Assembly (NCBI GenBank): GCA_017468395.1
Contig: JAFUIR010000005.1
Coordinates: forward strand, 62,001 to 126,000
Source of the DNA: Lachnospiraceae bacterium
GTDB taxonomy: Bacteria; Bacillota; Clostridia; Lachnospirales; Lachnospiraceae
Length of the DNA: 64,000 bases
Direction of reading: 5' to 3'
Shown here: one piece after another, positions 1 through 64,000 of the stretch
Numbering within the stretch: position 1 is the first letter of the stretch
Layout: every line of letters begins with the position of its first letter
Notes under the pieces: model-generated
What the model saw: only the letters and a program-made list of their open reading frames with translations
Databases searched by the model: none
Told to the model about the DNA's origin: nothing
Made by a program: the position numbers and the translations under genes

Positions 1-1752
1 GACCCGGCTATTGAGTTGTATGTGGCAAACGCCCAAGAAGCGGGTAAAACTTTGTTGGCGCTGGTAAACGATGTGCTGGATTTTTCCAGAATGGAGTCCG
101 GACATTTGAATTTGACGGAGACCGTATATCAGTTGGCCTCTTTGATTAATGACGAAGTACATATGGTTCAGGCCCGTGCTGAAAAGAAACAACTGGAAGT
201 GGTTGTGAATGTGGATAAAAAACTGCCTTCCTACCTGTACGGCGATGAAGTGCGTATTAAGCAGATTATCAGCAATTTATTATCAAATGCAGTAAAGTAC
301 ACGGAAGAGGGAACTATTACTTTCAGTGTAGGCTGTATGAACAATGATGACGGAGAGTTTTTCCTGAAAATCGCCGTGGCAGATACGGGAGTGGGTATTC
401 AGGAAAAAGATATGGAGCGCCTTTTTGACAGTTTTGCCAGATTGGACGAAAAGAAGAGTAAAAATGCCGGTGGAACCGGATTGGGATTGAATATTATTAA
501 ACAGTTGTTGACGGAAATGCAAGGCGACATAAAAGTGCGCAGTGTTTATGGAAAAGGTTCCCTGTTTACGGTAGTTGTGCCTCAAAAAGTGATTGATGCC
601 AAGCCTATCGGAATGTTGCAGGATTCTTTTGAAGAAGAGACTGCGCAAATTAAGAAATATCGTGCTTCCTTTATTGCACCTCAGGCGAAAGTGCTTGCGG
701 TGGACGATAATGAAATGAATTTGGAAGTGGTAAAGGGCTTTTTAAAACGTACACAGATGCAGTTGGATACGGCTATTTCCGGCGAAAAATGTTTAAAACT
801 TTGTAAGGAAAATGCGTATCACGTTATTTTAATGGACCATATGATGCCTGAGCCGGATGGTATACAGACGTTGCAATTGCTGCGCCAGCAAGAAGGCGGG
901 TGTAATGTGGATACACCGGTAATTGTGCTTACGGCCAATGCGGTGGCTGGCAGCCGTGAAGAATATTTATCGGATGGATTTGCAGAGTATTTGTCCAAAC
1001 CAATCTCTCCTGAAAGACTGGAAGAGGTTTTAAAACGGTTCCTTTCACCAGAACTGATTATCCCTCAGGAAGAGCATAAGCAGGAAGAGCCTTTGAAGGT
1101 AGAAAAACCGAAAGCAAAGGAAGTTACTTCGCCTGAACCAAAGGAGGAACTTATCAGTTGTAAATTGGGTATATCCTATTGCGGCGGCGATGAAGAAATG
1201 TATTGGGATATGCTGGACACTTATCATAAACAGGGACGAATTTACGCAGAAAAACTTCCCCAGTATTTTGCCCAAAAGGATTGGAAAAACTATTCCATTA
1301 CTGCCCATGCCATGAAGAGTACCTCTTTAAGTATCGGTGCAAGAAGATTTTCTGATATAGCAAAGGAACATGAAATGGCGGGAAAAGAGGAGCGGGCGTC
1401 ATGGATTGAAGGACAGTGGGAAGGTTTCTATAAACTGTTTTTGGATGTGCTTGCAACTGCAGAAGAAATGCTGAAAGAAAATGCGGGTGAGGAAAAGGAA
1501 GTTTTGGAAGCGGAAGAAGTGTCAAAAGAGGACTATGCAAAAGAATGTGAACTTTTGTTGGAATATCTCAGAAATTACGAGATGAATGCCTCTGTGGAAC
1601 AAACGGACAAATTGGAAGGTCTGACCACCGCAGGAATGAATGCGGAAGAAAAAACAGAAGTGATTAAAGGAATTAAAGAAGCGATTGACGAGTTCGATTA
1701 CACAAAAGCGGAAGAACTGTTGGAAGAATGGATGAAGGGAGTGCTGCCTTAG
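1..1752 (+). CDS. Hybrid sensor histidine kinase (HisKA-HATPase-REC-Hpt), 5' end missing
   Basis: The reading frame is open from the first base, so the gene starts upstream and the visible 583 codons lack the sensor part and the phospho-accepting H box. The first ~45 residues are the second half of a HisKA dimerisation domain (LVNDVLDFSRMES). A HATPase_c domain follows with the N box (QIISNLLSNAVKY), G1 (DTGVG) and G2 (GGTGLGLN). A receiver domain has its acceptor Asp near residue 279 (LMDHMMP). A C-terminal Hpt domain has its His near residue 436 (TAHAMKSTSLS). It should run an internal His-Asp-His phosphorelay. The next gene, a receiver-HD-GYP protein, begins 1 bp after the stop and is the obvious partner. 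The signal sensed is unknown. Confidence 0.93.
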   Translation, partial: DPAIELYVANAQEAGKTLLALVNDVLDFSRMESGHLNLTETVYQLASLINDEVHMVQARAEKKQLEVVVNVDKKLPSYLYGDEVRIKQIISNLLSNAVKYTEEGTITFSVGCMNNDDGEFFLKIAVADTGVGIQEKDMERLFDSFARLDEKKSKNAGGTGLGLNIIKQLLTEMQGDIKVRSVYGKGSLFTVVVPQKVIDAKPIGMLQDSFEEETAQIKKYRASFIAPQAKVLAVDDNEMNLEVVKGFLKRTQMQLDTAISGEKCLKLCKENAYHVILMDHMMPEPDGIQTLQLLRQQEGGCNVDTPVIVLTANAVAGSREEYLSDGFAEYLSKPISPERLEEVLKRFLSPELIIPQEEHKQEEPLKVEKPKAKEVTSPEPKEELISCKLGISYCGGDEEMYWDMLDTYHKQGRIYAEKLPQYFAQKDWKNYSITAHAMKSTSLSIGARRFSDIAKEHEMAGKEERASWIEGQWEGFYKLFLDVLATAEEMLKENAGEEKEVLEAEEVSKEDYAKECELLLEYLRNYEMNASVEQTDKLEGLTTAGMNAEEKTEVIKGIKEAIDEFDYTKAEELLEEWMKGVLP

Positions 1753-1753
1753 G

Positions 1754-2818
1754 ATGAAGAAAACCATATTAGTTGTAGATGATGATAAGTCTAATTTGAT
1801 GATGGCCCAGAAAGTTTTGGTGGATGAATATCGTGTGGCGGCTGTAAACTCCGGAAAACTTGCGTTTCAGTATTTGGAAAAAAATGATCCTGTTATGATT
1901 TTGCTGGATATCCAAATGCCTGAAATGGATGGCTTTGAGGTAATGAAAATATTGCAGGCAAATGCAAAGTGGTGCAAAATACCGGTTATTTTCCTGACTG
2001 CAGACAGAACCCCCCAGACAGAAGAAGCCTGCTTTCAGATGGGAGCGGTGGATTATATCGGAAAACCTTTTATTCCCGCTATTATGCAGCAGAGGGTAAG
2101 ACGTACCATTGAATTGGAAGACTATCGTAGAAGTTTGGAAGTGATGGTCCAGCAGCAGTTGGAAAAAATAACACAATTACAGCAGGACATCATTATTACC
2201 ATGGCGAATCTGATTGAAGGCCGTGACGGTACTACAGGTGAGCATGTAAAACATACCAGTATTTACACGGAATATCTTATCAAAAAGATGGCGGAGAAGG
2301 GTATATACGAAGAACAGCTGACACCGGATTTTGTGAATTATCTGAAAAAAGCAGCACCCATGCACGATATCGGAAAGATTACGGTTCCTGACAGTATACT
2401 CCGTAAACCCGGTGCTTTGACGGAAGAAGAGTACGCAGTGATGAAACTTCATGCTGAAGAAGGCGCCAGACTGATTAAAGAAAATATGAGCCGTCTGGCA
2501 GAGCCGGAGTTTGTAAAAATAGCATCTAATATGGCTAATTTCCATCACGAAAGTTGGAACGGAAAGGGCTATCCAAGTGGACTGTTGGGAGAGGAAATTC
2601 CGTTGGAGGCAAGAATTTTGGCTGTGGCGGATGTGTTTGATGCTTTGGTGGCAAAAAGGCAGTACAAACAAGGGATGTCTATGGAAGAGGCTAGAGAGAT
2701 TATGATGAGGGACCGTGGCGAAAGATATGAAGCTATGTTGTTGGATGCCTTTTTCTCCGATGAGAAGGAATTAAAAGAGTTAATGAAGGATTTAGGGGCG
2801 GATAGCAAAAGTTTCTAG
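1754..2818 (+). CDS. Response regulator with HD-GYP phosphodiesterase domain
   Basis: This 354-residue protein has an N-terminal receiver domain (acidic cluster VVDDD near residue 10, acceptor Asp52 in LLDIQMPEMDG, Lys104 in GKPF), a helical linker at 115-145, and an HD-GYP domain from about 148. The HD pair is at 204-205 (APMHDIGK), and the GYP triplet is at 272-274 within HHESWNGKGYPSG. HD-GYP proteins usually hydrolyse cyclic di-GMP. It starts 1 bp after the upstream hybrid kinase and 20 bp before the downstream one, so the three form an operon in which kinase output probably sets c-di-GMP turnover. The protein family is clear; the substrate is inferred from the family. Confidence 0.93.
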   Translation: MKKTILVVDDDKSNLMMAQKVLVDEYRVAAVNSGKLAFQYLEKNDPVMILLDIQMPEMDGFEVMKILQANAKWCKIPVIFLTADRTPQTEEACFQMGAVDYIGKPFIPAIMQQRVRRTIELEDYRRSLEVMVQQQLEKITQLQQDIIITMANLIEGRDGTTGEHVKHTSIYTEYLIKKMAEKGIYEEQLTPDFVNYLKKAAPMHDIGKITVPDSILRKPGALTEEEYAVMKLHAEEGARLIKENMSRLAEPEFVKIASNMANFHHESWNGKGYPSGLLGEEIPLEARILAVADVFDALVAKRQYKQGMSMEEAREIMMRDRGERYEAMLLDAFFSDEKELKELMKDLGADSKSF

Positions 2819-2838
2819 TGGATTAAAGGAGTAGAGTG

Positions 2839-4959
2839 ATGTTTGATAGAAAAAGTCCGATAAAATTATTGAGAGAATTCCGCGAGTGGGCAGGCGTTGT
2901 GGAAAAGAGACCGTTGCAAATTCTTTGGGTCTGTTTTATAGTGGTTTGTCTGCTTATGTGCATCGTTAATGTGGTTGCAGAGTCCCCTAAAATGGTAGCA
3001 ATCAATGGTGGTGTTGCGTTATGGTTTTTTGTCAGTGGTCTTTTTCTGTGGAGAAAGAAAATACAATATATGGTATACAACGCCATGGTGGGTGTTTTTC
3101 TCATGTTGGGTTATTTTATTGTAAGTGGCGGAGAGCAGGGCTTCAGTTGTATTTGGGTTTTGCTTGTTCCGGCAGTCTGCATGAACTTTTTGGGAATGTA
3201 TTATGGAGGCATATTGAGTATATTGTTCGCTGCTTTTATTGCTGTATATATGTGGACACCTTTGAGCGGATTGGGATATGAGTATTCTGCAACTTTTTTG
3301 GTGCGTTTCCCTATTCTTTATATTTTCGACTTAATTGTATGTTTCCTGATGCAGTATCGTATTGTGAAGTATCATAATGAACAGGAAGAACTTCTTCAGC
3401 AGGCGGAAAGTGCCAATAGGTCTAAAAGTGATTTCCTTGCCAATATGAGCCATGAAATCCGTACCCCCATGAACTCTATCATGGGTATGTGTGAGTTGAT
3501 TTTAAACGAAGAAATTTCAGACGAAGTGCGTGAAAATAGTAATAATATTTACATATCCGGAAAAAATCTCCTTGGTATTATTAATGACTTGTTAGATTTT
3601 TCCAAAATCGAATCCGGAAAAATGGATTTAATTGAAGAACCTTATCAATTATCATCTCTGCTCAATGATGTCATAAACATGGCAGTGGCAAGAAAAGGAG
3701 ATAAGGCCATAGAGTTTATGGTGGACTGTGACCCCAATATTCCCGATAAGTTGTATGGAGATGAACTGAGAATCCGCCAGGTTTTGATTAATCTTTTGAC
3801 CAATGCCATTAAGTTTACAAGGGAAGGCGGCGTTTTATTTAAAATTTCTGCCAGAAGAGAGGAGTACGGAGTAAACCTGTGCTTTGTGGTACAGGACAGC
3901 GGTATCGGTATTAAGGAGGAAAATCTTTACAAGATATTCCAAAGTTTCAGCCAGGTAGATACAAAGAAAAACCGTGCCATTGAGGGAACCGGTCTGGGAC
4001 TTGCGATTTCCAAGAGACTGGTAAATAAAATGGGCGGATTTATCAAAGTGGAAAGTGAGTACGGGGAAGGAACCGAGTTTACGGTAGTTATTCCCCAAAA
4101 AGTTGTAGAAGAAAAGGTAATTATTGAAGTCAAAGAAAGACAGAAGGTTAATGTGCTGGTATATATCGGCATGAATAAATTTGAACACCCCTTTGTGGCT
4201 AAAAATTACAAGAAAATCATACAGAATATCGTAGCAGATTTTGATGTTAAGTATCGATTTTGTGCCACACCGAAACAGGCCAAGAAAATGCTGGAATCTG
4301 AGGAAAAATATACCCATCTGTTTTTGGCAAGAGAAGAGTATGTGCAGGATAGGGAGTACTTTGATTCTTTGATTTCCAAAATGCAGATAGTTGTGATTCA
4401 GGAACATAAGAATCGTATAAAATTAACAGAGGGCATCAGAAACATTTATAAGCCTTTTTATGTGTTGCCTGTTGGAAATGCCATTAACGGAGAAAGACTG
4501 TCCTTTGACGTGGGCGTAAACAATATTAAGCATCAGAAATTCATTGCACCGGAGGCCAAGGTACTGGTGGTAGACGATAATATGATGAATCTGAAAGTAG
4601 CCATGGGATTGATGAAGCCTTACAAGATGTCTGTCAGAACTGTGGATAGCGGTGTGGAGACTTTACGTTTGCTTAAGAGCCAGCAGTTTGATGTGATTTT
4701 CATGGACCATATGATGCCGGAAATGGATGGTGTTGAAACGGTACACCACATCCGGGAAATGGAAGGCGAGTATTACAAAAAAGTGCCTGTTGTGGCGCTG
4801 ACGGCCAATGCGGTCAGCGGTGCAAGGGAGATGTTCCTTGCGGAAGGTTTCCAAGATTTCCTGGCAAAACCTATAGATACAGTGGCTTTGGAACGAATTT
4901 TAAAACGTTGGTTGCCCAAAGAACTTATGCGACATGAGGAGGCAAAGGATGAAAAATAA
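2839..4959 (+). CDS. Membrane-bound hybrid sensor histidine kinase (7TM-like sensor, HisKA, HATPase, receivers)
   Basis: The protein has 706 residues from the ATG at 2839, which is 7 bp after AAAGGAG; a GTG just before it is too close to that site. Residues 30-175 hold about six hydrophobic segments. The HisKA H box is at about 205 (ANMSHEIRTPMNS), followed by HATPase_c (VLINLLTNAIKF, DSGIG, GTGLGLAISK). Between the ATPase and the C-terminal receiver, at about 425-560, lies a stretch that looks like a receiver fold but shows no DD pair or acceptor Asp; I read it as a pseudo-receiver. The true receiver at about 565-690 has VVDDN and MDHMMPEMDG. There is no Hpt domain, so it may depend on the Hpt of the first kinase. 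It overlaps the next gene by 11 bp. Confidence 0.92.
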   Translation: MFDRKSPIKLLREFREWAGVVEKRPLQILWVCFIVVCLLMCIVNVVAESPKMVAINGGVALWFFVSGLFLWRKKIQYMVYNAMVGVFLMLGYFIVSGGEQGFSCIWVLLVPAVCMNFLGMYYGGILSILFAAFIAVYMWTPLSGLGYEYSATFLVRFPILYIFDLIVCFLMQYRIVKYHNEQEELLQQAESANRSKSDFLANMSHEIRTPMNSIMGMCELILNEEISDEVRENSNNIYISGKNLLGIINDLLDFSKIESGKMDLIEEPYQLSSLLNDVINMAVARKGDKAIEFMVDCDPNIPDKLYGDELRIRQVLINLLTNAIKFTREGGVLFKISARREEYGVNLCFVVQDSGIGIKEENLYKIFQSFSQVDTKKNRAIEGTGLGLAISKRLVNKMGGFIKVESEYGEGTEFTVVIPQKVVEEKVIIEVKERQKVNVLVYIGMNKFEHPFVAKNYKKIIQNIVADFDVKYRFCATPKQAKKMLESEEKYTHLFLAREEYVQDREYFDSLISKMQIVVIQEHKNRIKLTEGIRNIYKPFYVLPVGNAINGERLSFDVGVNNIKHQKFIAPEAKVLVVDDNMMNLKVAMGLMKPYKMSVRTVDSGVETLRLLKSQQFDVIFMDHMMPEMDGVETVHHIREMEGEYYKKVPVVALTANAVSGAREMFLAEGFQDFLAKPIDTVALERILKRWLPKELMRHEEAKDEK

Positions 4960-5797
4960 GGTAAGAATTTCAGTAGACTGCATTTGTGACCTTCCCCGTA
5001 AAATGTGGGATGAACTGAATCTTAGCATTATGTATTTTTACATAACAACGGAAGAAGGGCGTTTTCAGGATATCCGTGAACTGAACTCCGATTGTATCAT
5101 AGAGTATTTGGAACAGGGGAAAGTTGCAAAAAGTGGTGCAGCTTCTGTGGAAGAATACAAGGAGCATTTTCAGAAAGTCAAAAAGAAACACGGGGGGGCC
5201 ATCATTCATATCAGTGTTGCACAGTACGTCAGTGGTGCGTATAAAGCGGCCACTAAGGCGGCTGAGTGTATGGAGGATGTCTATGTAGTGGATTCCGGAC
5301 AGCTGTCCGGCGGTATGAGTTTGATGATTCTTGAGGCGGCAGAAATGGCGGCAGCGGGAGCGGATTATGAGTTGATTTTAAATGAAATGGAAGTCATGAA
5401 AAAGAAAATCAACACAAGTTTTATCGTGGATTCCACAAAATACTTATATAGAAATGGGCAAATTAAAAAAGTAGTAATGAATTTGTGCAATATGTTTTCC
5501 CTGCACCCTATTTTGAGATTGTCCAACAGTCATATGGGGGTTTCCGGGATTTGTATGGGAAATTCCAAGCGTTGCGCAAAGGCTTATATCAAGAAAATTC
5601 TGAAAAAACCGGAGACCATTGATACAGATGTGGTTTTTGTGGTAAGTGCGGGATGTTCTTATGAGTTTATAAATTTTGTAAAAGAAGAAATACAAAAGAG
5701 AGCGAAATGGCAAAAGATTATTATAAATACAGCTTCTGCCACTATCACCAGTAACTGTGGTTCCGGAACCTTCGGAGTACTGTTTGCAAGAAAGTAG
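4949..5797 (+). CDS. DegV family fatty-acid-binding protein
   Basis: The start is taken as the ATG at 4949, preceded by GAGGAGGCAAAGG; an in-frame ATG at 4934 lies upstream of that ribosome site. The 282-residue product begins VRISVDCICDLP, the DegV pattern near the ligand site, with AKSGAAS, SGAYKAA and VDSGQLSGG motifs and the C-terminal SAGCSYEFIN region. DegV (FakB-type) proteins bind a fatty acid between two lobes and can present it to the FakA kinase; no fakA is in this window. Its overlap with the upstream hybrid kinase suggests co-transcription with the signalling genes. Confidence 0.88.
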   Translation: MKNKVRISVDCICDLPRKMWDELNLSIMYFYITTEEGRFQDIRELNSDCIIEYLEQGKVAKSGAASVEEYKEHFQKVKKKHGGAIIHISVAQYVSGAYKAATKAAECMEDVYVVDSGQLSGGMSLMILEAAEMAAAGADYELILNEMEVMKKKINTSFIVDSTKYLYRNGQIKKVVMNLCNMFSLHPILRLSNSHMGVSGICMGNSKRCAKAYIKKILKKPETIDTDVVFVVSAGCSYEFINFVKEEIQKRAKWQKIIINTASATITSNCGSGTFGVLFARK

Positions 5798-5799
5798 TG

Positions 5800-5934
5800 A
5801 TGCCGCGGCTTTTTGATAGTGACGAGACTTATCAGGACCTGTTACGGGAAGAGGCTTTTTCTAAAGAACGGAAAAACCTTATGATGAAGAAAATAGGGAA
5901 AGCGCGGAAGGAAATCGCAAAAAGAAAGAAGTGA
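5800..5934 (+). CDS. Small basic hypothetical protein (44 aa)
   Basis: An ATG 2 bp after the DegV stop opens a 44-codon frame ending in a strongly basic tail (KKIGKARKEIAKRKK). The region is otherwise unexplained and is closed by a terminator 8 bp later. No clear ribosome site exists, so expression would rely on coupling to the DegV gene. It has no recognisable family. It may be a real small protein or a chance frame. Confidence 0.35.
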   Translation: MPRLFDSDETYQDLLREEAFSKERKNLMMKKIGKARKEIAKRKK

Positions 5935-5941
5935 ATTAGAA

Positions 5942-5975
5942 AAAATGGAAGGGCGAATTTTCGCCCTTCCATTTT
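5942..5975. terminator. Bidirectional Rho-independent terminator
   Basis: A 15-bp perfect inverted repeat (AAAATGGAAGGGCGA / TCGCCCTTCCATTTT) with a 4-nt loop has A-rich and T-rich flanks. It lies between the plus-strand DegV operon and the minus-strand SDR gene, so it can stop transcription from both sides. Confidence 0.85.
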
Positions 5976-5987
5976 GCTTTGAATTTA

Positions 5988-6788
5988 TTAAGGTCTTAAG
6001 CCCATTCCGCCTTCCAGAGTGAGAGTCTCACCTGTCATGTATTTGAAATCGGGATGTGCCAGTTGTACACAAACACGGCCGATTTCTGTTTCTACATTAC
6101 CGTAGTGACCTGCGGGAGGCATGTGAACGTTTTTCTCAAAGGCTTCGGGATATGCCATCTGGAACTGTTCAAGCTGTGCTGTCCATGCCAAAGGACAGAT
6201 AACGTTTACGTTGATACCGTCTTTTGCCCACTCGGTTGCGGCAACACGGCTCAGTCCGCGGATACCTTCTTTGGCAGCAGCGTAAGAACACTGACCAAAG
6301 TTACCGAAGAGACCGGCGCCGGAAGCAAAGTTGATAACGGTTCCTTTTGTTTCTTTCAAATAAGGGTATGCAGCCTTCATGTAGTAGAATGCAGCATACA
6401 GACCGGAATAAAGTGCAAGGTCAAACTGCGCTGTTGTGTGGTCTGCAATGGGAACGCCGGAAGCGGAAGCCTGTGCGTTGTTGATGACTACATCGATTCT
6501 GCCGAATGTGTCCATTGCCTGCTTGATAACGTTGTTTACTACGGTTTCATTGTCTGCACCTGCGTTAACATCCGCTGCAACGGTCAGGACTTTAATACCA
6601 TAAAGTCTTTCCAGCTCCTCTTTAGCGTCCTCCAGTTTCTGGACATTACGTCCTGTGATAACCAGATTGGCACCTTCTTTGGCATATGCTGTTGCGATAC
6701 CGTATCCGATGGAACCGCATTCTCCATTGGTCAATACTGCGCGGCCTGCACCTGTAATAATTGCTGTTTTACCTGTTAAAAATCCCAT
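5988..6788 (-). CDS. Short-chain dehydrogenase/reductase (SDR)
   Basis: This 266-residue NAD(P)-dependent oxidoreductase has a Rossmann start with a split glycine motif: TGAG at 12-15 and GSIGYG at 25-30, about nine residues longer than the usual TGxxxGxG. The NNAQ motif is at 103-106. The catalytic Ser156, Tyr169 and Lys173 (YAAAK) are present, as is a C-terminal TGETLTLEGGMG tail typical of the classical SDR family. The ATG is 7 bp after GGAGG. It is transcribed alone from a promoter overlapped downstream by a perfect cre-like palindrome, so it is probably under catabolite control. The substrate is not predictable. Confidence 0.9.
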   Translation of the reverse strand: MGFLTGKTAIITGAGRAVLTNGECGSIGYGIATAYAKEGANLVITGRNVQKLEDAKEELERLYGIKVLTVAADVNAGADNETVVNNVIKQAMDTFGRIDVVINNAQASASGVPIADHTTAQFDLALYSGLYAAFYYMKAAYPYLKETKGTVINFASGAGLFGNFGQCSYAAAKEGIRGLSRVAATEWAKDGINVNVICPLAWTAQLEQFQMAYPEAFEKNVHMPPAGHYGNVETEIGRVCVQLAHPDFKYMTGETLTLEGGMGLRP

Positions 6789-6822
6789 AACATTACCTCC
6801 GATACTAATGATTCAGTCCAAA

Positions 6823-6840
6823 AATGTAAGCGCTTACATT
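6823..6840. promoter_or_regulatory. cre-like palindromic operator upstream of the SDR gene
   Basis: AATGTAAGCGCTTACATT is a perfect 18-nt palindrome and fits the CcpA box TGNAANCGNWNNCA at every fixed position. It lies about 14 bp downstream of the minus-strand -10 box, a repressing position. A LacI-family regulator other than CcpA could also use it. Confidence 0.7.
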
Positions 6841-6854
6841 CGCTTTACCACATC

Positions 6855-6883
6855 AATATAACAAACTAAAAAGAAAAAAGCAA
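6855..6883 (-). promoter_or_regulatory. SigA-type promoter for the SDR gene
   Basis: On the minus strand, TTGCTT (6883-6878), 17 bp, then TATATT (6860-6855). The cre-like palindrome lies directly downstream. Confidence 0.55.
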
Positions 6884-6976
6884 TAAAGTTAAAAAATAAA
6901 CAAGAAGAATATTTTTTTAACAAAGTTTAGGGGCAAAATAAGGAGTGCTAAAAATGTGGAATTACCAAAGAAAGAG

Positions 6977-6985
6977 TGCTATAAT
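6977..6985 (+). promoter_or_regulatory. Extended -10 promoter for the membrane protein at 7027
   Basis: TGCTATAAT is a perfect extended -10 element. The -35 region is poor, as is common with extended -10 promoters. It lies about 40 bp before the gene start. Confidence 0.5.
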
Positions 6986-7026
6986 TTTCATAATATACAG
7001 GTTGTATTTCTAAGGAGATGAATACC

Positions 7027-8589
7027 ATGCAAAAAAAAACTGACATTCTTTTTTTGTTTTGCGAGAGAACAATTAAATATATTTCCATGATTCCGGTAAC
7101 ATTACTTTTTGTACTCACTTTATTGTATCAAAATACGATTTCTTTTGACGTTGTGGAAACGAGTACTATTATTCCTAACGGTCTTTCTTTTTTTGTGGCG
7201 GTTGTTTTGGCAGCGGTGCTACTGTATGCGGTATATAAACTGTTAAAATTTGTGCCGGAAAAACTTCTTTTTGTAGTGCTTGCTTTAATCTATCTGGCGG
7301 TGGGTATTTATTTTATTACTCATATACAAATGAGTGCCAGACATGATGCAGGTATTTGTTATTCCAGTGCCTTAAGCTTTTTGGAAGGGGATTTTACTAA
7401 TATTCAATTTGGCAAGTATCTTTACAAATATCCCCATCAGTTGGGGCTGGTAACGTATAACTGTCTGTTGATTTTGATAAGTGATAACGAAAAACTGGTT
7501 TTCTTTGCTAATTTGCTGTGGGTTATTTTAACTAATTTCTTCTTTTGGAGAATTTCCTGCCTGTTATATAAGGAAAAACCGCTTTTAAGAAAAATGATTG
7601 TTTTGTTGGTGTTTTGTTTCCTGCCACAATTTTTCTTTTTCTTTTTTTCTTACGGTCAGGTGCCGGGAATGGTTTGCCTGGTGGGCGCAGTATTCTTTGG
7701 CTTTAAATATTTGGAACAAAATAATAAATGGGATTTTGGCTTTTGCTGCCTGCTGTTGGCGTTGTCCTGTCTTTTGAGGAAAAATTATCTGATAGGCGGA
7801 ATTGCCTTGATAATCGTGTTTTTTTTGAAGATACTGCAAGAAAAGAAGTGGTTACATTTTCTCCTGGTGGCGGTGCTGGCGGCCTCCATGATTCTGCCGG
7901 GTAAGGCTGTGAGTATGTTTTATGAAAAAGTGGGCGACACGGAACTGGATAAGGGATTGCCTGCTGCACTTCATATAGCCATGGGCTTACAGGAAAATGA
8001 GGATCCGTGGAGAGCCAACGGCTGGTACAATGGTTATAATGAGCAGACGTATGAATTGTACAATTGTGATCCGGAAACTTCTGCTGATGCCGGAATGGAA
8101 ATGATAAAGGAAAGATTGGGCATTTTTATAAGCCGGCCGGACTATGGGCTGGAGTTCTTTGGAGAGAAAATTATTACTACATGGTGTGAGCCGACCTATC
8201 AGTCTGTTTGGTCAGGTCCCCTGATCATATTCGGAAATGAAACGGATTCACCTTTTTTAGAAAATTTATACTCCGGAGGCTCCCTGTTTCGTTTGATGTC
8301 CTCCGTGATGAATGTTTTGCTGGTATTAATTTTTATGTTTTCTCTTGTTTTTGTGATAGGGAAGACTTTTGTCAAAAAAACTGTTTTTGGAAAAATGGAA
8401 CTGTTTTCCCTTTTGTTTTTTGTAGGAGGCTTCCTGTTTCATCTTGCGTGGGAAACCAAGAGCCAATATGTATATCCCCATGTTTTGGTGCTGATTCCTG
8501 TGGCCTGTCGGGGGATGGAATATGGATTCCGTTTTGCGGATGGTCTTTGGAAACGCTTTAGAAACAGAACAAAACAAGCCGCTGCTTAG
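7027..8589 (+). CDS. Polytopic membrane protein, GT-C (GT39/ArnT-like) glycosyltransferase candidate
   Basis: The ATG at 7027 is 9 bp after AAGGAG; the ATG at 7018 is too close to it. The 520-residue product has about 10-11 membrane segments. After the early membrane helices it shows an external loop with ARHDAGICYSSALSF and YKYPHQLG, a layout seen in lipid-linked sugar transferases of the GT-C fold (acidic residue after the first helices, then a YPxQxG-like motif). A large extracytoplasmic loop at about 310-425 separates the last helices. The donor would be a polyprenyl-phosphate sugar. It ends 4 bp into the converging MATE gene. The fold is likely, the exact activity unknown. Confidence 0.6.
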   Translation: MQKKTDILFLFCERTIKYISMIPVTLLFVLTLLYQNTISFDVVETSTIIPNGLSFFVAVVLAAVLLYAVYKLLKFVPEKLLFVVLALIYLAVGIYFITHIQMSARHDAGICYSSALSFLEGDFTNIQFGKYLYKYPHQLGLVTYNCLLILISDNEKLVFFANLLWVILTNFFFWRISCLLYKEKPLLRKMIVLLVFCFLPQFFFFFFSYGQVPGMVCLVGAVFFGFKYLEQNNKWDFGFCCLLLALSCLLRKNYLIGGIALIIVFFLKILQEKKWLHFLLVAVLAASMILPGKAVSMFYEKVGDTELDKGLPAALHIAMGLQENEDPWRANGWYNGYNEQTYELYNCDPETSADAGMEMIKERLGIFISRPDYGLEFFGEKIITTWCEPTYQSVWSGPLIIFGNETDSPFLENLYSGGSLFRLMSSVMNVLLVLIFMFSLVFVIGKTFVKKTVFGKMELFSLLFFVGGFLFHLAWETKSQYVYPHVLVLIPVACRGMEYGFRFADGLWKRFRNRTKQAAA

Positions 8590-9923
8590 TTTGAACGCCG
8601 GTTTAGCCTGTGCAGGTCGTACAAACAGATAGGAACCTGCACCAAAAGCATGCAAACCCAGCCGATAACGCAGGCGTAAGCGATGCCGGCGATACCCAGA
8701 TGAGGGGCAAGAATAAAGGTGAAAATTACGCGCCCGCTCACTTGGATGGAAGTTCCCAAAAGGGTGAGTTTTAATTTTCCGATTCCTCTAAAAAATCCCT
8801 GTACACCATTGGTCATGGCGGGCAGTAAATAGAACCAGGCCATGAGGGCGAGATAATGCGCACCTATGCCGATAATATTATTTGCGGTTTCGCCGGTAAC
8901 AAACAGTGACATAATGGGCTTTTTAAATAACATGGTAAGACAGCCGATAAAAATCCAGTAGCAGGTCTCCATAACCATGCCCACAGCGAAGCCGTGGCGG
9001 ATGCGTTTTTCCTGCTTGGCGCCGCGGTTTTGGGCTATGTAAGTGGTGATGGCCTGTGCAATGCTTTGCTGGGGAACGAAGGCGAAAGCATCTACTTTTG
9101 TCACTGCATTGAAGGCGGCTATGACATCTACTCCAAGGGCGTTTACCTGTCCCTGGATCAAAAGTTTGCCGATGGGCTGTACAGACTGCTGCAGCGCTGT
9201 AACACCGCCGTATTTGACAGTTTGAACCAACAGGCTTTTGTCGATTCGCCACTCTTTTTTGTGAGGGCGCAATTGGGGAATGTTCTTTATTAAATAGATG
9301 CCGGCCAAAAGGGCGGACACTGCTTCGGCAACAACAGTGGTGGTAGCACTGCAGACAATGCCGAAACCTAAAAAGCCGATAAAAATGATATCTAAAATAC
9401 CGTTGAGAATAGAGGCAAACATTAAAAATTTCAAGGGGGTTTTGGAGTCGCCGATACTTTTCAGTGCGGCAGCTAAAGCATTGTATAAAAAAGTGAAGGG
9501 GGCTCCTAAAAAAGTAATCCGTACATAGGTGAGAGTAATGTCCAAAATGGAAGCGGGGACGGAAAGCGCTTTCATGATAGGCAGTGCAAATATCATGCCA
9601 AGCAAGGTAACTAATAGGCTCAGTGCCATGCCGGAAAGCAAGGTGGTAGAGAACTGCGCACGAAGAGATGCAAAGTCTTTGGCACCAAAAAAATTGCTCA
9701 TCAATACGCCGGCGCCCAGACAAAGTCCGGTAATGGAAAGGATGACCAGATTCATTACAGGAGCGGCAATACCTACCGCTGCCAAAGCGTCTTTTCCGAT
9801 AAAACGCCCTGCAATCATGGAATCTACGGCGTTATAGCCTAATTGAAACCAGTTTCCGAGTATTAAGGGAAGGGCATATTTCCACAAATGTTCAAAGGCA
9901 CTTCCTTTTGTCATATCTCTCAT
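8586..9923 (-). CDS. MATE family multidrug/sodium antiporter
   Basis: The 445-residue product has twelve hydrophobic segments in two similar halves. Typical MATE sequence includes PLILGNWFQLGYNAVDSM at the start of helix 1, GKDALAAVG, and TKVDAFAFVPQQSIAQA in the second half. Such exporters use a Na+ or H+ gradient to expel organic cations or drugs. GGAAG precedes the ATG by 10 bp; a second ATG four codons on is an alternative start. It converges on the GT-C-like gene with a 4-bp tail overlap and no terminator in between. Confidence 0.93.
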   Translation of the reverse strand: MRDMTKGSAFEHLWKYALPLILGNWFQLGYNAVDSMIAGRFIGKDALAAVGIAAPVMNLVILSITGLCLGAGVLMSNFFGAKDFASLRAQFSTTLLSGMALSLLVTLLGMIFALPIMKALSVPASILDITLTYVRITFLGAPFTFLYNALAAALKSIGDSKTPLKFLMFASILNGILDIIFIGFLGFGIVCSATTTVVAEAVSALLAGIYLIKNIPQLRPHKKEWRIDKSLLVQTVKYGGVTALQQSVQPIGKLLIQGQVNALGVDVIAAFNAVTKVDAFAFVPQQSIAQAITTYIAQNRGAKQEKRIRHGFAVGMVMETCYWIFIGCLTMLFKKPIMSLFVTGETANNIIGIGAHYLALMAWFYLLPAMTNGVQGFFRGIGKLKLTLLGTSIQVSGRVIFTFILAPHLGIAGIAYACVIGWVCMLLVQVPICLYDLHRLNRRSN

Positions 9924-9995
9924 TACTAAATCACTTCCTATAATTACTGTTTGTTAAGGGGTAAATTTTTATAAAATTAATTATAGCGCCGGCCT

Positions 9996-10024
9996 TTGAA
10001 AAAGTCTATCACATCCTATATTAT
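9996..10024 (+). promoter_or_regulatory. Promoter for the GH4 gene
   Basis: TTGAAA (9996-10001), 17 bp, TATTAT (10019-10024). A near-palindrome TCCTATATTATATATAGGA (10014-10032) overlaps the -10, and the half sequence TATATATAGGAA recurs at 10078-10088. Confidence 0.45.
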
Positions 10025-10061
10025 ATATAGGAAGAAAAGTAAAAAATGTAGACATTTCCTG

Positions 10062-10075
10062 TGAAAGCGTTTACA
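10062..10075 (+). promoter_or_regulatory. cre site upstream of the GH4 gene
   Basis: TGAAAGCGTTTACA matches the CcpA box TGNAANCGNWNNCA at all fixed positions. It lies about 40 bp downstream of the likely -10, where CcpA normally represses. Confidence 0.65.
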
Positions 10076-10110
10076 ATTATATATAGGAAAAACGATGGAG
10101 GAGCATCAAG

Positions 10111-11511
10111 ATGAAACGAGATATTAAGATTTGTTATATCGGTGGCGGTTCCAAACTTTGGGCCAGAGTATTCATGTCGGATTTGGCGGTTGCCGAAGGA
10201 TTGTCCGGAGAAATGGCTTTATATGATATTGACAGGGAAGCAGCGGAGCGCAATGCAAAGATTGGCGTTCGTATCAATGAAAATCCCAATACAAAATCTA
10301 AACTTGAATATAAAGTATATGACAAATTGGAGGATGCTCTCAGTGGTGCGACTTTTGTACTGTTGTCCATTTTGCCGGGAACTTTTAAAGAGATGCGAAG
10401 CGATGTACATACTCCGGAAAAGTATGGCATTTATCAGTCCGTAGGAGACACGGCTGGACCGGGCGGTGTTTTGCGTGCCATGCGCACAGTGCCCATATAT
10501 GAGGATTTTGCAAAAAAAATAAAAGAAATATGTCCTGATGCATGGGTTATTAACTTTACCAATCCCATGAGTATCTGCATTAAGGTTTTGTATGATGTGT
10601 TTCCTGAGATAAAAGCCTTTGGCTGTTGCCACGAGGTATTCCATGCGCAGAAATTGTTGACGGTAATGCTGAAAGAATTGAGAGGAATTGATGTTCACAG
10701 AAGTCAAATTTACACAGATGCCTGCGGCGTGAACCATTTTACATGGATTACCCGGGCCAGATATGAGGACATAGATTTGCTGGCGTTGGTGCCGGAATTT
10801 GCCGAAAAGTTCGGAGAGGAAGGCTATTACGAAGAAGGGGATGACAGATTTGCTTTTGAAACAAATCCTTTTGCCTATGGCAATAAAGTAAAAATTGATT
10901 TATTTGAAAAATATGGTGCACTGGCAGCTGCCGGCGACAGACATCTGGCAGAGTTTTTGCCCAACAAGTGGTATTTGAAAGACCCGGAGACGGTAAAGGC
11001 GTGGAAGTTTGGACTGACCACTGTAGATTACAGAGAGGCAGACCAGGCCCAAAAGATTGCAGACACCATTGAAATGGCGGAGGGCAGGAAGGAATTTGAA
11101 GTGGTGAAATCCGATGAGGAAGCGGTGGAACTGATGAAGGCGCTGTTGGGCGGTGGAACCGTTGTTTCCAATGTCAATATGCCGAACCGTGGACAGATGC
11201 CCCAGATGCCTCTTGGCTCCATTGTGGAAACTAACTGTGTGTTTTCCAATGATACGGTATCGCCGGTTGTGTCAAGACCTTTGCCTACAGGGGCAAGCAA
11301 TTTGGTTTACAGATGCTGCGTGAACATTGACAATACATATTTGGGAATTAAAGAGAGAGATTTGGACAAGATTTATCAGGCCTTTGTGAATCAGGCGCTG
11401 TGTAATTCCCTGTCCATGGAAGAGTCAAAAGAACTGTTCCGCGAAATGTGCCTGAATACCAGAGAATATTTAGATCCTTATTACGATTTGGATACATATT
11501 TTGGGTGCTAA
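10111..11511 (+). CDS. Glycoside hydrolase family 4 (LplD/alpha-galacturonidase-like)
   Basis: The 466-residue protein begins IKICYIGGGSKLW, the NAD-binding motif of GH4 enzymes, which use NAD+ and a divalent metal in a redox-elimination mechanism. The metal ligands expected in the family are visible as Cys173-His174 in CCHEVF and His209 in CGVNHFTW; TNPM precedes them. The sequence CHEV is, as I recall, the mark of the LplD group that acts on alpha-galacturonides, and in Bacillus lplD sits beside lplABC, as here beside two permeases and a lipoprotein. Start ATG is preceded by GGAGGAGCATCAAG. The substrate is inferred from motif and context. Confidence 0.85.
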   Translation: MKRDIKICYIGGGSKLWARVFMSDLAVAEGLSGEMALYDIDREAAERNAKIGVRINENPNTKSKLEYKVYDKLEDALSGATFVLLSILPGTFKEMRSDVHTPEKYGIYQSVGDTAGPGGVLRAMRTVPIYEDFAKKIKEICPDAWVINFTNPMSICIKVLYDVFPEIKAFGCCHEVFHAQKLLTVMLKELRGIDVHRSQIYTDACGVNHFTWITRARYEDIDLLALVPEFAEKFGEEGYYEEGDDRFAFETNPFAYGNKVKIDLFEKYGALAAAGDRHLAEFLPNKWYLKDPETVKAWKFGLTTVDYREADQAQKIADTIEMAEGRKEFEVVKSDEEAVELMKALLGGGTVVSNVNMPNRGQMPQMPLGSIVETNCVFSNDTVSPVVSRPLPTGASNLVYRCCVNIDNTYLGIKERDLDKIYQAFVNQALCNSLSMEESKELFREMCLNTREYLDPYYDLDTYFGC

Positions 11512-11558
11512 TGTAGATGGAAGCAGTTGGTTTTTGTGCAAAATGTTGCCAAGAAAAA

Positions 11559-11572
11559 TGTAAACACTTACA
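11559..11572. promoter_or_regulatory. Near-cre palindrome upstream of the sugar-transport operon
   Basis: TGTAAACACTTACA differs from the CcpA consensus only at the central CG (CA here), and is flanked by AA/TT that extend the dyad. It lies between the GH4 gene and the transporter genes. Confidence 0.45.
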
Positions 11573-11581
11573 TTTTACATC

Positions 11582-11643
11582 AGAATTACTATAGAATATC
11601 AAAAAAATCAAGATATTAGAATTACATAGTCAAAAAAATCAAG
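11582..11643. repeat. Direct repeat pair, possible AraC-type operator
   Basis: Two copies of AGAATTAC-ATAG followed by TCAAAAAAATCAAG lie at 11582-11612 and 11618-11643. The first copy has a T and AATA inserted. The second copy ends about 21 bp before a TAAAAT -10-like box (11665-11670), next to where a -35 would be. This is the layout of an activator-dependent promoter; the AraC gene at 21458 is the obvious candidate. Confidence 0.5.
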
Positions 11644-11714
11644 GAAAAAAGATGGCATGTGATGTAAAATAAATTCACATAGTTGTTATTAATGTGGACA
11701 AAAGTTGAAAAGTT

Positions 11715-12314
11715 ATGAAACAAATTACATTTGAGCAATATCGAAACATTGATCTAACAATTTTGGTAGCGCTTACAGTTGTTTTTGAAGCAATTACCAC
11801 ATTGGCTACGGCAAAGTGGTTTTATGCTCAGCCTATAGCAATATCCATAAGTCTTACACTGATATGTGTAGCCATGATGCGGTGGAGCGGATATGCCGCT
11901 GTGGTGGCAGTAACGGGAGGTTTAGTGTTCAGCATTACTTCCGGGGCAACAATAGAGCAATATCTGATATACTGTGTAGGCAATTTATTCGCACTGGTTG
12001 CGCTCCTTGTTATCAAGTTGTGGGGCAAAGAAAAAATAAGATGCAGCCGACCGAGACTTATGCTGTATGTTCTTGTGGCATATATCGGCATGGCGCTTGG
12101 CAGATGGTTGGTTTCGCTTCTTTTTGGCGGCGACCTGATGGCCTTTGTGGTGTTTATTACTACAGATATTATAACCTTGCTGTTTGCGGAAATTATCATT
12201 CTTATCCTTCGCAAGGTAGATGGGATGATTGAAGACCAGAAAGCGTATCTCTTCCGGCTGGAAAGGGAGAAGCAGGAGAAAGCAAACATGGATGAAGCAG
12301 GGGAAGATTATTAA
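11715..12314 (+). CDS. Polytopic membrane protein, ECF S-component-like
   Basis: This 199-residue protein has about six hydrophobic segments from residue 13 to 165 and a charged, helical C-terminal tail (KVDGMIEDQKAYLFRLEREKQEK). The length, the six helices and the Gly-rich internal turn (RWSGYAAVVAVTGGLVFS) resemble substrate-binding S components of energy-coupling-factor transporters, but I see no family-specific motif. It stands first in the transport operon, 53 bp before the permease pair. The ribosome site is weak (GTTGAAAAG). The function is unknown; a part in the importer is suggested only by position. Confidence 0.6.
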   Translation: MKQITFEQYRNIDLTILVALTVVFEAITTLATAKWFYAQPIAISISLTLICVAMMRWSGYAAVVAVTGGLVFSITSGATIEQYLIYCVGNLFALVALLVIKLWGKEKIRCSRPRLMLYVLVAYIGMALGRWLVSLLFGGDLMAFVVFITTDIITLLFAEIIILILRKVDGMIEDQKAYLFRLEREKQEKANMDEAGEDY

Positions 12315-12367
12315 GCGACAATATTTATTTACATATTTAGCAAACGTTCAAAACGGAGGAATTGATT

Positions 12368-13426
12368 ATGAGAGCGAAAGCCGCCGACTATCTCGTTTAT
12401 GACGAGAGCACGGGAAAATATAGAGAGGACGCTGAGCAGATAGTCAGAGATGATGTGGAAAAACATTATTGGCTGAATGTGGGAAGAACAATCATAAAAG
12501 ACTGGCGTTTGTATTTAATGCTTCTGCCTATGCTTTTGGTATTCCTGTTCTGGAGATACTTCCCTATGTACGAACTGTTGGGATGTTTCAAGGTAAATGA
12601 TTCCACATTGCCTGTTGCCGATCAGTTGTATGCAGGTTTTTCATATTTTAAAGAATTGTTTGCGGGAGAAAGTTCCCTTTCTACAGAATTCTGGAGGGCT
12701 TTCCGTAACACATTTTTACTTAGTTTCTACGGATTGTGCTTTGGTTTCCCGATGCCCATTATTGTTGCATTGTTCTTTAACGAAATCCGTTCAAACATTG
12801 CGAGAAGTATTTATCAGGTTATTACATACCTGCCTAAATTCATGTCAACAGTTGTTATGACATCCTTGGTAACCATGCTGGTTCGTCAGTCTTCACCTCT
12901 TGCAGGTATGGAGATGGGTGTTATTTCCAAAATGTTGGTAAACATCGGCGCAGTGAGTGCAGAAGTGGGAAATGCCGGACTTTTAAACAGACCGGAATTC
13001 TTCCGTGCGATATACCAGATAAGCGGTATTTGGGAAGGCGCCGGATACGACAGTATCGTATTCTTTGCAGCGATTATCGCTATCTCTCTTACAAGTTATG
13101 AGGCGGCGCAAATCGACGGTGCCGGAAAGATAGCACAGATGAGATATGTAGTACTTCCTTCTATCTTATCTACAATCGTAATCATGTTAATTAACCGTAT
13201 CGGTTCCCTGTTGAACGTCGGATACGAAAAAGTATTGTTGCTGTACAACCCTAACACTTATGTTACAGCAGATGTGGTTTCAACCTTGGCACAACGTTAC
13301 GGTATCGCAGAAGGTCTTGTGGGTATTGCGTCATCGGCGGAAATGCTAAACAACATTGTCGGTATGCTTTTGGTTATCGGTGCAAACACCATTGCCCGTA
13401 AAGCATCGAATGTTTCATTATATTAA
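12368..13426 (+). CDS. Carbohydrate ABC transporter permease (LplB type)
   Basis: The ATG at 12368 is preceded by CGGAGGAATTG. The 352-residue protein has an N-terminal cytoplasmic extension of about 50 residues and six membrane helices. The permease-ATPase contact loop is SYEAAQIDGAGKIAQMRYVVLP, the EAA motif. The extended N-terminus and the LPMLLVFLFWRYFPMY first helix are typical of the LplB/YtcP-linked group that imports complex sugars with a lipoprotein and an MsmX-type ATPase. It pairs with the permease 15 bp downstream. Confidence 0.93.
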   Translation: MRAKAADYLVYDESTGKYREDAEQIVRDDVEKHYWLNVGRTIIKDWRLYLMLLPMLLVFLFWRYFPMYELLGCFKVNDSTLPVADQLYAGFSYFKELFAGESSLSTEFWRAFRNTFLLSFYGLCFGFPMPIIVALFFNEIRSNIARSIYQVITYLPKFMSTVVMTSLVTMLVRQSSPLAGMEMGVISKMLVNIGAVSAEVGNAGLLNRPEFFRAIYQISGIWEGAGYDSIVFFAAIIAISLTSYEAAQIDGAGKIAQMRYVVLPSILSTIVIMLINRIGSLLNVGYEKVLLLYNPNTYVTADVVSTLAQRYGIAEGLVGIASSAEMLNNIVGMLLVIGANTIARKASNVSLY

Positions 13427-13441
13427 GGAGGTACTTCTATA

Positions 13442-14332
13442 ATGAAAAGAAAACTTGAAGTATCTGAACTTATATTTAAGATTATCAGTTATGTATTCCT
13501 TACTATATTTGCAATTTGCTGTTTGTACCCTTTCCTGTATGCGATTTCCGCAGCGGTCAGCGGTAGAGAAGCAGTAGAATATGGTCAGATTGTTTTGTTC
13601 CCGAAGGATCTTCAGTTTGAAGCCTTTGCGAATATGTTCACAAACAACATGTTCTGGAACTCTTACACCAACACATTGTTCGTAACTTTCTATGGTACCA
13701 TCTGGGCTATGCTGGTTGCTATCCTTGGCGGTTATGCTCTTTCCAAGAAGAGATTGCTGTTCCGTAAAGGATTCAACTTCTTCCTGGTATTTACCATGTG
13801 GTTCTCCGCAGGTCTGGTACCCCAGTACTTGAACTACTTGAGTACGCAGAAAGTTTTCAGGGCAATCGGTATCATGGATGACAAATGGCTGGTTGTTATC
13901 GCCATGGGTATGGCAGCTATGAATATTATCCTTCTTCGTAATGCATTTGAAGGCGTGCCTTCCGAAATCGAAGAAGCGGCTATCGTAGACGGTGCTACGG
14001 AACTGCAGGTTTTGACCCGCGTATACATCCCTATGAGTAAATCCACAATCGCAACGGTTGCACTGTTCTTTGCGATTTCCAGATGGAACGGTTACTTCTG
14101 GGCAAGACAGATGATTAGTAACTTGAACGAACATCCCTTGCAGGTATTTATCCGTTTGAAATTGGAAGAATTTCAGGATCCTGACATCATGACAGGTTGG
14201 AATGAAGCATATGCGGCTGACTCTGTAATTTATGCCTTGATTGTATGTTCCATTATCCCGGTTCTTATTATCTATCCTTTCATCCAGAAATATTTCGCTA
14301 AAGGCGTAAATATGGGTGGCGTTAAGGAGTAA
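13442..14332 (+). CDS. Carbohydrate ABC transporter permease (LplC/YtcP type)
   Basis: The 296-residue inner-membrane protein has six helices and the EAA loop IEEAAIVDGATELQVLTRVYIP, by which it should contact the ATPase. The ending FIQKYFAKGVNMGGVKE is characteristic of the LplC/YtcP partner permeases. AAGGAGGTACTTCTATA precedes the ATG. It follows the LplB-type gene by 15 bp and precedes the lipoprotein gene by 68 bp; together they form the translocation unit. Confidence 0.94.
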   Translation: MKRKLEVSELIFKIISYVFLTIFAICCLYPFLYAISAAVSGREAVEYGQIVLFPKDLQFEAFANMFTNNMFWNSYTNTLFVTFYGTIWAMLVAILGGYALSKKRLLFRKGFNFFLVFTMWFSAGLVPQYLNYLSTQKVFRAIGIMDDKWLVVIAMGMAAMNIILLRNAFEGVPSEIEEAAIVDGATELQVLTRVYIPMSKSTIATVALFFAISRWNGYFWARQMISNLNEHPLQVFIRLKLEEFQDPDIMTGWNEAYAADSVIYALIVCSIIPVLIIYPFIQKYFAKGVNMGGVKE

Positions 14333-14400
14333 CTTATTAACTTACTTTGGTTATTATTGCGGAAACGCTTAATAATAATAAATATTTTGGAGGAAAAAAA

Positions 14401-16596
14401 ATGAAAAAGAAAAAAATTCTTTCTCTGATCACCACACTTGTGTTGGTTAGCAGCATGCTTATTTCCTGTGGTTCCACCGGAAATGAACTTCCTGTTGAAT
14501 CAACACCCGGTACACAGGCACAGGAATCTACCGGTGGTGCAGAGAGCACAGAAAGCAGCGAAGTTGTTGAAGAGAAAACTCTTGAATATGCTTCAGGCAC
14601 AGTTCTTCGTATGGCTACAGGTTATAACAACGCAAAGACAGGTATGTTCTTTGACGCTGAAGTAGCAGGCGAAGGCGTTACACTTGCAGATGGTAACACA
14701 TACCATGCAGGCGATCTCAAACCGACTTGGGTTGAGGTTAAAAATGTACTTGGTGTAGACTTTGAAAACAAATACCAGGGAAACAGCGCTTCTAACGAGT
14801 TCAAATACTGGAAAGAGCAGCTTGACCAGGTTGACATGGTAAGTGGTAGTGCATCTCAGCTTTCCGAAGCTGGTGTTGCAGGCGACCTGATTAACATCGC
14901 AGACTACCTTGACTACATGCCCAACTTCAAGGCTTATCTTGAAGCTAACCCTATTGTTCGTCTGTCTATCACAGGTGACACAAAAACAGGTGCTATTTAC
15001 TTCTCCCCTTACTTCGATGGTGTAAACGATATCGAGCGTATGCCTTTGATGCGTACAGACTGGGTAGAAAAACTTCTTAACGGCGAAGGCGAATTTACAG
15101 CTACATCCAGCAAAAACCTTGCTAAAGCAGCTTATGAACCTTATATGCCTACAAGCGGTAAAGTTGCAATCGAAACAGTAAAAGCTGACGGTTCTGCAAC
15201 AGAAACAGTTACAAAAGACTATGATGCAGCAGGCAATATCATCAAAACTATGAATGATGCTCTTGCATCCGGCGATGTTACAGGTGTTGAAGCTGTTAAT
15301 ATGCTTCGTACTTACATCGACAAAGCTTACAACGGATACTATGGTACAAACCGTGCTGACCTCTTCATCGGTCAGAATGCAGCATGGGATGCTGACGAAC
15401 TCGTAGCACTTCTTCGTTGCGTAGTTGCTAACTCTCAGACACTCAATGGTACTGACACAGTTCAGGGTATTTTCTCCAGAGAAGATGATAACAACCAGAG
15501 ACGTGTAGATATGTTCCGTTTCGTTGGTACTCTCTTTGGTGTTCGTGGTCTGGAATCCAGACAGGATTACCTGTATGTTGGTAACGATGGCGAACTTCAT
15601 GACGCTCGTCAGGAAGAAGCAACTTATGTAGCTCTTGGCAAAATGAATGCACTTGTTAAAGAAGGTCTTATCTCTTCTTCTTTCGTAAATCAGGAAGATA
15701 CAGATACAAAGACAATGCTTGCAAATGATGCAGGTTTCATGCACTACGACTACAACCAGACACAGACAGTTTACAATGAGACACAGCTTCAGGACGGCGA
15801 GAAATACATGGCAGTTATGGTTCCCGTTGCTCGCTGGTACGATGGCACAGATGCTAACGGTGTATACATGAGATTTACAGAGTCTTGGAGATCCGTTAAA
15901 ACTGATGGTTGGGGAATCTCCAAAGCCGGTGTTGGCGCTGATACAAACAAACTCAACGCAGCTCTGAAACTGATTGACTACGCTTACAGCACAGAAGGTC
16001 AGATCCTTATGTCCTATGGTCCTGATGCATTCATCAAAACAAATACTGATGGTTCTTATGTAACATTTAACTTCAACGGTACAGAAATGCCTGTTATCGC
16101 TGATGCAACATTCGCAGAACTTTGGGATAAAGCTTCCGGTAACTACACTAACTATGCTCGTCAGTATCTTGGTTCTACATTGTCCTTTGCTAAGAGCCAG
16201 GCATTCGAGTATCAGTGTACACACGAAGTAGGTAAAGAAGGTGCTGGTAAGATTTCTGTAGCTATCGGTCTGGGAACAATCAAACATCCCGAACTGGCTC
16301 TTACAGATAATGCTTGGTACACATCTGTTCCTACAGTTCTTCCTAACACCAAAGAAGAAACAGAGATTATCTCTGGCTTAACAGAACTTTCTTCTAAGGG
16401 TAAATTCTCTTCTTCTAAGGGTGACACAAACGCATTCGTTGACATCATTGTTAACGGTTACACTCTTGAAGGAATGACATCTACAGCAGAAGCTGCTAAG
16501 ACAGTTTCCGAAACATGGAAAGGTAATCAGTACCTTACACTGAAAAACATGGCTTGGGATAAACTTGAAGAGTACTACAACACACTGAACAAATAA
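14401..16596 (+). CDS. Large extracellular solute-binding lipoprotein of the sugar ABC importer
   Basis: The ATG at 14401 follows TTTGGAGGAAAAAAA. The N-terminus is a lipoprotein signal with lipobox LISC (Cys23), followed by a Ser/Thr/Glu-rich linker. At 731 residues it is much longer than the 430-560 usual for sugar-binding proteins. The C-terminal half has the expected layout (GWGISKAGVGADTNKLNAALKLIDY, and STEGQILMSYG). Codon use is strongly biased (GTT, GCT, ACA, CTT) compared with the neighbours, a sign of very high expression. It should capture the oligosaccharide or uronide for the two upstream permeases. Confidence 0.9.
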   Translation: MKKKKILSLITTLVLVSSMLISCGSTGNELPVESTPGTQAQESTGGAESTESSEVVEEKTLEYASGTVLRMATGYNNAKTGMFFDAEVAGEGVTLADGNTYHAGDLKPTWVEVKNVLGVDFENKYQGNSASNEFKYWKEQLDQVDMVSGSASQLSEAGVAGDLINIADYLDYMPNFKAYLEANPIVRLSITGDTKTGAIYFSPYFDGVNDIERMPLMRTDWVEKLLNGEGEFTATSSKNLAKAAYEPYMPTSGKVAIETVKADGSATETVTKDYDAAGNIIKTMNDALASGDVTGVEAVNMLRTYIDKAYNGYYGTNRADLFIGQNAAWDADELVALLRCVVANSQTLNGTDTVQGIFSREDDNNQRRVDMFRFVGTLFGVRGLESRQDYLYVGNDGELHDARQEEATYVALGKMNALVKEGLISSSFVNQEDTDTKTMLANDAGFMHYDYNQTQTVYNETQLQDGEKYMAVMVPVARWYDGTDANGVYMRFTESWRSVKTDGWGISKAGVGADTNKLNAALKLIDYAYSTEGQILMSYGPDAFIKTNTDGSYVTFNFNGTEMPVIADATFAELWDKASGNYTNYARQYLGSTLSFAKSQAFEYQCTHEVGKEGAGKISVAIGLGTIKHPELALTDNAWYTSVPTVLPNTKEETEIISGLTELSSKGKFSSSKGDTNAFVDIIVNGYTLEGMTSTAEAAKTVSETWKGNQYLTLKNMAWDKLEEYYNTLNK

Positions 16597-16630
16597 TAAT
16601 TCAGTATTAAAATTAACTTTGGTTAATGAA

Positions 16631-16666
16631 TTTACGGCAGAGGAGTTTGTGCTCCTCTGCCGGTAA
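16631..16666 (+). other. Intercistronic hairpin after the solute-binding lipoprotein gene
   Basis: TTTACGGCAGAGGAG and CTCCTCTGCCGGTAAA pair almost fully, with one bulged base and a 6-nt loop. No T tract follows, so it is more likely an RNA-stabilising or partial-attenuation hairpin that lets the lipoprotein be made in excess over the downstream genes. Confidence 0.6.
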
Positions 16667-16745
16667 ATGAAAAAGATAAGCCCGGTTGCCGGGAAAGGCA
16701 ACAATTAAATCACTTTGCCAATTTGGGCGGAGAATGGAGACGGAT

Positions 16746-17324
16746 ATGTACAAGAAACAAATGATTCTCCAGCGTATTGTAAGCTACCTTTTATTAGGAG
16801 CAGCAGCGCTTGTATTCGTATATTCTTTAGGTCTTGTAACAGACCTTTATGATAGTAAATTCAGTTTTTACGCACAAGATATAGAGAGTCCTATGGTTGC
16901 GGGAACAGAAGTATATTATCTTATGCAGGAATTTAATCAACAGCTTACCGGAGTAGGTATTGCTTTGATTTTGGTTGCTGTATCACAGTTTGTGTTCCAA
17001 ACTCACAACCGTAGAAGATATTACATCGCAAATTACATAACTGTTTGTGCTAATACAGTTGCAGGTATTGCTGCATCTGTATGGGCACTGGACAATATAT
17101 TTAAATATAAAGCACTGTTTTTGCAGGTGGATTTTGAAACCTTGAAGACGTATGCAGAAATGTTTGGATTCCCTTATATTGAATCAACATTCTGGTTTGA
17201 TGCAAGTAAAGTGGTATTCGGTATTCTTTTAGTAGGCGTGGCACTCAATGTGATTAGCATGATCTGGAAAGTGGCATTAATGAGCGCTGAAAAGAGACTG
17301 ATTAAACAAGGCAAGGAGGACTAA
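16746..17324 (+). CDS. Four-helix membrane protein of the sugar-transport locus (block 1, first)
   Basis: The ATG at 16746 follows TGGAGACGGAT; an ATG at 16734 is a less likely start. The 192-residue product has four hydrophobic segments and short charged ends. Its first helix reads ALVFVYSLGLV and its third ends near LDNIFKY. The protein at 18929 shows the same plan (FLVYSLNL, FVDNYY), so the two are probably paralogues. It has no family I recognise. It is followed at 4 bp by a second four-helix protein and then by an ABC ATPase. Confidence 0.8.
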   Translation: MYKKQMILQRIVSYLLLGAAALVFVYSLGLVTDLYDSKFSFYAQDIESPMVAGTEVYYLMQEFNQQLTGVGIALILVAVSQFVFQTHNRRRYYIANYITVCANTVAGIAASVWALDNIFKYKALFLQVDFETLKTYAEMFGFPYIESTFWFDASKVVFGILLVGVALNVISMIWKVALMSAEKRLIKQGKED

Positions 17325-17328
17325 GATA

Positions 17329-17814
17329 ATGGCACGTGATATCGCTACTATTAAAAAGGACCGCCTTCGTTATACAAAAAATAAAATGTCTTCAAGTATG
17401 ACTTATTTAGCAATTTTGTTTAACGTTCTTTATTTTGTAAATATTTATCAGTCTGATGTAAATACCTATTATTACACCATGACAATCGGTTTTTCCGTTC
17501 TTTGCAATTTGGTGTTCCTGTTGGTTGCATTTTTAAGTTCGGAAGGGGTAAAAAATTACAAAATGAATTATGCACTTGTTTTGATATTACTGGGTGTAGT
17601 TCAGATTGCACGAATGTTTGGTATTCCCCGTATGGCGCACAGTACTATGACAACAATAGACGCTGTGGAAGTATTGGTTATGGATGACAAACAATACATG
17701 ACAGTAATTATTTTACTGGCACTTTCCGCTGCATCATGTTTTGTAGCAGGAATCAACGGTGTTATTAAGACTTCTGTACTTCAAAAGTATAAGAAAGATA
17801 ACGGATTCGAATAA
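17329..17814 (+). CDS. Four-helix membrane protein of the sugar-transport locus (block 1, second)
   Basis: The 161-residue product starts with a basic cytoplasmic segment (RDIATIKKDRLRYTKNK) and has four hydrophobic segments and a basic tail. AAGGAGGACTAAGATA precedes the ATG, which is 4 bp after the previous stop. It lies 42 bp before the MsmX-type ATPase gene. No recognised domain is visible. Its constant closeness to the ATPase suggests a membrane partner of the importer, but nothing in the sequence shows the role. Confidence 0.78.
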   Translation: MARDIATIKKDRLRYTKNKMSSSMTYLAILFNVLYFVNIYQSDVNTYYYTMTIGFSVLCNLVFLLVAFLSSEGVKNYKMNYALVLILLGVVQIARMFGIPRMAHSTMTTIDAVEVLVMDDKQYMTVIILLALSAASCFVAGINGVIKTSVLQKYKKDNGFE

Positions 17815-17856
17815 GACGAAACCACAAAGTCCATAAAGAAAGGCGTGGCTCAAAAA

Positions 17857-18915
17857 ATGGCTTCATTAAAGTTGCAAAATCTCAATAAAATATATGATAA
17901 CAATGTTCAGGCTGTTTTTGATTTCAACATGGATATCGAAGACGGTGAGTTCATTGTATTGGTAGGTCCTTCCGGATGCGGAAAGTCTACCACACTTCGT
18001 ATGATTGCAGGACTGGAAGATATTACCAGCGGTTCTCTTATTATTGACGGTGAGGATGTTACCCAGAAACCGCCCAAGGACAGAGATATAGCAATGGTTT
18101 TCCAGAACTATGCTCTGTATGCCCATATGACAATTTATGAGAACATGGCATTCTCCTTGACACTGCGTCATGAAGATCCCAACGTAATTCATGAAAAGGT
18201 TTTGGCTGCTGCTGAAATTTTGGGACTTACAGACCAGCTTAACAAAAAGCCGAAACAACTTTCCGGTGGTCAGAGACAGCGTGTAGCCATGGGACGTGCG
18301 ATTGTTCGTACACCTAAAGTATTCCTTTTTGACGAACCTTTGTCAAACCTGGATGCTAAACTCCGTGGCGCTACCAGACGTGAGATTCTTCTCTTACACA
18401 AACGTCTCGGTGCAACCATGTTGTATGTAACACATGACCAGACAGAAGCGTTGACATTGGCTGACAGAATCGTATGTATGTCCATGGGTTATGTACAGCA
18501 GATTGGTACCCCCCTTGAACTTTACGATACACCTGCAAACCTTTTCGTTGCTTCCTTTATCGGATTGCCTCCTATGAACTTCTTTGATTGTAAAGTGGAA
18601 GAAGGAAAACTCATCGGTGATGGTTTTGCAATCAATTTGAATGAAAACGACAAAGCGACCCTAAAAGATTATGTAGGTAAGACGATTACTCTTGGTGTTC
18701 GTCCTGAAAATATTGTTCATGGAAATGATGTGACTCTTTCCGTAAACAGTAATGAAAACTTGGGACAGACAACTTTGGTACACGGTAAAATCGGCGGACA
18801 CAGAGCCACCGCTAAATTCCGTGAGTGGTCTACATATAAATTGGGCGATGAGGTAGGCGTTTCTTTCAATCGCATGCATTTCTTTGATAAAGAAACAACC
18901 AACGCTATAAGGTAA
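17857..18915 (+). CDS. Sugar ABC transporter ATPase (MsmX/UgpC type), copy 1
   Basis: The ATG at 17857 gives the usual start ASLKLQNLNKIY; a GTG at 17845 is 1 bp from an AGG and unlikely. The 352-residue protein has Walker A (GPSGCGKST), Q loop (FQNYALYAHM), signature (LSGGQRQRVAMGRA), Walker B (VFLFDEP), D loop (SNLDAKLR) and the switch His (YVTHDQTEA). A C-terminal MalK-like regulatory domain (GVRPENI) follows. It differs from typical MsmX in LRGATRREILLLHKRLG and RIVCMSMGY. It should power the LplB/LplC permeases or a second transporter formed with the four-helix proteins. Confidence 0.95.
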   Translation: MASLKLQNLNKIYDNNVQAVFDFNMDIEDGEFIVLVGPSGCGKSTTLRMIAGLEDITSGSLIIDGEDVTQKPPKDRDIAMVFQNYALYAHMTIYENMAFSLTLRHEDPNVIHEKVLAAAEILGLTDQLNKKPKQLSGGQRQRVAMGRAIVRTPKVFLFDEPLSNLDAKLRGATRREILLLHKRLGATMLYVTHDQTEALTLADRIVCMSMGYVQQIGTPLELYDTPANLFVASFIGLPPMNFFDCKVEEGKLIGDGFAINLNENDKATLKDYVGKTITLGVRPENIVHGNDVTLSVNSNENLGQTTLVHGKIGGHRATAKFREWSTYKLGDEVGVSFNRMHFFDKETTNAIR

Positions 18916-18928
18916 AGGATTGGATGTT

Positions 18929-19516
18929 ATGACAAAGCAAAATGATAAAAAAACAAAATCAAAAGGCGGAGCCAAAGAAGTAATCAGAAAAATTTTGGTT
19001 TCTATTAAGAAGAATCCTCAGGCATTGCCGTTATTGGCACTTACGGTTTCTTTCTTGGTGTATTCCTTGAACTTGACTGTTATTTCTAACACAACTGCTA
19101 AAGTATATGGTGCTCACATGGGAATTTGTTCCTTTGTAACAATGCTTTTCTCAATGCTTTCTTATGTATGTATGTTTAGTGCATATCCGAAGCGTAAGAA
19201 ACCTAATATTGCATTGATTATCCTTATGCTTGTTATGTATGCGGCAATTCTCTTTGTAGATAATTATTATCGCGGTCGAATTTGGGCAGCTGTAACAAGA
19301 CCAGAAGAATTAAGTCCGATTAAAATTACAGAGGCAACCATGTATATCTTAGATGCCTATAACATGTTAAAAATTCATATGATAACAGTTGTTGTCACTA
19401 TGGTATGTGTTGTGGCTGAACCTTTCTATGCGAAACTCCTTAAGAAGATTAACACTTCTGTGGAAGTTGAGGATAATGGTGAACTTGGTGCAATTGAACT
19501 GAGTGACGAGGACTAG
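18929..19516 (+). CDS. Four-helix membrane protein of the sugar-transport locus (block 2, first)
   Basis: The ATG at 18929 is 9 bp after AAAGGA; an upstream TTG is less likely. The 195-residue product has a basic N-terminus (KKTKSKGGAKEVIRKILVSIKKN), four hydrophobic segments and an acidic tail (VEVEDNGELGAIELSDED). The first helix FLVYSLNL and the third-helix end FVDNYY match the layout of the protein at 16746, which suggests a diverged paralogue. No known domain is recognised. Confidence 0.78.
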   Translation: MTKQNDKKTKSKGGAKEVIRKILVSIKKNPQALPLLALTVSFLVYSLNLTVISNTTAKVYGAHMGICSFVTMLFSMLSYVCMFSAYPKRKKPNIALIILMLVMYAAILFVDNYYRGRIWAAVTRPEELSPIKITEATMYILDAYNMLKIHMITVVVTMVCVVAEPFYAKLLKKINTSVEVEDNGELGAIELSDED

Positions 19517-19524
19517 TTTTTAAA

Positions 19525-20163
19525 ATGACAAAAAAGAAAAAGACAGATGTTAATGCCCCCAAAGTTTCTACACAAAATTATTATGATCTGAAAAAAGATG
19601 CGGTAGAAAGACTTGTCAATGCTGACAAGAAGACTTATCCTAAAACCAAGGTTGACCCCGGAAAAGAATATAGGAGCGGTGCTCTTAGTAAAATTCCGGC
19701 ATGGGTAAAGGCTTTATTCATAAAGTTTTGGTTTAACGGAGCAGTGTGTTTCTTCATATTTTGGGGACTTGGGTTGTATATAACAGATATACTGGACATG
19801 ATTGTCGTTATTGGCATTGTGCACGGTGTTATCACAGATATTTTGGTAAACAATGCTTTTCGTTTCTTTGAGACATATACCGGCGAAAACAGCAAGTGGA
19901 TGATGTTTCCCCAGAAAAAGTATTGGACCTTTATCGCAAACATTATATATTCCAGTATCGTTTTGTATATAGTTGTTTGGTTATATAATGTAATCAATGA
20001 AATTGCAAATATGGCTAGAGGAACACAGGGCGAGATTGTACTCGGTGTTGAGCCCATACTTTTTGGTATATTCTTCTTGATAATTGATTTGTGTTTCATT
20101 GGTATGAAAAGACTTATAATTAAAATTATTGCTGATGCAAAACAAAAGAATGGAATGAAATAA
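19525..20163 (+). CDS. Four-helix membrane protein of the sugar-transport locus (block 2, second)
   Basis: The 212-residue product has a hydrophilic, Lys-rich N-terminal region of about 65 residues, then four hydrophobic segments between about 70 and 200. The ribosome site is weak (GAGGAC about 12 bp before ATG), so it may be coupled to the gene 8 bp upstream. It lies 39 bp before the second ATPase gene. No known domain is recognised. It occupies the place that the protein at 17329 has in block 1. Confidence 0.77.
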   Translation: MTKKKKTDVNAPKVSTQNYYDLKKDAVERLVNADKKTYPKTKVDPGKEYRSGALSKIPAWVKALFIKFWFNGAVCFFIFWGLGLYITDILDMIVVIGIVHGVITDILVNNAFRFFETYTGENSKWMMFPQKKYWTFIANIIYSSIVLYIVVWLYNVINEIANMARGTQGEIVLGVEPILFGIFFLIIDLCFIGMKRLIIKIIADAKQKNGMK

Positions 20164-20202
20164 TATTACCGTTCTTTTATAAATACAGGTAAGGAGTTTA
20201 TT

Positions 20203-21303
20203 ATGGCATACCTCAGTTTACAAGGAATAAACAAAATCTATCCCAATGGTTTCCATGCTGTTCATGATTTCAATTTGGACATCGAACAGGGTGAATTCAT
20301 CGTATTTGTAGGTCCTTCAGGATGCGGAAAATCTACAACACTTCGTATGATTGCCGGTTTGGAGAATATTAGTAAGGGTGAATTTAATATTAATGGCAAG
20401 CGTGCCAACGAGAAGGGACCTCGTGAGCGAGAAGTTGCCATGGTATTTCAGAGTTATGCGCTTTATCCCCATCTGTCTGTTTATGATAACATGGCATTCG
20501 GTCTTTCCCTGCAGGGTGTTGACGATGATGTTATCGAGCAGAAAGTTATGGAAACCGCAAAAATCTTAGGTCTGACAGATTATCTTGACAGAAAGCCCAG
20601 AGCACTTTCAGGTGGTCAGAGACAGCGTGTAGCGGTAGGTAGAGCGATTATTCGTAAAGTAGGTATTTTCCTGATGGATGAGCCTCTTTCCAACCTTGAT
20701 GCTAAGCAGCGTGTTACAATGCGTTCAGAAATTACAGATATTCACAGAAAAGTCGGTGCAACCACTATCTATGTAACTCATGACCAGACAGAGGCTATGA
20801 CAATGGCTGACCGAATCGTAGTTATGAGAGATGGTTATATTCAGCAGGTTGGTACACCTTATGAATTGTACTTTAAACCTGTGAATATGTTTGTTGCAGG
20901 TTTCATCGGAGAGCCTCCTATGAACTTCATCACATCTACCGTAAAAAATGGTGCGCTTGAAATAGGCGGCGCAACTCTTGCACTTAACAATGTTTTGGCA
21001 GCTGACAAACTTGCTGCTTATGAAGGAAAGAAACTTGCATTAGGTTTCCGTCCTGAGGCAATAGAACTTGGTGCACAGGAAAACAGTTATGTGCTTGATG
21101 CTGAAGTAGAACTGACAGAACTTTTAGGTGACAATACCAACGTATACATCGATATGGATGGCATAAAATCTATCTTAAAGGTTGATCCTCATGATACACC
21201 TAAGATGGATACTAAGGTTCAGTTCTCCATTCCTTTCAAATCTGTATATCTCTTTGATGGAGAGACAGAGAAGGTTATTGATACAAACTTTGATCATGAA
21301 TAA
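20203..21303 (+). CDS. Sugar ABC transporter ATPase (MsmX/UgpC type), copy 2
   Basis: The 366-residue protein has Walker A at 37-45 (GPSGCGKST), Q loop FQSYALYPHL, signature LSGGQRQRVAVGRA, Walker B IFLMDEP, D loop SNLDAKQR and H switch YVTHDQTEAMT. A C-terminal regulatory domain has GFRPEAIEL and VELTELLGDNTNVY, as in MsmX and UgpC. It is closer to canonical MsmX than the copy at 17857. AAGGAG precedes the ATG. A strong terminator follows 15 bp after the stop, ending the operon. Confidence 0.96.
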   Translation: MAYLSLQGINKIYPNGFHAVHDFNLDIEQGEFIVFVGPSGCGKSTTLRMIAGLENISKGEFNINGKRANEKGPREREVAMVFQSYALYPHLSVYDNMAFGLSLQGVDDDVIEQKVMETAKILGLTDYLDRKPRALSGGQRQRVAVGRAIIRKVGIFLMDEPLSNLDAKQRVTMRSEITDIHRKVGATTIYVTHDQTEAMTMADRIVVMRDGYIQQVGTPYELYFKPVNMFVAGFIGEPPMNFITSTVKNGALEIGGATLALNNVLAADKLAAYEGKKLALGFRPEAIELGAQENSYVLDAEVELTELLGDNTNVYIDMDGIKSILKVDPHDTPKMDTKVQFSIPFKSVYLFDGETEKVIDTNFDHE

Positions 21304-21317
21304 GTAAAATCTTATAG

Positions 21318-21348
21318 CACCCGATGCATATGCGTCGGGTGTTTTTTT
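21318..21348 (+). terminator. Terminator of the sugar-transport operon
   Basis: CACCCGATGCATATGCGTCGGGTG is a near-perfect dyad followed by seven T residues. Confidence 0.85.
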
Positions 21349-21457
21349 GTTCTTTTTGACAATAAACTATAAAAAATTGATAAATTTCAAACAAAAATCT
21401 TGGCTTTTTTGATATCTGGTGGTAAGATGAAAAAAATAACTTTTGGAGTTGATGTAA

Positions 21458-22258
21458 GTGAAAAGAAATATACCGAAATATATCCCCAATTATTATTACA
21501 GCAAAGTGGTTGATATTGTTGATAATGAATCTGCCAGACACCATCATCAGGCGCTGGAAATCTATTATATGAAAGAGGGAATATGTAATTATTTTGTAGG
21601 GAATCATTCTTACAGGGTTGTACCGGGAGATATTATTATCATACCCGGCGGAACTATTCACCGGACAAATTATGGCGGTGTGGCACATACTCGAATGCTC
21701 ATAAATTGTTCTTATGAATATATACCCTCTGCGGTGGCGGAACAAATTCCAAGTATCGGCTATTTGTACCGGAACAGCAAGGTCATAGATAAAATCGAAG
21801 AAATTTTTAATAAAATAGAAAATGAATACAGTCATGCGGATGTGTTGTCAGCAGAGGTGCTTAAATGTTATACATCGGAATTATTTTTCCTGATTTTGCG
21901 AAATGAAAATGAGCATGAGAAAAATAATGAAGAAAGCAGTATTGTCATGCAGGTGTTAAAATACATCCAGCACAATTATATGAATGATATAAAATTATCT
22001 TCCGTGGCAAAACTGGTTTCGGTAAGTTCGGAACATCTTTCCAGAGTGTTTAAACAGGAGACCGGATTTGGATTCAAAGAATATCTTACGATTCTCCGTC
22101 TGCAAAAAGCAGAAGATATGTTGAAAAACGAGCCCGGCAGAGCAGTCAGTGAAGTGGCATATGCCTGTGGATTTAATGATGGAAACTATTTTTCTTATAA
22201 ATTTAAGGAAGCCTACGGTGTTTCGCCTACCAAGGTGCGGGGACAGAAGAAAGAGTGA
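21458..22258 (+). CDS. AraC family regulator with N-terminal cupin domain
   Basis: GTG start, 9 bp after GGAG. Residues 20-100 form a cupin-like sensing domain (HHHQALEIYYMKEG, GDIIIIPGGTIHR). Residues 165-262 carry the two helix-turn-helix units of AraC proteins (LSSVAKLVSVSSEHLSRVFKQ and VSEVAYACGFNDGNYFSYKFK), ending with YGVSPTKVR. The 266-residue size is typical of sugar-responsive activators. It lies directly after the sugar-transport operon and is the only dedicated regulator there. The direct repeats at 11582-11643 are a plausible target. Confidence 0.92.
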   Translation: MKRNIPKYIPNYYYSKVVDIVDNESARHHHQALEIYYMKEGICNYFVGNHSYRVVPGDIIIIPGGTIHRTNYGGVAHTRMLINCSYEYIPSAVAEQIPSIGYLYRNSKVIDKIEEIFNKIENEYSHADVLSAEVLKCYTSELFFLILRNENEHEKNNEESSIVMQVLKYIQHNYMNDIKLSSVAKLVSVSSEHLSRVFKQETGFGFKEYLTILRLQKAEDMLKNEPGRAVSEVAYACGFNDGNYFSYKFKEAYGVSPTKVRGQKKE

Positions 22259-22352
22259 TATTGTCACGACATATTGATGGTTAAGCAGAAACAGAGAATT
22301 CCGTAAAAATAGATAAATATGCGGAAATTCGTTGTGTACCGAAGCAGTCTTA

Positions 22353-22361
22353 TGTTATAAT
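22353..22361 (+). promoter_or_regulatory. Extended -10 promoter for the GGDEF gene
   Basis: TGTTATAAT is an extended -10 element; TTGTGT at 22332-22337 is a possible weak -35 at 18 bp. Confidence 0.45.
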
Positions 22362-22399
22362 AATTAGCACAAGAAAGGTACTTATGAGGAGTTTATACT

Positions 22400-23488
22400 A
22401 TGGATAAAATTGTTTTGGGCAACTTGTCCAAAGAAGAAAAAAAGAATTTTTTTCAATCAAAATATGAATATTATAAACCCTTCAATTTGCGTATGGTTAC
22501 GGTCTCTACGCTGGCGTTTATGTCCTTTTTTGTTACAGATTGCAGTATATTTGGTCATTTTGCTTATGAGACATTGTTATCCCGTACCATAGTACTGATA
22601 CCTTTTATTCTTTATCTGATTTTGACGAAAAAAGTATCGGATTATCGCATCATGGTTCCGGTTACATATCTGGTGATACATATTATTATCTGGTGTACGG
22701 ATTGGGCAACTTATTTATTGCCCGACAGGCAGTTTGCAATTCCCGGTATGATTATTATGAACTTAATATTCGTATGCGCCGGATTTGGAGCACCTTTTAA
22801 GTATGGACTGTTGGCACATTTGATTTTGTTGGTGGATATCGCTGTGGCAGATAGATTTATCCACTATGATAATGTAGAGATGATGTTTATGTTCAATGCC
22901 CCCTGTATTTTAGCGGTAGGAGCAATGCATCATATGATGCAGGGAGTATATTTTGAACAGTATCTGGCAAAGCAAAGCCTGCAGAAACTGGCAGTTTATG
23001 ACCAACTTTCCGGTGTATATAACCGCAATATCCTGAAAGAAATAAATGATCCAAATACAGGTAAATTGACATTTGCTCCCGGTGTAAGTGTTGGTGTGTT
23101 GTTGATTGATATCGACTTTTTTAAGAAAGTAAATGATAAATATGGTCATGAAGCCGGTGATAAGGTTCTTATGTATCTGGCAGATATTTTTAAAAGCAAC
23201 ATGCGCCCTGAGGATTATGTAATCCGTTGGGGAGGCGAAGAATTCCTCATCATTATGCCGGACCGTGACCAACAGCAGACTCTGCAAATTGCAAAGATGC
23301 TGAGAGAAAAAGTAGAACAAAGTGATAATGGCGTATGTAAAATGACAATCTCTGTGGGCGCAGCAATGTATAATGGCGGAGATTATCACGAGACTATTAA
23401 AAAAGCGGATGAGGCTATGTATTTGGCAAAAAACAATGGCAGGAACCAAGTAGTTTCCTATGAGATGAGTCAACAAGACAATTCTTAA
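22400..23488 (+). CDS. Membrane-bound diguanylate cyclase (GGDEF)
   Basis: The 362-residue protein has about six hydrophobic segments in residues 30-195 and a C-terminal GGDEF domain from about 205. The active-site signature is GGEEF within RWGGEEFLIIMP, which is a functional variant. An RPED sequence five residues before it fits the RxxD inhibitory site, so product inhibition is likely. It should make cyclic di-GMP from two GTP. The membrane part resembles MASE-type sensing modules, ligand unknown. It stands alone, but acts on the same messenger as the HD-GYP protein at 1754. Confidence 0.92.
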   Translation: MDKIVLGNLSKEEKKNFFQSKYEYYKPFNLRMVTVSTLAFMSFFVTDCSIFGHFAYETLLSRTIVLIPFILYLILTKKVSDYRIMVPVTYLVIHIIIWCTDWATYLLPDRQFAIPGMIIMNLIFVCAGFGAPFKYGLLAHLILLVDIAVADRFIHYDNVEMMFMFNAPCILAVGAMHHMMQGVYFEQYLAKQSLQKLAVYDQLSGVYNRNILKEINDPNTGKLTFAPGVSVGVLLIDIDFFKKVNDKYGHEAGDKVLMYLADIFKSNMRPEDYVIRWGGEEFLIIMPDRDQQQTLQIAKMLREKVEQSDNGVCKMTISVGAAMYNGGDYHETIKKADEAMYLAKNNGRNQVVSYEMSQQDNS

Positions 23489-23528
23489 TGTAAAAACTGA
23501 TTGAAAATAAAAATATAGCGGACGTTAA

Positions 23529-23558
23529 GGTATAAAATTCCTCTGTTTACAAATACTA
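23529..23558 (+). promoter_or_regulatory. Possible SigG-type promoter for spoVT
   Basis: GGTATA (23529-23534), 17 bp, AATACTA (23552-23558). This resembles the forespore SigG pattern (GNATA, about 17 bp, CATAMTA), and spoVT is a SigG gene in Bacillus. Confidence 0.45.
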
Positions 23559-23582
23559 GGGTTACAAAACTAGAATTGGTAA

Positions 23583-23619
23583 ATGGAGGATTTTTTATGC
23601 CTCCATAGAAGGAGGCATT
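23583..23619 (+). promoter_or_regulatory. spoVT leader: mini-cistron Met-Pro-Pro-stop within alternative hairpins
   Basis: GGAGG (23585-23589) is followed after 7 nt by ATG CCT CCA TAG (23597-23608), a three-codon frame that ends 2 nt before the spoVT ribosome site GGAGG (23611-23615). ATGCCTCC (23597-23604) pairs with GGAGGCAT (23611-23618) over 8 bp and hides that site. ATGGAGG (23583-23589) can instead pair with CCTCCAT (23600-23606), freeing it. The two folds exclude each other. Confidence 0.6.
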
Positions 23620-24165
23620 ATGAAAGCAACAGGCATAGTACGCCGCATAGATGACTTGGGTCGAATTGTTATTCCGAAAGAAATACGCAGAACTTTACGG
23701 ATTCGAGAGGGAGACCCGCTGGAAATTTTTACCGATAGGGAAGGAGAAGTTATTTTGAAAAAATATTCTCCCATCGGCGAGATGATGACTTTTGCCAAAC
23801 AATATGCAGAAAGTCTGGCGCAGGTGTCCGGACATGTGGCATTGATTGCAGATAGAGACCAGTTTATTGCAGTGTCAGGAGGATACAAAAATCTGCTGGG
23901 AAAAAGTATTAGCAGGCAGTTGGAAGAAACATTGGAAAGACGAGAAACAATATTGGCTGCCAAAGGAGACAAAACTTTTATCCCCATTACAGAGGAAAGT
24001 ATGGATGACTATCTGTTTGAAGCCATTACACCCATTATTTGTGAGGGTGATGTAATCGGCGCAGTTGTACTGATTAAAAATGACAGTAAAGCCAAGATGG
24101 GGGATGTGGAGCAGAAATTAATTATGTCTGCCGCAGGCTTTTTGGGAAGACAGATGGAGCAATAA
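23620..24165 (+). CDS. spoVT: Stage V sporulation protein T, AbrB-family regulator
   Basis: At 181 residues the protein has the length of SpoVT. Residues 1-50 form the SpoVT-AbrB swapped-hairpin DNA-binding domain (MKATGIVRRIDDLGRIVIPKEIRRTLRI, shown only in part: RRIDDLGRIVIPKEIR). Residues 55-180 form the GAF-like domain. In Bacillus it acts in the forespore under SigG to tune late spore genes; the sequence is strongly conserved and the role should hold. It is a single gene with its own leader and a terminator after it. Confidence 0.95.
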   Translation: MKATGIVRRIDDLGRIVIPKEIRRTLRIREGDPLEIFTDREGEVILKKYSPIGEMMTFAKQYAESLAQVSGHVALIADRDQFIAVSGGYKNLLGKSISRQLEETLERRETILAAKGDKTFIPITEESMDDYLFEAITPIICEGDVIGAVVLIKNDSKAKMGDVEQKLIMSAAGFLGRQMEQ

Positions 24166-24170
24166 ATAAG

Positions 24171-24212
24171 GGAGGCGTTGCAAAGTTAACTATTTTGTAG
24201 CAGCCTCCTTTT
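24171..24212 (+). terminator. Terminator after spoVT
   Basis: GGAGGCGTTGC and GCAGCCTCC form an interrupted stem, followed by TTTTG. Confidence 0.6.
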
Positions 24213-24280
24213 GTGTAGTTGATTTTATTACTTTAGTCTGTTAAAATATACACATAAATTGATGCGGTAGGTACAAAAGA

Positions 24281-24655
24281 ATGAGTATTGTTTTACAGAT
24301 TATAGCAATTTTAATATGTTGCGCCATGATTTATGGATTATTTTTTGAAATGAAAAAAAAGAGATTGTCGGAAAATCAATCTTTGATTTGGCTGATTGGC
24401 ACGGTGGGTTTACTCATTCTTTCCATATTTCCCAATATTTTGCATTGGGTGGCGCAGTTACTTGGAATTTCCTGGGCACCGGCATCGTTGATTTTCTTCT
24501 TTTTGATAGTGATATTTTTTATTATATTCCATCACACAATTGCCATTTCCACGTTGGAAAACCAAGTAACGGAACTGGCCATGCAAGTGACATTGCTAAA
24601 AGATGCAAATAAAGAATTGGAAAAAAAATTAGAGGATAGACATAAAGAGAAATAG
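24281..24655 (+). CDS. DUF2304 membrane protein
   Basis: The 124-residue protein has three hydrophobic segments (about 4-22, 36-55 and 66-88) and a C-terminal coiled coil (LENQVTELAMQVTLLKDANKELEKKLE). This layout and the motif ENQSLIWLIGTVGLLILSIF fit DUF2304, small proteins nearly always encoded beside a polyprenyl-phosphate sugar transferase, as here, where the GT2 gene starts 2 bp after the stop. It may anchor or regulate that enzyme. Confidence 0.85.
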   Translation: MSIVLQIIAILICCAMIYGLFFEMKKKRLSENQSLIWLIGTVGLLILSIFPNILHWVAQLLGISWAPASLIFFFLIVIFFIIFHHTIAISTLENQVTELAMQVTLLKDANKELEKKLEDRHKEK

Positions 24656-24657
24656 TT

Positions 24658-25404
24658 ATGAAAAAAGTGCTTATTATTATTCCGGCCTATAATGAAGAAG
24701 AGAATATCGGCGGATTGCTGGATAAGATGCGTGAAGGAACTATGCTGGAGCAGATGGATGTTTTGGTGATTGATGACGGTTCCAAGGATAAAACAGCGCA
24801 AATAGTGGAAGCGCATGGGTTCAAAGTTATTTCCCAAGTGTTCAATATGGGATATGGTGCAGCCTTGCAGACAGCCTACAAATATGCTGTGGAAAAAGGT
24901 TACGAGTATCTGGTGCAGTTGGACGCAGATGGACAGCATGACATAAAGAATATAGAGGTCATTTGCGACAGGATGGGATGCTTTCAGAAAACAAAAGAAA
25001 GTTACCCGGATATTCTTATCGGTTCCCGCTTTTTGGAAGGAAGCCAATCCTTTTATATGTCAAAACTGAAAATGTTGGCCATTAATTTTTTTAGAAAAAT
25101 AATCAAAAAAAATACCGGCTGTACTTTGACAGACCCTACCAGTGGTTTGCAGGGGCTTAACAGGGAGGCTTTTTCTTTTTATGCCCAGTATGGTAATTTT
25201 GATTTAAAATATCCGGACATGAATATGATCATTCAGATGCTCCTTCGGGGATATAGTGTGGAGGAATTTCCGGCAATCATGCATGAGCGCACGGCAGGGA
25301 CTTCCATGCACACCGGATTGTTTAAAGTGGGAAAATATATGTTTTTGATGATGCTCAGTAGCATGAATGTGTATTTCCGATATAAAAAGCGCTATTTTAA
25401 ATGA
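24658..25404 (+). CDS. GT2 glycosyltransferase, polyprenyl-phosphate mannosyl/glucosyltransferase-like
   Basis: The 248-residue protein has the GT-A start VLIIIPAYNEEENIGGLL, the nucleotide-binding VIDDGSKDKT, and the DxD metal motif in LDADGQHD, followed by IGSRFLEGS and TDPTSGLQGLNR, as in dolichyl-phosphate mannose synthases. There is no C-terminal pair of membrane helices, which the DUF2304 partner may replace. It should load a sugar onto a lipid carrier for later transfer by GT-C enzymes, of which candidates lie at 7027 and 60831. Confidence 0.9.
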   Translation: MKKVLIIIPAYNEEENIGGLLDKMREGTMLEQMDVLVIDDGSKDKTAQIVEAHGFKVISQVFNMGYGAALQTAYKYAVEKGYEYLVQLDADGQHDIKNIEVICDRMGCFQKTKESYPDILIGSRFLEGSQSFYMSKLKMLAINFFRKIIKKNTGCTLTDPTSGLQGLNREAFSFYAQYGNFDLKYPDMNMIIQMLLRGYSVEEFPAIMHERTAGTSMHTGLFKVGKYMFLMMLSSMNVYFRYKKRYFK

Positions 25405-25412
25405 GGTTTCTC

Positions 25413-25442
25413 TTGACAATGCGCAGGCAGCAACTATATAAT
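25413..25442 (+). promoter_or_regulatory. SigA promoter of ileS
   Basis: TTGACA (25413-25418), 18 bp, TATAAT (25437-25442): both boxes are consensus. Confidence 0.8.
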
Positions 25443-25454
25443 AAATCGCAAAGA

Positions 25455-25730
25455 AACTTAATATTTAACTGTGAAAAACGTTGACGAAGAGAGTACACTT
25501 TTCTTTAAAGTCGCAGCGAGCCGGTGAGGGTGCAAGACCGGTACGAGTAGGGAAATGTGGAAAATCACTTCTGAGTTGCAAGGGCAAAAACGATAGGTGA
25601 GTAGTCCAAGCCGGCAATCTGCCGTTACCGGATAACATATAACTTTTGCATTTAGGGCAAAAGCGTATGCTGTAACAGGTGGTTTTCGAGTGCTATAGCC
25701 TCGTCCTATTACGGACGGGGCTTTTAATTT
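25455..25730 (+). ncRNA. T-box leader controlling ileS
   Basis: The 5' part carries stem I features (GACGAAGAGAGTA, then GGTGAGGGTGCAAGACCGGT), and a likely specifier AUC (Ile) in GGAAAAUCACUUCUGAG. The 3' part has AACAGGUGGUUUUCGAGUGC in the place of the T-box bulge, which normally binds the tRNA acceptor end; it is diverged from AGGGTGGNACCGCG. It is followed by the terminator GCCTCGTCC/GGACGGGGC and TTTTAATTTT (25698-25728). Uncharged tRNA-Ile should favour antitermination. It fills the 390 bp between the GT2 gene and ileS. Confidence 0.85.
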
Positions 25731-25795
25731 TCGGGATAAGCAATTTCGAGGTGTTTATCTCGATTCAGATAAGCAGAAAGAAAGGAAAAAATGCC

Positions 25796-28700
25796 ATGTA
25801 CGAGAAAGTATCAACGGATCTGAATTTTGTGGATCGCGAGAAAAAAGTGGAACAGTTCTGGAAAGACAATAATATTTTCGAAAAAAGTATGGAGAGCCGT
25901 AAGGAAGGTCCCACATACACCTTTTATGACGGACCGCCTACCGCTAACGGTAAGCCCCATATCGGTCATGTACTTACCCGCGTTATCAAGGATATGATTC
26001 CCAGATACCGCACTATGAAAGGATATATGGTGCCCAGAAAGGCAGGATGGGATACCCACGGTCTGCCTGTAGAGTTGGAAGTGGAAAAACTTCTGGGTTT
26101 AAATGGTAAAGAGCAGATTGAAGAATATGGTATGGAACCTTTTATCTGCAAATGTAAGGAGTCCGTATGGAAATATAAAGGTATGTGGGAGGATTTCTCA
26201 GGTACCGTTGGTTTCTGGGCGGATATGGATGATCCTTATGTAACTTATGATGATAATTTTATTGAGTCTGAGTGGTGGGCTTTAAAGGAAATCTGGAATA
26301 AGAACCTTTTGTATAAGGGCTTTAAGATTGTACCTTATTGTCCCCGTTGCGGAACTCCCCTTTCATCTGCGGAAGTTTCTCAGGGCTACAAGACAGTAAA
26401 GGAGCGTTCTGCAATTGCTTCTTTCAAAGCAGTGGGCGAAGATGCTTATTTCCTGGTATGGACCACTACACCTTGGACCTTGCCTTCCAACGTGGCGCTC
26501 TGCGTAAACCCGGATGAGAATTACTGTAAAGTTAAAGCAGGAGACGGCAGAACTTATTATATGGCGGAAGCACTTTTAGATGCAGTTCTTGGCAAATTGG
26601 CTGATGCTGAAAATGGCGTTAAGGCTTACGAAGTGCTGGAAACATACAAAGGAAAAGACTTGGAATACAAAGAGTATGAATCACTTTTCCCTTGGGCAGT
26701 GGACGTGGCTAAAAAGCAGAATAAGAAAGCGCATTATGTAACCTGTGACGGATACGTTACCATGTCAGACGGTACAGGTATCGTACACATTGCACCGGCA
26801 TTTGGTGAAGATGATGCCCAGGTGGGACGTAAATATGACCTTCCTTTCGTGCAGTTTGTAAACGGTAAGGGTGAAATGACTGAGGAAACTGCCTATGCAG
26901 GTATGTTTGTAAAGAATGCAGACCCGGTAATCTTAAAGGATTTGGAGGCGGAAGGAAAACTCTTTGATGCTCCGAAATTCGAGCATGAATATCCTCATTG
27001 CTGGAGATGTGACACACCCCTTATTTACTATGCCCGCGAGTCTTGGTACATCAAAGAAACAGCGGTTAGGGACGACTTAATCCGCAACAACAACACAGTA
27101 AACTGGATTCCTGAATCTATCGGTAAAGGACGTTTCGGCAACTGGCTGGAAAATATTCAGGACTGGGCAATTTCCCGTAACCGTTATTGGGGAACCCCTT
27201 TAAATATTTGGGAATGTGAAGGATGTGGACATCAGGAGTGTATCGGAAGCCGTGAAGAACTGGCAAACCGCAGCGGAAATCCTGAAAATGCCAAAGTAGA
27301 ACTTCACAGACCTTACATCGATGAAGTGACTTTTGTTTGTCCCGATTGTGGCAAAACCATGCATCGTGTACCGGAGGTAATTGACTGTTGGTTTGACTCA
27401 GGCGCAATGCCTTTCGCACAGCATCATTATCCTTTTGAAAATAAAGAATTGTTTGAGCAGCAGTTCCCTGCACAATTTATTTCAGAGGCAGTGGACCAGA
27501 CCAGAGGATGGTTCCATTCTTTGATGGCAATCTCTACTTTGTTGTTCAACAAGGCTCCTTACGAGAATGTAATCGTACTGGGACATGTACAGGATGAAAA
27601 CGGACAGAAGATGAGTAAGTCCAAAGGAAATGCGGTAGATCCTTTCGAGGCACTGGAAAATTACGGTGCAGATGCTATCAGATGGTATTTTTACATCAAC
27701 TCCGCACCTTGGCTGCCTAACCGTTTCCACGGTAAAGCCGTTCAGGAAGGCCAGCGTAAATTCATGGGTACTTTGTGGAATACCTACGCATTCTTTGTAC
27801 TTTATGCAAATATCGACGGATTTGACGCATCCAAATATACTTTGGAATACGACAAATTGCCGGTTATGGATAAATGGCTTTTGTCAAAACTTAATTCCGT
27901 TGTGAAGGCAGTGGATGACAACCTTGGAAATTACCGTATTCCCGAGGCGGCAAGAGCACTGGATTCTTTTGTGGATGAAATGAGTAACTGGTATGTAAGA
28001 CGTGGCCGTGAACGTTTCTGGGCTAAGGGCATGGAGCAGGATAAAATCAATGCTTATATGACTCTGTATACCGCTCTGGTAACTATTTCTAAAGCGGCAG
28101 CACCCATGATTCCTTTCATGACAGAGGATATCTACCAGAATCTGGTAAGAAGTGTGGATAAGAGTGCACCGGAAAGTATTCATTTGTGTGACTTCCCTGT
28201 GGCTAACGAAGCATGGATTGATACAAAACTGGAAGAGGATATGGAGCATGTCCTGAAGGCCGTTGTTATGGGTCGTGCCTGCAGAAATACTGCAAGCATC
28301 AAGAACCGTCAGCCTATCGGCAACATGTTTATCAAGGCTCCTTTTGTACTGGATGAGTTCTATCAGGAAATCATCAGGGATGAACTGAATGTAAAGAAAG
28401 TAACTTTCACCGACGATGTAAGAGAATTTACTTCCTACACCTTTAAGCCCCAACTTAGAACTGTAGGACCCAAATACGGAAAACAGCTTGGCGGCATCCA
28501 GAAAACTCTGGCAACCATCGATGGCAATGCAGCCATGGATGATTTGAAGGCAACAGGCTTTATTACCTTTGATGTGGACGGTGTGGAAGTTAAGTTGGCA
28601 GAGGAAGATTTGCTGATTGATATCGCTCAGAAAGAAGGATATGTGACCGAAGCGGACAATGTGGCAACCGTTGTACTGGATACCAATTTGACAGAGGAAC

Positions 28701-28957
28701 TGATTGAAGAAGGTTATGTATACGAAGTTATCAGTAAAATCCAGACTATGCGTAAAGATTCCGGCTTTGAGGTAATGGATCATATTAAAGTTTCTATTAA
28801 CGGAAATGAAAAACTGGCAGCCCTTGTTTTGAAAAACAAGGATGCCATCGCAGGTAAGGTACTTGCAGACGAATTGACAAGTGATGCAACCTTTGCAGTG
28901 AGCAAAGAATGGAATGTTAATGGTGAAAAAGTCATTGTATCCCTTGAAAAGTGCTAA
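25796..28957 (+). CDS. ileS: Isoleucyl-tRNA synthetase
   Basis: The ATG at 25796 is 9 bp after AAAGGA; the frame is open further up but overlaps the T-box terminator. The 1053-residue class I synthetase has HIGH at 55-58 (PPTANGKPHIGH) and KMSKS at 605-609 (GQKMSKSKGN). An editing domain lies between them, with an anticodon-binding domain and a C-terminal extension. The length and PPTANGKPHIGH fit the eukaryote-like type 2 group rather than the 930-residue type 1 enzymes. Type 2 enzymes are known for low sensitivity to mupirocin; that is family knowledge, not shown here. Confidence 0.98.
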   Translation: MYEKVSTDLNFVDREKKVEQFWKDNNIFEKSMESRKEGPTYTFYDGPPTANGKPHIGHVLTRVIKDMIPRYRTMKGYMVPRKAGWDTHGLPVELEVEKLLGLNGKEQIEEYGMEPFICKCKESVWKYKGMWEDFSGTVGFWADMDDPYVTYDDNFIESEWWALKEIWNKNLLYKGFKIVPYCPRCGTPLSSAEVSQGYKTVKERSAIASFKAVGEDAYFLVWTTTPWTLPSNVALCVNPDENYCKVKAGDGRTYYMAEALLDAVLGKLADAENGVKAYEVLETYKGKDLEYKEYESLFPWAVDVAKKQNKKAHYVTCDGYVTMSDGTGIVHIAPAFGEDDAQVGRKYDLPFVQFVNGKGEMTEETAYAGMFVKNADPVILKDLEAEGKLFDAPKFEHEYPHCWRCDTPLIYYARESWYIKETAVRDDLIRNNNTVNWIPESIGKGRFGNWLENIQDWAISRNRYWGTPLNIWECEGCGHQECIGSREELANRSGNPENAKVELHRPYIDEVTFVCPDCGKTMHRVPEVIDCWFDSGAMPFAQHHYPFENKELFEQQFPAQFISEAVDQTRGWFHSLMAISTLLFNKAPYENVIVLGHVQDENGQKMSKSKGNAVDPFEALENYGADAIRWYFYINSAPWLPNRFHGKAVQEGQRKFMGTLWNTYAFFVLYANIDGFDASKYTLEYDKLPVMDKWLLSKLNSVVKAVDDNLGNYRIPEAARALDSFVDEMSNWYVRRGRERFWAKGMEQDKINAYMTLYTALVTISKAAAPMIPFMTEDIYQNLVRSVDKSAPESIHLCDFPVANEAWIDTKLEEDMEHVLKAVVMGRACRNTASIKNRQPIGNMFIKAPFVLDEFYQEIIRDELNVKKVTFTDDVREFTSYTFKPQLRTVGPKYGKQLGGIQKTLATIDGNAAMDDLKATGFITFDVDGVEVKLAEEDLLIDIAQKEGYVTEADNVATVVLDTNLTEELIEEGYVYEVISKIQTMRKDSGFEVMDHIKVSINGNEKLAALVLKNKDAIAGKVLADELTSDATFAVSKEWNVNGEKVIVSLEKC

Positions 28958-28973
28958 TGAATTGTGCAAAAAA

Positions 28974-28998
28974 GCAGTTGGAATACCAACTGCTTTTT
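28974..28998 (+). terminator. Terminator of ileS
   Basis: GCAGTTGG AATA CCAACTGC is a perfect 8-bp stem with a tetraloop, followed by TTTTT. It overlaps the -35 box of the next promoter. Confidence 0.85.
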
Positions 28999-29023
28999 GT
29001 TATAATGATAGAAAGCGTTTTCC
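28978..29023 (+). promoter_or_regulatory. glgP promoter with near-cre site
   Basis: TTGGAA (28978-28983), 17 bp, TATAAT (29001-29006). Just downstream, AGAAAGCGTTTTCC (29010-29023) keeps the AANCG core of a cre box with mismatches at the two ends, in a position where binding would block transcription. Confidence 0.55.
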
Positions 29024-29052
29024 CAATACTTTGGGGGAGAGGAGAATTACGA

Positions 29053-31512
29053 ATGTTAAAATTTGACAAAGAACTTTTTAAAAGAAGTGTCTTATATAAT
29101 GTAAAGACTCTTTATCGTAAAACATTGGAAGAAGCAAATGACCAGCAGATTTTTCAGGCTGTGGCTTATGCGATCAAGGATGTAATAGTAGATAACTGGA
29201 TGGACACCCAGAAGGCTTACGAGGCAGAAGATCCCAAAACAGTTTATTATTTGTCCATGGAATTTTTGATGGGGCGTGCTCTCGGTAACAATATGATTAA
29301 CCTTCAGGCTTACAATGAAGTAAAAGAAGCCTTGGATGAACTGGGATTGAACTTAAATGTTGTGGAGGATATGGAGCCCGATGCAGCTCTTGGTAACGGC
29401 GGTCTGGGAAGATTGGCAGCATGTTTCCTTGACTCTCTGGCAACTTTGGGCTATCCCGCATATGGTTGCGGTATCCGTTACCGTTACGGCATGTTTAAGC
29501 AGGAAATCAGAGACGGTTATCAGGTGGAAGTACCCGATAACTGGCTGGAAAACGGCAATCCTTTTGAACTGAGAAGACCGGAATACACCAAAACCGTTAA
29601 ATTTGGCGGTTATGTGGATGTGACTGTAGATGAAAAGGGCCGTGGTCATTTTGAACAGAAAAACTATCAGTCTGTAAAGGCTGTACCCTTTGATTTGCCT
29701 ATTGTAGGTTATGGTAACGGCATCGTTAATACACTCCGTATTTGGGATGCAGAGCCCGTAGAGTGTTTCCAGTTGGATTCTTTCGACAAAGGTGATTACC
29801 AGAAAGCGGTAGAACAGCAGAACCTGGCAAGAAATATTGTAGAGGTTCTTTATCCTAACGATAACCATTATGCAGGTAAGGAACTGCGTCTGAAACAGCA
29901 GTACTTCTTTATTTCCGCTTCTGTGCAGGAGGCTGTGGAAAAATATTTGCGTAAGCATGACGACATCCGCAACTTCCACGAGAAGGTAACCTTCCAGCTC
30001 AACGATACACATCCTACTGTGGCAGTAGCTGAACTGATGCGTATTTTGATGGATGAGCATGGTCTTGAATGGGACGAAGCATGGGAAGTAACCACAAAGA
30101 CTTGTGCATACACCAACCATACAATTATGTCCGAAGCTCTTGAGAAGTGGCCTATTGAACTGTTCTCCAGACTGCTTCCCAGAGTGTATCAGATTGTAGA
30201 AGAAATCAACCGCCGTTTTGTGGCTGCTATCGAAGCAAAATACAGCAATGACCCGGAAGTAAATGTACAGGATAAGATTCGTAAGATGGCAATTATCTAC
30301 GATGGTCAGGTAAAAATGGCTCATTTGGCTATTGCAGCCGGTTATTCCGTAAACGGTGTAGCAAGACTGCATACTGAAATTTTGAAAAAACAGGAACTGC
30401 GTGATTTCTATGAGATGTTCCCTGAGAAATTTAACAACAAGACAAACGGTATCACTCAGAGACGTTTCCTGCTTCACGGTAACCCTCTGCTTGCAAATTG
30501 GGTAACAGACCATATCGGTAGCGAATGGATTACCAACCTGCCTCACATCAGCAAACTGGCTGTTTATGCAGATGACGAAAAAGCACAGCAGGAATTTATG
30601 AATATTAAATACCGCAATAAAGTGCGTCTTGCAAAATATATTTTGGAAAACAACGGAATCGAAGTTGATCCCCGTTCCATTTTCGATGTGCAGGTTAAGA
30701 GACTTCATGAATATAAACGTCAGCTCCTTAACATTTTGCATGTAATGTACCTTTACAATCAGTTAAAGGATAATCCGGACATGGAATTCTACCCCAGAAC
30801 TTTCATTTTCGGTGCAAAGGCCGCAGCAGGCTACCGTAATGCAAAACTGACTATTAAACTGATTAACTCTGTGGCAGATGTGGTAAATAACGACCCTGCC
30901 ATCGGCGGTAAACTGAAAGTGGTGTTTATCGAAAACTACCGTGTTTCCAACGCTGAATGGATTTTTGCAGCGGCTGATGTTTCCGAGCAGATTTCTACTG
31001 CAAGTAAAGAGGCTTCCGGTACCGGTAACATGAAGTTCATGTTAAACGGTGCCCTGACATTGGGTACTATGGACGGTGCTAACGTGGAAATTGTAGAAGA
31101 GGTGGGCGAAGAGAACGCATTTATCTTCGGCTTAAGTTCCGACGAAGTTATCCAGTATGAAAATTACGGCGGTTACAACCCCATGGATATTTTCAATAAC
31201 GACCAGGATATCCGCAGAGTGTTGATGCAACTTATCAATGGTACTTACGGACACACAGAATTGTTCCGTCCTTTGTACAACTCTCTGTTAAATACACAGA
31301 GCACTGCTAAGGCAGATACCTACTTCATCCTGAAGGACTTCAAGTCCTACGCAGAGGCTCAAAAGAGAGTGGAAGAGGCGTACAAAGACGAGAAGAACTG
31401 GGCTAAGAGCGCTATTTTAAATGTGGCATGTTCCGGTAAGTTCACATCCGACCGTACAATCCAGCAGTATGTTGACGAAATCTGGCACTTGGATAAAGTA
31501 ACATTGAAATAA
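29053..31512 (+). CDS. glgP: Glycogen/maltodextrin phosphorylase
   Basis: The start is the ATG at 29053, 9 bp after GAGGAG. The 819-residue protein is a GT35 phosphorylase: GNGGLGRLAACFLDS near residue 110, KVTFQLNDTHPTVAVAELMR, and the PLP site EASGTGNMKFMLNGALT with the cofactor Lys near residue 661. It releases glucose-1-phosphate from alpha-1,4-glucan ends in the cytoplasm. It is transcribed alone, with its own promoter and a terminator. The length is normal for bacterial GlgP/MalP. Confidence 0.97.
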   Translation: MLKFDKELFKRSVLYNVKTLYRKTLEEANDQQIFQAVAYAIKDVIVDNWMDTQKAYEAEDPKTVYYLSMEFLMGRALGNNMINLQAYNEVKEALDELGLNLNVVEDMEPDAALGNGGLGRLAACFLDSLATLGYPAYGCGIRYRYGMFKQEIRDGYQVEVPDNWLENGNPFELRRPEYTKTVKFGGYVDVTVDEKGRGHFEQKNYQSVKAVPFDLPIVGYGNGIVNTLRIWDAEPVECFQLDSFDKGDYQKAVEQQNLARNIVEVLYPNDNHYAGKELRLKQQYFFISASVQEAVEKYLRKHDDIRNFHEKVTFQLNDTHPTVAVAELMRILMDEHGLEWDEAWEVTTKTCAYTNHTIMSEALEKWPIELFSRLLPRVYQIVEEINRRFVAAIEAKYSNDPEVNVQDKIRKMAIIYDGQVKMAHLAIAAGYSVNGVARLHTEILKKQELRDFYEMFPEKFNNKTNGITQRRFLLHGNPLLANWVTDHIGSEWITNLPHISKLAVYADDEKAQQEFMNIKYRNKVRLAKYILENNGIEVDPRSIFDVQVKRLHEYKRQLLNILHVMYLYNQLKDNPDMEFYPRTFIFGAKAAAGYRNAKLTIKLINSVADVVNNDPAIGGKLKVVFIENYRVSNAEWIFAAADVSEQISTASKEASGTGNMKFMLNGALTLGTMDGANVEIVEEVGEENAFIFGLSSDEVIQYENYGGYNPMDIFNNDQDIRRVLMQLINGTYGHTELFRPLYNSLLNTQSTAKADTYFILKDFKSYAEAQKRVEEAYKDEKNWAKSAILNVACSGKFTSDRTIQQYVDEIWHLDKVTLK

Positions 31513-31537
31513 TATTGAAATAGTATTGAAGCAAAAA

Positions 31538-31580
31538 CGGGCAGATTTTTCGATATGAGAGGTCTGTCCGGCTTTTTTTC
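31538..31580 (+). terminator. Terminator of glgP
   Basis: GGGCAGA (31539-31545) pairs with TCTGTCC (31563-31569), and a run of seven T follows. Confidence 0.6.
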
Positions 31581-31588
31581 TTAAACTA

Positions 31589-31618
31589 TTGTATTTGGAT
31601 ATGGAAGTTTGTTATACT
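31589..31618 (+). promoter_or_regulatory. Promoter of the CapA-like gene
   Basis: TTGTAT (31589-31594), 18 bp, TATACT (31613-31618). Confidence 0.5.
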
Positions 31619-31687
31619 GTATGAGTTGCAATAGATAGTAAAAGACAAAAGAGAATTGCGGTTGAAATACAGGAAAGGATAAGAACT

Positions 31688-32992
31688 ATGAAGAAAAAAT
31701 TAGTTGCCTTGTTGGTGCTTTCTTTATCAATTATGGCGGTTGGCTGTGGAGAAGATAAAGAAACAATTGCCGGTATGAACGGAAGTGCCATAGAAAGCGG
31801 ATCCTTTGCGGATAACTTTACGCAGGAAACAGAAAGCCTCACAACAGATAGTACAGAAACGGCGGATGGCACAGAGAACCACGAAGAAACAGAGCCTGAG
31901 ACAATACCTGAGCCGGAGCCTTATGTAGAGCCGGAAGTGGACCTTGTTATGGTGGGTGATGTGCTGATGCACATGCGTGTTACTAACAGCGGTAAGCAGG
32001 AGGACGGTACATACAATTTTGATAAATTGTTTGAACCTACCAAGGAAATGATTGAGGCGGCAGACGTGGCCATTATTAACCAGGAAATTATTATGGCAGG
32101 GGAAGAGTACGGTTACTCAGGTTATCCTACCTTTAATACCCCGACGGCATTGGCGGACTCTATAGTGAATGCGGGATTTGACGTGGTGCTTCATGCTACC
32201 AACCATACACTTGATAAGAGAGCGCAAGGTGCCCTTAATTGTATAAATTACTGGGAGACAAATTTCCCGGATATTGCAGTGCTTGGTATGTATGACAATC
32301 AGGAAGAACGTGATACCATTTATGTGTACGAACAGGACGGAATCCGCATTGCCATTTTAAACTATACTTATGGAACAAACGGTATTCCTGTGCCGGCGGA
32401 CATGCCTTATATTGTGAATTTAATGGATAAGACGCTTATTAAGGCGGATGTGGAAAAAGCTAAGGAATTGGCGGATTTTATCGTGGTGTGTCCACACTGG
32501 GGAACGGAATATACCCATAAACCCACACAAGCACAGAAAGACTGGTCAGATTTCTTTTTGGAGTGTGGTGTAGATTTGGTAATCGGTACCCACCCCCATG
32601 TAATTGAGCCTGTGGAATGGGTGGAAAACGAAGAGGGAGACCGTATGCTTGTATATTATTCTTTGGGCAATTTTATTAATTCCAGTGCATCCAAAGGAGC
32701 GGGAGTAGGCGCCCGTTTTGTAGGCGCCATGGCAACCGTGAAAATTGCGAAATCCGAAGAAGGAGAAGTTTATATCAAAGAGTACGGTGCTGAACCGTTG
32801 GTGACATATGTGTCAGGAAACGGCAAAACCATTGTGACCTATCCCATGGAAGAGTTTACTTCGGAAATGGCTCTGGAAAGTTCTGTACACGAAAAAGACC
32901 CTACCTTTACCTACGAGTATTGCCTGCAGCTTTGGGAAGATGTATTTGGCAATTTAGAGGAGAAAGAGCAGGAAGAAGTAACAGGACAATAG
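31688..32992 (+). CDS. CapA-family lipoprotein (poly-gamma-glutamate/metallophosphatase-like)
   Basis: The 434-residue protein has a lipoprotein signal with lipobox near IMAVGC (Cys20), then a Glu/Thr/Ser-rich linker to about residue 80. The CapA domain follows: LVMVGDVLMHMRV, VAIINQEIIM, LHATNHTLDKRAQGA, VCPHWGTEYTHKP, and VIGTHPHVIEPVEW, which keep the metal-binding Asp, Asn and His set of the calcineurin-like superfamily. Family members take part in poly-gamma-glutamate export or act as surface phosphatases. No capBC is in the window, so a polymer role is not supported here. Confidence 0.88.
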   Translation: MKKKLVALLVLSLSIMAVGCGEDKETIAGMNGSAIESGSFADNFTQETESLTTDSTETADGTENHEETEPETIPEPEPYVEPEVDLVMVGDVLMHMRVTNSGKQEDGTYNFDKLFEPTKEMIEAADVAIINQEIIMAGEEYGYSGYPTFNTPTALADSIVNAGFDVVLHATNHTLDKRAQGALNCINYWETNFPDIAVLGMYDNQEERDTIYVYEQDGIRIAILNYTYGTNGIPVPADMPYIVNLMDKTLIKADVEKAKELADFIVVCPHWGTEYTHKPTQAQKDWSDFFLECGVDLVIGTHPHVIEPVEWVENEEGDRMLVYYSLGNFINSSASKGAGVGARFVGAMATVKIAKSEEGEVYIKEYGAEPLVTYVSGNGKTIVTYPMEEFTSEMALESSVHEKDPTFTYEYCLQLWEDVFGNLEEKEQEEVTGQ

Positions 32993-33016
32993 CGGTTATT
33001 TTTGAAAAACTGGCTA

Positions 33017-33045
33017 TTGCATAATTGTATACAATCGACTATAAT
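33017..33045 (+). promoter_or_regulatory. Promoter of the hydratase gene with a GntR-type operator in the spacer
   Basis: TTGCAT (33017-33022), 17 bp, TATAAT (33040-33045). The spacer holds the perfect 12-nt palindrome ATTGTATACAAT (33024-33035), whose TTGTATACAA core is the one used by GntR in Bacillus. A bound repressor would cover the promoter. Confidence 0.6.
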
Positions 33046-33095
33046 AGCAGGTAGCGTACTTTTTAATAGTAAAGTGATGAATTAGGAGGATTCCC

Positions 33096-35441
33096 ATGAT
33101 AAAGTTGATGGATGGCGGTGCATATCTGGTAAACGGCTGTGAAGTGATTGCAGACGGACCGGAGGCAGCAGCGGCGCTGAAAGCCAAAACAGGAAAAGAG
33201 ATTACACGCAAGGAAGCAGCAGAAAACACCATTGCTTACGGTATTTTGAAAAATCATAATACCTCCGGTAATATGGAAAAACTGCGCATTCGTTTTGATA
33301 AACTGACTTCCCACGATATTACATTCGTAGGTATTATTCAGACTGCCAGAGCGTCAGGTCTGGAAAAATTCCCCATGCCTTATGTTCTCACAAACTGCCA
33401 CAACTCTCTGTGTGCGGTAGGTGGTACCATCAACGAGGATGACCACATGTTTGGTCTGTCCTGTGCAAAGAAATACGGCGGTGTTTATGTGCCTCCTCAT
33501 CAGGCGGTTATTCACCAGTTTGCAAGAGAAATGATGGCAGGCGGCGGCAAAATGATTTTGGGTTCTGACTCCCATACCCGTTATGGTGCACTGGGTACCA
33601 TGGCCATGGGTGAGGGTGGTCCCGAACTTGTAAAACAGCTTTTGAATCAGACATATGACATCAATATGCCCGGCGTGGTTGCAGTATATCTGACAGGGGA
33701 ACCCGTAAAAGGTGTAGGTCCCCAGGACGTGGCACTTGCAATTATCGGTGCTGTATTTAAAAACGGTTTTGTAAAAAATAAAGTGATGGAATTTGTAGGT
33801 CCCGGTGTATCTGCCTTAAGTGCAGACTTCCGTATCGGTATTGACGTTATGACTACAGAGACAACCTGCTTGTCTTCTATCTGGCGTACCGATGAGAAAA
33901 TCCAAGAATTTTATGAAATTCACGGAAGAAAAGATGAGTATCAGGAACTGAACCCCGGCGAGGTGGCTTACTACGATGGTTTCATGGAAGTGGATTTGTC
34001 CAAAATCCGTCCTATGATTGCCATGCCTTTCCATCCCAGCAACACATACACCATTGAAGAACTGAATGCAAACCTTTTGGATATTCTGGCAGAAACAGAG
34101 AAAAAGGCGCTGGTAAGCTTGGATGGTGCTGTGGAATATAGTCTCAGAGATAAAGTAAAGAATGGTAAGTTTGTTGTTGACCAGGGTATTATTGCAGGTT
34201 GTGCCGGCGGCGGATTTGAAAATATCTGTGCGGCAGCGGACATCTTGAAAGGTCAGTACATCGGCGCTGACGAATTTACTTTAAGTGTATATCCTGCATC
34301 TATGCCTGTGTATATGGAACTGATCAGAAATGGCTGTGCGGCTACTATTTTGGAGACCGGTGCGGTTATGAAAACAGCATTCTGCGGACCTTGTTTCGGT
34401 GCCGGAGATACGCCTGCTAATAATGCTTTCAGTATCCGTCATTCCACCAGAAACTTCCCTAACAGAGAAGGTTCCAAGTTGCAAAACGGACAGATTTCTT
34501 CCGTTGCACTTATGGATGCACGTTCCATCGCTGCTACAGCGGCGAATAAAGGTGTTCTCACACCTGCTACCGATTTTGATGGTGAGATGGGCAAATATAA
34601 ATATCACTTTGACAGCAAGATTTATGCAAACCGTGTGTTTGATTCCAAGGGTGTGGCTGATGAAAATCAGGAAATCCACTTTGGTCCCAATATCAAAGAC
34701 TGGCCTGCTATGGGCGCATTGCCTGAAAATCTGGTGCTGAGAGTAGTTTCCGAAATTCATGACCCTGTAACAACTACAGACGAACTGATTCCTTCCGGTG
34801 AGACATCTTCTTACCGTTCCAATCCTTTGGGACTGGCTGAATTTACTTTAAGCCGTAAAGACCCTGAGTATGTAGGTTTGGCGAAAGAGATTCGTGCGGT
34901 ACAGGAGGCTCTGATGGGAGGTAAGTGTCCCGGAGAATCATGTCCGGAATTGGAACTTAAGAAAGTGTTTGATGCAATCTCCGCAAAATTTCCGGAATTC
35001 CCGGAAATGGTTGCAACATCTTATCAGCAGCAGAGCGCAGAAGAGCGTACCGTACCTCGCACTTTAGGTTTTGGTTCCACCATCTTTGCAGTGAAACCCG
35101 GTGACGGTTCTGCGAGAGAGCAGGCGGCTTCCTGTCAGAAGGTACTTGGCGGTTGGGCAAACATTGCCAACGAATATGCTACAAAGAGATACCGCTCCAA
35201 TCTGATTAACTGGGGCATGCTTCCTTTCCTGATTGAGGAAGGCGAACTTCCTTTCAAACGTTTGGATTACCTGTTCATTCCCGGCATCAAAAAAGCAGTG
35301 GAAGAAAAGACCGCAGAGATTACCGCTTACACTGTAAGCGACGATGGTCTGAAACCTTTTACATTGAAACTGGGCGAACTGACAGACGAGGAAAGACAGA
35401 TTATCCTGAAAGGATGTCTGATTAACTACAACAGAATCTAG
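33096..35441 (+). CDS. Aconitase-superfamily hydratase (YbhJ-like)
   Basis: The 781-residue protein keeps the aconitase layout: [19 protein letters not shown], a first Fe-S region [10 protein letters not shown] in place of SxCTNS, and the CGPCFGAGD pair of cysteines, then a swivel domain with [13 protein letters not shown]. The unusual N-terminus ([14 protein letters not shown]) and the altered first cysteine region fit the putative hydratases like E. coli YbhJ rather than citrate-cycle aconitase. It should carry a 4Fe-4S cluster and hydrate or dehydrate a carboxylic acid. AGGAGG precedes the ATG. A GntR-type operator lies in its promoter. Confidence 0.85.
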
Positions 35442-35452
35442 TAGTGGAAATC

Positions 35453-35479
35453 TAAAGTTTTACCTATAAAAGTCGATAT
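35453..35479 (+). promoter_or_regulatory. Sigma-28 (SigD/FliA) type promoter
   Basis: TAAAGTTT (35453-35460) and GTCGATAT (35472-35479) match the flagellar consensus TAAAGTTT-N11-GCCGATAA at the -35 exactly and at 6-7 of 8 positions at the -10. The spacing TAAA-N15 is canonical. The transcript would start near 35486, about 175 bp before the EF-hand gene. Confidence 0.65.
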
Positions 35480-35484
35480 ATGTA

Positions 35485-35519
35485 TTGCAGGGCGTTGTGT
35501 GGCCAACAACGCCTTGCAA
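35485..35519 (+). other. Leader hairpin after the sigma-28 promoter
   Basis: TTGCAGGGCGTTGT (35485-35498) pairs with ACAACGCCTTGCAA (35506-35519), 14 bp with one wobble and a 7-nt loop. It would lie at the very 5' end of the transcript. No T run follows. Confidence 0.6.
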
Positions 35520-35543
35520 ATAACAGTGAGATTCACCACGGAA

Positions 35544-35590
35544 GGTATACCAAGGGAAAAAGGAAGTCCCGGCGTATATCTTTTTTGTTT
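35544..35590 (+). terminator. Terminator-like hairpin in the leader of the EF-hand gene
   Basis: GGTATAC (35544-35550) pairs with GTATATC (35574-35580), with an inner GGGA/TCCC stem, followed by TTTTTTGTTTT. It stands between the sigma-28 promoter and the gene, so it would either attenuate it or end a short RNA. Confidence 0.5.
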
Positions 35591-35662
35591 TATATGGAAC
35601 ATGGAGGGGAGATATAAAGCCTGGCGAATAGAATAAGGCAGAAGCCGGAATGGGGGTAAAAT

Positions 35663-36745
35663 TTGATTATTGATTCCAGTACAATAGGAATGGAATCCGC
35701 CAGAAGATATACTTCTTCTGGAACAAAAGTTGGCCGCTATAGGGTAATGGACTATCGCAACGGGCAGGCCGGACAGTTGCAGGATGCTTTCAGTGGACTG
35801 CTGAGTGCAGGAGGCGGACAGGAACAACTGCAAGAGACTGCGGAAGAAAAAACAACTGCAGGAGATGCCGGAACAAGCGAAAGCACTTCCTTTGCCAGTC
35901 TGGAGGAAATACAGCAGAGATTTGGCAGAGTAAATGTAAAAAGCATGGAACTTAGAGAAAATTCCGGTACACTTGACAGTTTCAGGCAATTAAGCCTGAG
36001 ATATATTTTCAGTCTTTTGTTTGGACGGGAAAAGGCAAAGTCCGTTTTTGAGCAGTCCATGCCGGATATGACCAAGTCAAAGCAGTATTTGGTTTATACC
36101 AATCAAATCAGTTTTTATGAATCGGAAAGCACGTCCTTTTGTGCCAATGGTACGGTAAAAACTGCGGATGGCAGAGAAATTAATTTTAACGTAGATGTTT
36201 CCATGAGCAGGGAATTTTCCGCTTATTATGAGGAAAACTATGAAATCGCAGCAATTCAGACTTGCGATCCATTGGTTATTAATTTAAGTGGTGACATAGC
36301 AAAGTTAAGCGATCAAAAATTTTTCTTTGACATTGACGCAGATGGTACCGAGGACGAAATATCCATGCTGGAGGCGGGCAGCGGCTATTTGGCGCTGGAC
36401 AAAAACGGCGACGGCAAGATAAATGACGGCAGGGAATTGTTCGGACCGGAAAGCGGAAACGGATTTGCAGATTTGGCGGCTTATGATGAGGACGGCAACG
36501 GGTGGATAGACGAAGCCGATGACATCTGGTCGAAACTAAAAATCTGGTGTAAGGATGAAGATGGCAAAGACAAACTTTGTACATTGGCAGAAAGCGGTGT
36601 AGGAGCTATTTGTCTGCAAAATGCGGCAACAGATTTTACTTTGGGAAATTCTCACAGTGCGGGAGGTTTTATCCGCAGCACGGGAATTTTCTTATATGAA
36701 AACGGAAATGTAGGAACTATCCAGCATCTGGATTTGGCACAGTAG
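35663..36745 (+). CDS. Hypothetical protein with EF-hand-like calcium loops
   Basis: TTG is the likely start (GGGGGT 5 bp before it), giving IIDSSTIGMESARRYTS; an ATG ten codons on is possible. The 360-residue protein has no signal peptide. Residues 60-80 are low complexity. The C-terminal third has three DxDxDG-type calcium loops at 223-228 (DIDADG), 246-251 (DKNGDG) and 275-280 (DEDGNG), separated as in bacterial dockerin-like or RTX-associated domains. The middle part is not recognised. The upstream sigma-28 promoter suggests it belongs to the flagellar regulon, perhaps as an exported or surface protein. Confidence 0.75.
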   Translation: MIIDSSTIGMESARRYTSSGTKVGRYRVMDYRNGQAGQLQDAFSGLLSAGGGQEQLQETAEEKTTAGDAGTSESTSFASLEEIQQRFGRVNVKSMELRENSGTLDSFRQLSLRYIFSLLFGREKAKSVFEQSMPDMTKSKQYLVYTNQISFYESESTSFCANGTVKTADGREINFNVDVSMSREFSAYYEENYEIAAIQTCDPLVINLSGDIAKLSDQKFFFDIDADGTEDEISMLEAGSGYLALDKNGDGKINDGRELFGPESGNGFADLAAYDEDGNGWIDEADDIWSKLKIWCKDEDGKDKLCTLAESGVGAICLQNAATDFTLGNSHSAGGFIRSTGIFLYENGNVGTIQHLDLAQ

Positions 36746-36790
36746 TGCCGCCGGATAAAAAATTTAATGAAGAGAATCGTCAATGAGTAA

Positions 36791-36836
36791 AAAACAGGAG
36801 TTGTGCAGAAAATAAAACGGCAACTCCTGTTTTTCT
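36791..36836 (+). terminator. Terminator after the EF-hand gene
   Basis: AAAACAGGAGTTG and CAACTCCTGTTTT form a perfect 13-bp stem with a 17-nt loop, ending in TTTTTTC. Confidence 0.8.
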
Positions 36837-36877
36837 CATTTATGAAAATAATTTACAGATATTGCAAAGTATGCTTC

Positions 36878-36907
36878 TGAATAAATGTGCTAAAACAGGC
36901 AAGACTA
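36878..36907 (+). promoter_or_regulatory. Possible SigF/SigG promoter of the SpoIIQ-like gene
   Basis: TGAATA (36878-36883), 14 bp, GGCAAGACTA (36898-36907). The second fits the SigF -10 pattern GGNNANAMTR at all fixed positions; the first fits a SigF/SigG -35. Confidence 0.45.
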
Positions 36908-36962
36908 TCCATAAAACAATGAACAAGTAAGGTGTGACTTGCACACAGATGGGAGTAAATAT

Positions 36963-37919
36963 ATGAGAAGAAGAAACAGATATAACAATCCAAAAAAAGA
37001 GCGCGCCATTATGATAGCTTCTGCTGTATTTGTTTTAGCGGCATTAACCATGACAGGGGTTTATGTGCAGTACAGCAGTAATGAGGAAAAAAACGACGGA
37101 TATCATATTGACTTCTCTTCCCTGGAAAATCAGGTAGAAGACAACAATGATAAAATTGCATTGGCAGACGACATGGAACCGGATAATATTATTTCCGATG
37201 ACGCATTGGATTACTTTCCGCCTTTGACAGAAGCGGATTCCGGTGGGGTGGAAATTCCGGGACTTACCATTCCTAAAAAAAGTGAATCATTGATTCCGGA
37301 AAATGTTGATGATTTTGAAATGGATGAAATTCTGAAAGAATTAGAAGAAGTGAATATAGAAAAAAGTATTGATGAAGAAGTGAAAGACACCGCGGTAGAA
37401 GAGGAACAGCAGCAGACATTGGCAGACGAAGCCGCTATGGCAGCAGATGCGGCAAAAGAACAGGCCGAAATGGAAGAACCGGAAGTACCGGAGGTTACTT
37501 ACAGTCTTGAGGCCGGTCAGAGTCATATTTGGCCTCTTAACAGTAGTGTACTGATAAATTACAGTATGAACGGTACGGTGTATTTTGCTACTTTACAACA
37601 GTATAAATACAATCCCGGTATTGTGATGGCAGCTAAAGAAGGAGAAACGATTACCGCTTCAGCCTCCGGTATTGTTACGGAAGTTTTTTATGATGAAGAA
37701 TTGGGTAACGGCGTGAAGATAGATATCGGAAGAGGTTATACAGCCATTTACGGACAACTGAAAGATGTACAGGTAACGCAGGGCAGCCTTGTGTCTGCCG
37801 GTACGGTAATCGGTTATATTGCAGCACCTACAAAATATTACAGCGTGGAAGGTACTAATGCCTATTTTGCACTTGAAAAAGATGGAAAGCCCGTAAATCC
37901 TTTTGGAACTTTAGAATAA
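36963..37919 (+). CDS. SpoIIQ-like membrane protein with catalytically dead LytM (M23) domain
   Basis: The ATG at 36963 follows GGGAGTAAAT. The 318-residue protein has a basic N-terminus (RRRNRYNNPKKER), one membrane helix at about 17-37, a long acidic linker to about 185, then an M23 fold. All zinc ligands of the peptidase are lost: the first motif HxxxD region reads NPGIVMAAKEGE, YGHL is YGQL, and the HF motif is YFALEKDGKPVNP. A single-pass protein with dead LytM is the form of Bacillus SpoIIQ, the forespore part of the feeding-tube channel with SpoIIIAH. A possible SigF promoter supports this. Confidence 0.75.
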   Translation: MRRRNRYNNPKKERAIMIASAVFVLAALTMTGVYVQYSSNEEKNDGYHIDFSSLENQVEDNNDKIALADDMEPDNIISDDALDYFPPLTEADSGGVEIPGLTIPKKSESLIPENVDDFEMDEILKELEEVNIEKSIDEEVKDTAVEEEQQQTLADEAAMAADAAKEQAEMEEPEVPEVTYSLEAGQSHIWPLNSSVLINYSMNGTVYFATLQQYKYNPGIVMAAKEGETITASASGIVTEVFYDEELGNGVKIDIGRGYTAIYGQLKDVQVTQGSLVSAGTVIGYIAAPTKYYSVEGTNAYFALEKDGKPVNPFGTLE

Positions 37920-37995
37920 AAAGATTGCCCCGGCACTTTACCGTACTTGGGAATTGCGCTATAATCAGACTATATACGTGACGGAGGAAAAGGCG

Positions 37996-39381
37996 TTGAA
38001 AAAGTACGTGCATGTGATAGTTTTGGCACTTTGCGCTTCTCTGCTTTCAGGTGGCTGCAATAAGTCGGAAACTATAACAGTCACTCCGAGCAATGAAACT
38101 GCCGCCGAGGTGCAAAAGGAAACTGTGGTAGGTCCCATGGAAAATCAGCCGGTGCTGGATTATGAAGTGCCTGTGATGGTTCCAGGTATTGTGGTATCTC
38201 AGGCGGGGTATGAAATCGGCAGAGAAAAAAAAGTGATTTTCCACAGCAAGAGATTGCCGGAAGCGTTTGAAATTGTTGACGAGGCTACTGGCCGCGTAGT
38301 ATTTAAAGGAAATTTAGAGTCCCCGGTTTACAACGAAGAAACAGATGAATATATTAGTTATGGAGATTTTTCTTCGTTGGAAACAGAGGGGGACTACTAC
38401 ATAGAGTGTGAGTATTTGGGAACTTCTTATCCTTTCGCAGTAAGGGAAGATTATTATGAAGAAATCATGGAAGAGGCTGTGGCAAAACTGTTTGCTCTCT
38501 TGGCAGAGGAAACGCTTTCTGTAACAGAGAGACCTTCCGATGAAGTGATGGTGGAAAAATGCAAAACCATTTCCGCCCTTTTACTTGCTTGCGAATTGTT
38601 TCCCAAAATGCAGGCAGACGGTGTCATGGGGGAAGAAAACAAGATTCCCGATGTGCTTGATTATGCGGCCACGCAGGCAGCTTATCTTGCCCAGTGGCAG
38701 GATGGTGAGAACGGAAGTCTTGGCGGGGCTACCGGTTGGTATTGCGCGGCGTTGGCAAAACTCAGTTATACTTATCAAAAATACGAGAGCGTTGATGCGA
38801 CCCGCTTTTTGCAGGCGGCAGATAAGGCTTGGAAGTATATGGAAAAAAATGAGAAAGAAGTTTTGAAGGAAGAACGGTTCTTCTCTGCTGCGGAACTGTA
38901 CCGCGCCACCGGAAAAAATAAGTACCACACCGTGGCAAAAGAACTTGGAAAAGAACTAAAGCCCGATACCGCAAATGAAGCATTGACTTATGGTGCCATT
39001 ACTTATTTTTCCACAAGGCGAACGGTAAATGTGGATTTGTGTAATGTATATTTAAAGGATATGATGGAACAGGCGGAATTAATCTCAGGGACTGCCTCGG
39101 ACAAAATATTTCTGGTGGGTACCAAGCCGGCAGGGAGAGATAAAGACACGTTTTTTGCCCAAATGACGGTTATGGTTTTGGTGGATTATATTATTACCAA
39201 TGAAGAATACGGTTCCCTGATTGAAGACCATGAGCATTATCTGATGGGCAGGAATGAACTGGGAGTCAGTTATTTTGACTTGGGAAGTTGCGAAAATCCT
39301 GCACAGGAAATGTTAAGTGATCATCCTGTTTATTTGGCAAAATACATTGTGATATTAAGTGAGATTATGAATCGTAAATAA
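37996..39381 (+). CDS. Lipoprotein with CelD_N domain and GH9-like region
   Basis: TTG at 37996 is the likely start, 8 bp after GGAGG, as it gives a clean lipoprotein signal (KKYVHVIVLALCASLLSGGC). Residues 60-150 form a CelD_N immunoglobulin-like domain (GIVVSQAGYEIGREKKVIFHS, split here; LETEGDYYIECEYLGTSYPFAV). The rest resembles GH9 alpha/alpha barrels (KIPDVLDYAATQAAYLAQWQD), but the GGWxDAGD motif holding the catalytic base is not seen, and at 461 residues it is short. It may bind rather than cut glycans. It precedes ddl and murF by 11 bp, which points to a wall-related role or chance linkage. Confidence 0.75.
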   Translation: MKKYVHVIVLALCASLLSGGCNKSETITVTPSNETAAEVQKETVVGPMENQPVLDYEVPVMVPGIVVSQAGYEIGREKKVIFHSKRLPEAFEIVDEATGRVVFKGNLESPVYNEETDEYISYGDFSSLETEGDYYIECEYLGTSYPFAVREDYYEEIMEEAVAKLFALLAEETLSVTERPSDEVMVEKCKTISALLLACELFPKMQADGVMGEENKIPDVLDYAATQAAYLAQWQDGENGSLGGATGWYCAALAKLSYTYQKYESVDATRFLQAADKAWKYMEKNEKEVLKEERFFSAAELYRATGKNKYHTVAKELGKELKPDTANEALTYGAITYFSTRRTVNVDLCNVYLKDMMEQAELISGTASDKIFLVGTKPAGRDKDTFFAQMTVMVLVDYIITNEEYGSLIEDHEHYLMGRNELGVSYFDLGSCENPAQEMLSDHPVYLAKYIVILSEIMNRK

Positions 39382-39391
39382 GGAGTAAATT

Positions 39392-40432
39392 ATGAAAATC
39401 GTAGTATTAGCAGGCGGAATCAGTACAGAAAGAGATGTGTCTTTATCTACGGGGCGCATGATATATGAGGCGCTGAAACGGAATGGACATCAGGTGATTT
39501 TGTTGGATTCCTTTTTGGGCTATGAAGGAGATATTGAAAGGGCCTTTGAAGAAGAGAAGGATTGGGGAGCCAAGGTACAGGGAGTAAAAGAAATCAATCC
39601 CGATATGGAGCAGATTAAGGCACTGCGCCCTGACTGGAAGAAAAATTTTTTTGGTCCCGGTGTAATTGAACTTTGTCAGGAGGCAGATGTAGTATTTATG
39701 GCACTCCACGGCGGAGACGGGGAAAATGGAAAGATACAGGCTTATTTCGATTTGATGGGCATTACATATACGGGAACAGATTATGTAAGTTCTGCGCTGT
39801 CTATGGATAAAGGGATTACCAAGGAATTGTTTGAAGCAAATAATATTCCTACCCCTGTGGGATTTCGTATGAAAAAAGGCAAGGAGGATAAAAAGCCCAC
39901 ATTCCCTTGTGTGGTGAAAGCCACTTGCGGCGGTTCCAGCGTAGGCGTATCCATTGCCCGCAATGAAGAAGAATACGGGAAGGCTTTGGAAGAGGGCTTT
40001 AGATATGATCCGGAAGTAGTGGTGGAGCAGTATATTAAGGGACGTGAATTTTCCGTAGGTGTTATCGGCGGAAAAGCACTTCCGGTTATTGAAATTGCTC
40101 CTAAGGTTGGATTTTACGACTATAAAAATAAATATCAGGCGGGAAGTACTGTGGAGACCTGTCCGGCGCTTATCAGTCCGGAAAAGACTGCACAGATGCA
40201 GCAGATTGCGGAGAACGTATTTAAAGTGCTTCGTCTGAAAAATTATGCCCGCATGGATTTTCTCATGGAAGAAGGCAGTGAAAAACTTTATTGTCTGGAG
40301 GCAAATACGCTGCCCGGCATGACCCCTACTTCTTTACTTCCGCAGGAGGCGCAGGCTGTAGGCATGAGTTTTGAACAGCTTTGCGAAAAGATTATTGAGA
40401 TTTCCTTGGAAAGCAGGACCGAAGAATCATGA
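39392..40432 (+). CDS. ddl: D-alanine--D-alanine ligase
   Basis: The 346-residue ATP-grasp enzyme makes the D-Ala-D-Ala dipeptide of peptidoglycan. Visible motifs are AGGISTERDVSLSTG (substrate serine region), ALHGGDGENGKIQ, VVKATCGGSSVGVSIA (nucleotide loop), EQYIKGREFSVGV, and MDFLMEE...EANTLPGMTPTSLLP with the metal-binding acidic residues. It overlaps murF by 4 bp (ATGA), so the product is made beside the enzyme that uses it. Confidence 0.97.
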   Translation: MKIVVLAGGISTERDVSLSTGRMIYEALKRNGHQVILLDSFLGYEGDIERAFEEEKDWGAKVQGVKEINPDMEQIKALRPDWKKNFFGPGVIELCQEADVVFMALHGGDGENGKIQAYFDLMGITYTGTDYVSSALSMDKGITKELFEANNIPTPVGFRMKKGKEDKKPTFPCVVKATCGGSSVGVSIARNEEEYGKALEEGFRYDPEVVVEQYIKGREFSVGVIGGKALPVIEIAPKVGFYDYKNKYQAGSTVETCPALISPEKTAQMQQIAENVFKVLRLKNYARMDFLMEEGSEKLYCLEANTLPGMTPTSLLPQEAQAVGMSFEQLCEKIIEISLESRTEES

Positions 40433-41868
40433 AAAATTTGACGCTAAAAAATTTGGCAGAAGTATGTAAGGGACAACTTTTTTGGGGTGCATCCTGCAAG
40501 GAAGAAAGCACGGAGAAAAAAGAAGCTGCCTGTGTGGTTTTGGATTCACGCAAAATAGAGGCGGGAGGAATCTTTCTTGCAAACGAAGGTGCCAATGTAG
40601 ACGGACACAAATTCATAGGGCAGGTTTTTGAAAAAGGTGCTCTCGGTGTGATTTGTGAAAAAACGCCGCAGCAGGTGGCAGAATTATATGGAGTACCGGC
40701 AGAGAGTTGGGGCGCGTATATTTTGGTGCAGGATTCTTTGCAGGCACTGAAAGATATTGCGGAATATTACCGTGAACAACTTTCCATTCCGGTTATCGGA
40801 ATTACCGGAAGCGTGGGAAAGACCAGCACTAAGGAATTTATTGCCGGAGTTTTGGCGCAAAAGTATAACGTGCTGAAAACAGAAGGCAATTTTAATAATG
40901 AAATCGGTCTGCCCCTGACACTGCTGCGCATCCGCAAGGAGCATGAAGCAGCGGTTGTGGAAATGGGCATCAGTGACTTTGGGGAAATGCACCGCTTGAG
41001 TAAAATGGCAAAACCTGACATTTGTGTCATTACAAATATTGGTCAATGTCATCTGGAAAATCTGAAATCCAGGGAAGGTATTTTGAAAGCGAAGACAGAG
41101 ATTTTTGATTTTATGTCCGAGGATGGCTACGTCTGTGTAAACGGCGCCGATGATATGCTGGCTACGCTGGATAAAGTAAAAGGCAAAAAAGTGCTTCGTT
41201 TCGGCGTGAAAAATGATGGCTGCGAGTGTTTTGACAGCCTTTATAATGTCTATGGGGACCGGGTGGAAAATCTTGGTCTGTTTGGCAGCAAGGCAGTGAT
41301 GCATCTGGGAAAAGAGGCGGTAGAGGTAACTGTGCCCCTGCCCGGTGTACATATGGTTATTAACGCTACGGCAGCAGCCCTGGTAGCACAGATTTTGGAT
41401 TTGAGTACGGAGCAGATTTGTAAAGGAATTGCTGCGGTGGAAGCAGTAGGCGGGCGAAGTAACATTATCCGTTGGGAAGACAAGACCGTAATTGACGACT
41501 GTTACAATGCCAATCCGGTGTCTATGAAGGCAGCCATTGACCTTTTGATGACCGCCAATACCAGAAAAGTGGCAGTGCTTGGAGATATGTTTGAACTGGG
41601 GGAAAACTCAGACGAAATGCATGCGGGCGTGGGACGTTACGGGGCGGATGCCGGTGTAGATTTGATGATCTGCGTGGGAGAAAATTCTAAGCATATGTAC
41701 GAAGGCGTTTTGAAGAGTCAAAAAGAAGGTCAGGAAGTTTATTATTTTGAAACAAGGGAGGCACTTTTGGAAAACCTGAAATCCCTTTTAAAAGAAGGAG
41801 ATACTGTACTGGTGAAGGCTTCCCATGGCATGGGCTTTGACAAAGTGGTGGAATACCTGCAGAAATAG
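40429..41868 (+). CDS. murF: UDP-N-acetylmuramoyl-tripeptide--D-alanyl-D-alanine ligase
   Basis: The 479-residue Mur ligase adds D-Ala-D-Ala to the UDP-MurNAc tripeptide in the cytoplasm. It has the N-terminal MurF domain (VVLDSRKIEAGGIFLA), the P loop ITGSVGKTSTKEFI, the metal-binding EMGISDFGEM and NIGQCHLEN, and the C-terminal domain starting WEDKTVIDDCYNANPVSMKAA. The overlap with ddl shows translational coupling. A strong terminator follows 12 bp after the stop. Confidence 0.97.
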   Translation: MKNLTLKNLAEVCKGQLFWGASCKEESTEKKEAACVVLDSRKIEAGGIFLANEGANVDGHKFIGQVFEKGALGVICEKTPQQVAELYGVPAESWGAYILVQDSLQALKDIAEYYREQLSIPVIGITGSVGKTSTKEFIAGVLAQKYNVLKTEGNFNNEIGLPLTLLRIRKEHEAAVVEMGISDFGEMHRLSKMAKPDICVITNIGQCHLENLKSREGILKAKTEIFDFMSEDGYVCVNGADDMLATLDKVKGKKVLRFGVKNDGCECFDSLYNVYGDRVENLGLFGSKAVMHLGKEAVEVTVPLPGVHMVINATAAALVAQILDLSTEQICKGIAAVEAVGGRSNIIRWEDKTVIDDCYNANPVSMKAAIDLLMTANTRKVAVLGDMFELGENSDEMHAGVGRYGADAGVDLMICVGENSKHMYEGVLKSQKEGQEVYYFETREALLENLKSLLKEGDTVLVKASHGMGFDKVVEYLQK

Positions 41869-41880
41869 AGAAAAATGAAA

Positions 41881-41913
41881 GGCTGTTGAAAAGTGATTTT
41901 CAACAGCCCTTTT
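41881..41913. terminator. Terminator between murF and plsC
   Basis: GGCTGTTGAAAA GTGA TTTTCAACAGCC is a perfect 12-bp stem followed by CTTTT. It can serve the converging plsC as well. Confidence 0.88.
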
Positions 41914-41930
41914 GGTTGCATGGTATAGAT

Positions 41931-42683
41931 TTATTTGTTTTCTTCCTGTGCTAATATTTCTTTGTTTTTAAAATAGGTTGCCTCAATGATTTTTTGCACT
42001 TTTGCACCTACAAATTTCCGGTCTTCTTTATCCAAATCCTTGATGTAAACAGGTTTGCCATACTCGATGACAACGGTTGCCTTTTTAATCTTGGGGAAGT
42101 GGTCCTCAAAGATGGCGGAAGTGTTATTTAAAGTAATGGGAACAATAGGCACATTTGCCTTTTCTGCAATTTTAAAACTACCCTCGTGGAAAGGAAGGAA
42201 CGTATCGGGGATGCGGTTTCTGGTTCCCTCGGGGAAGATACAAATGGAAATACCGCTTTTGGCTTTTTCCACACCTTGCAAAATGGTTTTTAAGCCCTCT
42301 TTGATATTGTCACGATCTAAAAACAGACAATGCAACAATTTCATCCAAATAGACAACAGAGGCACTTTTTCCATTTCTTTTTTGGAAACATAGCCAGTAG
42401 GACGGGGAACACGCACATAAGTCAAAAGAATATCGAAGAAACTTCTGTGATTTCCCACATAAAGCACTGCCGTATCCTTGGGTACGTTTTCTTCGCCAAG
42501 CACAATGGCCTTGGTGCCGCAAATTCGCAGTACGCCGCGAAAAGCCCAGTTGACAATGGCGAGACTGCTTCGGTTTCGGATGTCCATATTAAATTTTCCG
42601 ATAATCCATTCCGCTATCATAAGAGGTATAGAAAAAATCAGAAACAATACAACCCAAATTACAACCAGTAAAAATCGAATCAT
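41931..42683 (-). CDS. plsC: 1-acyl-sn-glycerol-3-phosphate acyltransferase
   Basis: The 250-residue protein has an N-terminal membrane anchor (FLLVVIWVVLFLIFSIPLMI), the NHRSFFD (HX4D) catalytic motif near residue 78, and FPEGTRNR near 149, the two hallmarks of lysophosphatidate acyltransferases. It adds the second acyl chain in phospholipid synthesis at the membrane. Its promoter is a consensus extended -10 site. GGAG precedes the ATG. Confidence 0.93.
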   Translation of the reverse strand: MIRFLLVVIWVVLFLIFSIPLMIAEWIIGKFNMDIRNRSSLAIVNWAFRGVLRICGTKAIVLGEENVPKDTAVLYVGNHRSFFDILLTYVRVPRPTGYVSKKEMEKVPLLSIWMKLLHCLFLDRDNIKEGLKTILQGVEKAKSGISICIFPEGTRNRIPDTFLPFHEGSFKIAEKANVPIVPITLNNTSAIFEDHFPKIKKATVVIEYGKPVYIKDLDKEDRKFVGAKVQKIIEATYFKNKEILAQEENK

Positions 42684-42723
42684 GATAAATCTCCTTTAAA
42701 GCATGCCTTTTGGCTCTTTGCCC

Positions 42724-42752
42724 ATTATAGCATGCTTGGCTGTGTGTGGCAA
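42724..42752 (-). promoter_or_regulatory. Promoter of plsC
   Basis: On the minus strand TTGCCA (42752-42747), 17 bp, TATAAT (42729-42724), with TGC before the -10. Copies of GCATGC flank it. Confidence 0.65.
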
Positions 42753-42826
42753 AGATATTTTATTTGCCTGATGAAAAAGAGCCGGAGATAGGTTATACTG
42801 AAAGCAGTAAAAAATAAAAAAGCATA

Positions 42827-43246
42827 CTATTCAAAGATAACCGGAGTGTCAAGGTATTCGGTTTTTAAAACAATGTAGGGGTAGGAAACGGCTGTACTGC
42901 CCGCATCATCGGGTCCCGGTCCCAGTAAACTGGTGCTGACACGGATGGAATCCGCCGTTAAGTATAAATTGTCTACAGCAATACTGTAGCCGCCGGTTTT
43001 TTGTTCGCCGTAGCCGATACAAATGTACAGATAGTTTTTGTCATTGAAAGTGACTTTGAAAGGAGCCTCTTTCCGTTCATCCAAAATGTTTTTCAGTTCA
43101 TCGGAAAGGTTTTCTTCGCTGACCACGGTGAAATCCAAATCCCGAACTTTCCCGGAGTCTTTGGAAAGTAAACTACAGCCGCCCAAAAAGGCCAGGCAAA
43201 AGGCAAAAACGCCCACAATTAGGAAAAGAACTTTTTTCTTATTCAT
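42827..43246 (-). CDS. Lipoprotein with PrcB C-terminal domain
   Basis: The 139-residue protein has a lipoprotein signal ending FLGGC (Cys24). The C-terminal part (GEQKTGGYSIAVDNLYL, VSTSLLGPGP, YPYIVLKTEYLDTPVIF) fits the PrcB_C domain, first described in a treponemal protease complex. The role in clostridia is unknown. It is divergent from pyrC with 75 bp between them. Confidence 0.75.
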   Translation of the reverse strand: MNKKKVLFLIVGVFAFCLAFLGGCSLLSKDSGKVRDLDFTVVSEENLSDELKNILDERKEAPFKVTFNDKNYLYICIGYGEQKTGGYSIAVDNLYLTADSIRVSTSLLGPGPDDAGSTAVSYPYIVLKTEYLDTPVIFE

Positions 43247-43321
43247 GTTTTTATATGACCTTGATTTTGTACTATATTTATGTGAAAATATAAAAAATAT
43301 GCATTGAGGAGCAAAAGTGGA

Positions 43322-44599
43322 ATGAAGACATTAATTGCTAACGGATATATGATGGACCCGGATTCCGGGAAAGAGGGTAACTTCGACATCCTGATTTGTG
43401 AAGATAAAATATTGGAAATCGGACAGAATTTACAGGCAAAATACAACGCTCAGGAAATGGAAGTCATTGATGCAACCGGACTGATTGTGGCGCCCGGACT
43501 TGTAGATATCCACTCCCATTTCAGAGACCCGGGTTTTACTTATAAAGAAGATATTGAAAGCGGCAGCAAAGCGGCGGCAAGAGGCGGTTATACCTCTATT
43601 GTGCTGATGGCAAATACCAAGCCCGCTGTGGACAATGCGGAGACTTTGCAATATGTTTTGGAAAAAGGAAAGCAGACCGGTATTCACATTCATACCTGTG
43701 CCACTGTTACCATGGGAATGCAGGGCAAGGAAATGGTGCCCATGGAAGAATTGAAAAAACTGGGTGCAGTGGGATTTACTGATGATGGTGTGCCGATTTT
43801 GGACGAAGTGCTGGTAAGAAAGGCTATGGAGATGGTAGCCGTGCTGGATGTTCCCATCAGTTTCCATGAGGAAAATCCCGCCTTTATTCAAAATAACGGA
43901 ATTAACAGGGGAAAAGCGTCGGAGCATTTTGGTATCGGCGGATCTGACAGACAGGCAGAAATTGATTTGGTGGAAAGAGATTTACAAATTGCCCTTGAGA
44001 CGGGAGCATGTATTGATATTCAGCATATCAGCAGTAAGGAAGCAGTGGAACTTGTACGTCAGGCAAAGAAAAAGGGCAGTAATATCCATGCGGAGGCAAC
44101 TCCTCATCACTTTACGCTGACTGAGGAAGCTGCTATCAAATATGGCTCCTTTGCAAAAATGAATCCGCCTCTTAGGGAGGAGGCAGACAGGCTGGCAGTT
44201 ATTCAGGGATTGGCGGACGGTACCATTGATGTAATTGCCACGGACCATGCGCCCCATAGTGAGGAAGAAAAAGCAAAAGCCATTACGGAGGCGCCCAGCG
44301 GAATTACCGGTCTGGAGACAGCACTTTCCCTTGGCCTTGAGATGCTTGTGGATGCCGGATATATGACAATGATGTCATATTTGGAAAAACTGACTTGTAA
44401 CCCGGCTAAAATGTATCATTTAGATGCCGGGTATATTGCAGAGGGCGGTCCTGCAGACTTTGTTTTGTTTGACAAGGAAGATACATGGATGGCAGGTGAT
44501 TATGCGTCCAAGTCAATCAATACTCCCTTTACGGGCAGAAACCTGAAAGGGGTAGTAAAATATACCATATGCGGTGGAAAAACAGTATATAAAGCCTGA
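43322..44599 (+). CDS. pyrC: Dihydroorotase
   Basis: The start is the ATG at 43322, 11 bp after GAGGAG; an upstream TTG lies within that site. The 425-residue class I enzyme has the metal motif DIHSHFRDPG near residue 60, further ligands in FHEENPA, IQHISSKEA and TDHAPH, and the GITGLETALSL segment. It closes carbamoyl-aspartate to dihydroorotate. It is followed by pyrK and pyrD, the next step of pyrimidine synthesis, in one operon. Confidence 0.96.
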   Translation: MKTLIANGYMMDPDSGKEGNFDILICEDKILEIGQNLQAKYNAQEMEVIDATGLIVAPGLVDIHSHFRDPGFTYKEDIESGSKAAARGGYTSIVLMANTKPAVDNAETLQYVLEKGKQTGIHIHTCATVTMGMQGKEMVPMEELKKLGAVGFTDDGVPILDEVLVRKAMEMVAVLDVPISFHEENPAFIQNNGINRGKASEHFGIGGSDRQAEIDLVERDLQIALETGACIDIQHISSKEAVELVRQAKKKGSNIHAEATPHHFTLTEEAAIKYGSFAKMNPPLREEADRLAVIQGLADGTIDVIATDHAPHSEEEKAKAITEAPSGITGLETALSLGLEMLVDAGYMTMMSYLEKLTCNPAKMYHLDAGYIAEGGPADFVLFDKEDTWMAGDYASKSINTPFTGRNLKGVVKYTICGGKTVYKA

Positions 44600-44652
44600 G
44601 GATTTATGAGCGGAATCCAAGAAGGCAATTAGATAAAGAGAGGAAATACAGG

Positions 44653-45423
44653 ATGAAAGAGAAAGTAACAGCACGTGTGATTTCCCAAACCGAAATCGCA
44701 AACAATATCTTCGATATGTGGATTGAAACAGGACTGGCCAAAGAGGCGCATCCCGGACAGTTTATAGGTGTATACCCCAAAAACAAGAGCACCATTTTGC
44801 CCAGACCTATCAGTATTTGTGAAGTGAATGAGGAAAAAACGGCTCTTAGAATCGTATATCGTATTGCGGGACAGGGAACCACTGAGTTTTCCGGTTATCA
44901 CGCCGGCGACAGTGTAGAAATTTTGGGGATTTTGGGTAACGGTTTCCCCTTGGAAGAGGGCAGAGGCAAGAAGGTATTCCTCATGGGCGGCGGAATCGGC
45001 GTGCCCCCTATTTTGCAGTTGGCAAAAGAATTAGATGCAGAAAAAAAAATACTTGTAGGTTATCGTGACAGCAATCTTTTCTTGAAAGAAGATTTGGATA
45101 AATATGCCAAGGTTTATGTGGCAACGGAAGACGGCAGCGTGGGTACAAAGGGTAACGTTATGGATGCCATTCGGGAAAATGCACTGGAGGCAGATGTGAT
45201 TTTTGCCTGCGGACCTATGCCCATGCTTCGCGCAATCAAAAAGTATGCAGAAGAGAAAAATATCCCCGCGTATATTTCCCTGGAAGAGCATATGGCCTGC
45301 GGCGTAGGCGCATGCTTGGGATGTGTAGTAAAAACAAAAGAAATCGACCATCATTCTCATGTGCATAATGCAAGAATTTGTACAGACGGTCCCGTATTTG
45401 AAGCAAAGGAGGTAGAAATCTAA
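44653..45423 (+). CDS. pyrK: Dihydroorotate dehydrogenase B electron-transfer subunit
   Basis: The 256-residue protein binds FAD (LPRPISICEV), NAD (LMGGGIGVPPILQLAKEL) and a 2Fe-2S cluster (CGVGACLGCVVKT, with a fourth Cys in ARICTDGP). It passes electrons from the PyrD flavin to NAD+. The stop overlaps the pyrD start by 1 bp, matching the fixed 1:1 complex. Confidence 0.96.
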   Translation: MKEKVTARVISQTEIANNIFDMWIETGLAKEAHPGQFIGVYPKNKSTILPRPISICEVNEEKTALRIVYRIAGQGTTEFSGYHAGDSVEILGILGNGFPLEEGRGKKVFLMGGGIGVPPILQLAKELDAEKKILVGYRDSNLFLKEDLDKYAKVYVATEDGSVGTKGNVMDAIRENALEADVIFACGPMPMLRAIKKYAEEKNIPAYISLEEHMACGVGACLGCVVKTKEIDHHSHVHNARICTDGPVFEAKEVEI

Positions 45424-46325
45424 TGAATACAAAAGTAACAATTGCAGGAGTAGAATTTAAAAATCCCGTTATGACTGCATCAGGAACTTTTGGCTCCGGC
45501 ATGGAATACGGTGAATTTGTAGATTTGAATAAACTTGGCGCAGTGGTAACCAAAGGTGTTGCAAATGTGCCATGGCCCGGAAATCCCACTCCCAGAGTGG
45601 CGGAAGTCTACGGTGGTATGCTCAACGCCATCGGTCTTCAGAACCCGGGGATAGACGTATTTATCGAGAGAGATATACCTTTTCTGAAACAGTACGACAC
45701 AAAAATCATTGTGAACGTATGCGGTAAAACTGTGGAAGATTATGTGGAAGTGGTAGAGCGCCTGGGAGATACGGATATTGACATGATGGAAATTAACGTA
45801 TCCTGCCCCAATGTAAAAGAAGGAGCCATTGCCTTCGGACAGAAGAAGGAAGCACTCTATGATGTGACAAAGGAAATCAAAAAGCATGCAAAGCAGCCCA
45901 TTATTATGAAACTCAGTCCCAACGTGACAGATATTACAGAGATGGCTAAGGCGGCAGAAGCAGCCGGCGCAGATGCTATTTCTCTTATCAATACCATTAC
46001 CGGCATGAAGATTGATATTCATAGGAGAGCCTTTGCTATTGCGAACAAAACCGGCGGCATGTCCGGGCCTGCTATCAAACCGGTAGCAGTCCGCATGGTT
46101 TACCAGGCCGCTAACGCAGTAAATATCCCTGTTATCGGTATGGGGGGCATCTCCAATGCGGAGGATGCCATTGAATTTATTCTGGCAGGTGCTACTGCCA
46201 TCAGCGTGGGTGCTATGAACTTTGTAAATCCCTATGTGACAGAGGAAATTGTGACAGGCATTGAAGCCTACATGGACAGATACGGCGTGAAAGATATTAA
46301 GGAATTGATTGGCGCTGTGAAATAA
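45423..46325 (+). CDS. pyrD: Dihydroorotate dehydrogenase B catalytic subunit
   Basis: The 300-residue class 1B enzyme has the FMN barrel motifs ASGTFGSGMEY, NAIGLQNPG, the active-site Cys in NVSCPNVKEG, KLSPNVTDI, and GMGGISNAEDA. It oxidises dihydroorotate to orotate with PyrK as partner. Use of Cys rather than Ser as base confirms the 1B class. Confidence 0.97.
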   Translation: MNTKVTIAGVEFKNPVMTASGTFGSGMEYGEFVDLNKLGAVVTKGVANVPWPGNPTPRVAEVYGGMLNAIGLQNPGIDVFIERDIPFLKQYDTKIIVNVCGKTVEDYVEVVERLGDTDIDMMEINVSCPNVKEGAIAFGQKKEALYDVTKEIKKHAKQPIIMKLSPNVTDITEMAKAAEAAGADAISLINTITGMKIDIHRRAFAIANKTGGMSGPAIKPVAVRMVYQAANAVNIPVIGMGGISNAEDAIEFILAGATAISVGAMNFVNPYVTEEIVTGIEAYMDRYGVKDIKELIGAVK

Positions 46326-46333
46326 AAATGATT

Positions 46334-46368
46334 AAGGTGGCACGTTGTATAAACGTTGCCACCTTTTG
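46334..46368 (+). terminator. Terminator of the pyr genes
   Basis: AAGGTGGCACGTT and AACGTTGCCACCTT pair with one bulge, followed by TTTTG. Confidence 0.8.
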
Positions 46369-46376
46369 TACTTGGT

Positions 46377-46405
46377 GCATATTTCCCGGCGGGGTTTCAT
46401 ATATT
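46377..46405 (+). promoter_or_regulatory. SigE-type promoter of sipL
   Basis: GCATATT (46377-46383), 14 bp, CATATATT (46398-46405). This fits the mother-cell SigE pattern KMATATT-N14-CATACAMT at nearly all positions. Confidence 0.65.
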
Positions 46406-46440
46406 TAGAGTAGTATCCTAGAATGTATGGAGGGAAAGCC

Positions 46441-48012
46441 GTGGAATTAATGAAAAAAAACATACATATGGACCGCAGCCGCTTGCAGGCAACTACCCAG
46501 ATTAGTCTGGAGGAAGATTTAAACATTCCTGAGAGCAAGCCGGATGTGGATGTCCTGATTTACCAAAAGGGGCAGGTACAGATTGAGGAAGTGAAACCTA
46601 CCGCAGACCATGTAGGGGTAAAAGGAAAACTCCTTTTTCATATTTTGTACCAGTCCAAAGAAGAAGGAAAAGGTCTTGTATGCGTGGAGGGGAAAATTCC
46701 TTTTGAAGAGCAAATGTATATGGAGGGTGTGCTTGGCAACGACAATGTGAAAATTTCCTGTCATATTGAGGATTTGACCGCCTCCACCATCAATACCCGC
46801 AAACTCAGCATACAGGCACTTTTGACACTGAAGGCAACAGTGGAAGAATTGTTTGATGTGGAAGTGCCGGTGGATATTTACCGTGAGGACGCAGAAGGGG
46901 AATTCCCGGTGGAATACCGCAAGAAAACTATGGAAGTGGCACAGATTGCCATTCAGAAAAATGATATTTTCCGTGTAAGGGAGGAAGTGCCCCTGCCCTC
47001 CAATTATCCCAATATTTTTCAAATACTGTGGGAAAATGTGAGTTTGGAAGATGTGGAATTTCGTCCCATGGATGAAAAACTGGCAATTCACGGAGAAATC
47101 CATATTTTTATCCTTTATGAAAGTGAAGGGGAGGAACAGACCGTCAGAGCCTTTGAAACTACGGTGCCCTTGACAGGCAGTATTGAGTGCCACGGATGCC
47201 GGGAAGGTATGACCCCGGACATTCAATACGAAATCGGCAATATGGATTTGGAAGTGCGCCCGGACTTTGACGGCGAACAGAGAATGCTGGGACTGGATAT
47301 GGTGCTGGATATCGGCATGAAAATGTATGAAGAAGAAAAAGTGGATGTGCTTACAGATATTTACGGTATCACCAAGGAAGTGGAGGCTGTGACAAATGAG
47401 GCTTCCTTGAAGCGCCTGCTCATGAAAATCGGTGGAAAAAGCAAAATCGGTGACCGCTTGAAAGTGAAAAATACAAATGGCCGCATACTGCAACTTTTGC
47501 ATAGTCAGGGTAATGTGCAGGTGGACGGAGCTGAAATTACTCCTGAGGGTATCGAAATTCAAGGCAATGTGGAAGTGCAGGTACTTTATGTGACAGGAGA
47601 TGACGGAAATCCGTACAACTCCATTAAGGGTATTATTCCTTTTACCTACCATATGGATGTGGAAGGGATTAATCCTAAAGACAGTTTCAGACTGAGCACC
47701 AAATTGGAGCAACTTCAAGTAACGACCTTGGACAGTGAGGAACTGGATGTGAAAGGAGTACTTGGATTTTCTGCAACCATTTTCCAAAATATACCTACTA
47801 CATTGATTTCTGCTTTAGATGTGCAGCCTCTGGATATGGAAAAAATCAATGATTTGCCCGGTATGGTGGCGTATGTGGTGGCGCCCGGAGATAATCTGTG
47901 GAATATCGGAAAGCAGTATTATGTTCCGGTGGAGAAAATCAGAGAGGTCAACGGTCTGACAGGAGACGAATTAAAAGTCGGTGAGAAATTACTGATTGTA
48001 AAAGGTGCATAA
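46441..48012 (+). CDS. sipL: SipL-like spore morphogenesis protein (DUF3794 repeats and LysM)
   Basis: GTG at 46441 is 7 bp after GGAGGG and gives 523 residues; an ATG 9 bp on is possible. Residues 1-450 hold about three DUF3794 units (recurring patterns such as KPDVDVLIYQKGQVQIEEVK and VDGAEITPEGIEIQGNVEVQ, each here cut to 20). Residues 475-522 form a LysM domain (VAPGDNLWNIGKQYYVPVEK). In Clostridioides SipL binds SpoIVA through LysM and is needed to anchor the coat. The SigE-like promoter agrees with mother-cell expression. Confidence 0.9.
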   Translation: MELMKKNIHMDRSRLQATTQISLEEDLNIPESKPDVDVLIYQKGQVQIEEVKPTADHVGVKGKLLFHILYQSKEEGKGLVCVEGKIPFEEQMYMEGVLGNDNVKISCHIEDLTASTINTRKLSIQALLTLKATVEELFDVEVPVDIYREDAEGEFPVEYRKKTMEVAQIAIQKNDIFRVREEVPLPSNYPNIFQILWENVSLEDVEFRPMDEKLAIHGEIHIFILYESEGEEQTVRAFETTVPLTGSIECHGCREGMTPDIQYEIGNMDLEVRPDFDGEQRMLGLDMVLDIGMKMYEEEKVDVLTDIYGITKEVEAVTNEASLKRLLMKIGGKSKIGDRLKVKNTNGRILQLLHSQGNVQVDGAEITPEGIEIQGNVEVQVLYVTGDDGNPYNSIKGIIPFTYHMDVEGINPKDSFRLSTKLEQLQVTTLDSEELDVKGVLGFSATIFQNIPTTLISALDVQPLDMEKINDLPGMVAYVVAPGDNLWNIGKQYYVPVEKIREVNGLTGDELKVGEKLLIVKGA

Positions 48013-48017
48013 AAATG

Positions 48018-48047
48018 AATCCCACAGGGTTTGTCCTGTGGGATTTT
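48018..48047. terminator. Bidirectional terminator between sipL and the convergent gene
   Basis: AATCCCACAGG GTTTGT CCTGTGGGATT is a perfect 11-bp stem, with T and A runs on the two sides. Confidence 0.85.
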
Positions 48048-48057
48048 GCATTATTGC

Positions 48058-48699
48058 TTATTGAAATACAGATTCGTCAGTTACGGTAGTATTGGCCTTT
48101 GCTGCTTCCTCGGCCAGTTTGTCAAATTTTTCCATAACAGCGTCATAAGTCTTTTGGGAAATTTCGGGGAGTTCTCCGCCCCAAGTTTCCTTTGCCTGTT
48201 CAAAGCCCTGCTTAAATGCTTCACGCATTTCTTCGATTTTATCAGGGTCACCGCCTGTAAGAGCGGTTGCAAAATCGATGATACGGTCGGAAGTCTGGTT
48301 TACACCCCAGTAACCGTCTTCCGCAATATCTGCCTGAGCCTGTGCTTTGGTAGCAGGGTCTACGGTATACTCTCCGCTTGCAAGGAATTTCCAAATATCG
48401 TTTGCCTGACCATAGGCATTGCCCTGCCCAAGCATCATTTTTTCAACTAAACTGCGAAGCTGCGCAGTGCGTGCCTCTGCATCTGCTTTTAACTTATTGA
48501 TTAAGTCTGTATTTTGTGTGTAAGTTTTTGCTTCTTTTTTTACTTCTGTAGCAGTCTGCTTAGAAGGCTCATAAACAACGCCAGTATCATTGGCTGTGTT
48601 TGTGGAAGCAGGTGCCTCTGCAGTTGCTTTTTTGTTTGCGGCTGAATATGCCTGATAAGCATTTACGCCGGTTCCGTTGTTAATGCCATTTACGCTCAT
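48058..48699 (-). CDS. Hypothetical protein, sigma-28 regulon candidate
   Basis: The ATG at 48699 follows GGAGGGAACC; an ATG four codons upstream overlaps the ribosome site. The 213-residue product is hydrophilic with no signal peptide. Its N-terminus is Asn/Ala-rich (SVNGINNGTGVNAYQAYSA), with a helical middle (NTDLINKLKADAEARTAQLR) and a Glu/Lys-rich helical C-terminus. No family is recognised. A near-consensus sigma-28 promoter about 90 bp upstream suggests that it is made with the late flagellar genes. Confidence 0.75.
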   Translation of the reverse strand: MSVNGINNGTGVNAYQAYSAANKKATAEAPASTNTANDTGVVYEPSKQTATEVKKEAKTYTQNTDLINKLKADAEARTAQLRSLVEKMMLGQGNAYGQANDIWKFLASGEYTVDPATKAQAQADIAEDGYWGVNQTSDRIIDFATALTGGDPDKIEEMREAFKQGFEQAKETWGGELPEISQKTYDAVMEKFDKLAEEAAKANTTVTDESVFQ

Positions 48700-48785
48700 G
48701 GTTCCCTCCATTTCTGCATGCTGCGCATGCTACCATCCGTGGTTGATTTTTTCCTGAATTAGAAAAATATGCTTTTCTAAAATTT

Positions 48786-48813
48786 TTATCGGCAGGACGT
48801 AGTAAAAGGTTTA
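48786..48813 (-). promoter_or_regulatory. Sigma-28 (SigD/FliA) type promoter
   Basis: On the minus strand TAAA (48813-48810), 16 bp, GCCGATAA (48793-48786). The -10 is the exact flagellar consensus. Confidence 0.7.
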
Positions 48814-48828
48814 GGGTGTTTTACAAAA

Positions 48829-49155
48829 TTATTTGCGATTGGTAATTGCTTTTAGTAAAAAGAATAAATGTTCAAATTCTTCTTTGCTAAGTTTCTGTAA
48901 TTCTTGGATAAATTCTTCCATTTCCGTTGGGTAAACTTTGGAATCATTAAAAAAGTCTTGTGGACTGATGTCTAAATATTCGCACATATAAAAAAAGGCA
49001 CTCATAGAGGGCAGAATTTTCTTGTTTTCAATAGAGTTAATATAACTTTCACATTGTCCTATGGATAAACTCATATTACGGGCAGAGATGCCTTTTTGTT
49101 CTCTTAGAGTGCTTAATCGTTTGTAAAATAATTCTTGAGACTTTTCGTATTGCAT
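48829..49155 (-). CDS. XRE-family helix-turn-helix regulator
   Basis: The ATG at 49155 follows GAGGTGG; a GTG three codons upstream is inside that site. The 108-residue protein has a HTH_3 domain at about 10-65 (LREQKGISARNMSLSIGQCESYINSIENKKILPS, seen as RNMSLSIGQCESYINSIE) and a C-terminal helical segment (EEFIQELQKLSKEEFEHLFF). Such small repressors are common on mobile elements. It is divergent from the gene at 49373, with a consensus promoter and direct repeats between them. Confidence 0.9.
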   Translation of the reverse strand: MQYEKSQELFYKRLSTLREQKGISARNMSLSIGQCESYINSIENKKILPSMSAFFYMCEYLDISPQDFFNDSKVYPTEMEEFIQELQKLSKEEFEHLFFLLKAITNRK

Positions 49156-49199
49156 ATACACCACCTCTTGAATAATTATAATCCATATAGTGTGCAGAA

Positions 49200-49240
49200 T
49201 TGTGGATTTGTAATCTATATTAATATTGACTTGCGGATTT
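49200..49240. repeat. Direct repeats TTGTGGATTT / TTGCGGATTT, possible XRE operator
   Basis: The copies are at 49200-49209 and 49231-49240, 31 bp apart (three helical turns). The second abuts the -35 box of the promoter at 49226. Confidence 0.4.
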
Positions 49241-49254
49241 TGAGACGATATAAT
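49226..49254 (+). promoter_or_regulatory. SigA promoter of the island gene at 49373
   Basis: TTGACT (49226-49231), 17 bp, TATAAT (49249-49254). The leader is about 110 nt long. Confidence 0.7.
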
Positions 49255-49372
49255 TTAAAAGATAGATGTTTGAAATCTATACAAAAGAGAGGAAAGGAGA
49301 TAGGGGAAGCTGTATAGAACAGTTAGATTAAAAAGGCAGTAAAATTCATCAGATGAAAGAGAGGAAAAGGTT

Positions 49373-49948
49373 ATGAATAATGAGAGCATTGTGTTACAAT
49401 CTGCGGATTCGCTAAATGATGGAAAAACGGGAAGCAGTAAAATTTGTATTATTTCCGGTGTTTGTGGCTTGGTGTTAGGATTATTAATCTGTATTTGGGC
49501 AGGAAATTTTAACTTATATGCAATTCTTCTGTTGGGCATATTAGGTGGCTTAGGTGCACTAATCGGATGGGGAATAGGAAACAAGAAGTTGAGATATAAA
49601 AGTGCCATGTTGTCAAGGAAACGCTTTATGGTAGATGAAAAGCCGGAATATGCAGAATTGTATCAAAGATTGTTACCTACTTTTCAGTCATTAAACTTAA
49701 AAATGGAATTGAATGAAAAAGGTATACTTAGCGTTTTCCACAATGGTATCTATTATGATATTGTATTTAATGAAGATGATAGTTTTTCTATCCATTGGCA
49801 TCAGTCCTTCTTTAAGGAACTTTTGGAAAGGCGACTCAATATTTCAATATACAAGAAATTAGTTGCGTCCATGGGATTGATTGCTTATCATGTGCAAAAA
49901 GAATGTTTAAATGGTAATGAAATGTATTACACGCAGGAGGAAAAGTAA
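49373..49948 (+). CDS. Hypothetical membrane protein of the accessory island
   Basis: The 191-residue product has two adjacent hydrophobic segments at about 24-45 and 49-68, then a soluble domain of about 120 residues (FQSLNLKMELNEKGILSVFH, IHWHQSFFKELLERRLN). AGAGGAAAAGGTT precedes the ATG. No family is recognised. The last residues (MYYTQEE) look like the start of a recombinase catalytic domain in the same DNA, so the C-terminus may be shaped by a deletion that joined two genes. Confidence 0.7.
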   Translation: MNNESIVLQSADSLNDGKTGSSKICIISGVCGLVLGLLICIWAGNFNLYAILLLGILGGLGALIGWGIGNKKLRYKSAMLSRKRFMVDEKPEYAELYQRLLPTFQSLNLKMELNEKGILSVFHNGIYYDIVFNEDDSFSIHWHQSFFKELLERRLNISIYKKLVASMGLIAYHVQKECLNGNEMYYTQEEK

Positions 49949-50514
49949 AGGAATGGCATTATGAATTGATTGCATTTCTTCTTTGCACCGGAATGCGTAT
50001 AGGAGAAGCATCGGCACTTACATGGCAGGATATTGATTACAAAAATAATGTGATTCATGTTACAAAAACTGTCAGCAGAACAGATAAAGGGGAATATATG
50101 ATAGGTACACCCAAAAGCAGGACAAGTGTTAGGGATATACCTTTAAATGATGCCATAAAAAGCGTTTTGAATAGCCAAAAGGAAAAGCAGAAGAGGATGC
50201 ATTCAAATGTAGTAAATATGTCGCAAAATGTATTTGAGAATTTATTTGGCGGCATGGTTTATAATTCTTCTGTTAATAAGGCTATTACAGAAACTTTGAA
50301 ACGCTTAGAAGAAAAGGGACAATACATAGACCATTTTTCTGCTCATGCCCTTAGAGATACTTTTGCTACAAGATACATTGAGCAGGGTGGGAGTCCGCAA
50401 GTGTTGAAAACTATTTTAGGGCATAGTAGCCTTGCTATGACAATGGATTTGTATTCTCATGTATTGCCAAATACGAAACAGAAAGAGATGGATAATTTGA
50501 AGATAGTGTTATAG
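49921..50514 (+). pseudogene. Truncated tyrosine recombinase (integrase catalytic domain only)
   Basis: The frame opens after a stop at 49918 and encodes a catalytic domain with all active-site residues: Arg in TGMRIGEA, Lys in TPKSRTS, HALRDTF (H-x-x-R), LGHSS, and Tyr in MDLYSHV. The N-terminal arm-binding and core-binding domains are missing, and no ATG or ribosome site suits the fragment. It resembles integrases of Tn916-type elements and phages. I read it as a remnant of the element that brought the island. Confidence 0.8.
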
Positions 50515-50526
50515 TAAAAGAGAGGG

Positions 50527-50553
50527 TATGCCCTAGTTTACAGCTAGGGCATA
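50527..50553 (+). terminator. Hairpin after the recombinase fragment
   Basis: TATGCCCTAG and CTAGGGCATA form a perfect 10-bp stem with a 7-nt loop. The T run comes only after ATGACGAAA, so termination is uncertain. Confidence 0.45.
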
Positions 50554-50555
50554 AT

Positions 50556-50648
50556 GACGAAATTTTTTGATGAAAAGTAGTCGTTTTCAAATGTAAAAGA
50601 CGATATACTGTTGCAACAGTAGTAAATTACAGCTTTTTAAATTTCGTC
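50556..50648. other. Structured intergenic segment closed by a 10-bp inverted repeat
   Basis: GACGAAATTT (50556-50565) and AAATTTCGTC (50639-50648) enclose about 73 nt that hold a TCGTTTT/AAAAGACGA stem and the perfect palindrome TACTGTTGCAACAGTA (50606-50621). It makes up part of the 328-bp gap between 50514 and 50843; the rest shows no gene. Confidence 0.5.
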
Positions 50649-50842
50649 GTTTTTACAGGTTTACAAATGCGAACAAATGTTCTAATATGGTTTTACGGGG
50701 AGGAAATATAAATGATTTAAATGATTTGTGAGGAATGTAATAAAATGTCAAAATAGCAAAAATAGTGCTGTATTAGAGATAATATAGTTGATATTTGTTG
50801 CCCCTTGTAGTACGCTAAAAGAAAACGTAAAGGGGATATGCT

Positions 50843-51733
50843 ATGAAAAAGACAGTCTATTACTATGTTCTGAAACCTATCAATATTGATGACGAGAAAT
50901 ATGCTCAAGTAGAATCATTTGCAGATGATTTTAATAGTATCATCAGTAAATTATTCCTTGAAGAGAAAAATAGTAGAAAGGAAACACTAACGAAAGAAAA
51001 GAAAATTTTATATTTGTCAGATTATAAGTATGATGCGACTAATAGAATTGCATATATTAAAGTGACATCTGCTAAGTATGATGCTGTAAGAAACGTTGTA
51101 AATACTAATACTCTTGAAGATAAGACAGAATTGATAAAAGGTGTATCAGATGGGGAAGAAGAAAGTAACCATTTAGCAATAAAGTTTATAAGTGCTAAAA
51201 AAACAGTATGTTTATTTGAATCAAACTATTATGGAATAGGTTTTACGAAGATAATAAAATATTTTGAAAAGAAAATTAAAACGGCTCATAAAGAGAGTGA
51301 AGATGGCGTTTATTACAATATTAATTATCAAAATATTGTTTCTCATGATTTTTTGGCGGCATTGGAAAAAGTTAATAGAGTAAAAATGGTTACTTTAGAA
51401 GTAGACAGAAAAGCGTTGGGAGTTTCAGACCAAAAGGCATTTGCAGACCGCGCAGATTTATCTAGTACAGCAGATATTGTGTTTAAACCATGTGGAAAAG
51501 GTGCAACAATATTAACTGATACGGTAAAAGCATTTTTTAAAATGTATAATGAGGACGGCATGTCTGTAAGAAGTGTTTCAGTGGACGCAGATAGTGAGAA
51601 TAAAGAACCTATACAATTTAATACGGAGCAGATGAAGGAAAAAGTATCAAAAGAAGTTGAAGTAGATGCGAATGGAGAAGTTGATACTCAAAGTATGTTT
51701 GCCATTTTTGAGGAGTTGCTTGAACAAGTTTAA
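50843..51733 (+). CDS. RexA-like soluble protein of a two-gene putative phage-exclusion unit
   Basis: AAAGGGGATATGCT precedes the ATG. The 296-residue protein has no signal peptide or membrane helix. Its length and order of segments resemble phage lambda RexA as I remember it: an early FNSII helix, a YLSDYKYD..IAYIKVT strand pair, a repeated-turn region ending VSDGEEES, a strand IKFISAKKTVCLFES, and at 211-216 DIVFKP, where RexA has DIVIKP, followed by a VRSVSVDADSE segment like that of RexA. The next gene is a four-helix protein, as rexB follows rexA. This similarity was judged by eye only; KwaB-like proteins are an alternative. Confidence 0.5.
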   Translation: MKKTVYYYVLKPINIDDEKYAQVESFADDFNSIISKLFLEEKNSRKETLTKEKKILYLSDYKYDATNRIAYIKVTSAKYDAVRNVVNTNTLEDKTELIKGVSDGEEESNHLAIKFISAKKTVCLFESNYYGIGFTKIIKYFEKKIKTAHKESEDGVYYNINYQNIVSHDFLAALEKVNRVKMVTLEVDRKALGVSDQKAFADRADLSSTADIVFKPCGKGATILTDTVKAFFKMYNEDGMSVRSVSVDADSENKEPIQFNTEQMKEKVSKEVEVDANGEVDTQSMFAIFEELLEQV

Positions 51734-51748
51734 AAAGGAAGGATGTTC

Positions 51749-52294
51749 ATGAAAAAAAATTTGGGGGAAATTTGGGAGCCGATAGCAGACTTCTATTGCA
51801 TGAAAAAGGGTAAAAAAGGAGAAGTAAGGGTATTTATTTTGTTACCGATAATTGCCGGGAGCATATCGTATATAATTGGAAAAGTTGGCATTATAAATAC
51901 AACAACGGTATTATTAGATTTTTGCAATGATATTTTGAATCAATTACTTACGATATTGGCTTTGTTTATCAGTTTTTGTATGGCTTATTTGTCTATTCTA
52001 TTGACGAGTAGTAGTGAAAATGTAACAGAGTTAAAGAAAACACCATCGTCATATCATTTAAAAGGGAAAACTTGTAGTTTATATCAAGTGAATGCAAATG
52101 AGATAACGTATATTCTTTTGGCAGAAATACTTTTTCTTATTTTAATCTTTTTTCAGAAATTAGGATTACCGCTTATTTCCAATGAGTGGATAAAGGTCAT
52201 GTTATGTATTAATGTTGCAATATTTATGCATATTCTATTAGTTATGTTGGTGGTTGTAAAGAATATGTATTTCAGTTTTTGGAGAAATGTGTAG
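51749..52294 (+). CDS. RexB-like four-helix membrane protein
   Basis: The ATG at 51749 is 6 bp after AAGGAAGG, and 15 bp after the stop of the RexA-like gene. The 181-residue product has four hydrophobic segments at about 27-46, 64-90, 121-142 and 148-172. The last, IFMHILLVMLVVVKNMY, recalls the end of lambda RexB (FIH...L...YN), and the first, VFILLPIIAGSISYII, its start. RexB is thought to be an ion channel gated by RexA during infection. It is 37 residues longer than RexB. Function is inferred from pairing and pattern. Confidence 0.5.
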   Translation: MKKNLGEIWEPIADFYCMKKGKKGEVRVFILLPIIAGSISYIIGKVGIINTTTVLLDFCNDILNQLLTILALFISFCMAYLSILLTSSSENVTELKKTPSSYHLKGKTCSLYQVNANEITYILLAEILFLILIFFQKLGLPLISNEWIKVMLCINVAIFMHILLVMLVVVKNMYFSFWRNV

Positions 52295-52313
52295 GTGTAA
52301 TGAACAGTGAAAG

Positions 52314-52336
52314 GAGTCACTTCGGTGGCTCTTTTT
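52314..52336 (+). terminator. Terminator of the RexAB-like unit
   Basis: GAGTCAC TTCG GTGGCTC with one G-T pair, a UUCG tetraloop and TTTTT. From here to 52480 I see no gene; the stretch has two TGACCC motifs but no other structure. Confidence 0.85.
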
Positions 52337-52487
52337 CTGACCCCAATTTTGGCCCACGAATGACCCTAATCATCAAATAATCGTACGGAACAATGGTAGA
52401 ATTACACAAACACAGACGAAGCGGAACATGTACTCTATTTTCCAGCATTTATGCGGAAAAATGACACACAACAAACTGCCATGTACC

Positions 52488-52537
52488 TTGACGAATCTCT
52501 CGCCCTTGTACTATAATAAATACAATCCGTGTATACA
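52488..52537 (+). promoter_or_regulatory. ispE-gntR promoter with GntR-type half site
   Basis: TTGACG (52488-52493), 18 bp, TATAAT (52512-52517). TGTATACA (52530-52537), the palindromic core also present in the hydratase promoter, lies near the transcription start, so self-repression by the GntR protein is possible. Confidence 0.55.
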
Positions 52538-52608
52538 AAATACACAAAAGTACAATACTAGAATAAAAAGTGACTGCATATATTATTGTGCGGACAAAGT
52601 GAGGAAGC

Positions 52609-53502
52609 ATGAATCAGTTTACATTGAAAGCGTACGCAAAAATTAATCTGGGTTTGGACGTGGTCAGAAGACTGCCAAACGGCTATCACGAAGTGAAAAT
52701 GGTGATGCAGACCGTGGGCATTTACGATGAACTTAACTTTACCAAAAAAGACAGTGGCATTCTGGTTACGGTTGAGGCGGAAGGCCTGCCGGAGGGAACT
52801 GTGCCCGCAGATGAGAACAACCTGATTTATAAAGCGGCGAAACAACTGATGGATAAATATCATGTAACAGAAGGGATTCATATTCATCTGCGCAAAAATA
52901 TTCCTGTGGCAGCAGGCATGGCGGGAGGAAGCACCGATGCTGCAGCCACTTACCGGGGCGTGAACCGCATGTTTAATTTGGGAGCCACCGAGGAAGAAAT
53001 CTGCGAAATGGCAGTCAAGGTGGGGGCGGATGTTCCCTACTGCGTAAAAGGCGGTACGGCTCTTTCCGAGGGAATCGGAGAGGTGCTGACCATGCTGCCC
53101 GATGCGCCGGATTGTTATGTGCTGGTGGCAAAGCCGGACATCTTTGTTTCCACCAAATATGTCTATGAAAATTTGCATGCCGATACTTTGAAATCCCACC
53201 CTGATATTGATGGTATGGTGACGGCTATTAAAGAGGGAAATTTGGACGGCGTTATCTGCCGTATGGAAAATGTATTGGAAACCGTTACCGAGAAAGCTTA
53301 TCCTGTGATTGCAAAGATTAAGAACTTTATGGAGGAGCATGGAGCGGAAAAAGCCATGATGAGTGGCAGCGGTCCTACAGTGTTTGGAATCTATAAAGAC
53401 GCAGCAAAGGCCAAAGAAGGGTATGAAGCATTGCAGGCAGCAGGGCTGGCAAAACAGGTATTTTTAACAAATCTTATAAATCCAAAGAAGGAGGAAAACT
53501 AG
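52609..53502 (+). CDS. ispE: 4-diphosphocytidyl-2-C-methyl-D-erythritol kinase
   Basis: The 297-residue GHMP kinase of the MEP isoprenoid pathway begins LKAYAKINLGLDVV with the substrate Lys, has PNGYHEV, the ATP loop IPVAAGMAGGSTDAAAT, and the GHMP C-terminal motif MSGSGPTVFGIY. It phosphorylates CDP-methylerythritol in the cytoplasm. The GntR gene starts directly after its stop, so the two are co-transcribed. Confidence 0.97.
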   Translation: MNQFTLKAYAKINLGLDVVRRLPNGYHEVKMVMQTVGIYDELNFTKKDSGILVTVEAEGLPEGTVPADENNLIYKAAKQLMDKYHVTEGIHIHLRKNIPVAAGMAGGSTDAAATYRGVNRMFNLGATEEEICEMAVKVGADVPYCVKGGTALSEGIGEVLTMLPDAPDCYVLVAKPDIFVSTKYVYENLHADTLKSHPDIDGMVTAIKEGNLDGVICRMENVLETVTEKAYPVIAKIKNFMEEHGAEKAMMSGSGPTVFGIYKDAAKAKEGYEALQAAGLAKQVFLTNLINPKKEEN

Positions 53503-54186
53503 ATGCAAGATAATCTGCAAGTGAACATGGATGAATTTTTACCCCTGCGGGATGTAGTGTTTAACACTTTGAGACAGGCTATTTTGACCGGAGAGTTAAA
53601 GCCCGGCGAGCGACTTATGGAAATTCATTTGGCAAACAGACTCGGCGTTAGTCGTACTCCCATTAGAGAAGCCATCCGGAAACTGGAACTGGAAGGTCTG
53701 GTAATTATGATTCCCAGACGCGGGGCAGAGGTTGCCAAAATCACGGAAAAGAGTTTGCAGGATGTACTGGAAGTCAGACGTGCGCTGGATGCTCTTAGCG
53801 TGGAGCTTGCCTGTGAGCGCATTTCTGAGGAAGAACTGATACAACTTAAAAACGCCTGCGACGAATTTGAAAAGGCAACACATACCAAAGACCCCAAAAA
53901 GATTGCCAAGGCAGATGTGGAACTGCACGATATTATTGTGAAGGCAACGGGTAACTCCAGACTGGTGCAAATGGTAAACAATCTTTCGGAGCAGATGTAC
54001 CGCTACCGCTTTGAGTATATCAAAGACGCCAGCAAACATCAGCGTCTGATTGATGAACACCGTGTTATTTACGAGAGTATCCGCAACAAAGATAAGACAA
54101 CTGCATCCGAAACTGCGAAACTGCACATCGACAATCAGGAAACTTCTGTGATGGAGCAGATTCACTCCGAGAGAAAAATCAAATAA
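53503..54186 (+). CDS. GntR-family regulator, FCD (FadR) subfamily
   Basis: The 227-residue protein has an N-terminal winged helix (LRQAILTGELKPGERLMEIH, LGVSRTPIREAIRKLELEGL, IPRRGAEVA) and a C-terminal FCD effector domain (VRRALDALSVELACERIS, HDIIVKATGN, DEHRVIYESI with the metal-binding His residues). FCD regulators respond to carboxylic acids and sugars acids and bind TNGTNNNACNA-type sites. Such palindromes lie before this operon and before the aconitase-family gene at 33096. AAGGAGG precedes the ATG inside ispE. Confidence 0.94.
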   Translation: MQDNLQVNMDEFLPLRDVVFNTLRQAILTGELKPGERLMEIHLANRLGVSRTPIREAIRKLELEGLVIMIPRRGAEVAKITEKSLQDVLEVRRALDALSVELACERISEEELIQLKNACDEFEKATHTKDPKKIAKADVELHDIIVKATGNSRLVQMVNNLSEQMYRYRFEYIKDASKHQRLIDEHRVIYESIRNKDKTTASETAKLHIDNQETSVMEQIHSERKIK

Positions 54187-54258
54187 CACTGATTAAAGTT
54201 GGAAAAATATGGATAAACTCTTTATAGAAAATCCTATAAGGGAAAGGAGAGGTTATCC

Positions 54259-54531
54259 ATGAATATTCATTTAAAAATAAAAAAAGCAATGTGGCTTGTG
54301 TTTGCTTTCGGCTGGTGGGGCGTTTTGTACCCTGAACTGACTTTGACGGAGGATACGTTCCGGATTGTATGGTCAGATGAGGAAAACTGTAAAGAAGTTG
54401 GAAAGACAGAGGAAGCAGAGGACTTAAGTGCGACGCAAATTTATTATAAACTCTTGTCAGGCTCTTCAAAGGAGATTAAAATAAAGAGCAAACTGCTGGA
54501 AGTTCTGACAGATTATTTTGAAAAAGGGTAA
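54259..54531 (+). CDS. Small hypothetical secreted or membrane-anchored protein
   Basis: The 90-residue product has a basic N-terminus and a hydrophobic stretch (MWLVFAFGWWGVLYPELTL) that could be a signal or single helix, followed by an acidic soluble part. GGAAAGGAGAGGTTATCC precedes the ATG. It ends 9 bp before murI. No family is recognised. Confidence 0.7.
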   Translation: MNIHLKIKKAMWLVFAFGWWGVLYPELTLTEDTFRIVWSDEENCKEVGKTEEAEDLSATQIYYKLLSGSSKEIKIKSKLLEVLTDYFEKG

Positions 54532-54540
54532 GGAAGAAAA

Positions 54541-55383
54541 ATGATACAGGATATGGTTAAAACCTATCCGAAAGATGCACCTATTGGGGTGTTTGATTCG
54601 GGCGTGGGAGGTCTGACGGTCTTTCGGGAAATCATGCGGCAGATGCCAAATGAAAAAATTGTATATTTCGGAGATACGGCCAGAGTACCTTACGGCAGCA
54701 AGTCCAAAGAGACGGTTACCAGATACTCTAAACAGATTGCGCGCTTTTTGCAGACACAAAATGTAAAAACTATTGTGGTTGCCTGCAATACAGCCAGTGC
54801 CTATGCGTTGGAAGAATTGGAAGCAGAAATTGACATTCCCGTAATCGGTGTGGTAAAGCCCGGTGCAAAAGTGGCAGCCGAGTCCACCGTTAACGGCAAA
54901 ATCGGTGTCATTGCCACGGAGGCTACCATTGGAAGTAAGATTTATTCCCAGTACATAGAAGAACTAAAGCCCGGTGTATCCATTTCGGGAAAAGCCTGTC
55001 CCTTGTTTGTACCATTGGTGGAAGAAGGACTGCTTCAAGACCCGGTAACGGACGAAATCGCCAGACGTTATTTGGCGGAATTGATTGATATTGACATTGA
55101 TACGCTGATTTTGGGCTGTACCCATTATCCGTTGATCCGCTCCACGGTGGGCAAGATCATGGGGGAGAAGGTAACGCTGGTAAATCCTGCCTATGAAACC
55201 GCCAGAGAACTGAAAGAAATGCTGGGAAAATTGGGCATGCTGAATGACAGTGCTCCGGCTCTCGGAAGTGAGCAGTATCGTTTCTATGTCAGTGACAAGG
55301 CAGATAAATTTATCCGTTTTGCCAATTCCATTATCAAATATGGTATTTTGTCTGCAAAACAGATTAACATTGAAGAATATTAG
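54541..55383 (+). CDS. murI: Glutamate racemase
   Basis: The 280-residue cofactor-independent racemase makes D-glutamate for peptidoglycan. It has the IGVFDSGVGGLTV start, FGDTARVPYGSKS, and the two catalytic cysteines in VACNTASAYA and LGCTHYPL. The N-terminus is about ten residues longer than in many homologues. It is followed 14 bp later by a DUF1934 gene. Confidence 0.96.
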   Translation: MIQDMVKTYPKDAPIGVFDSGVGGLTVFREIMRQMPNEKIVYFGDTARVPYGSKSKETVTRYSKQIARFLQTQNVKTIVVACNTASAYALEELEAEIDIPVIGVVKPGAKVAAESTVNGKIGVIATEATIGSKIYSQYIEELKPGVSISGKACPLFVPLVEEGLLQDPVTDEIARRYLAELIDIDIDTLILGCTHYPLIRSTVGKIMGEKVTLVNPAYETARELKEMLGKLGMLNDSAPALGSEQYRFYVSDKADKFIRFANSIIKYGILSAKQINIEEY

Positions 55384-55397
55384 AATAGGAAACATAT

Positions 55398-55844
55398 ATG
55401 ACAAAGGAAGTTTTAGTGGCTATTAAAGGATTGCAATTTAATGCTGCGGAAGAAGAAACAAATATCGAAACCTTTAATGTGGCCGAATATTATGAAAAAG
55501 GAAGCAGCCGTTACATTATTTACGAAGAGATAGAAGAGGGAACGGCGCAGAGTACGAAAAATATTATTAAATTTAAAGAAAATGTAATGGAACTGACTAA
55601 AAAAGGTTTTGTGAATGTACATATGGTTTTTGAGGAAAACCGGAAGAATATGACAAATTATGCTACGCCTTTTGGAGATATTCTTATAGGCATTGATGCA
55701 AAGAAAGTATCCATGGAAGAGGAAGAGCATCGCATTCAGATGAAAGTTGATTATGCGCTGGAAGTGAATTATGAGCATTTGGCGGACTGTAAAATCACAG
55801 TGGATATCAGACCGAAGGAAACGGGAATCAGTGTACTGAGTTAA
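55398..55844 (+). CDS. DUF1934 beta-barrel protein (YwiB-like)
   Basis: The 148-residue protein fits DUF1934: VLVAIKGLQF at the start, a conserved SRYIIYEE segment, KFKENVMELTKKG, and MVFEENRKNMTNYATPFGD, ending in KITVDIRPK. Members form calycin-like barrels of unknown role and are often beside murI or argS in Firmicutes. AGGA stands 9 bp before the ATG. Confidence 0.85.
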   Translation: MTKEVLVAIKGLQFNAAEEETNIETFNVAEYYEKGSSRYIIYEEIEEGTAQSTKNIIKFKENVMELTKKGFVNVHMVFEENRKNMTNYATPFGDILIGIDAKKVSMEEEEHRIQMKVDYALEVNYEHLADCKITVDIRPKETGISVLS

Positions 55845-55848
55845 GAAA

Positions 55849-55884
55849 AAGGAGTTGGCGTACATACGTCAACTCCTTGCTTTT
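55849..55884. terminator. Terminator after the DUF1934 gene
   Basis: AAGGAGTTGGCGTA and TACGTCAACTCCTT pair with one mismatch, followed by GCTTTT. It can also serve the convergent gene. Confidence 0.8.
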
Positions 55885-55891
55885 GCGGGTT

Positions 55892-56365
55892 TTATAAGGG
55901 CTTTGCGCCTGCTTTTTCCTGTGCTTTTTCTATGGCACGTTTGAAAAATCCTTTTTTCTTTTCTTCTTTGACAGGTGCTTTGCCGTGAAGACCTTTTACT
56001 TCCAAAACATAGATGCCGCTTACGGTTGCTTTTACTTCCTTCTTTACAGGTACGGAATCAAAGATTTTTTCATCACATACCAAAGAGAGAATCTGGGGAC
56101 CGACTTTTGCTTTGATGATGGGAAGTTTGGAACGACGCATCATCTTGGGGGTTTGGTCAATAACCATTTGTGGCAATCCGGATTGTTTTATGGGTAAGCG
56201 CTTTTTATCAATAATCAGCATGGAAACAGTCATTTTGTTTGCTTCCATCATTTCTTTTTGCTCGTCCTGCTTTTTCTGAGCCTTTTTGCCTACAAAATAT
56301 AAAACAACCAAAAGTGCAATAAGCACTGCTAAAACAACGAGTAATACAATCTGCCAAGTTTGCAT
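55892..56365 (-). CDS. Hypothetical protein with one N-terminal membrane helix
   Basis: The 157-residue product has a helix at 5-25 (IVLLVVLAVLIALLVVLYF), a basic coil (KKAQKKQDEQKEMMEANK), and a cytoplasmic domain (VSMLIIDKKRLPIKQSGLPQ, RRSKLPIIKAKVGPQILSLV) with a Lys-rich tail. AGGAGG precedes the ATG. I do not know its function. Confidence 0.8.
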   Translation of the reverse strand: MQTWQIVLLVVLAVLIALLVVLYFVGKKAQKKQDEQKEMMEANKMTVSMLIIDKKRLPIKQSGLPQMVIDQTPKMMRRSKLPIIKAKVGPQILSLVCDEKIFDSVPVKKEVKATVSGIYVLEVKGLHGKAPVKEEKKKGFFKRAIEKAQEKAGAKPL

Positions 56366-56460
56366 TTGGGAAACCTCCTAAATAATGTTGCAATCTGTAT
56401 TGTACCATTCTTTTTTTTAATAGGCAATAGCGCCGCGGGGTATTTTTTCCATAAAAAATG

Positions 56461-56469
56461 TGGTATACT
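56461..56469 (+). promoter_or_regulatory. Extended -10 promoter of the cardiolipin synthase gene
   Basis: TGGTATACT is an extended -10 element about 34 bp before the ATG. Confidence 0.5.
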
Positions 56470-56502
56470 AACTTTTATTATGGATAGAGGAGAAAAAATT
56501 TT

Positions 56503-57975
56503 ATGGAAGGAACTTGGCAGGAAACCCTGACGGTAATCAATTTCATATTTAATCATTTGATGCTTTTGAATGGGCTCTTTGCCATTATTATCATTTTTTT
56601 TCAGCGCAGAAATCCGCAAAATGTTTGGACATGGTTACTTCTTCTCTATTTTATACCCGTACTGGGGTTTATTTTTTATCTGTTGATAGGGACGGATATG
56701 CGTAAGCAAAAAATGTTCAGAATCAAGGAGATTGAAGACAAATTAAGTGAGGTCATCAGGCGCCAGACGGAACAACTTCGAAGCAGGGAAATGGAAGAAC
56801 TGATTCCGGAGATAGCGGAATATTCGGATTTGGTCATGTATAATCTGGATACTATGGGTTCTATGTTGACGGACAACAACGATGTGGACATTTTTACGGA
56901 CGGAAATGATAAGTTTGACAAACTCATTGAGGATTTGGAAAAAGCAAAGAAATTTATTCACATCCAATATTATATCATCAAAAACGATGTGCTTTTTAAC
57001 CGTATCAAAGATGTACTGGTAAAAAAAGTAAAAGAGGGCGTGGAAGTGCGCATCCTTTATGACGCCATGGGATGCCGTTTTGTGCGGAAAAAGTATTGGA
57101 AAAAATTAAACGTCTGCGGAATTAAAACGGCAGAGTTCTTTCCGGCATTTCTGCGGTGGCTGCATTTGCGTATCAACTACCGCAATCACAGAAAAATTGT
57201 AGTCATTGATAATGAGATTGGTTATGTGGGCGGTTTTAACATCGGCAAGGAATATATTGGTCTGGAACCGAAATTTGGATATTGGCGTGACACTCATCTG
57301 CGCATTGCCGGTGAAGCGGTTGCGGGACTGGAACTGCGTTTTTTGCTGGACTGGAATTATACTGCCAAGGAAAATCTGTTTACGGAGCCTAAATATGTAA
57401 ATGGTTTTGGACCGGGCAGGCGGGATAACTGTGATGTGCAGATTATTTACAGCGGTCCCGATACATCCAGACCCCAAATCCGTGACAATTATATTAAATT
57501 AATTAATAAAGCCAAAAAAAGTATATGTATTCAAACTCCTTATTTTATTCCCGATGATGCCATGCTTTCAGCCCTTATGATTGCGCTTCACTCCGGGGTG
57601 GAGGTAAATCTTATGATTCCCTGTAAGCCGGACCACATGTTTGTGTACTGGGCCACTTATTCATACATGGGGGATTTAGTAATGAACGGCGCAAACTGCT
57701 ATATTTACAATGACGGTTTTTTGCACTCCAAGGGGCTGATTGTGGATGAAAAAGTATTTTGCTACGGAACTGCCAATATGGATATCCGCAGTTTTTCACT
57801 GAATTTTGAGGTGAACGCGGTAGTATATGACGAGGTCAAGGCAAAAGAGATGGCGGAATACTTCAAGGAAGATTTAAAGCGCTGCTCTCGGATTACAAAG
57901 GATATTTATGCCGGACGCAGTTTACTCATACGAATCAAGGAACAAGTATGCCGTTTGTTTTCACCTGTGCTCTAA
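56503..57975 (+). CDS. cls: Cardiolipin synthase
   Basis: The 490-residue protein has two N-terminal membrane helices (about 12-33 and 40-62) and two phospholipase D HKD motifs: NHRKIVVIDNEIGYVGGFN near residue 228 and HSKGLIVDEKVFCYGTANMD near 405. It joins two phosphatidylglycerol molecules into cardiolipin. GAGGAG precedes the ATG. The length is normal for bacterial Cls. Confidence 0.95.
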   Translation: MEGTWQETLTVINFIFNHLMLLNGLFAIIIIFFQRRNPQNVWTWLLLLYFIPVLGFIFYLLIGTDMRKQKMFRIKEIEDKLSEVIRRQTEQLRSREMEELIPEIAEYSDLVMYNLDTMGSMLTDNNDVDIFTDGNDKFDKLIEDLEKAKKFIHIQYYIIKNDVLFNRIKDVLVKKVKEGVEVRILYDAMGCRFVRKKYWKKLNVCGIKTAEFFPAFLRWLHLRINYRNHRKIVVIDNEIGYVGGFNIGKEYIGLEPKFGYWRDTHLRIAGEAVAGLELRFLLDWNYTAKENLFTEPKYVNGFGPGRRDNCDVQIIYSGPDTSRPQIRDNYIKLINKAKKSICIQTPYFIPDDAMLSALMIALHSGVEVNLMIPCKPDHMFVYWATYSYMGDLVMNGANCYIYNDGFLHSKGLIVDEKVFCYGTANMDIRSFSLNFEVNAVVYDEVKAKEMAEYFKEDLKRCSRITKDIYAGRSLLIRIKEQVCRLFSPVL

Positions 57976-58089
57976 AAATAAGAAAAAACTCTTTTATGAA
58001 AAGAAAATTTGTGGTAAAATGAGACATTGCACGTTGTAGTTGTGCATTATGAGGGTGAAAAAGTAAACAAAATAGATTGGAGTAAGAAA

Positions 58090-59250
58090 ATGAAAAAGAA
58101 ATTAGTGTTATTGCTGGCAGGCTGCATGGTTCTTTCCGTGCTGGGCGGCTGCGGTAAAAAAGATGAAGAAAAGTCCGGATCCACTGAAAACCAGACCCAG
58201 ACACAGAGTGCGCAGAGTACAGAAAATACAGGTGAGACAACAGAAGATACGGAATTTATGGCGGATGTGGAAGCCGTAAATTTGATTGATGTAAAAGTAG
58301 AAGACTATGTGACCATGGGAGATTATAAAGGTCTTAAAATGAGTTTTGATGCAAAAGGCACTTATACAGAGGCTGATGTAGAGGAACTTGCCCTTTCTGC
58401 ATATTCAGGTTACGGCGGTGTCACAAACAGGGCGGCTGCTTTGGGAGATACCGTAAATATCGATTTTTGCGGTAAAATAGATGGCGTTGCATTTGATGGT
58501 GGTACAGCGCAGGCTTATGAACTGACCCTTGGTTCCGGTCAGTTTATCGGTGGATTTGAAGATGGGCTGGTAGGAGTAAAGCCCGGTGAAACGGTAGATT
58601 TGAATCTCTCTTTCCCCAATCCTTACGATCCCAATCCGGATTTGGCCGGAAAGCCCGTGGTGTTTACCGTAACAGTGAACTTCATTCTTCCTACAGATGC
58701 TTCCCAGATGGAAGATTCCGTAGTTGCATCCATGGGAAATGAATACTATGATACAGTAGAAGAGTTCAAACAGTATTGCCGTGAGTATTTGGAGTATGAA
58801 ATAGAGAATGCTTATGTGACAGGAAAACAAAATGCTGCTTTAACGGCACTGTTGGAAGTGGCAACAGTAAATGGTGCTCCGGACGGACTGATTAAGAAAT
58901 ATTATGCGAATATTTATTCCAGCATTGAAGCCCAGGCTGCAATGTACGGCATGGATGTGGAATTGTTTGGAACTTACTTCCTCGGAACAGATGTAGTAAC
59001 TTACGCCTCTACTTATGCGGAAGAATCTGCAAAGCAGAGTATGGTAATCCAGTATGTTGCAAATGCGGAGAATTTAAATATATCCGGTGAAGAACTGGAT
59101 AAATGCATCCAAGAGTTTGCAGAGAAAAACAAAACCACGGCAGAGAATGTGCGTAGCGATGGTAATGAAGAGGTACTGAGAGAGTACTTTATGTTTGAAA
59201 AAGTGTTAGATTTTATCGTAGAAAACGGCGATGTCACTGAAATACAGTAA
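58090..59250 (+). CDS. Trigger-factor-like lipoprotein (FKBP domain and TF C-terminal domain)
   Basis: The ATG at 58090 follows TTGGAGTAAGAAA. The 386-residue protein has a lipoprotein signal with lipobox LGGC (Cys21) and a Gln/Thr-rich linker. An FKBP-type prolyl isomerase domain follows (GDTVNIDFCGKIDGVAFDGG, GSGQFIGGFEDGLVGVKPGE), then a helical region like the trigger factor C-terminus (ALLEVATVNGAPDGLIKKYY). The ribosome-binding N-domain of trigger factor is replaced by the lipid anchor, so it should act as a foldase or chaperone outside the membrane. Confidence 0.88.
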   Translation: MKKKLVLLLAGCMVLSVLGGCGKKDEEKSGSTENQTQTQSAQSTENTGETTEDTEFMADVEAVNLIDVKVEDYVTMGDYKGLKMSFDAKGTYTEADVEELALSAYSGYGGVTNRAAALGDTVNIDFCGKIDGVAFDGGTAQAYELTLGSGQFIGGFEDGLVGVKPGETVDLNLSFPNPYDPNPDLAGKPVVFTVTVNFILPTDASQMEDSVVASMGNEYYDTVEEFKQYCREYLEYEIENAYVTGKQNAALTALLEVATVNGAPDGLIKKYYANIYSSIEAQAAMYGMDVELFGTYFLGTDVVTYASTYAEESAKQSMVIQYVANAENLNISGEELDKCIQEFAEKNKTTAENVRSDGNEEVLREYFMFEKVLDFIVENGDVTEIQ

Positions 59251-59304
59251 AATAATTTTATGATAACGATAGAAAAGTGCCAAAGTGGCAGATGGAGGTA
59301 AATT

Positions 59305-60696
59305 ATGGAATTGACAGATATCAGAGAGTTATATCGTGAGAGAGAAAAATATGTCGGAAAGAAAGTGACCGTGGGCGGTTGGGTAAGAAGTAACCGTGAT
59401 TCCAAAACTTTTGGTTTTATGGTAATTAATGACGGTACATTCTTTGAAACATTACAGGTAGTTTACAGCGATAATCTGGAAAACTTTGCAGCACTGGCAA
59501 AATTAAACGTAGGTTCCGCAGTGGTGGTAACAGGTACAATTGTGGAAACACCGCAGGCAAAACAGCCTTTTGAAATGCAGGCAGAGGAAGTGCTGGTGGA
59601 AGGTTTGTCTACCGCAGATTACCCTCTTCAGAAGAAACGTCACAGTTTTGAATATTTGAGAACAATCTCCCACCTTCGTCCCAGAACCAACACATTCCAG
59701 GCGGTATTCAGAGTGCGTTCCCTGATTGCTTATGCAATTCACAATTTCTTTATGGAGAGAGGCTTTGTATATGTTCACACACCCCTGATTACAGGAAGTG
59801 ACTGTGAAGGTGCCGGCGAAATGTTCCAGGTAACTACCATGGACCTGAACAATATTCCTAAGACAGAGGATGGCAAAGTAGATTTCTCACAGGATTTCTT
59901 TAACAAACCTACCAACCTGACTGTAAGCGGACAACTTAATGGCGAAACATTTGCATGTGCATTTAAGAACATTTATACATTCGGACCTACTTTCCGTGCG
60001 GAGAACTCCAACACAACCCGTCATGCGGCTGAATTCTGGATGATTGAGCCTGAAATAGCATTTGCAGACTTGAAGGACGATATGATTTTGGCAGAATCCA
60101 TGCTGAAATATGTTATCCGCTATGTGCTTGAAAATGCTCCCGAAGAGATGAAATTCTTCAACGAATTCATTGACAAGGGACTGATTGAAAGACTTGAGCA
60201 TGTTGTAAATTCTGATTTCGGTCATGTGACATATACAGAGGCAATCGAAATTCTTGAAAAACACAATGACGAGTTTGATTACAAAGTTTACTGGGGATGC
60301 GATCTTCAGACAGAACATGAGAGATATTTGACAGAAAAAGAATTTAAACGTCCTGTATTTGTAACAGATTATCCTAAGGAGATTAAAGCCTTCTACATGA
60401 AGTTGAACGAGGATGGAAAGACAGTAGCGGCTATGGACTGTCTCGTACCCGGAATCGGTGAAATCATCGGCGGAAGCCAGAGAGAGGATAAACTGGAAAT
60501 TCTGGAAGCACGTATGGATGAACTTGGTCTGAACAAGGCAGATTATGATTTCTATCTTGACCTCAGAAGATATGGTTCTGTACGCCATGCAGGCTTCGGA
60601 CTTGGCTTTGAAAGATGCGTGATGTATCTGACAGGAATGGGTAACATCCGCGATGTTCTTCCTTTCCCCAGAACCGTAAACAACTGCGAATTATAA
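59305..60696 (+). CDS. asnS: Asparaginyl-tRNA synthetase
   Basis: The 463-residue class IIb synthetase has an N-terminal OB-fold anticodon domain ([20 protein letters not shown]), motif 2 in [20 protein letters not shown], and motif 3 in [20 protein letters not shown] followed by PFPRT. The missing AspRS insertion and the length identify AsnRS. ATGGAGGTAAATT precedes the ATG. No T-box is seen in the 54 bp upstream. Confidence 0.97.
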
Positions 60697-60730
60697 TTGC
60701 AACAGTAATAAGTAAATGAATAAGTTTAAA

Positions 60731-60765
60731 AGGACTTCTTCGCCTAAGGCGCGGAAGTCTTTTTG
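60731..60765 (+). terminator. Terminator of asnS
   Basis: GACTTC-TT-CGCC TAA GGCG-CG-GAAGTC with a run of five T. Confidence 0.8.
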
Positions 60766-60830
60766 TTTACACAAAATTACGCATGTGATAAAATAGAATA
60801 TAATTTGCAAAAAAAGGTAAAAGTATCATT

Positions 60831-63104
60831 ATGCGGAAAATTAGGGAAATAAAGATGTGGAAGAAAAAGCCTTTTGTGGCAGCAACAGTTGTTTTAGGCC
60901 TTTTACTTCTTTTTCTGTTTATAAAATTAATAATGCCCTGTAAGGAATATCATTTTGAAGGCGGATATGCATTTGAGACAGGAGTGGCTACAAGTAATAC
61001 CGTGATTTATGATGGTATTTCTTTGACGCCCGGTGTGTACCGGATAGAGTTAGCTTACGAAACGGATACCGACCTGGGGGCGTACTGTAATGTGCAGGAC
61101 GGAACGGTTTATACCGGCGGGCTGCTTTGCAACGGGGAGCATATGTACAGTGCGCTGGAAAAAACGGAATATGAGATGTGGTTATATGAAAGCACAGAGA
61201 ATTTACAGGTTGTGCTAACTTTTGCCGGAAATGGGAATTTAACTACGGGCAATTTAAAGATTGTGGAAACCAATCAACTTTGGACCATGCTTTTGACTAT
61301 GGTGTTGTTTGGGGCAGCGGTTTTTTATAGCGTGCTTGCTTTTTATTATTATGACAAAGAGCATCCGGTTTCTAAGGAGAAAAAACAGGTGTTTTTCTTT
61401 CTGGCGGTTATCAGTTTTATAGCGTCCCTGCCGTATTTGTACGGATGCAGTTACACAGGAGCGGATTTGACCTACCATCTCCAGAGAATCGAGGGGGTAA
61501 AAGACGGACTTTTGTCCGGTCAGTTCCCTGTGCGTTTAGAGCCCAAATGGGTATACAACCATGGATATGCGGATGCCATTTTTTATTGTAATGCCCTTTT
61601 GTATTTCCCGGCTGTGCTACGCATATTGGGATTTACGGTAACGGCAAGTTACAATGTATATTGCATTTTCCTGACAATTGCTACAGTGTGGATTTCCTAT
61701 TATTCCTTCAGCAGAATTTTCAAAAATGATACTATCGGCGTGATATGCAGTGCATTATATACATTGTCTGTTTTCAGGATTTATAAGTTGGTAATTACCA
61801 CGGCAGTGGGAGAAGGCAGTGCAGTAACATTTATACCACTGGTAATTTACGGTTTGTACCGGGTGTTTTCCGAAGAACCGAAAGAACCTAAGTATAAAAC
61901 CGCATGGGTGCCTATTATGCTGGGATATGCGGGACTTATTCAAACCCATGTATTGACCTGTGAAATTACTGCTTTGGTTACGGTTATTATTTGTTTGATT
62001 TATATCAGAAAAATTTTCTGCAAAGATACCTTTTGGGAATTGGCAAAAGGAGCCATGGGTGCCCTTCTTCTCAGTATATGGTTTTTGATTCCTTTTTTGG
62101 ATTATTATGTGACGCAGGATGTGCACATCAAACATGTATCAGCCCGCACCATACAGTCCAGCGGTCTTACTTTGGCTCATCTGCTGTTTCATTTTTGGAA
62201 TAACGGAGCCCACACACCCGCTGACGGAAGCGGGGTATATCATTCCCATCCCGTGGGAATCGGCCTGGTGCTGATTATTGGTCTGGGACTGTTTTTGATT
62301 CTCTGGTTTAGCGGTGCCTTCCAAAAGATGGACGATGGTTTTGCGTCTTTTACAAAAAGGATAAGTTTGATTGGCATTATTTTACTGGTAATGAGTTTGA
62401 ATGTTTTCCCTTGGGACAAAATTCAGGATTTGCATCCGGTGGCGGCATCTTTGGTCAGCAGTTTGCAGTTTCCTAACCGTTTCCTTGGGTGGGGCAGTGT
62501 ATGCCTGATTTTAGTCTTCGGGTTTTGCCTGTGGTATTTTTGCTCCAAGGGTTCAAAGGCCTACTGGATTATGGTGGCGGTGGCACTTTTGGGAGTGACA
62601 TCGTCAGGTATGTACCTTCTGGATTATGTAAAAATGGGACAGGGCTATTATGAATTGTACAACGAAGAGAGCATGGGCTTTGGATATATTTCCGGCGGGG
62701 AGTATGTTATCGAGGGCACCGATGCGGATAAACTCAGTTTTGCCAAACCGGAAGTTTATGGCGATGTGGAATTACTTTCTTATGAAAAAGGATGTCTGCA
62801 GGCAACTCTTACTTGCGTCAATCCTTCCGGCGAGCAGGGATATGTAGATGTGCCCCTTCTTTTGTACAAAGGTTATGAAGCCTTTTGCCAAGAGACAGAA
62901 GAAGAAATAGAATTAACCTATGGGAAAAATAATGTGATCCGGGCACTTATCCCGGCAGGTTTTGAGGGCAGTTTGAAAATTGGTTTTGTAAGCCCCATCT
63001 ACTGGAGAATAGCCGAAATTATCAGTGCGCTGACGATAGCTATGCTGCTGGTAACCGGTTGGAAATATCGGAGGAAAAAAGATGTTAAGAAAGAAATGCA
63101 ATAG
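60831..63104 (+). CDS. Large polytopic membrane protein, YfhO/GT-C-like, first of a tandem pair
   Basis: The 757-residue product has one N-terminal helix, an extracytoplasmic beta-rich domain at about 40-145, then about ten helices, and a C-terminal outer domain ending in a last helix. GADLTYHLQRIEGVKDGLLSGQFPVR after the second helix has the acidic pair position of GT-C transferases and of YfhO-like proteins (only part shown: GADLTYHLQRIEG). AAGGT before the first ATG is weak; the ATG at 60855 with AGGGA is an alternative. It may transfer sugars from a lipid carrier to a surface polymer. Confidence 0.7.
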   Translation: MRKIREIKMWKKKPFVAATVVLGLLLLFLFIKLIMPCKEYHFEGGYAFETGVATSNTVIYDGISLTPGVYRIELAYETDTDLGAYCNVQDGTVYTGGLLCNGEHMYSALEKTEYEMWLYESTENLQVVLTFAGNGNLTTGNLKIVETNQLWTMLLTMVLFGAAVFYSVLAFYYYDKEHPVSKEKKQVFFFLAVISFIASLPYLYGCSYTGADLTYHLQRIEGVKDGLLSGQFPVRLEPKWVYNHGYADAIFYCNALLYFPAVLRILGFTVTASYNVYCIFLTIATVWISYYSFSRIFKNDTIGVICSALYTLSVFRIYKLVITTAVGEGSAVTFIPLVIYGLYRVFSEEPKEPKYKTAWVPIMLGYAGLIQTHVLTCEITALVTVIICLIYIRKIFCKDTFWELAKGAMGALLLSIWFLIPFLDYYVTQDVHIKHVSARTIQSSGLTLAHLLFHFWNNGAHTPADGSGVYHSHPVGIGLVLIIGLGLFLILWFSGAFQKMDDGFASFTKRISLIGIILLVMSLNVFPWDKIQDLHPVAASLVSSLQFPNRFLGWGSVCLILVFGFCLWYFCSKGSKAYWIMVAVALLGVTSSGMYLLDYVKMGQGYYELYNEESMGFGYISGGEYVIEGTDADKLSFAKPEVYGDVELLSYEKGCLQATLTCVNPSGEQGYVDVPLLLYKGYEAFCQETEEEIELTYGKNNVIRALIPAGFEGSLKIGFVSPIYWRIAEIISALTIAMLLVTGWKYRRKKDVKKEMQ

Positions 63105-64000
63105 ATTTGTCTTATTGCTCATAGCGGAACTTCTCTTAATATTGCTATTAATTCCGGGATGTTTCCGCAAGGAAGAGGTTGTTTTTTCCGTAGTGGGTGA
63201 AGATATTGGGCAGTCTGTCGTATCTATGGATACTTACAAAATTTTCAGCAGTGAAATGTTCTCCCTTGAGCCCGCTGTTTATCAAGTAAGAGTACAGACG
63301 AGACTTTCGGAAGGGAAAAGTTTGTATACGGAGTTAAAATACGATAACGCCAATTTTAATGCGGTAAAAACCAATGGCGTGACTATTTTCTCCGGCTGTG
63401 AATATACGGATTTTGAAGTTTATGTGTCAGATACAGTATCCAATGCCTATATGCAGTGCTATTTTTACGGCAGTGATACCAATGATTTGTTGCAGTTGGA
63501 CATATATAAAACGGCTATCGGAAACCGTCTGCTGGTGTTTATGGTAATCATAGGAATGGCAATACTGGACGGTATGCTTTTGCTACGAAAAGGCATTTTG
63601 GAACAACGAGTAACCAAGAAGCAGCAAATAGTACTTTGGACGTTGACCGCCGGAGTTTTGCTGGCTTATTTTCCGTATCTGACAGATTACTTTTCTTTGG
63701 GAGCGGATTCCCTGTTCCATTTAGAGCGTGTTGCCAATTTGAAAGAGACGCTAATGAATGGAACATCTTTACCGGTAAGGATACAGGACAGATGGTTATA
63801 TGAACATGGCTATGCGGTTTCCTTTTTCTACGGGGATTTGTGCCTTTTTGTTCCGGCGTTGCTGATGTTAATCGGGTTCCCTCTTATGACTGCCTACAAA
63901 ATGTTTGTGTTTGTTGTGATGGCGGCAACGGCGGCGGTGGCATATCATTGTTTCAAAAAATGTGTCAAAAATGAATATGCGGCTCTCTTTGGCAGCATGA
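63082..64000 (+). CDS. Large polytopic membrane protein, paralogue of the preceding one, 3' end missing
   Basis: The ATG at 63082 follows CGGAGGAAAAAAG and overlaps the previous gene by 23 bp; 306 codons are visible before the window ends. The layout repeats that of the upstream protein: an N-terminal helix (FVLLLIAELLLILLLIPGC), a beta-rich outer part, a helix, then FPYLTDYFSLGADSLFHLER...LPVRIQDRW.YEHGYA, which matches LPYLYGCSYTGADLTYHLQR...FPVRLEPKWVYNHGYA. The two are tandem paralogues and probably work on the same surface polymer. Confidence 0.75.
   Translation, partial: MLRKKCNRFVLLLIAELLLILLLIPGCFRKEEVVFSVVGEDIGQSVVSMDTYKIFSSEMFSLEPAVYQVRVQTRLSEGKSLYTELKYDNANFNAVKTNGVTIFSGCEYTDFEVYVSDTVSNAYMQCYFYGSDTNDLLQLDIYKTAIGNRLLVFMVIIGMAILDGMLLLRKGILEQRVTKKQQIVLWTLTAGVLLAYFPYLTDYFSLGADSLFHLERVANLKETLMNGTSLPVRIQDRWLYEHGYAVSFFYGDLCLFVPALLMLIGFPLMTAYKMFVFVVMAATAAVAYHCFKKCVKNEYAALFGSM

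Follow-up and report, generated by a model that had tools for sequence, protein, structure and literature searches.

The 64,000-nt stretch of Lachnospiraceae bacterium DNA analysed here (positions 62,001 to 126,000 of contig JAFUIR010000005.1, hereafter the window) carries two adjacent genes, designated A and B, in an AT-rich insertion that also contains an integrase fragment, a regulator gene and orf191. The features of this region are as follows:

48829..49164, minus strand: XRE-type HTH regulator in the insertion (HTH_3 at 1.4e-5, above its cut-off)
49373..49948, plus strand: orf191 in the same insertion, membrane-anchored (by eye), no Pfam family
49966..50514, plus strand: C-terminal part of a tyrosine integrase, N-terminus missing (Phage_integrase, E 1.9e-25, profile positions 27-169 of 172)
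50829..50836, plus strand: probable ribosome-binding site of A, AAAGGGGA, from the sequence
50843..51733, plus strand: gene A, predicted RexA-like soluble protein of 296 aa (ORF, phrog_4672, profile link to lambda-type RexA)
51473..51490, plus strand: DIVFKP motif of A, residues 211-216, aligned to RexA DIVIKP 187-192
51735..51742, plus strand: probable ribosome-binding site of B, AAGGAAGG, from the sequence
51749..52294, plus strand: gene B, predicted RexB-like four-helix membrane protein of 181 aa (ORF, phrog_4613, four transmembrane segments [TMs], RexB profile link)
52124..52126, plus strand: Glu126 codon in TM3 of B, aligned to RexB Glu94
52229..52231, plus strand: His161 codon in TM4 of B, aligned to RexB His128

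The ORFs of A and B are both intact, each with a good ribosome-binding sequence upstream. For B, the start at 51749 was favoured because its ribosome site is well placed, an in-frame ATG at 51743 being less likely. Four hydrophobic segments were found in the B protein and none in the A protein. The two-gene unit described in the initial annotation, i.e. a soluble protein of 296 aa followed after a 15-bp gap by a four-helix protein of 181 aa, was thus confirmed by the ORFs and TM prediction, and the motifs it had pointed out, DIVFKP in A and PII..SISYI in B, are both present in the sequence. A matched phrog_4672 (E 1.2e-19) and B, scanned from 51743, matched phrog_4613 (E 4.3e-11), both of them PHROG families without known function, and neither protein had a credible match in Pfam or NCBIfam.

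The AT-rich stretch is an insertion between a gene for a 217-aa protein (orf217) and ispE. Its GC content was 31–33% at 49–52 kb versus 39–47% in the 1-kb steps of 44–49 and 52–56 kb, with other low-GC steps present elsewhere in the window (down to 35% at 21–22 kb). These GC steps and the Pfam matches bear out the AT-rich island with a truncated integrase and an XRE regulator that had been noted at this position. By eye, orf191 (49373-49948) consists of a two-helix membrane anchor and a soluble part. A hairpin, TATGCCCTAG...CTAGGGCATA, terminator-like on the minus strand, is located at 50527-50553 between the integrase fragment and A. Promoter-like sites in 50400-52650 occurred at chance level (12 found versus 10.8 expected). 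For the congeneric comparison, ispE was matched in 58 relatives and loci were obtained for 29 of them, with flanks of about 1.5 kb from ispE; neither A nor B had a tblastn match in any of these 29 loci within that distance. Among the 11 relatives in which orf217 was visible, it lay 182–678 bp from ispE in 9, and in the other 2 the distance was about 1.1 kb; the corresponding distance in the window is 3.9 kb. None of the congeneric ispE loci examined carries the insertion, and A was found in only one of 61 genomes (the window's own and 60 relatives), namely the window's own. The window copy looks to be sitting in a decayed integrative element.

Relatives of A are rare in the collections searched. 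By tblastn, A matched 6 of 50,697 phage records and 1 of 72,556 plasmid records. Profile scans of viral contigs gave 16 loci with one profile and 2 more with another, while a single protein and one sub-profile gave nothing and two other scans returned only already-known loci or a second copy; genome contigs scanned with a single A protein and with a profile gave no match. In the genome samples, A was detected in 4 of 391 genomes of the class (one judged spurious), 4 of 299 of the phylum (one broken) and 3 of 392 of the order, each count including the window's genome. The alignment comprised 15 distinct loci with intact A. Left out were i) L006 (A cut by the contig end), ii) L035/L036 (a broken copy), iii) L027 and L101 (judged chance matches), iv) L015-L023, which are near-identical to L014 (one kept in A6), v) L100 (first part of B missing), and vi) L002, L003, L004, L024, L090 and L092 (duplicates of aligned rows).

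The 15 aligned loci come from phages, prophages and chromosomes, and in every one B adjoins A on the same strand and in the same order, the gap ranging from −17 to 22 bp with the start codons selected; this conservation confirms that the two-gene observation is real and beyond chance. Four TMs were predicted in 14/15 B proteins and none in 14/15 A proteins, the A protein of L014 having one. The distance matrices of A and B were correlated in a mirror-tree comparison (r = 0.918, 0/5000 permutations), for which linked inheritance alone would suffice. Searching the 391 class genomes with B gave 5 matches, 3 beside A, 1 truncated B and 1 judged spurious. A and B are a real two-gene family. Two degraded copies were also seen: in L100 (1426-3139), a B gene without its first part is overlapped by a HipA-like gene (by eye), the pair apparently having been partly replaced by another gene, and in one Bacillota genome (L035/L036) A is broken over two frames with B still readable.

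A survey of the neighbourhoods of the homologues placed the pairs in phages and prophages and beside type III restriction-modification (R-M), methylase-specificity and Septu genes. In phage copies the pair precedes the terminase small subunit gene with at most one ORF between (L003, L008, L009, L011 and L092; terminase by PHROG), and the same holds for phiCDKH02, whose A is identical to that of L014, by the phage's own annotation. In other phage copies (Jekyll and L091) it is located behind the endolysin gene. Two loci from genomes of different families (L094, 3828-9323; L095, 7667-13037) share the order type III methylase, type III restriction subunit, A and B. In L093, an N6 methylase gene (IIG-like by PADLOC) and a specificity subunit gene are followed by A and B, and in L096 (3512-9158) the order is A, B, a sugar transferase gene and then Septu PtuA and PtuB. 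The L096 pair is also next to ligA and a UvrD-type helicase gene (both by eye). No phage gene was recognized by eye among the listed neighbour ORFs of the chromosomal relatives, some of which were also run against Pfam and PADLOC.

The lambda RexA/RexB pair halts phage infection through membrane damage. By BLASTP, the window pair showed no similarity to the lambda Rex proteins (E 0.37 for A and RexA, 2.6 for B and RexB). The existing RexA/RexB models of PADLOC (PDLC02339/PDLC02340) and PHROG (12654/14878), which the lambda proteins do match, were without match at E <= 1 for the window pair and the pairs of L002-L005. When solved structures were searched with an HMM of the A profile, 8TWQ, the RexA structure with its split globular domain and dimerisation domain, was not found at E <= 10, nor was anything else. 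With the B profile, three sheath proteins appeared among the solved structures (E 0.5–1) and were taken as chance matches.

Comparison of profiles gave a different picture. In the first comparison (13 versus 4 rows), P was 0.04 for A-RexA and 0.001 for B-RexB. With 15 rows for A and 8 for lambda-type RexA, the P value was 0.0033 over 219 columns (hhalign probability 10%), and with 15 rows for B and 7 for RexB it was 0.0008 over 69 columns (hhalign probability 24%). Swapping query and target gave P 0.002 over 151 columns for A-RexA and P 0.0017 over 120 columns for B-RexB. Reversed targets gave P values of 0.45, 0.22, 0.17 and 0.044, versus 0.0033, 0.002, 0.0008 and 0.0017 for the real ones, and in each of the four directions 0/60 block shuffles attained the real score. 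In a search of 248 background ORFs with the A profile, the five sequences ranked next after the 15 family rows were four RexA and one actinophage RexA-family protein; in 406 ORFs searched with the B profile (background not hydrophobicity-matched), the three next after the 15 family rows were RexB; and the RexB profile, after its own 5 rows, had B proteins as its first four matches. Since the Rex rows are mutually related, these ranked Rex matches are not independent. The reverse search with the RexA profile is barely above background: its first family match (L011) spanned 18 columns and was out of register, the second (L089, 104 columns) scored 24.1 versus 23.7 for an unrelated ORF, and window A was outside the top 30.

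At the residue level, an acidic residue in TM3 aligned to RexB Glu94 was found in 12/15 B proteins (11 Glu, 1 Asp) and a His in TM4 aligned to RexB His128 in 13/15, both Glu94 and His128 being kept in 7/7 RexB proteins. The N-terminus and the TM2-TM3 loop of B carry positive charge like those of RexB, so both ends of B are probably cytoplasmic, as they are in RexB. In the strand corresponding to DIVFKP, the fifth position is occupied by K or R in 15/15 A proteins and the first is acidic in 10/15; according to the RexA crystal structure, the dimer interface contains hydrogen bonds made by D187 and K191 (PMC11077077). The RexA DNA-contact residues R219 and K221 (PMC11077077) align to D248 and D250 in window A, and basic residues at both positions are present in 2/15 A proteins (L025 and L034). 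Since DNA binding is reported not to be a strict requirement for lambda exclusion (PMC11077077), R219/K221 were not treated as defining RexAB, and their loss, which may mean that A contacts DNA or is triggered in another way, was not taken to exclude a RexA fold.

The likeness to RexA and RexB that had been drawn by eye in the initial annotation was therefore upheld in part. It gained from the profile comparison with its controls, the shared membrane residues and the public record of Roseburia phage Jekyll, in which the relative of A is annotated as 'RexA-like protein'; the link is weak, as the hhalign probabilities and the earlier P value for A indicate, and the RexA DNA-contact residues are not kept in window A. 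The alignments suggest that A is weakly related in sequence to RexA, and B to RexB, at the profile level.

It could be argued that A and B form an unrelated two-gene membrane abortive-infection system, with a soluble sensor and a 4-TM effector, which resembles RexAB by convergence. The BLASTP, PADLOC, Pfam and PDB sequence searches without a RexA/RexB link, the DNA-contact residues differing from those of RexA and the RexA profile placing the family just above background would all agree with such an origin. However, it is unlikely, since searches of hundreds of ORFs with the A, B or RexB profile put the counterpart ahead of every other outside family, and the real scores were not attained with shuffled or reversed targets. 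Judged by its architecture and distant profile relation, the pair is of the RexAB type and lies outside the existing RexA/RexB family models.

The window pair and lambda RexA/RexB have in common i) gene order and adjacency with a 15-bp gap, ii) a soluble protein with a 4-TM protein, iii) the dimer strand D/E-I-x-x-K-P, iv) the membrane Glu and His, and v) profile similarity, which extends across 219 columns in A and 69 to 122 in B. They differ in that i) similarity at the BLAST level is lacking, ii) the R219/K221 DNA contacts are replaced, iii) window B is 37 aa longer than lambda RexB, its cytoplasmic N-terminus and TM2-TM3 loop both being extended, iv) window-type pairs have no CI-type repressor neighbour in the lambda layout, and v) the present family occurs in Bacillota hosts, with some copies being chromosomal beside R-M genes. 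RexABpp of Pseudomonas putida prophage P1 (PP_5643/PP_5644), compared by its published description, likewise consists of a soluble DNA-binding protein with a modelled RexA-like fold and a 4-TM effector, but is proteobacterial, lies near a CI-like repressor and has a much stronger HHpred link to RexA (98% probability, with deeper alignments) (PMC12894663).

The same layout and topology are found in the actinophage pairs CarolAnn gp44/gp43, Sbash gp30/gp31, Toast gp42/gp41 (gp41 paired by position) and Butters gp30/gp31, of which those of Sbash and Butters lie behind lysis genes, like the phage Jekyll pair. These pairs differ in being actinobacterial and in having a soluble protein of 337–403 aa, versus 296 aa in the window. 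Their profiles showed no significant similarity to A or B (P 0.08–0.74): none of the subfamily profiles reached P < 0.05 with A or B, RexA versus Toast/Butters gave P 0.018 over 39 columns, and the merged profiles gave no signal to A, B or lambda Rex. Since the actinophage profiles are shallow (5 rows), this test shows merely that the A-B family is no further from lambda than accepted Rex-like pairs. The actinophage relative Sejanus was matched by the A profile (P 0.014 over 163 columns).

Among the PADLOC models, the candidate PDC-M53A had a partial HMM match to window A (residues 38-155, 50954-51307; E 4.5e-8), covering less than half of the protein, and did not match the A proteins of L002-L005. 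In 299 genomes of the phylum, PDC-M53A was detected in the window genome only, and the name PDC-M53 was not found in the literature search. PDC-M53A may itself be a RexA-like family. No PADLOC model matched B at E <= 1. PADLOC contains Kiwa models, and since no system besides PDC-M53A was matched at E <= 1 by A or B, Kiwa was rejected. A better match to another named system, for which Kiwa had been given as an example, was thus not seen, PADLOC giving only the partial match to the unnamed candidate.

We propose that A and B are probably a divergent abortive-infection module of the RexAB type belonging to Bacillota, a model drawn from the remote homology and from the behaviour published for RexABpp and the CarolAnn and Sbash pairs, which are reported to work by a soluble sensor switching a membrane effector (PMC12894663). 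A would be a soluble dimeric sensor, probably with the RexA fold, and the lysogen or host would produce it alongside B. B would be a four-helix inner-membrane protein with both ends cytoplasmic, silent until contacted by A. An infecting phage would trigger A via replication DNA or a phage protein, and A, once triggered, would contact B. B would then open or form a pore, depolarising the membrane. Depolarisation would stop the infection, with growth arrest or death of the cell, and would presumably protect against the phage.

Three other readings were weighed against this model, which are not fully mutually exclusive; convergence, discussed above, is one. In the pair of mycobacteriophage Butters (gp30/gp31), which has the same order of a soluble and a 4-TM protein, the roles are reported to be reversed (PMC7542560, PMC12894663), so that by analogy A would be a toxic antiviral effector that B holds inactive at the membrane until infection. 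Adjacent and co-diverging genes would be expected here too, but we regard this arrangement as quite improbable, since most B proteins keep the RexB membrane Glu and His, for which a mere tether has no obvious need, and A and B showed nil similarity to the Toast/Butters profiles (P 0.73 and 0.5). Least probable is a role outside defence, as a phage accessory for lysogeny-lysis or superinfection immunity of which the window copy would be a decaying remnant in an integrated element: many relatives are in phages or prophages, lambda RexA is reported also to bias the lysis-lysogeny switch (PMC11077077) and the window integrase is truncated, but some chromosomal relatives lie beside R-M and Septu genes with no phage gene seen by eye among the listed ORFs, and neither window gene is broken, each having a good ribosome site.

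The proposed RexAB-type module would fall outside the described range of such systems. Passages of the DefenseFinder 2022 survey place RexAB in Proteobacteria only, with limited model detection as one possible cause (PMC9090908), and a January 2026 paper counts just five RexAB-like systems described so far, none from Bacillota (PMC12894663). Our literature search, by titles and the openings of abstracts, found no paper on a Bacillota RexAB phage-defence pair. In some Firmicute papers the name RexAB stands for an AddAB-like nuclease, which is a different thing.

A Bacillota branch missed by current models would widen a system known for 70 years and would give diverse sequences for finding the trigger of RexA and the conducting residues of RexB. 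As a more tentative and rather speculative extension, RexAB might be no peculiarity of proteobacterial and actinobacterial phages; it could be a two-gene module of general occurrence for membrane depolarisation, of which a Bacillota branch has gone unrecognised. Bacteria might also have incorporated the pair into restriction operons on their chromosomes (Mod-Res-A-B), where it could serve as a suicide back-up when restriction fails; Mod-Res-A-B would then offer a natural cassette of R-M and abortive infection.
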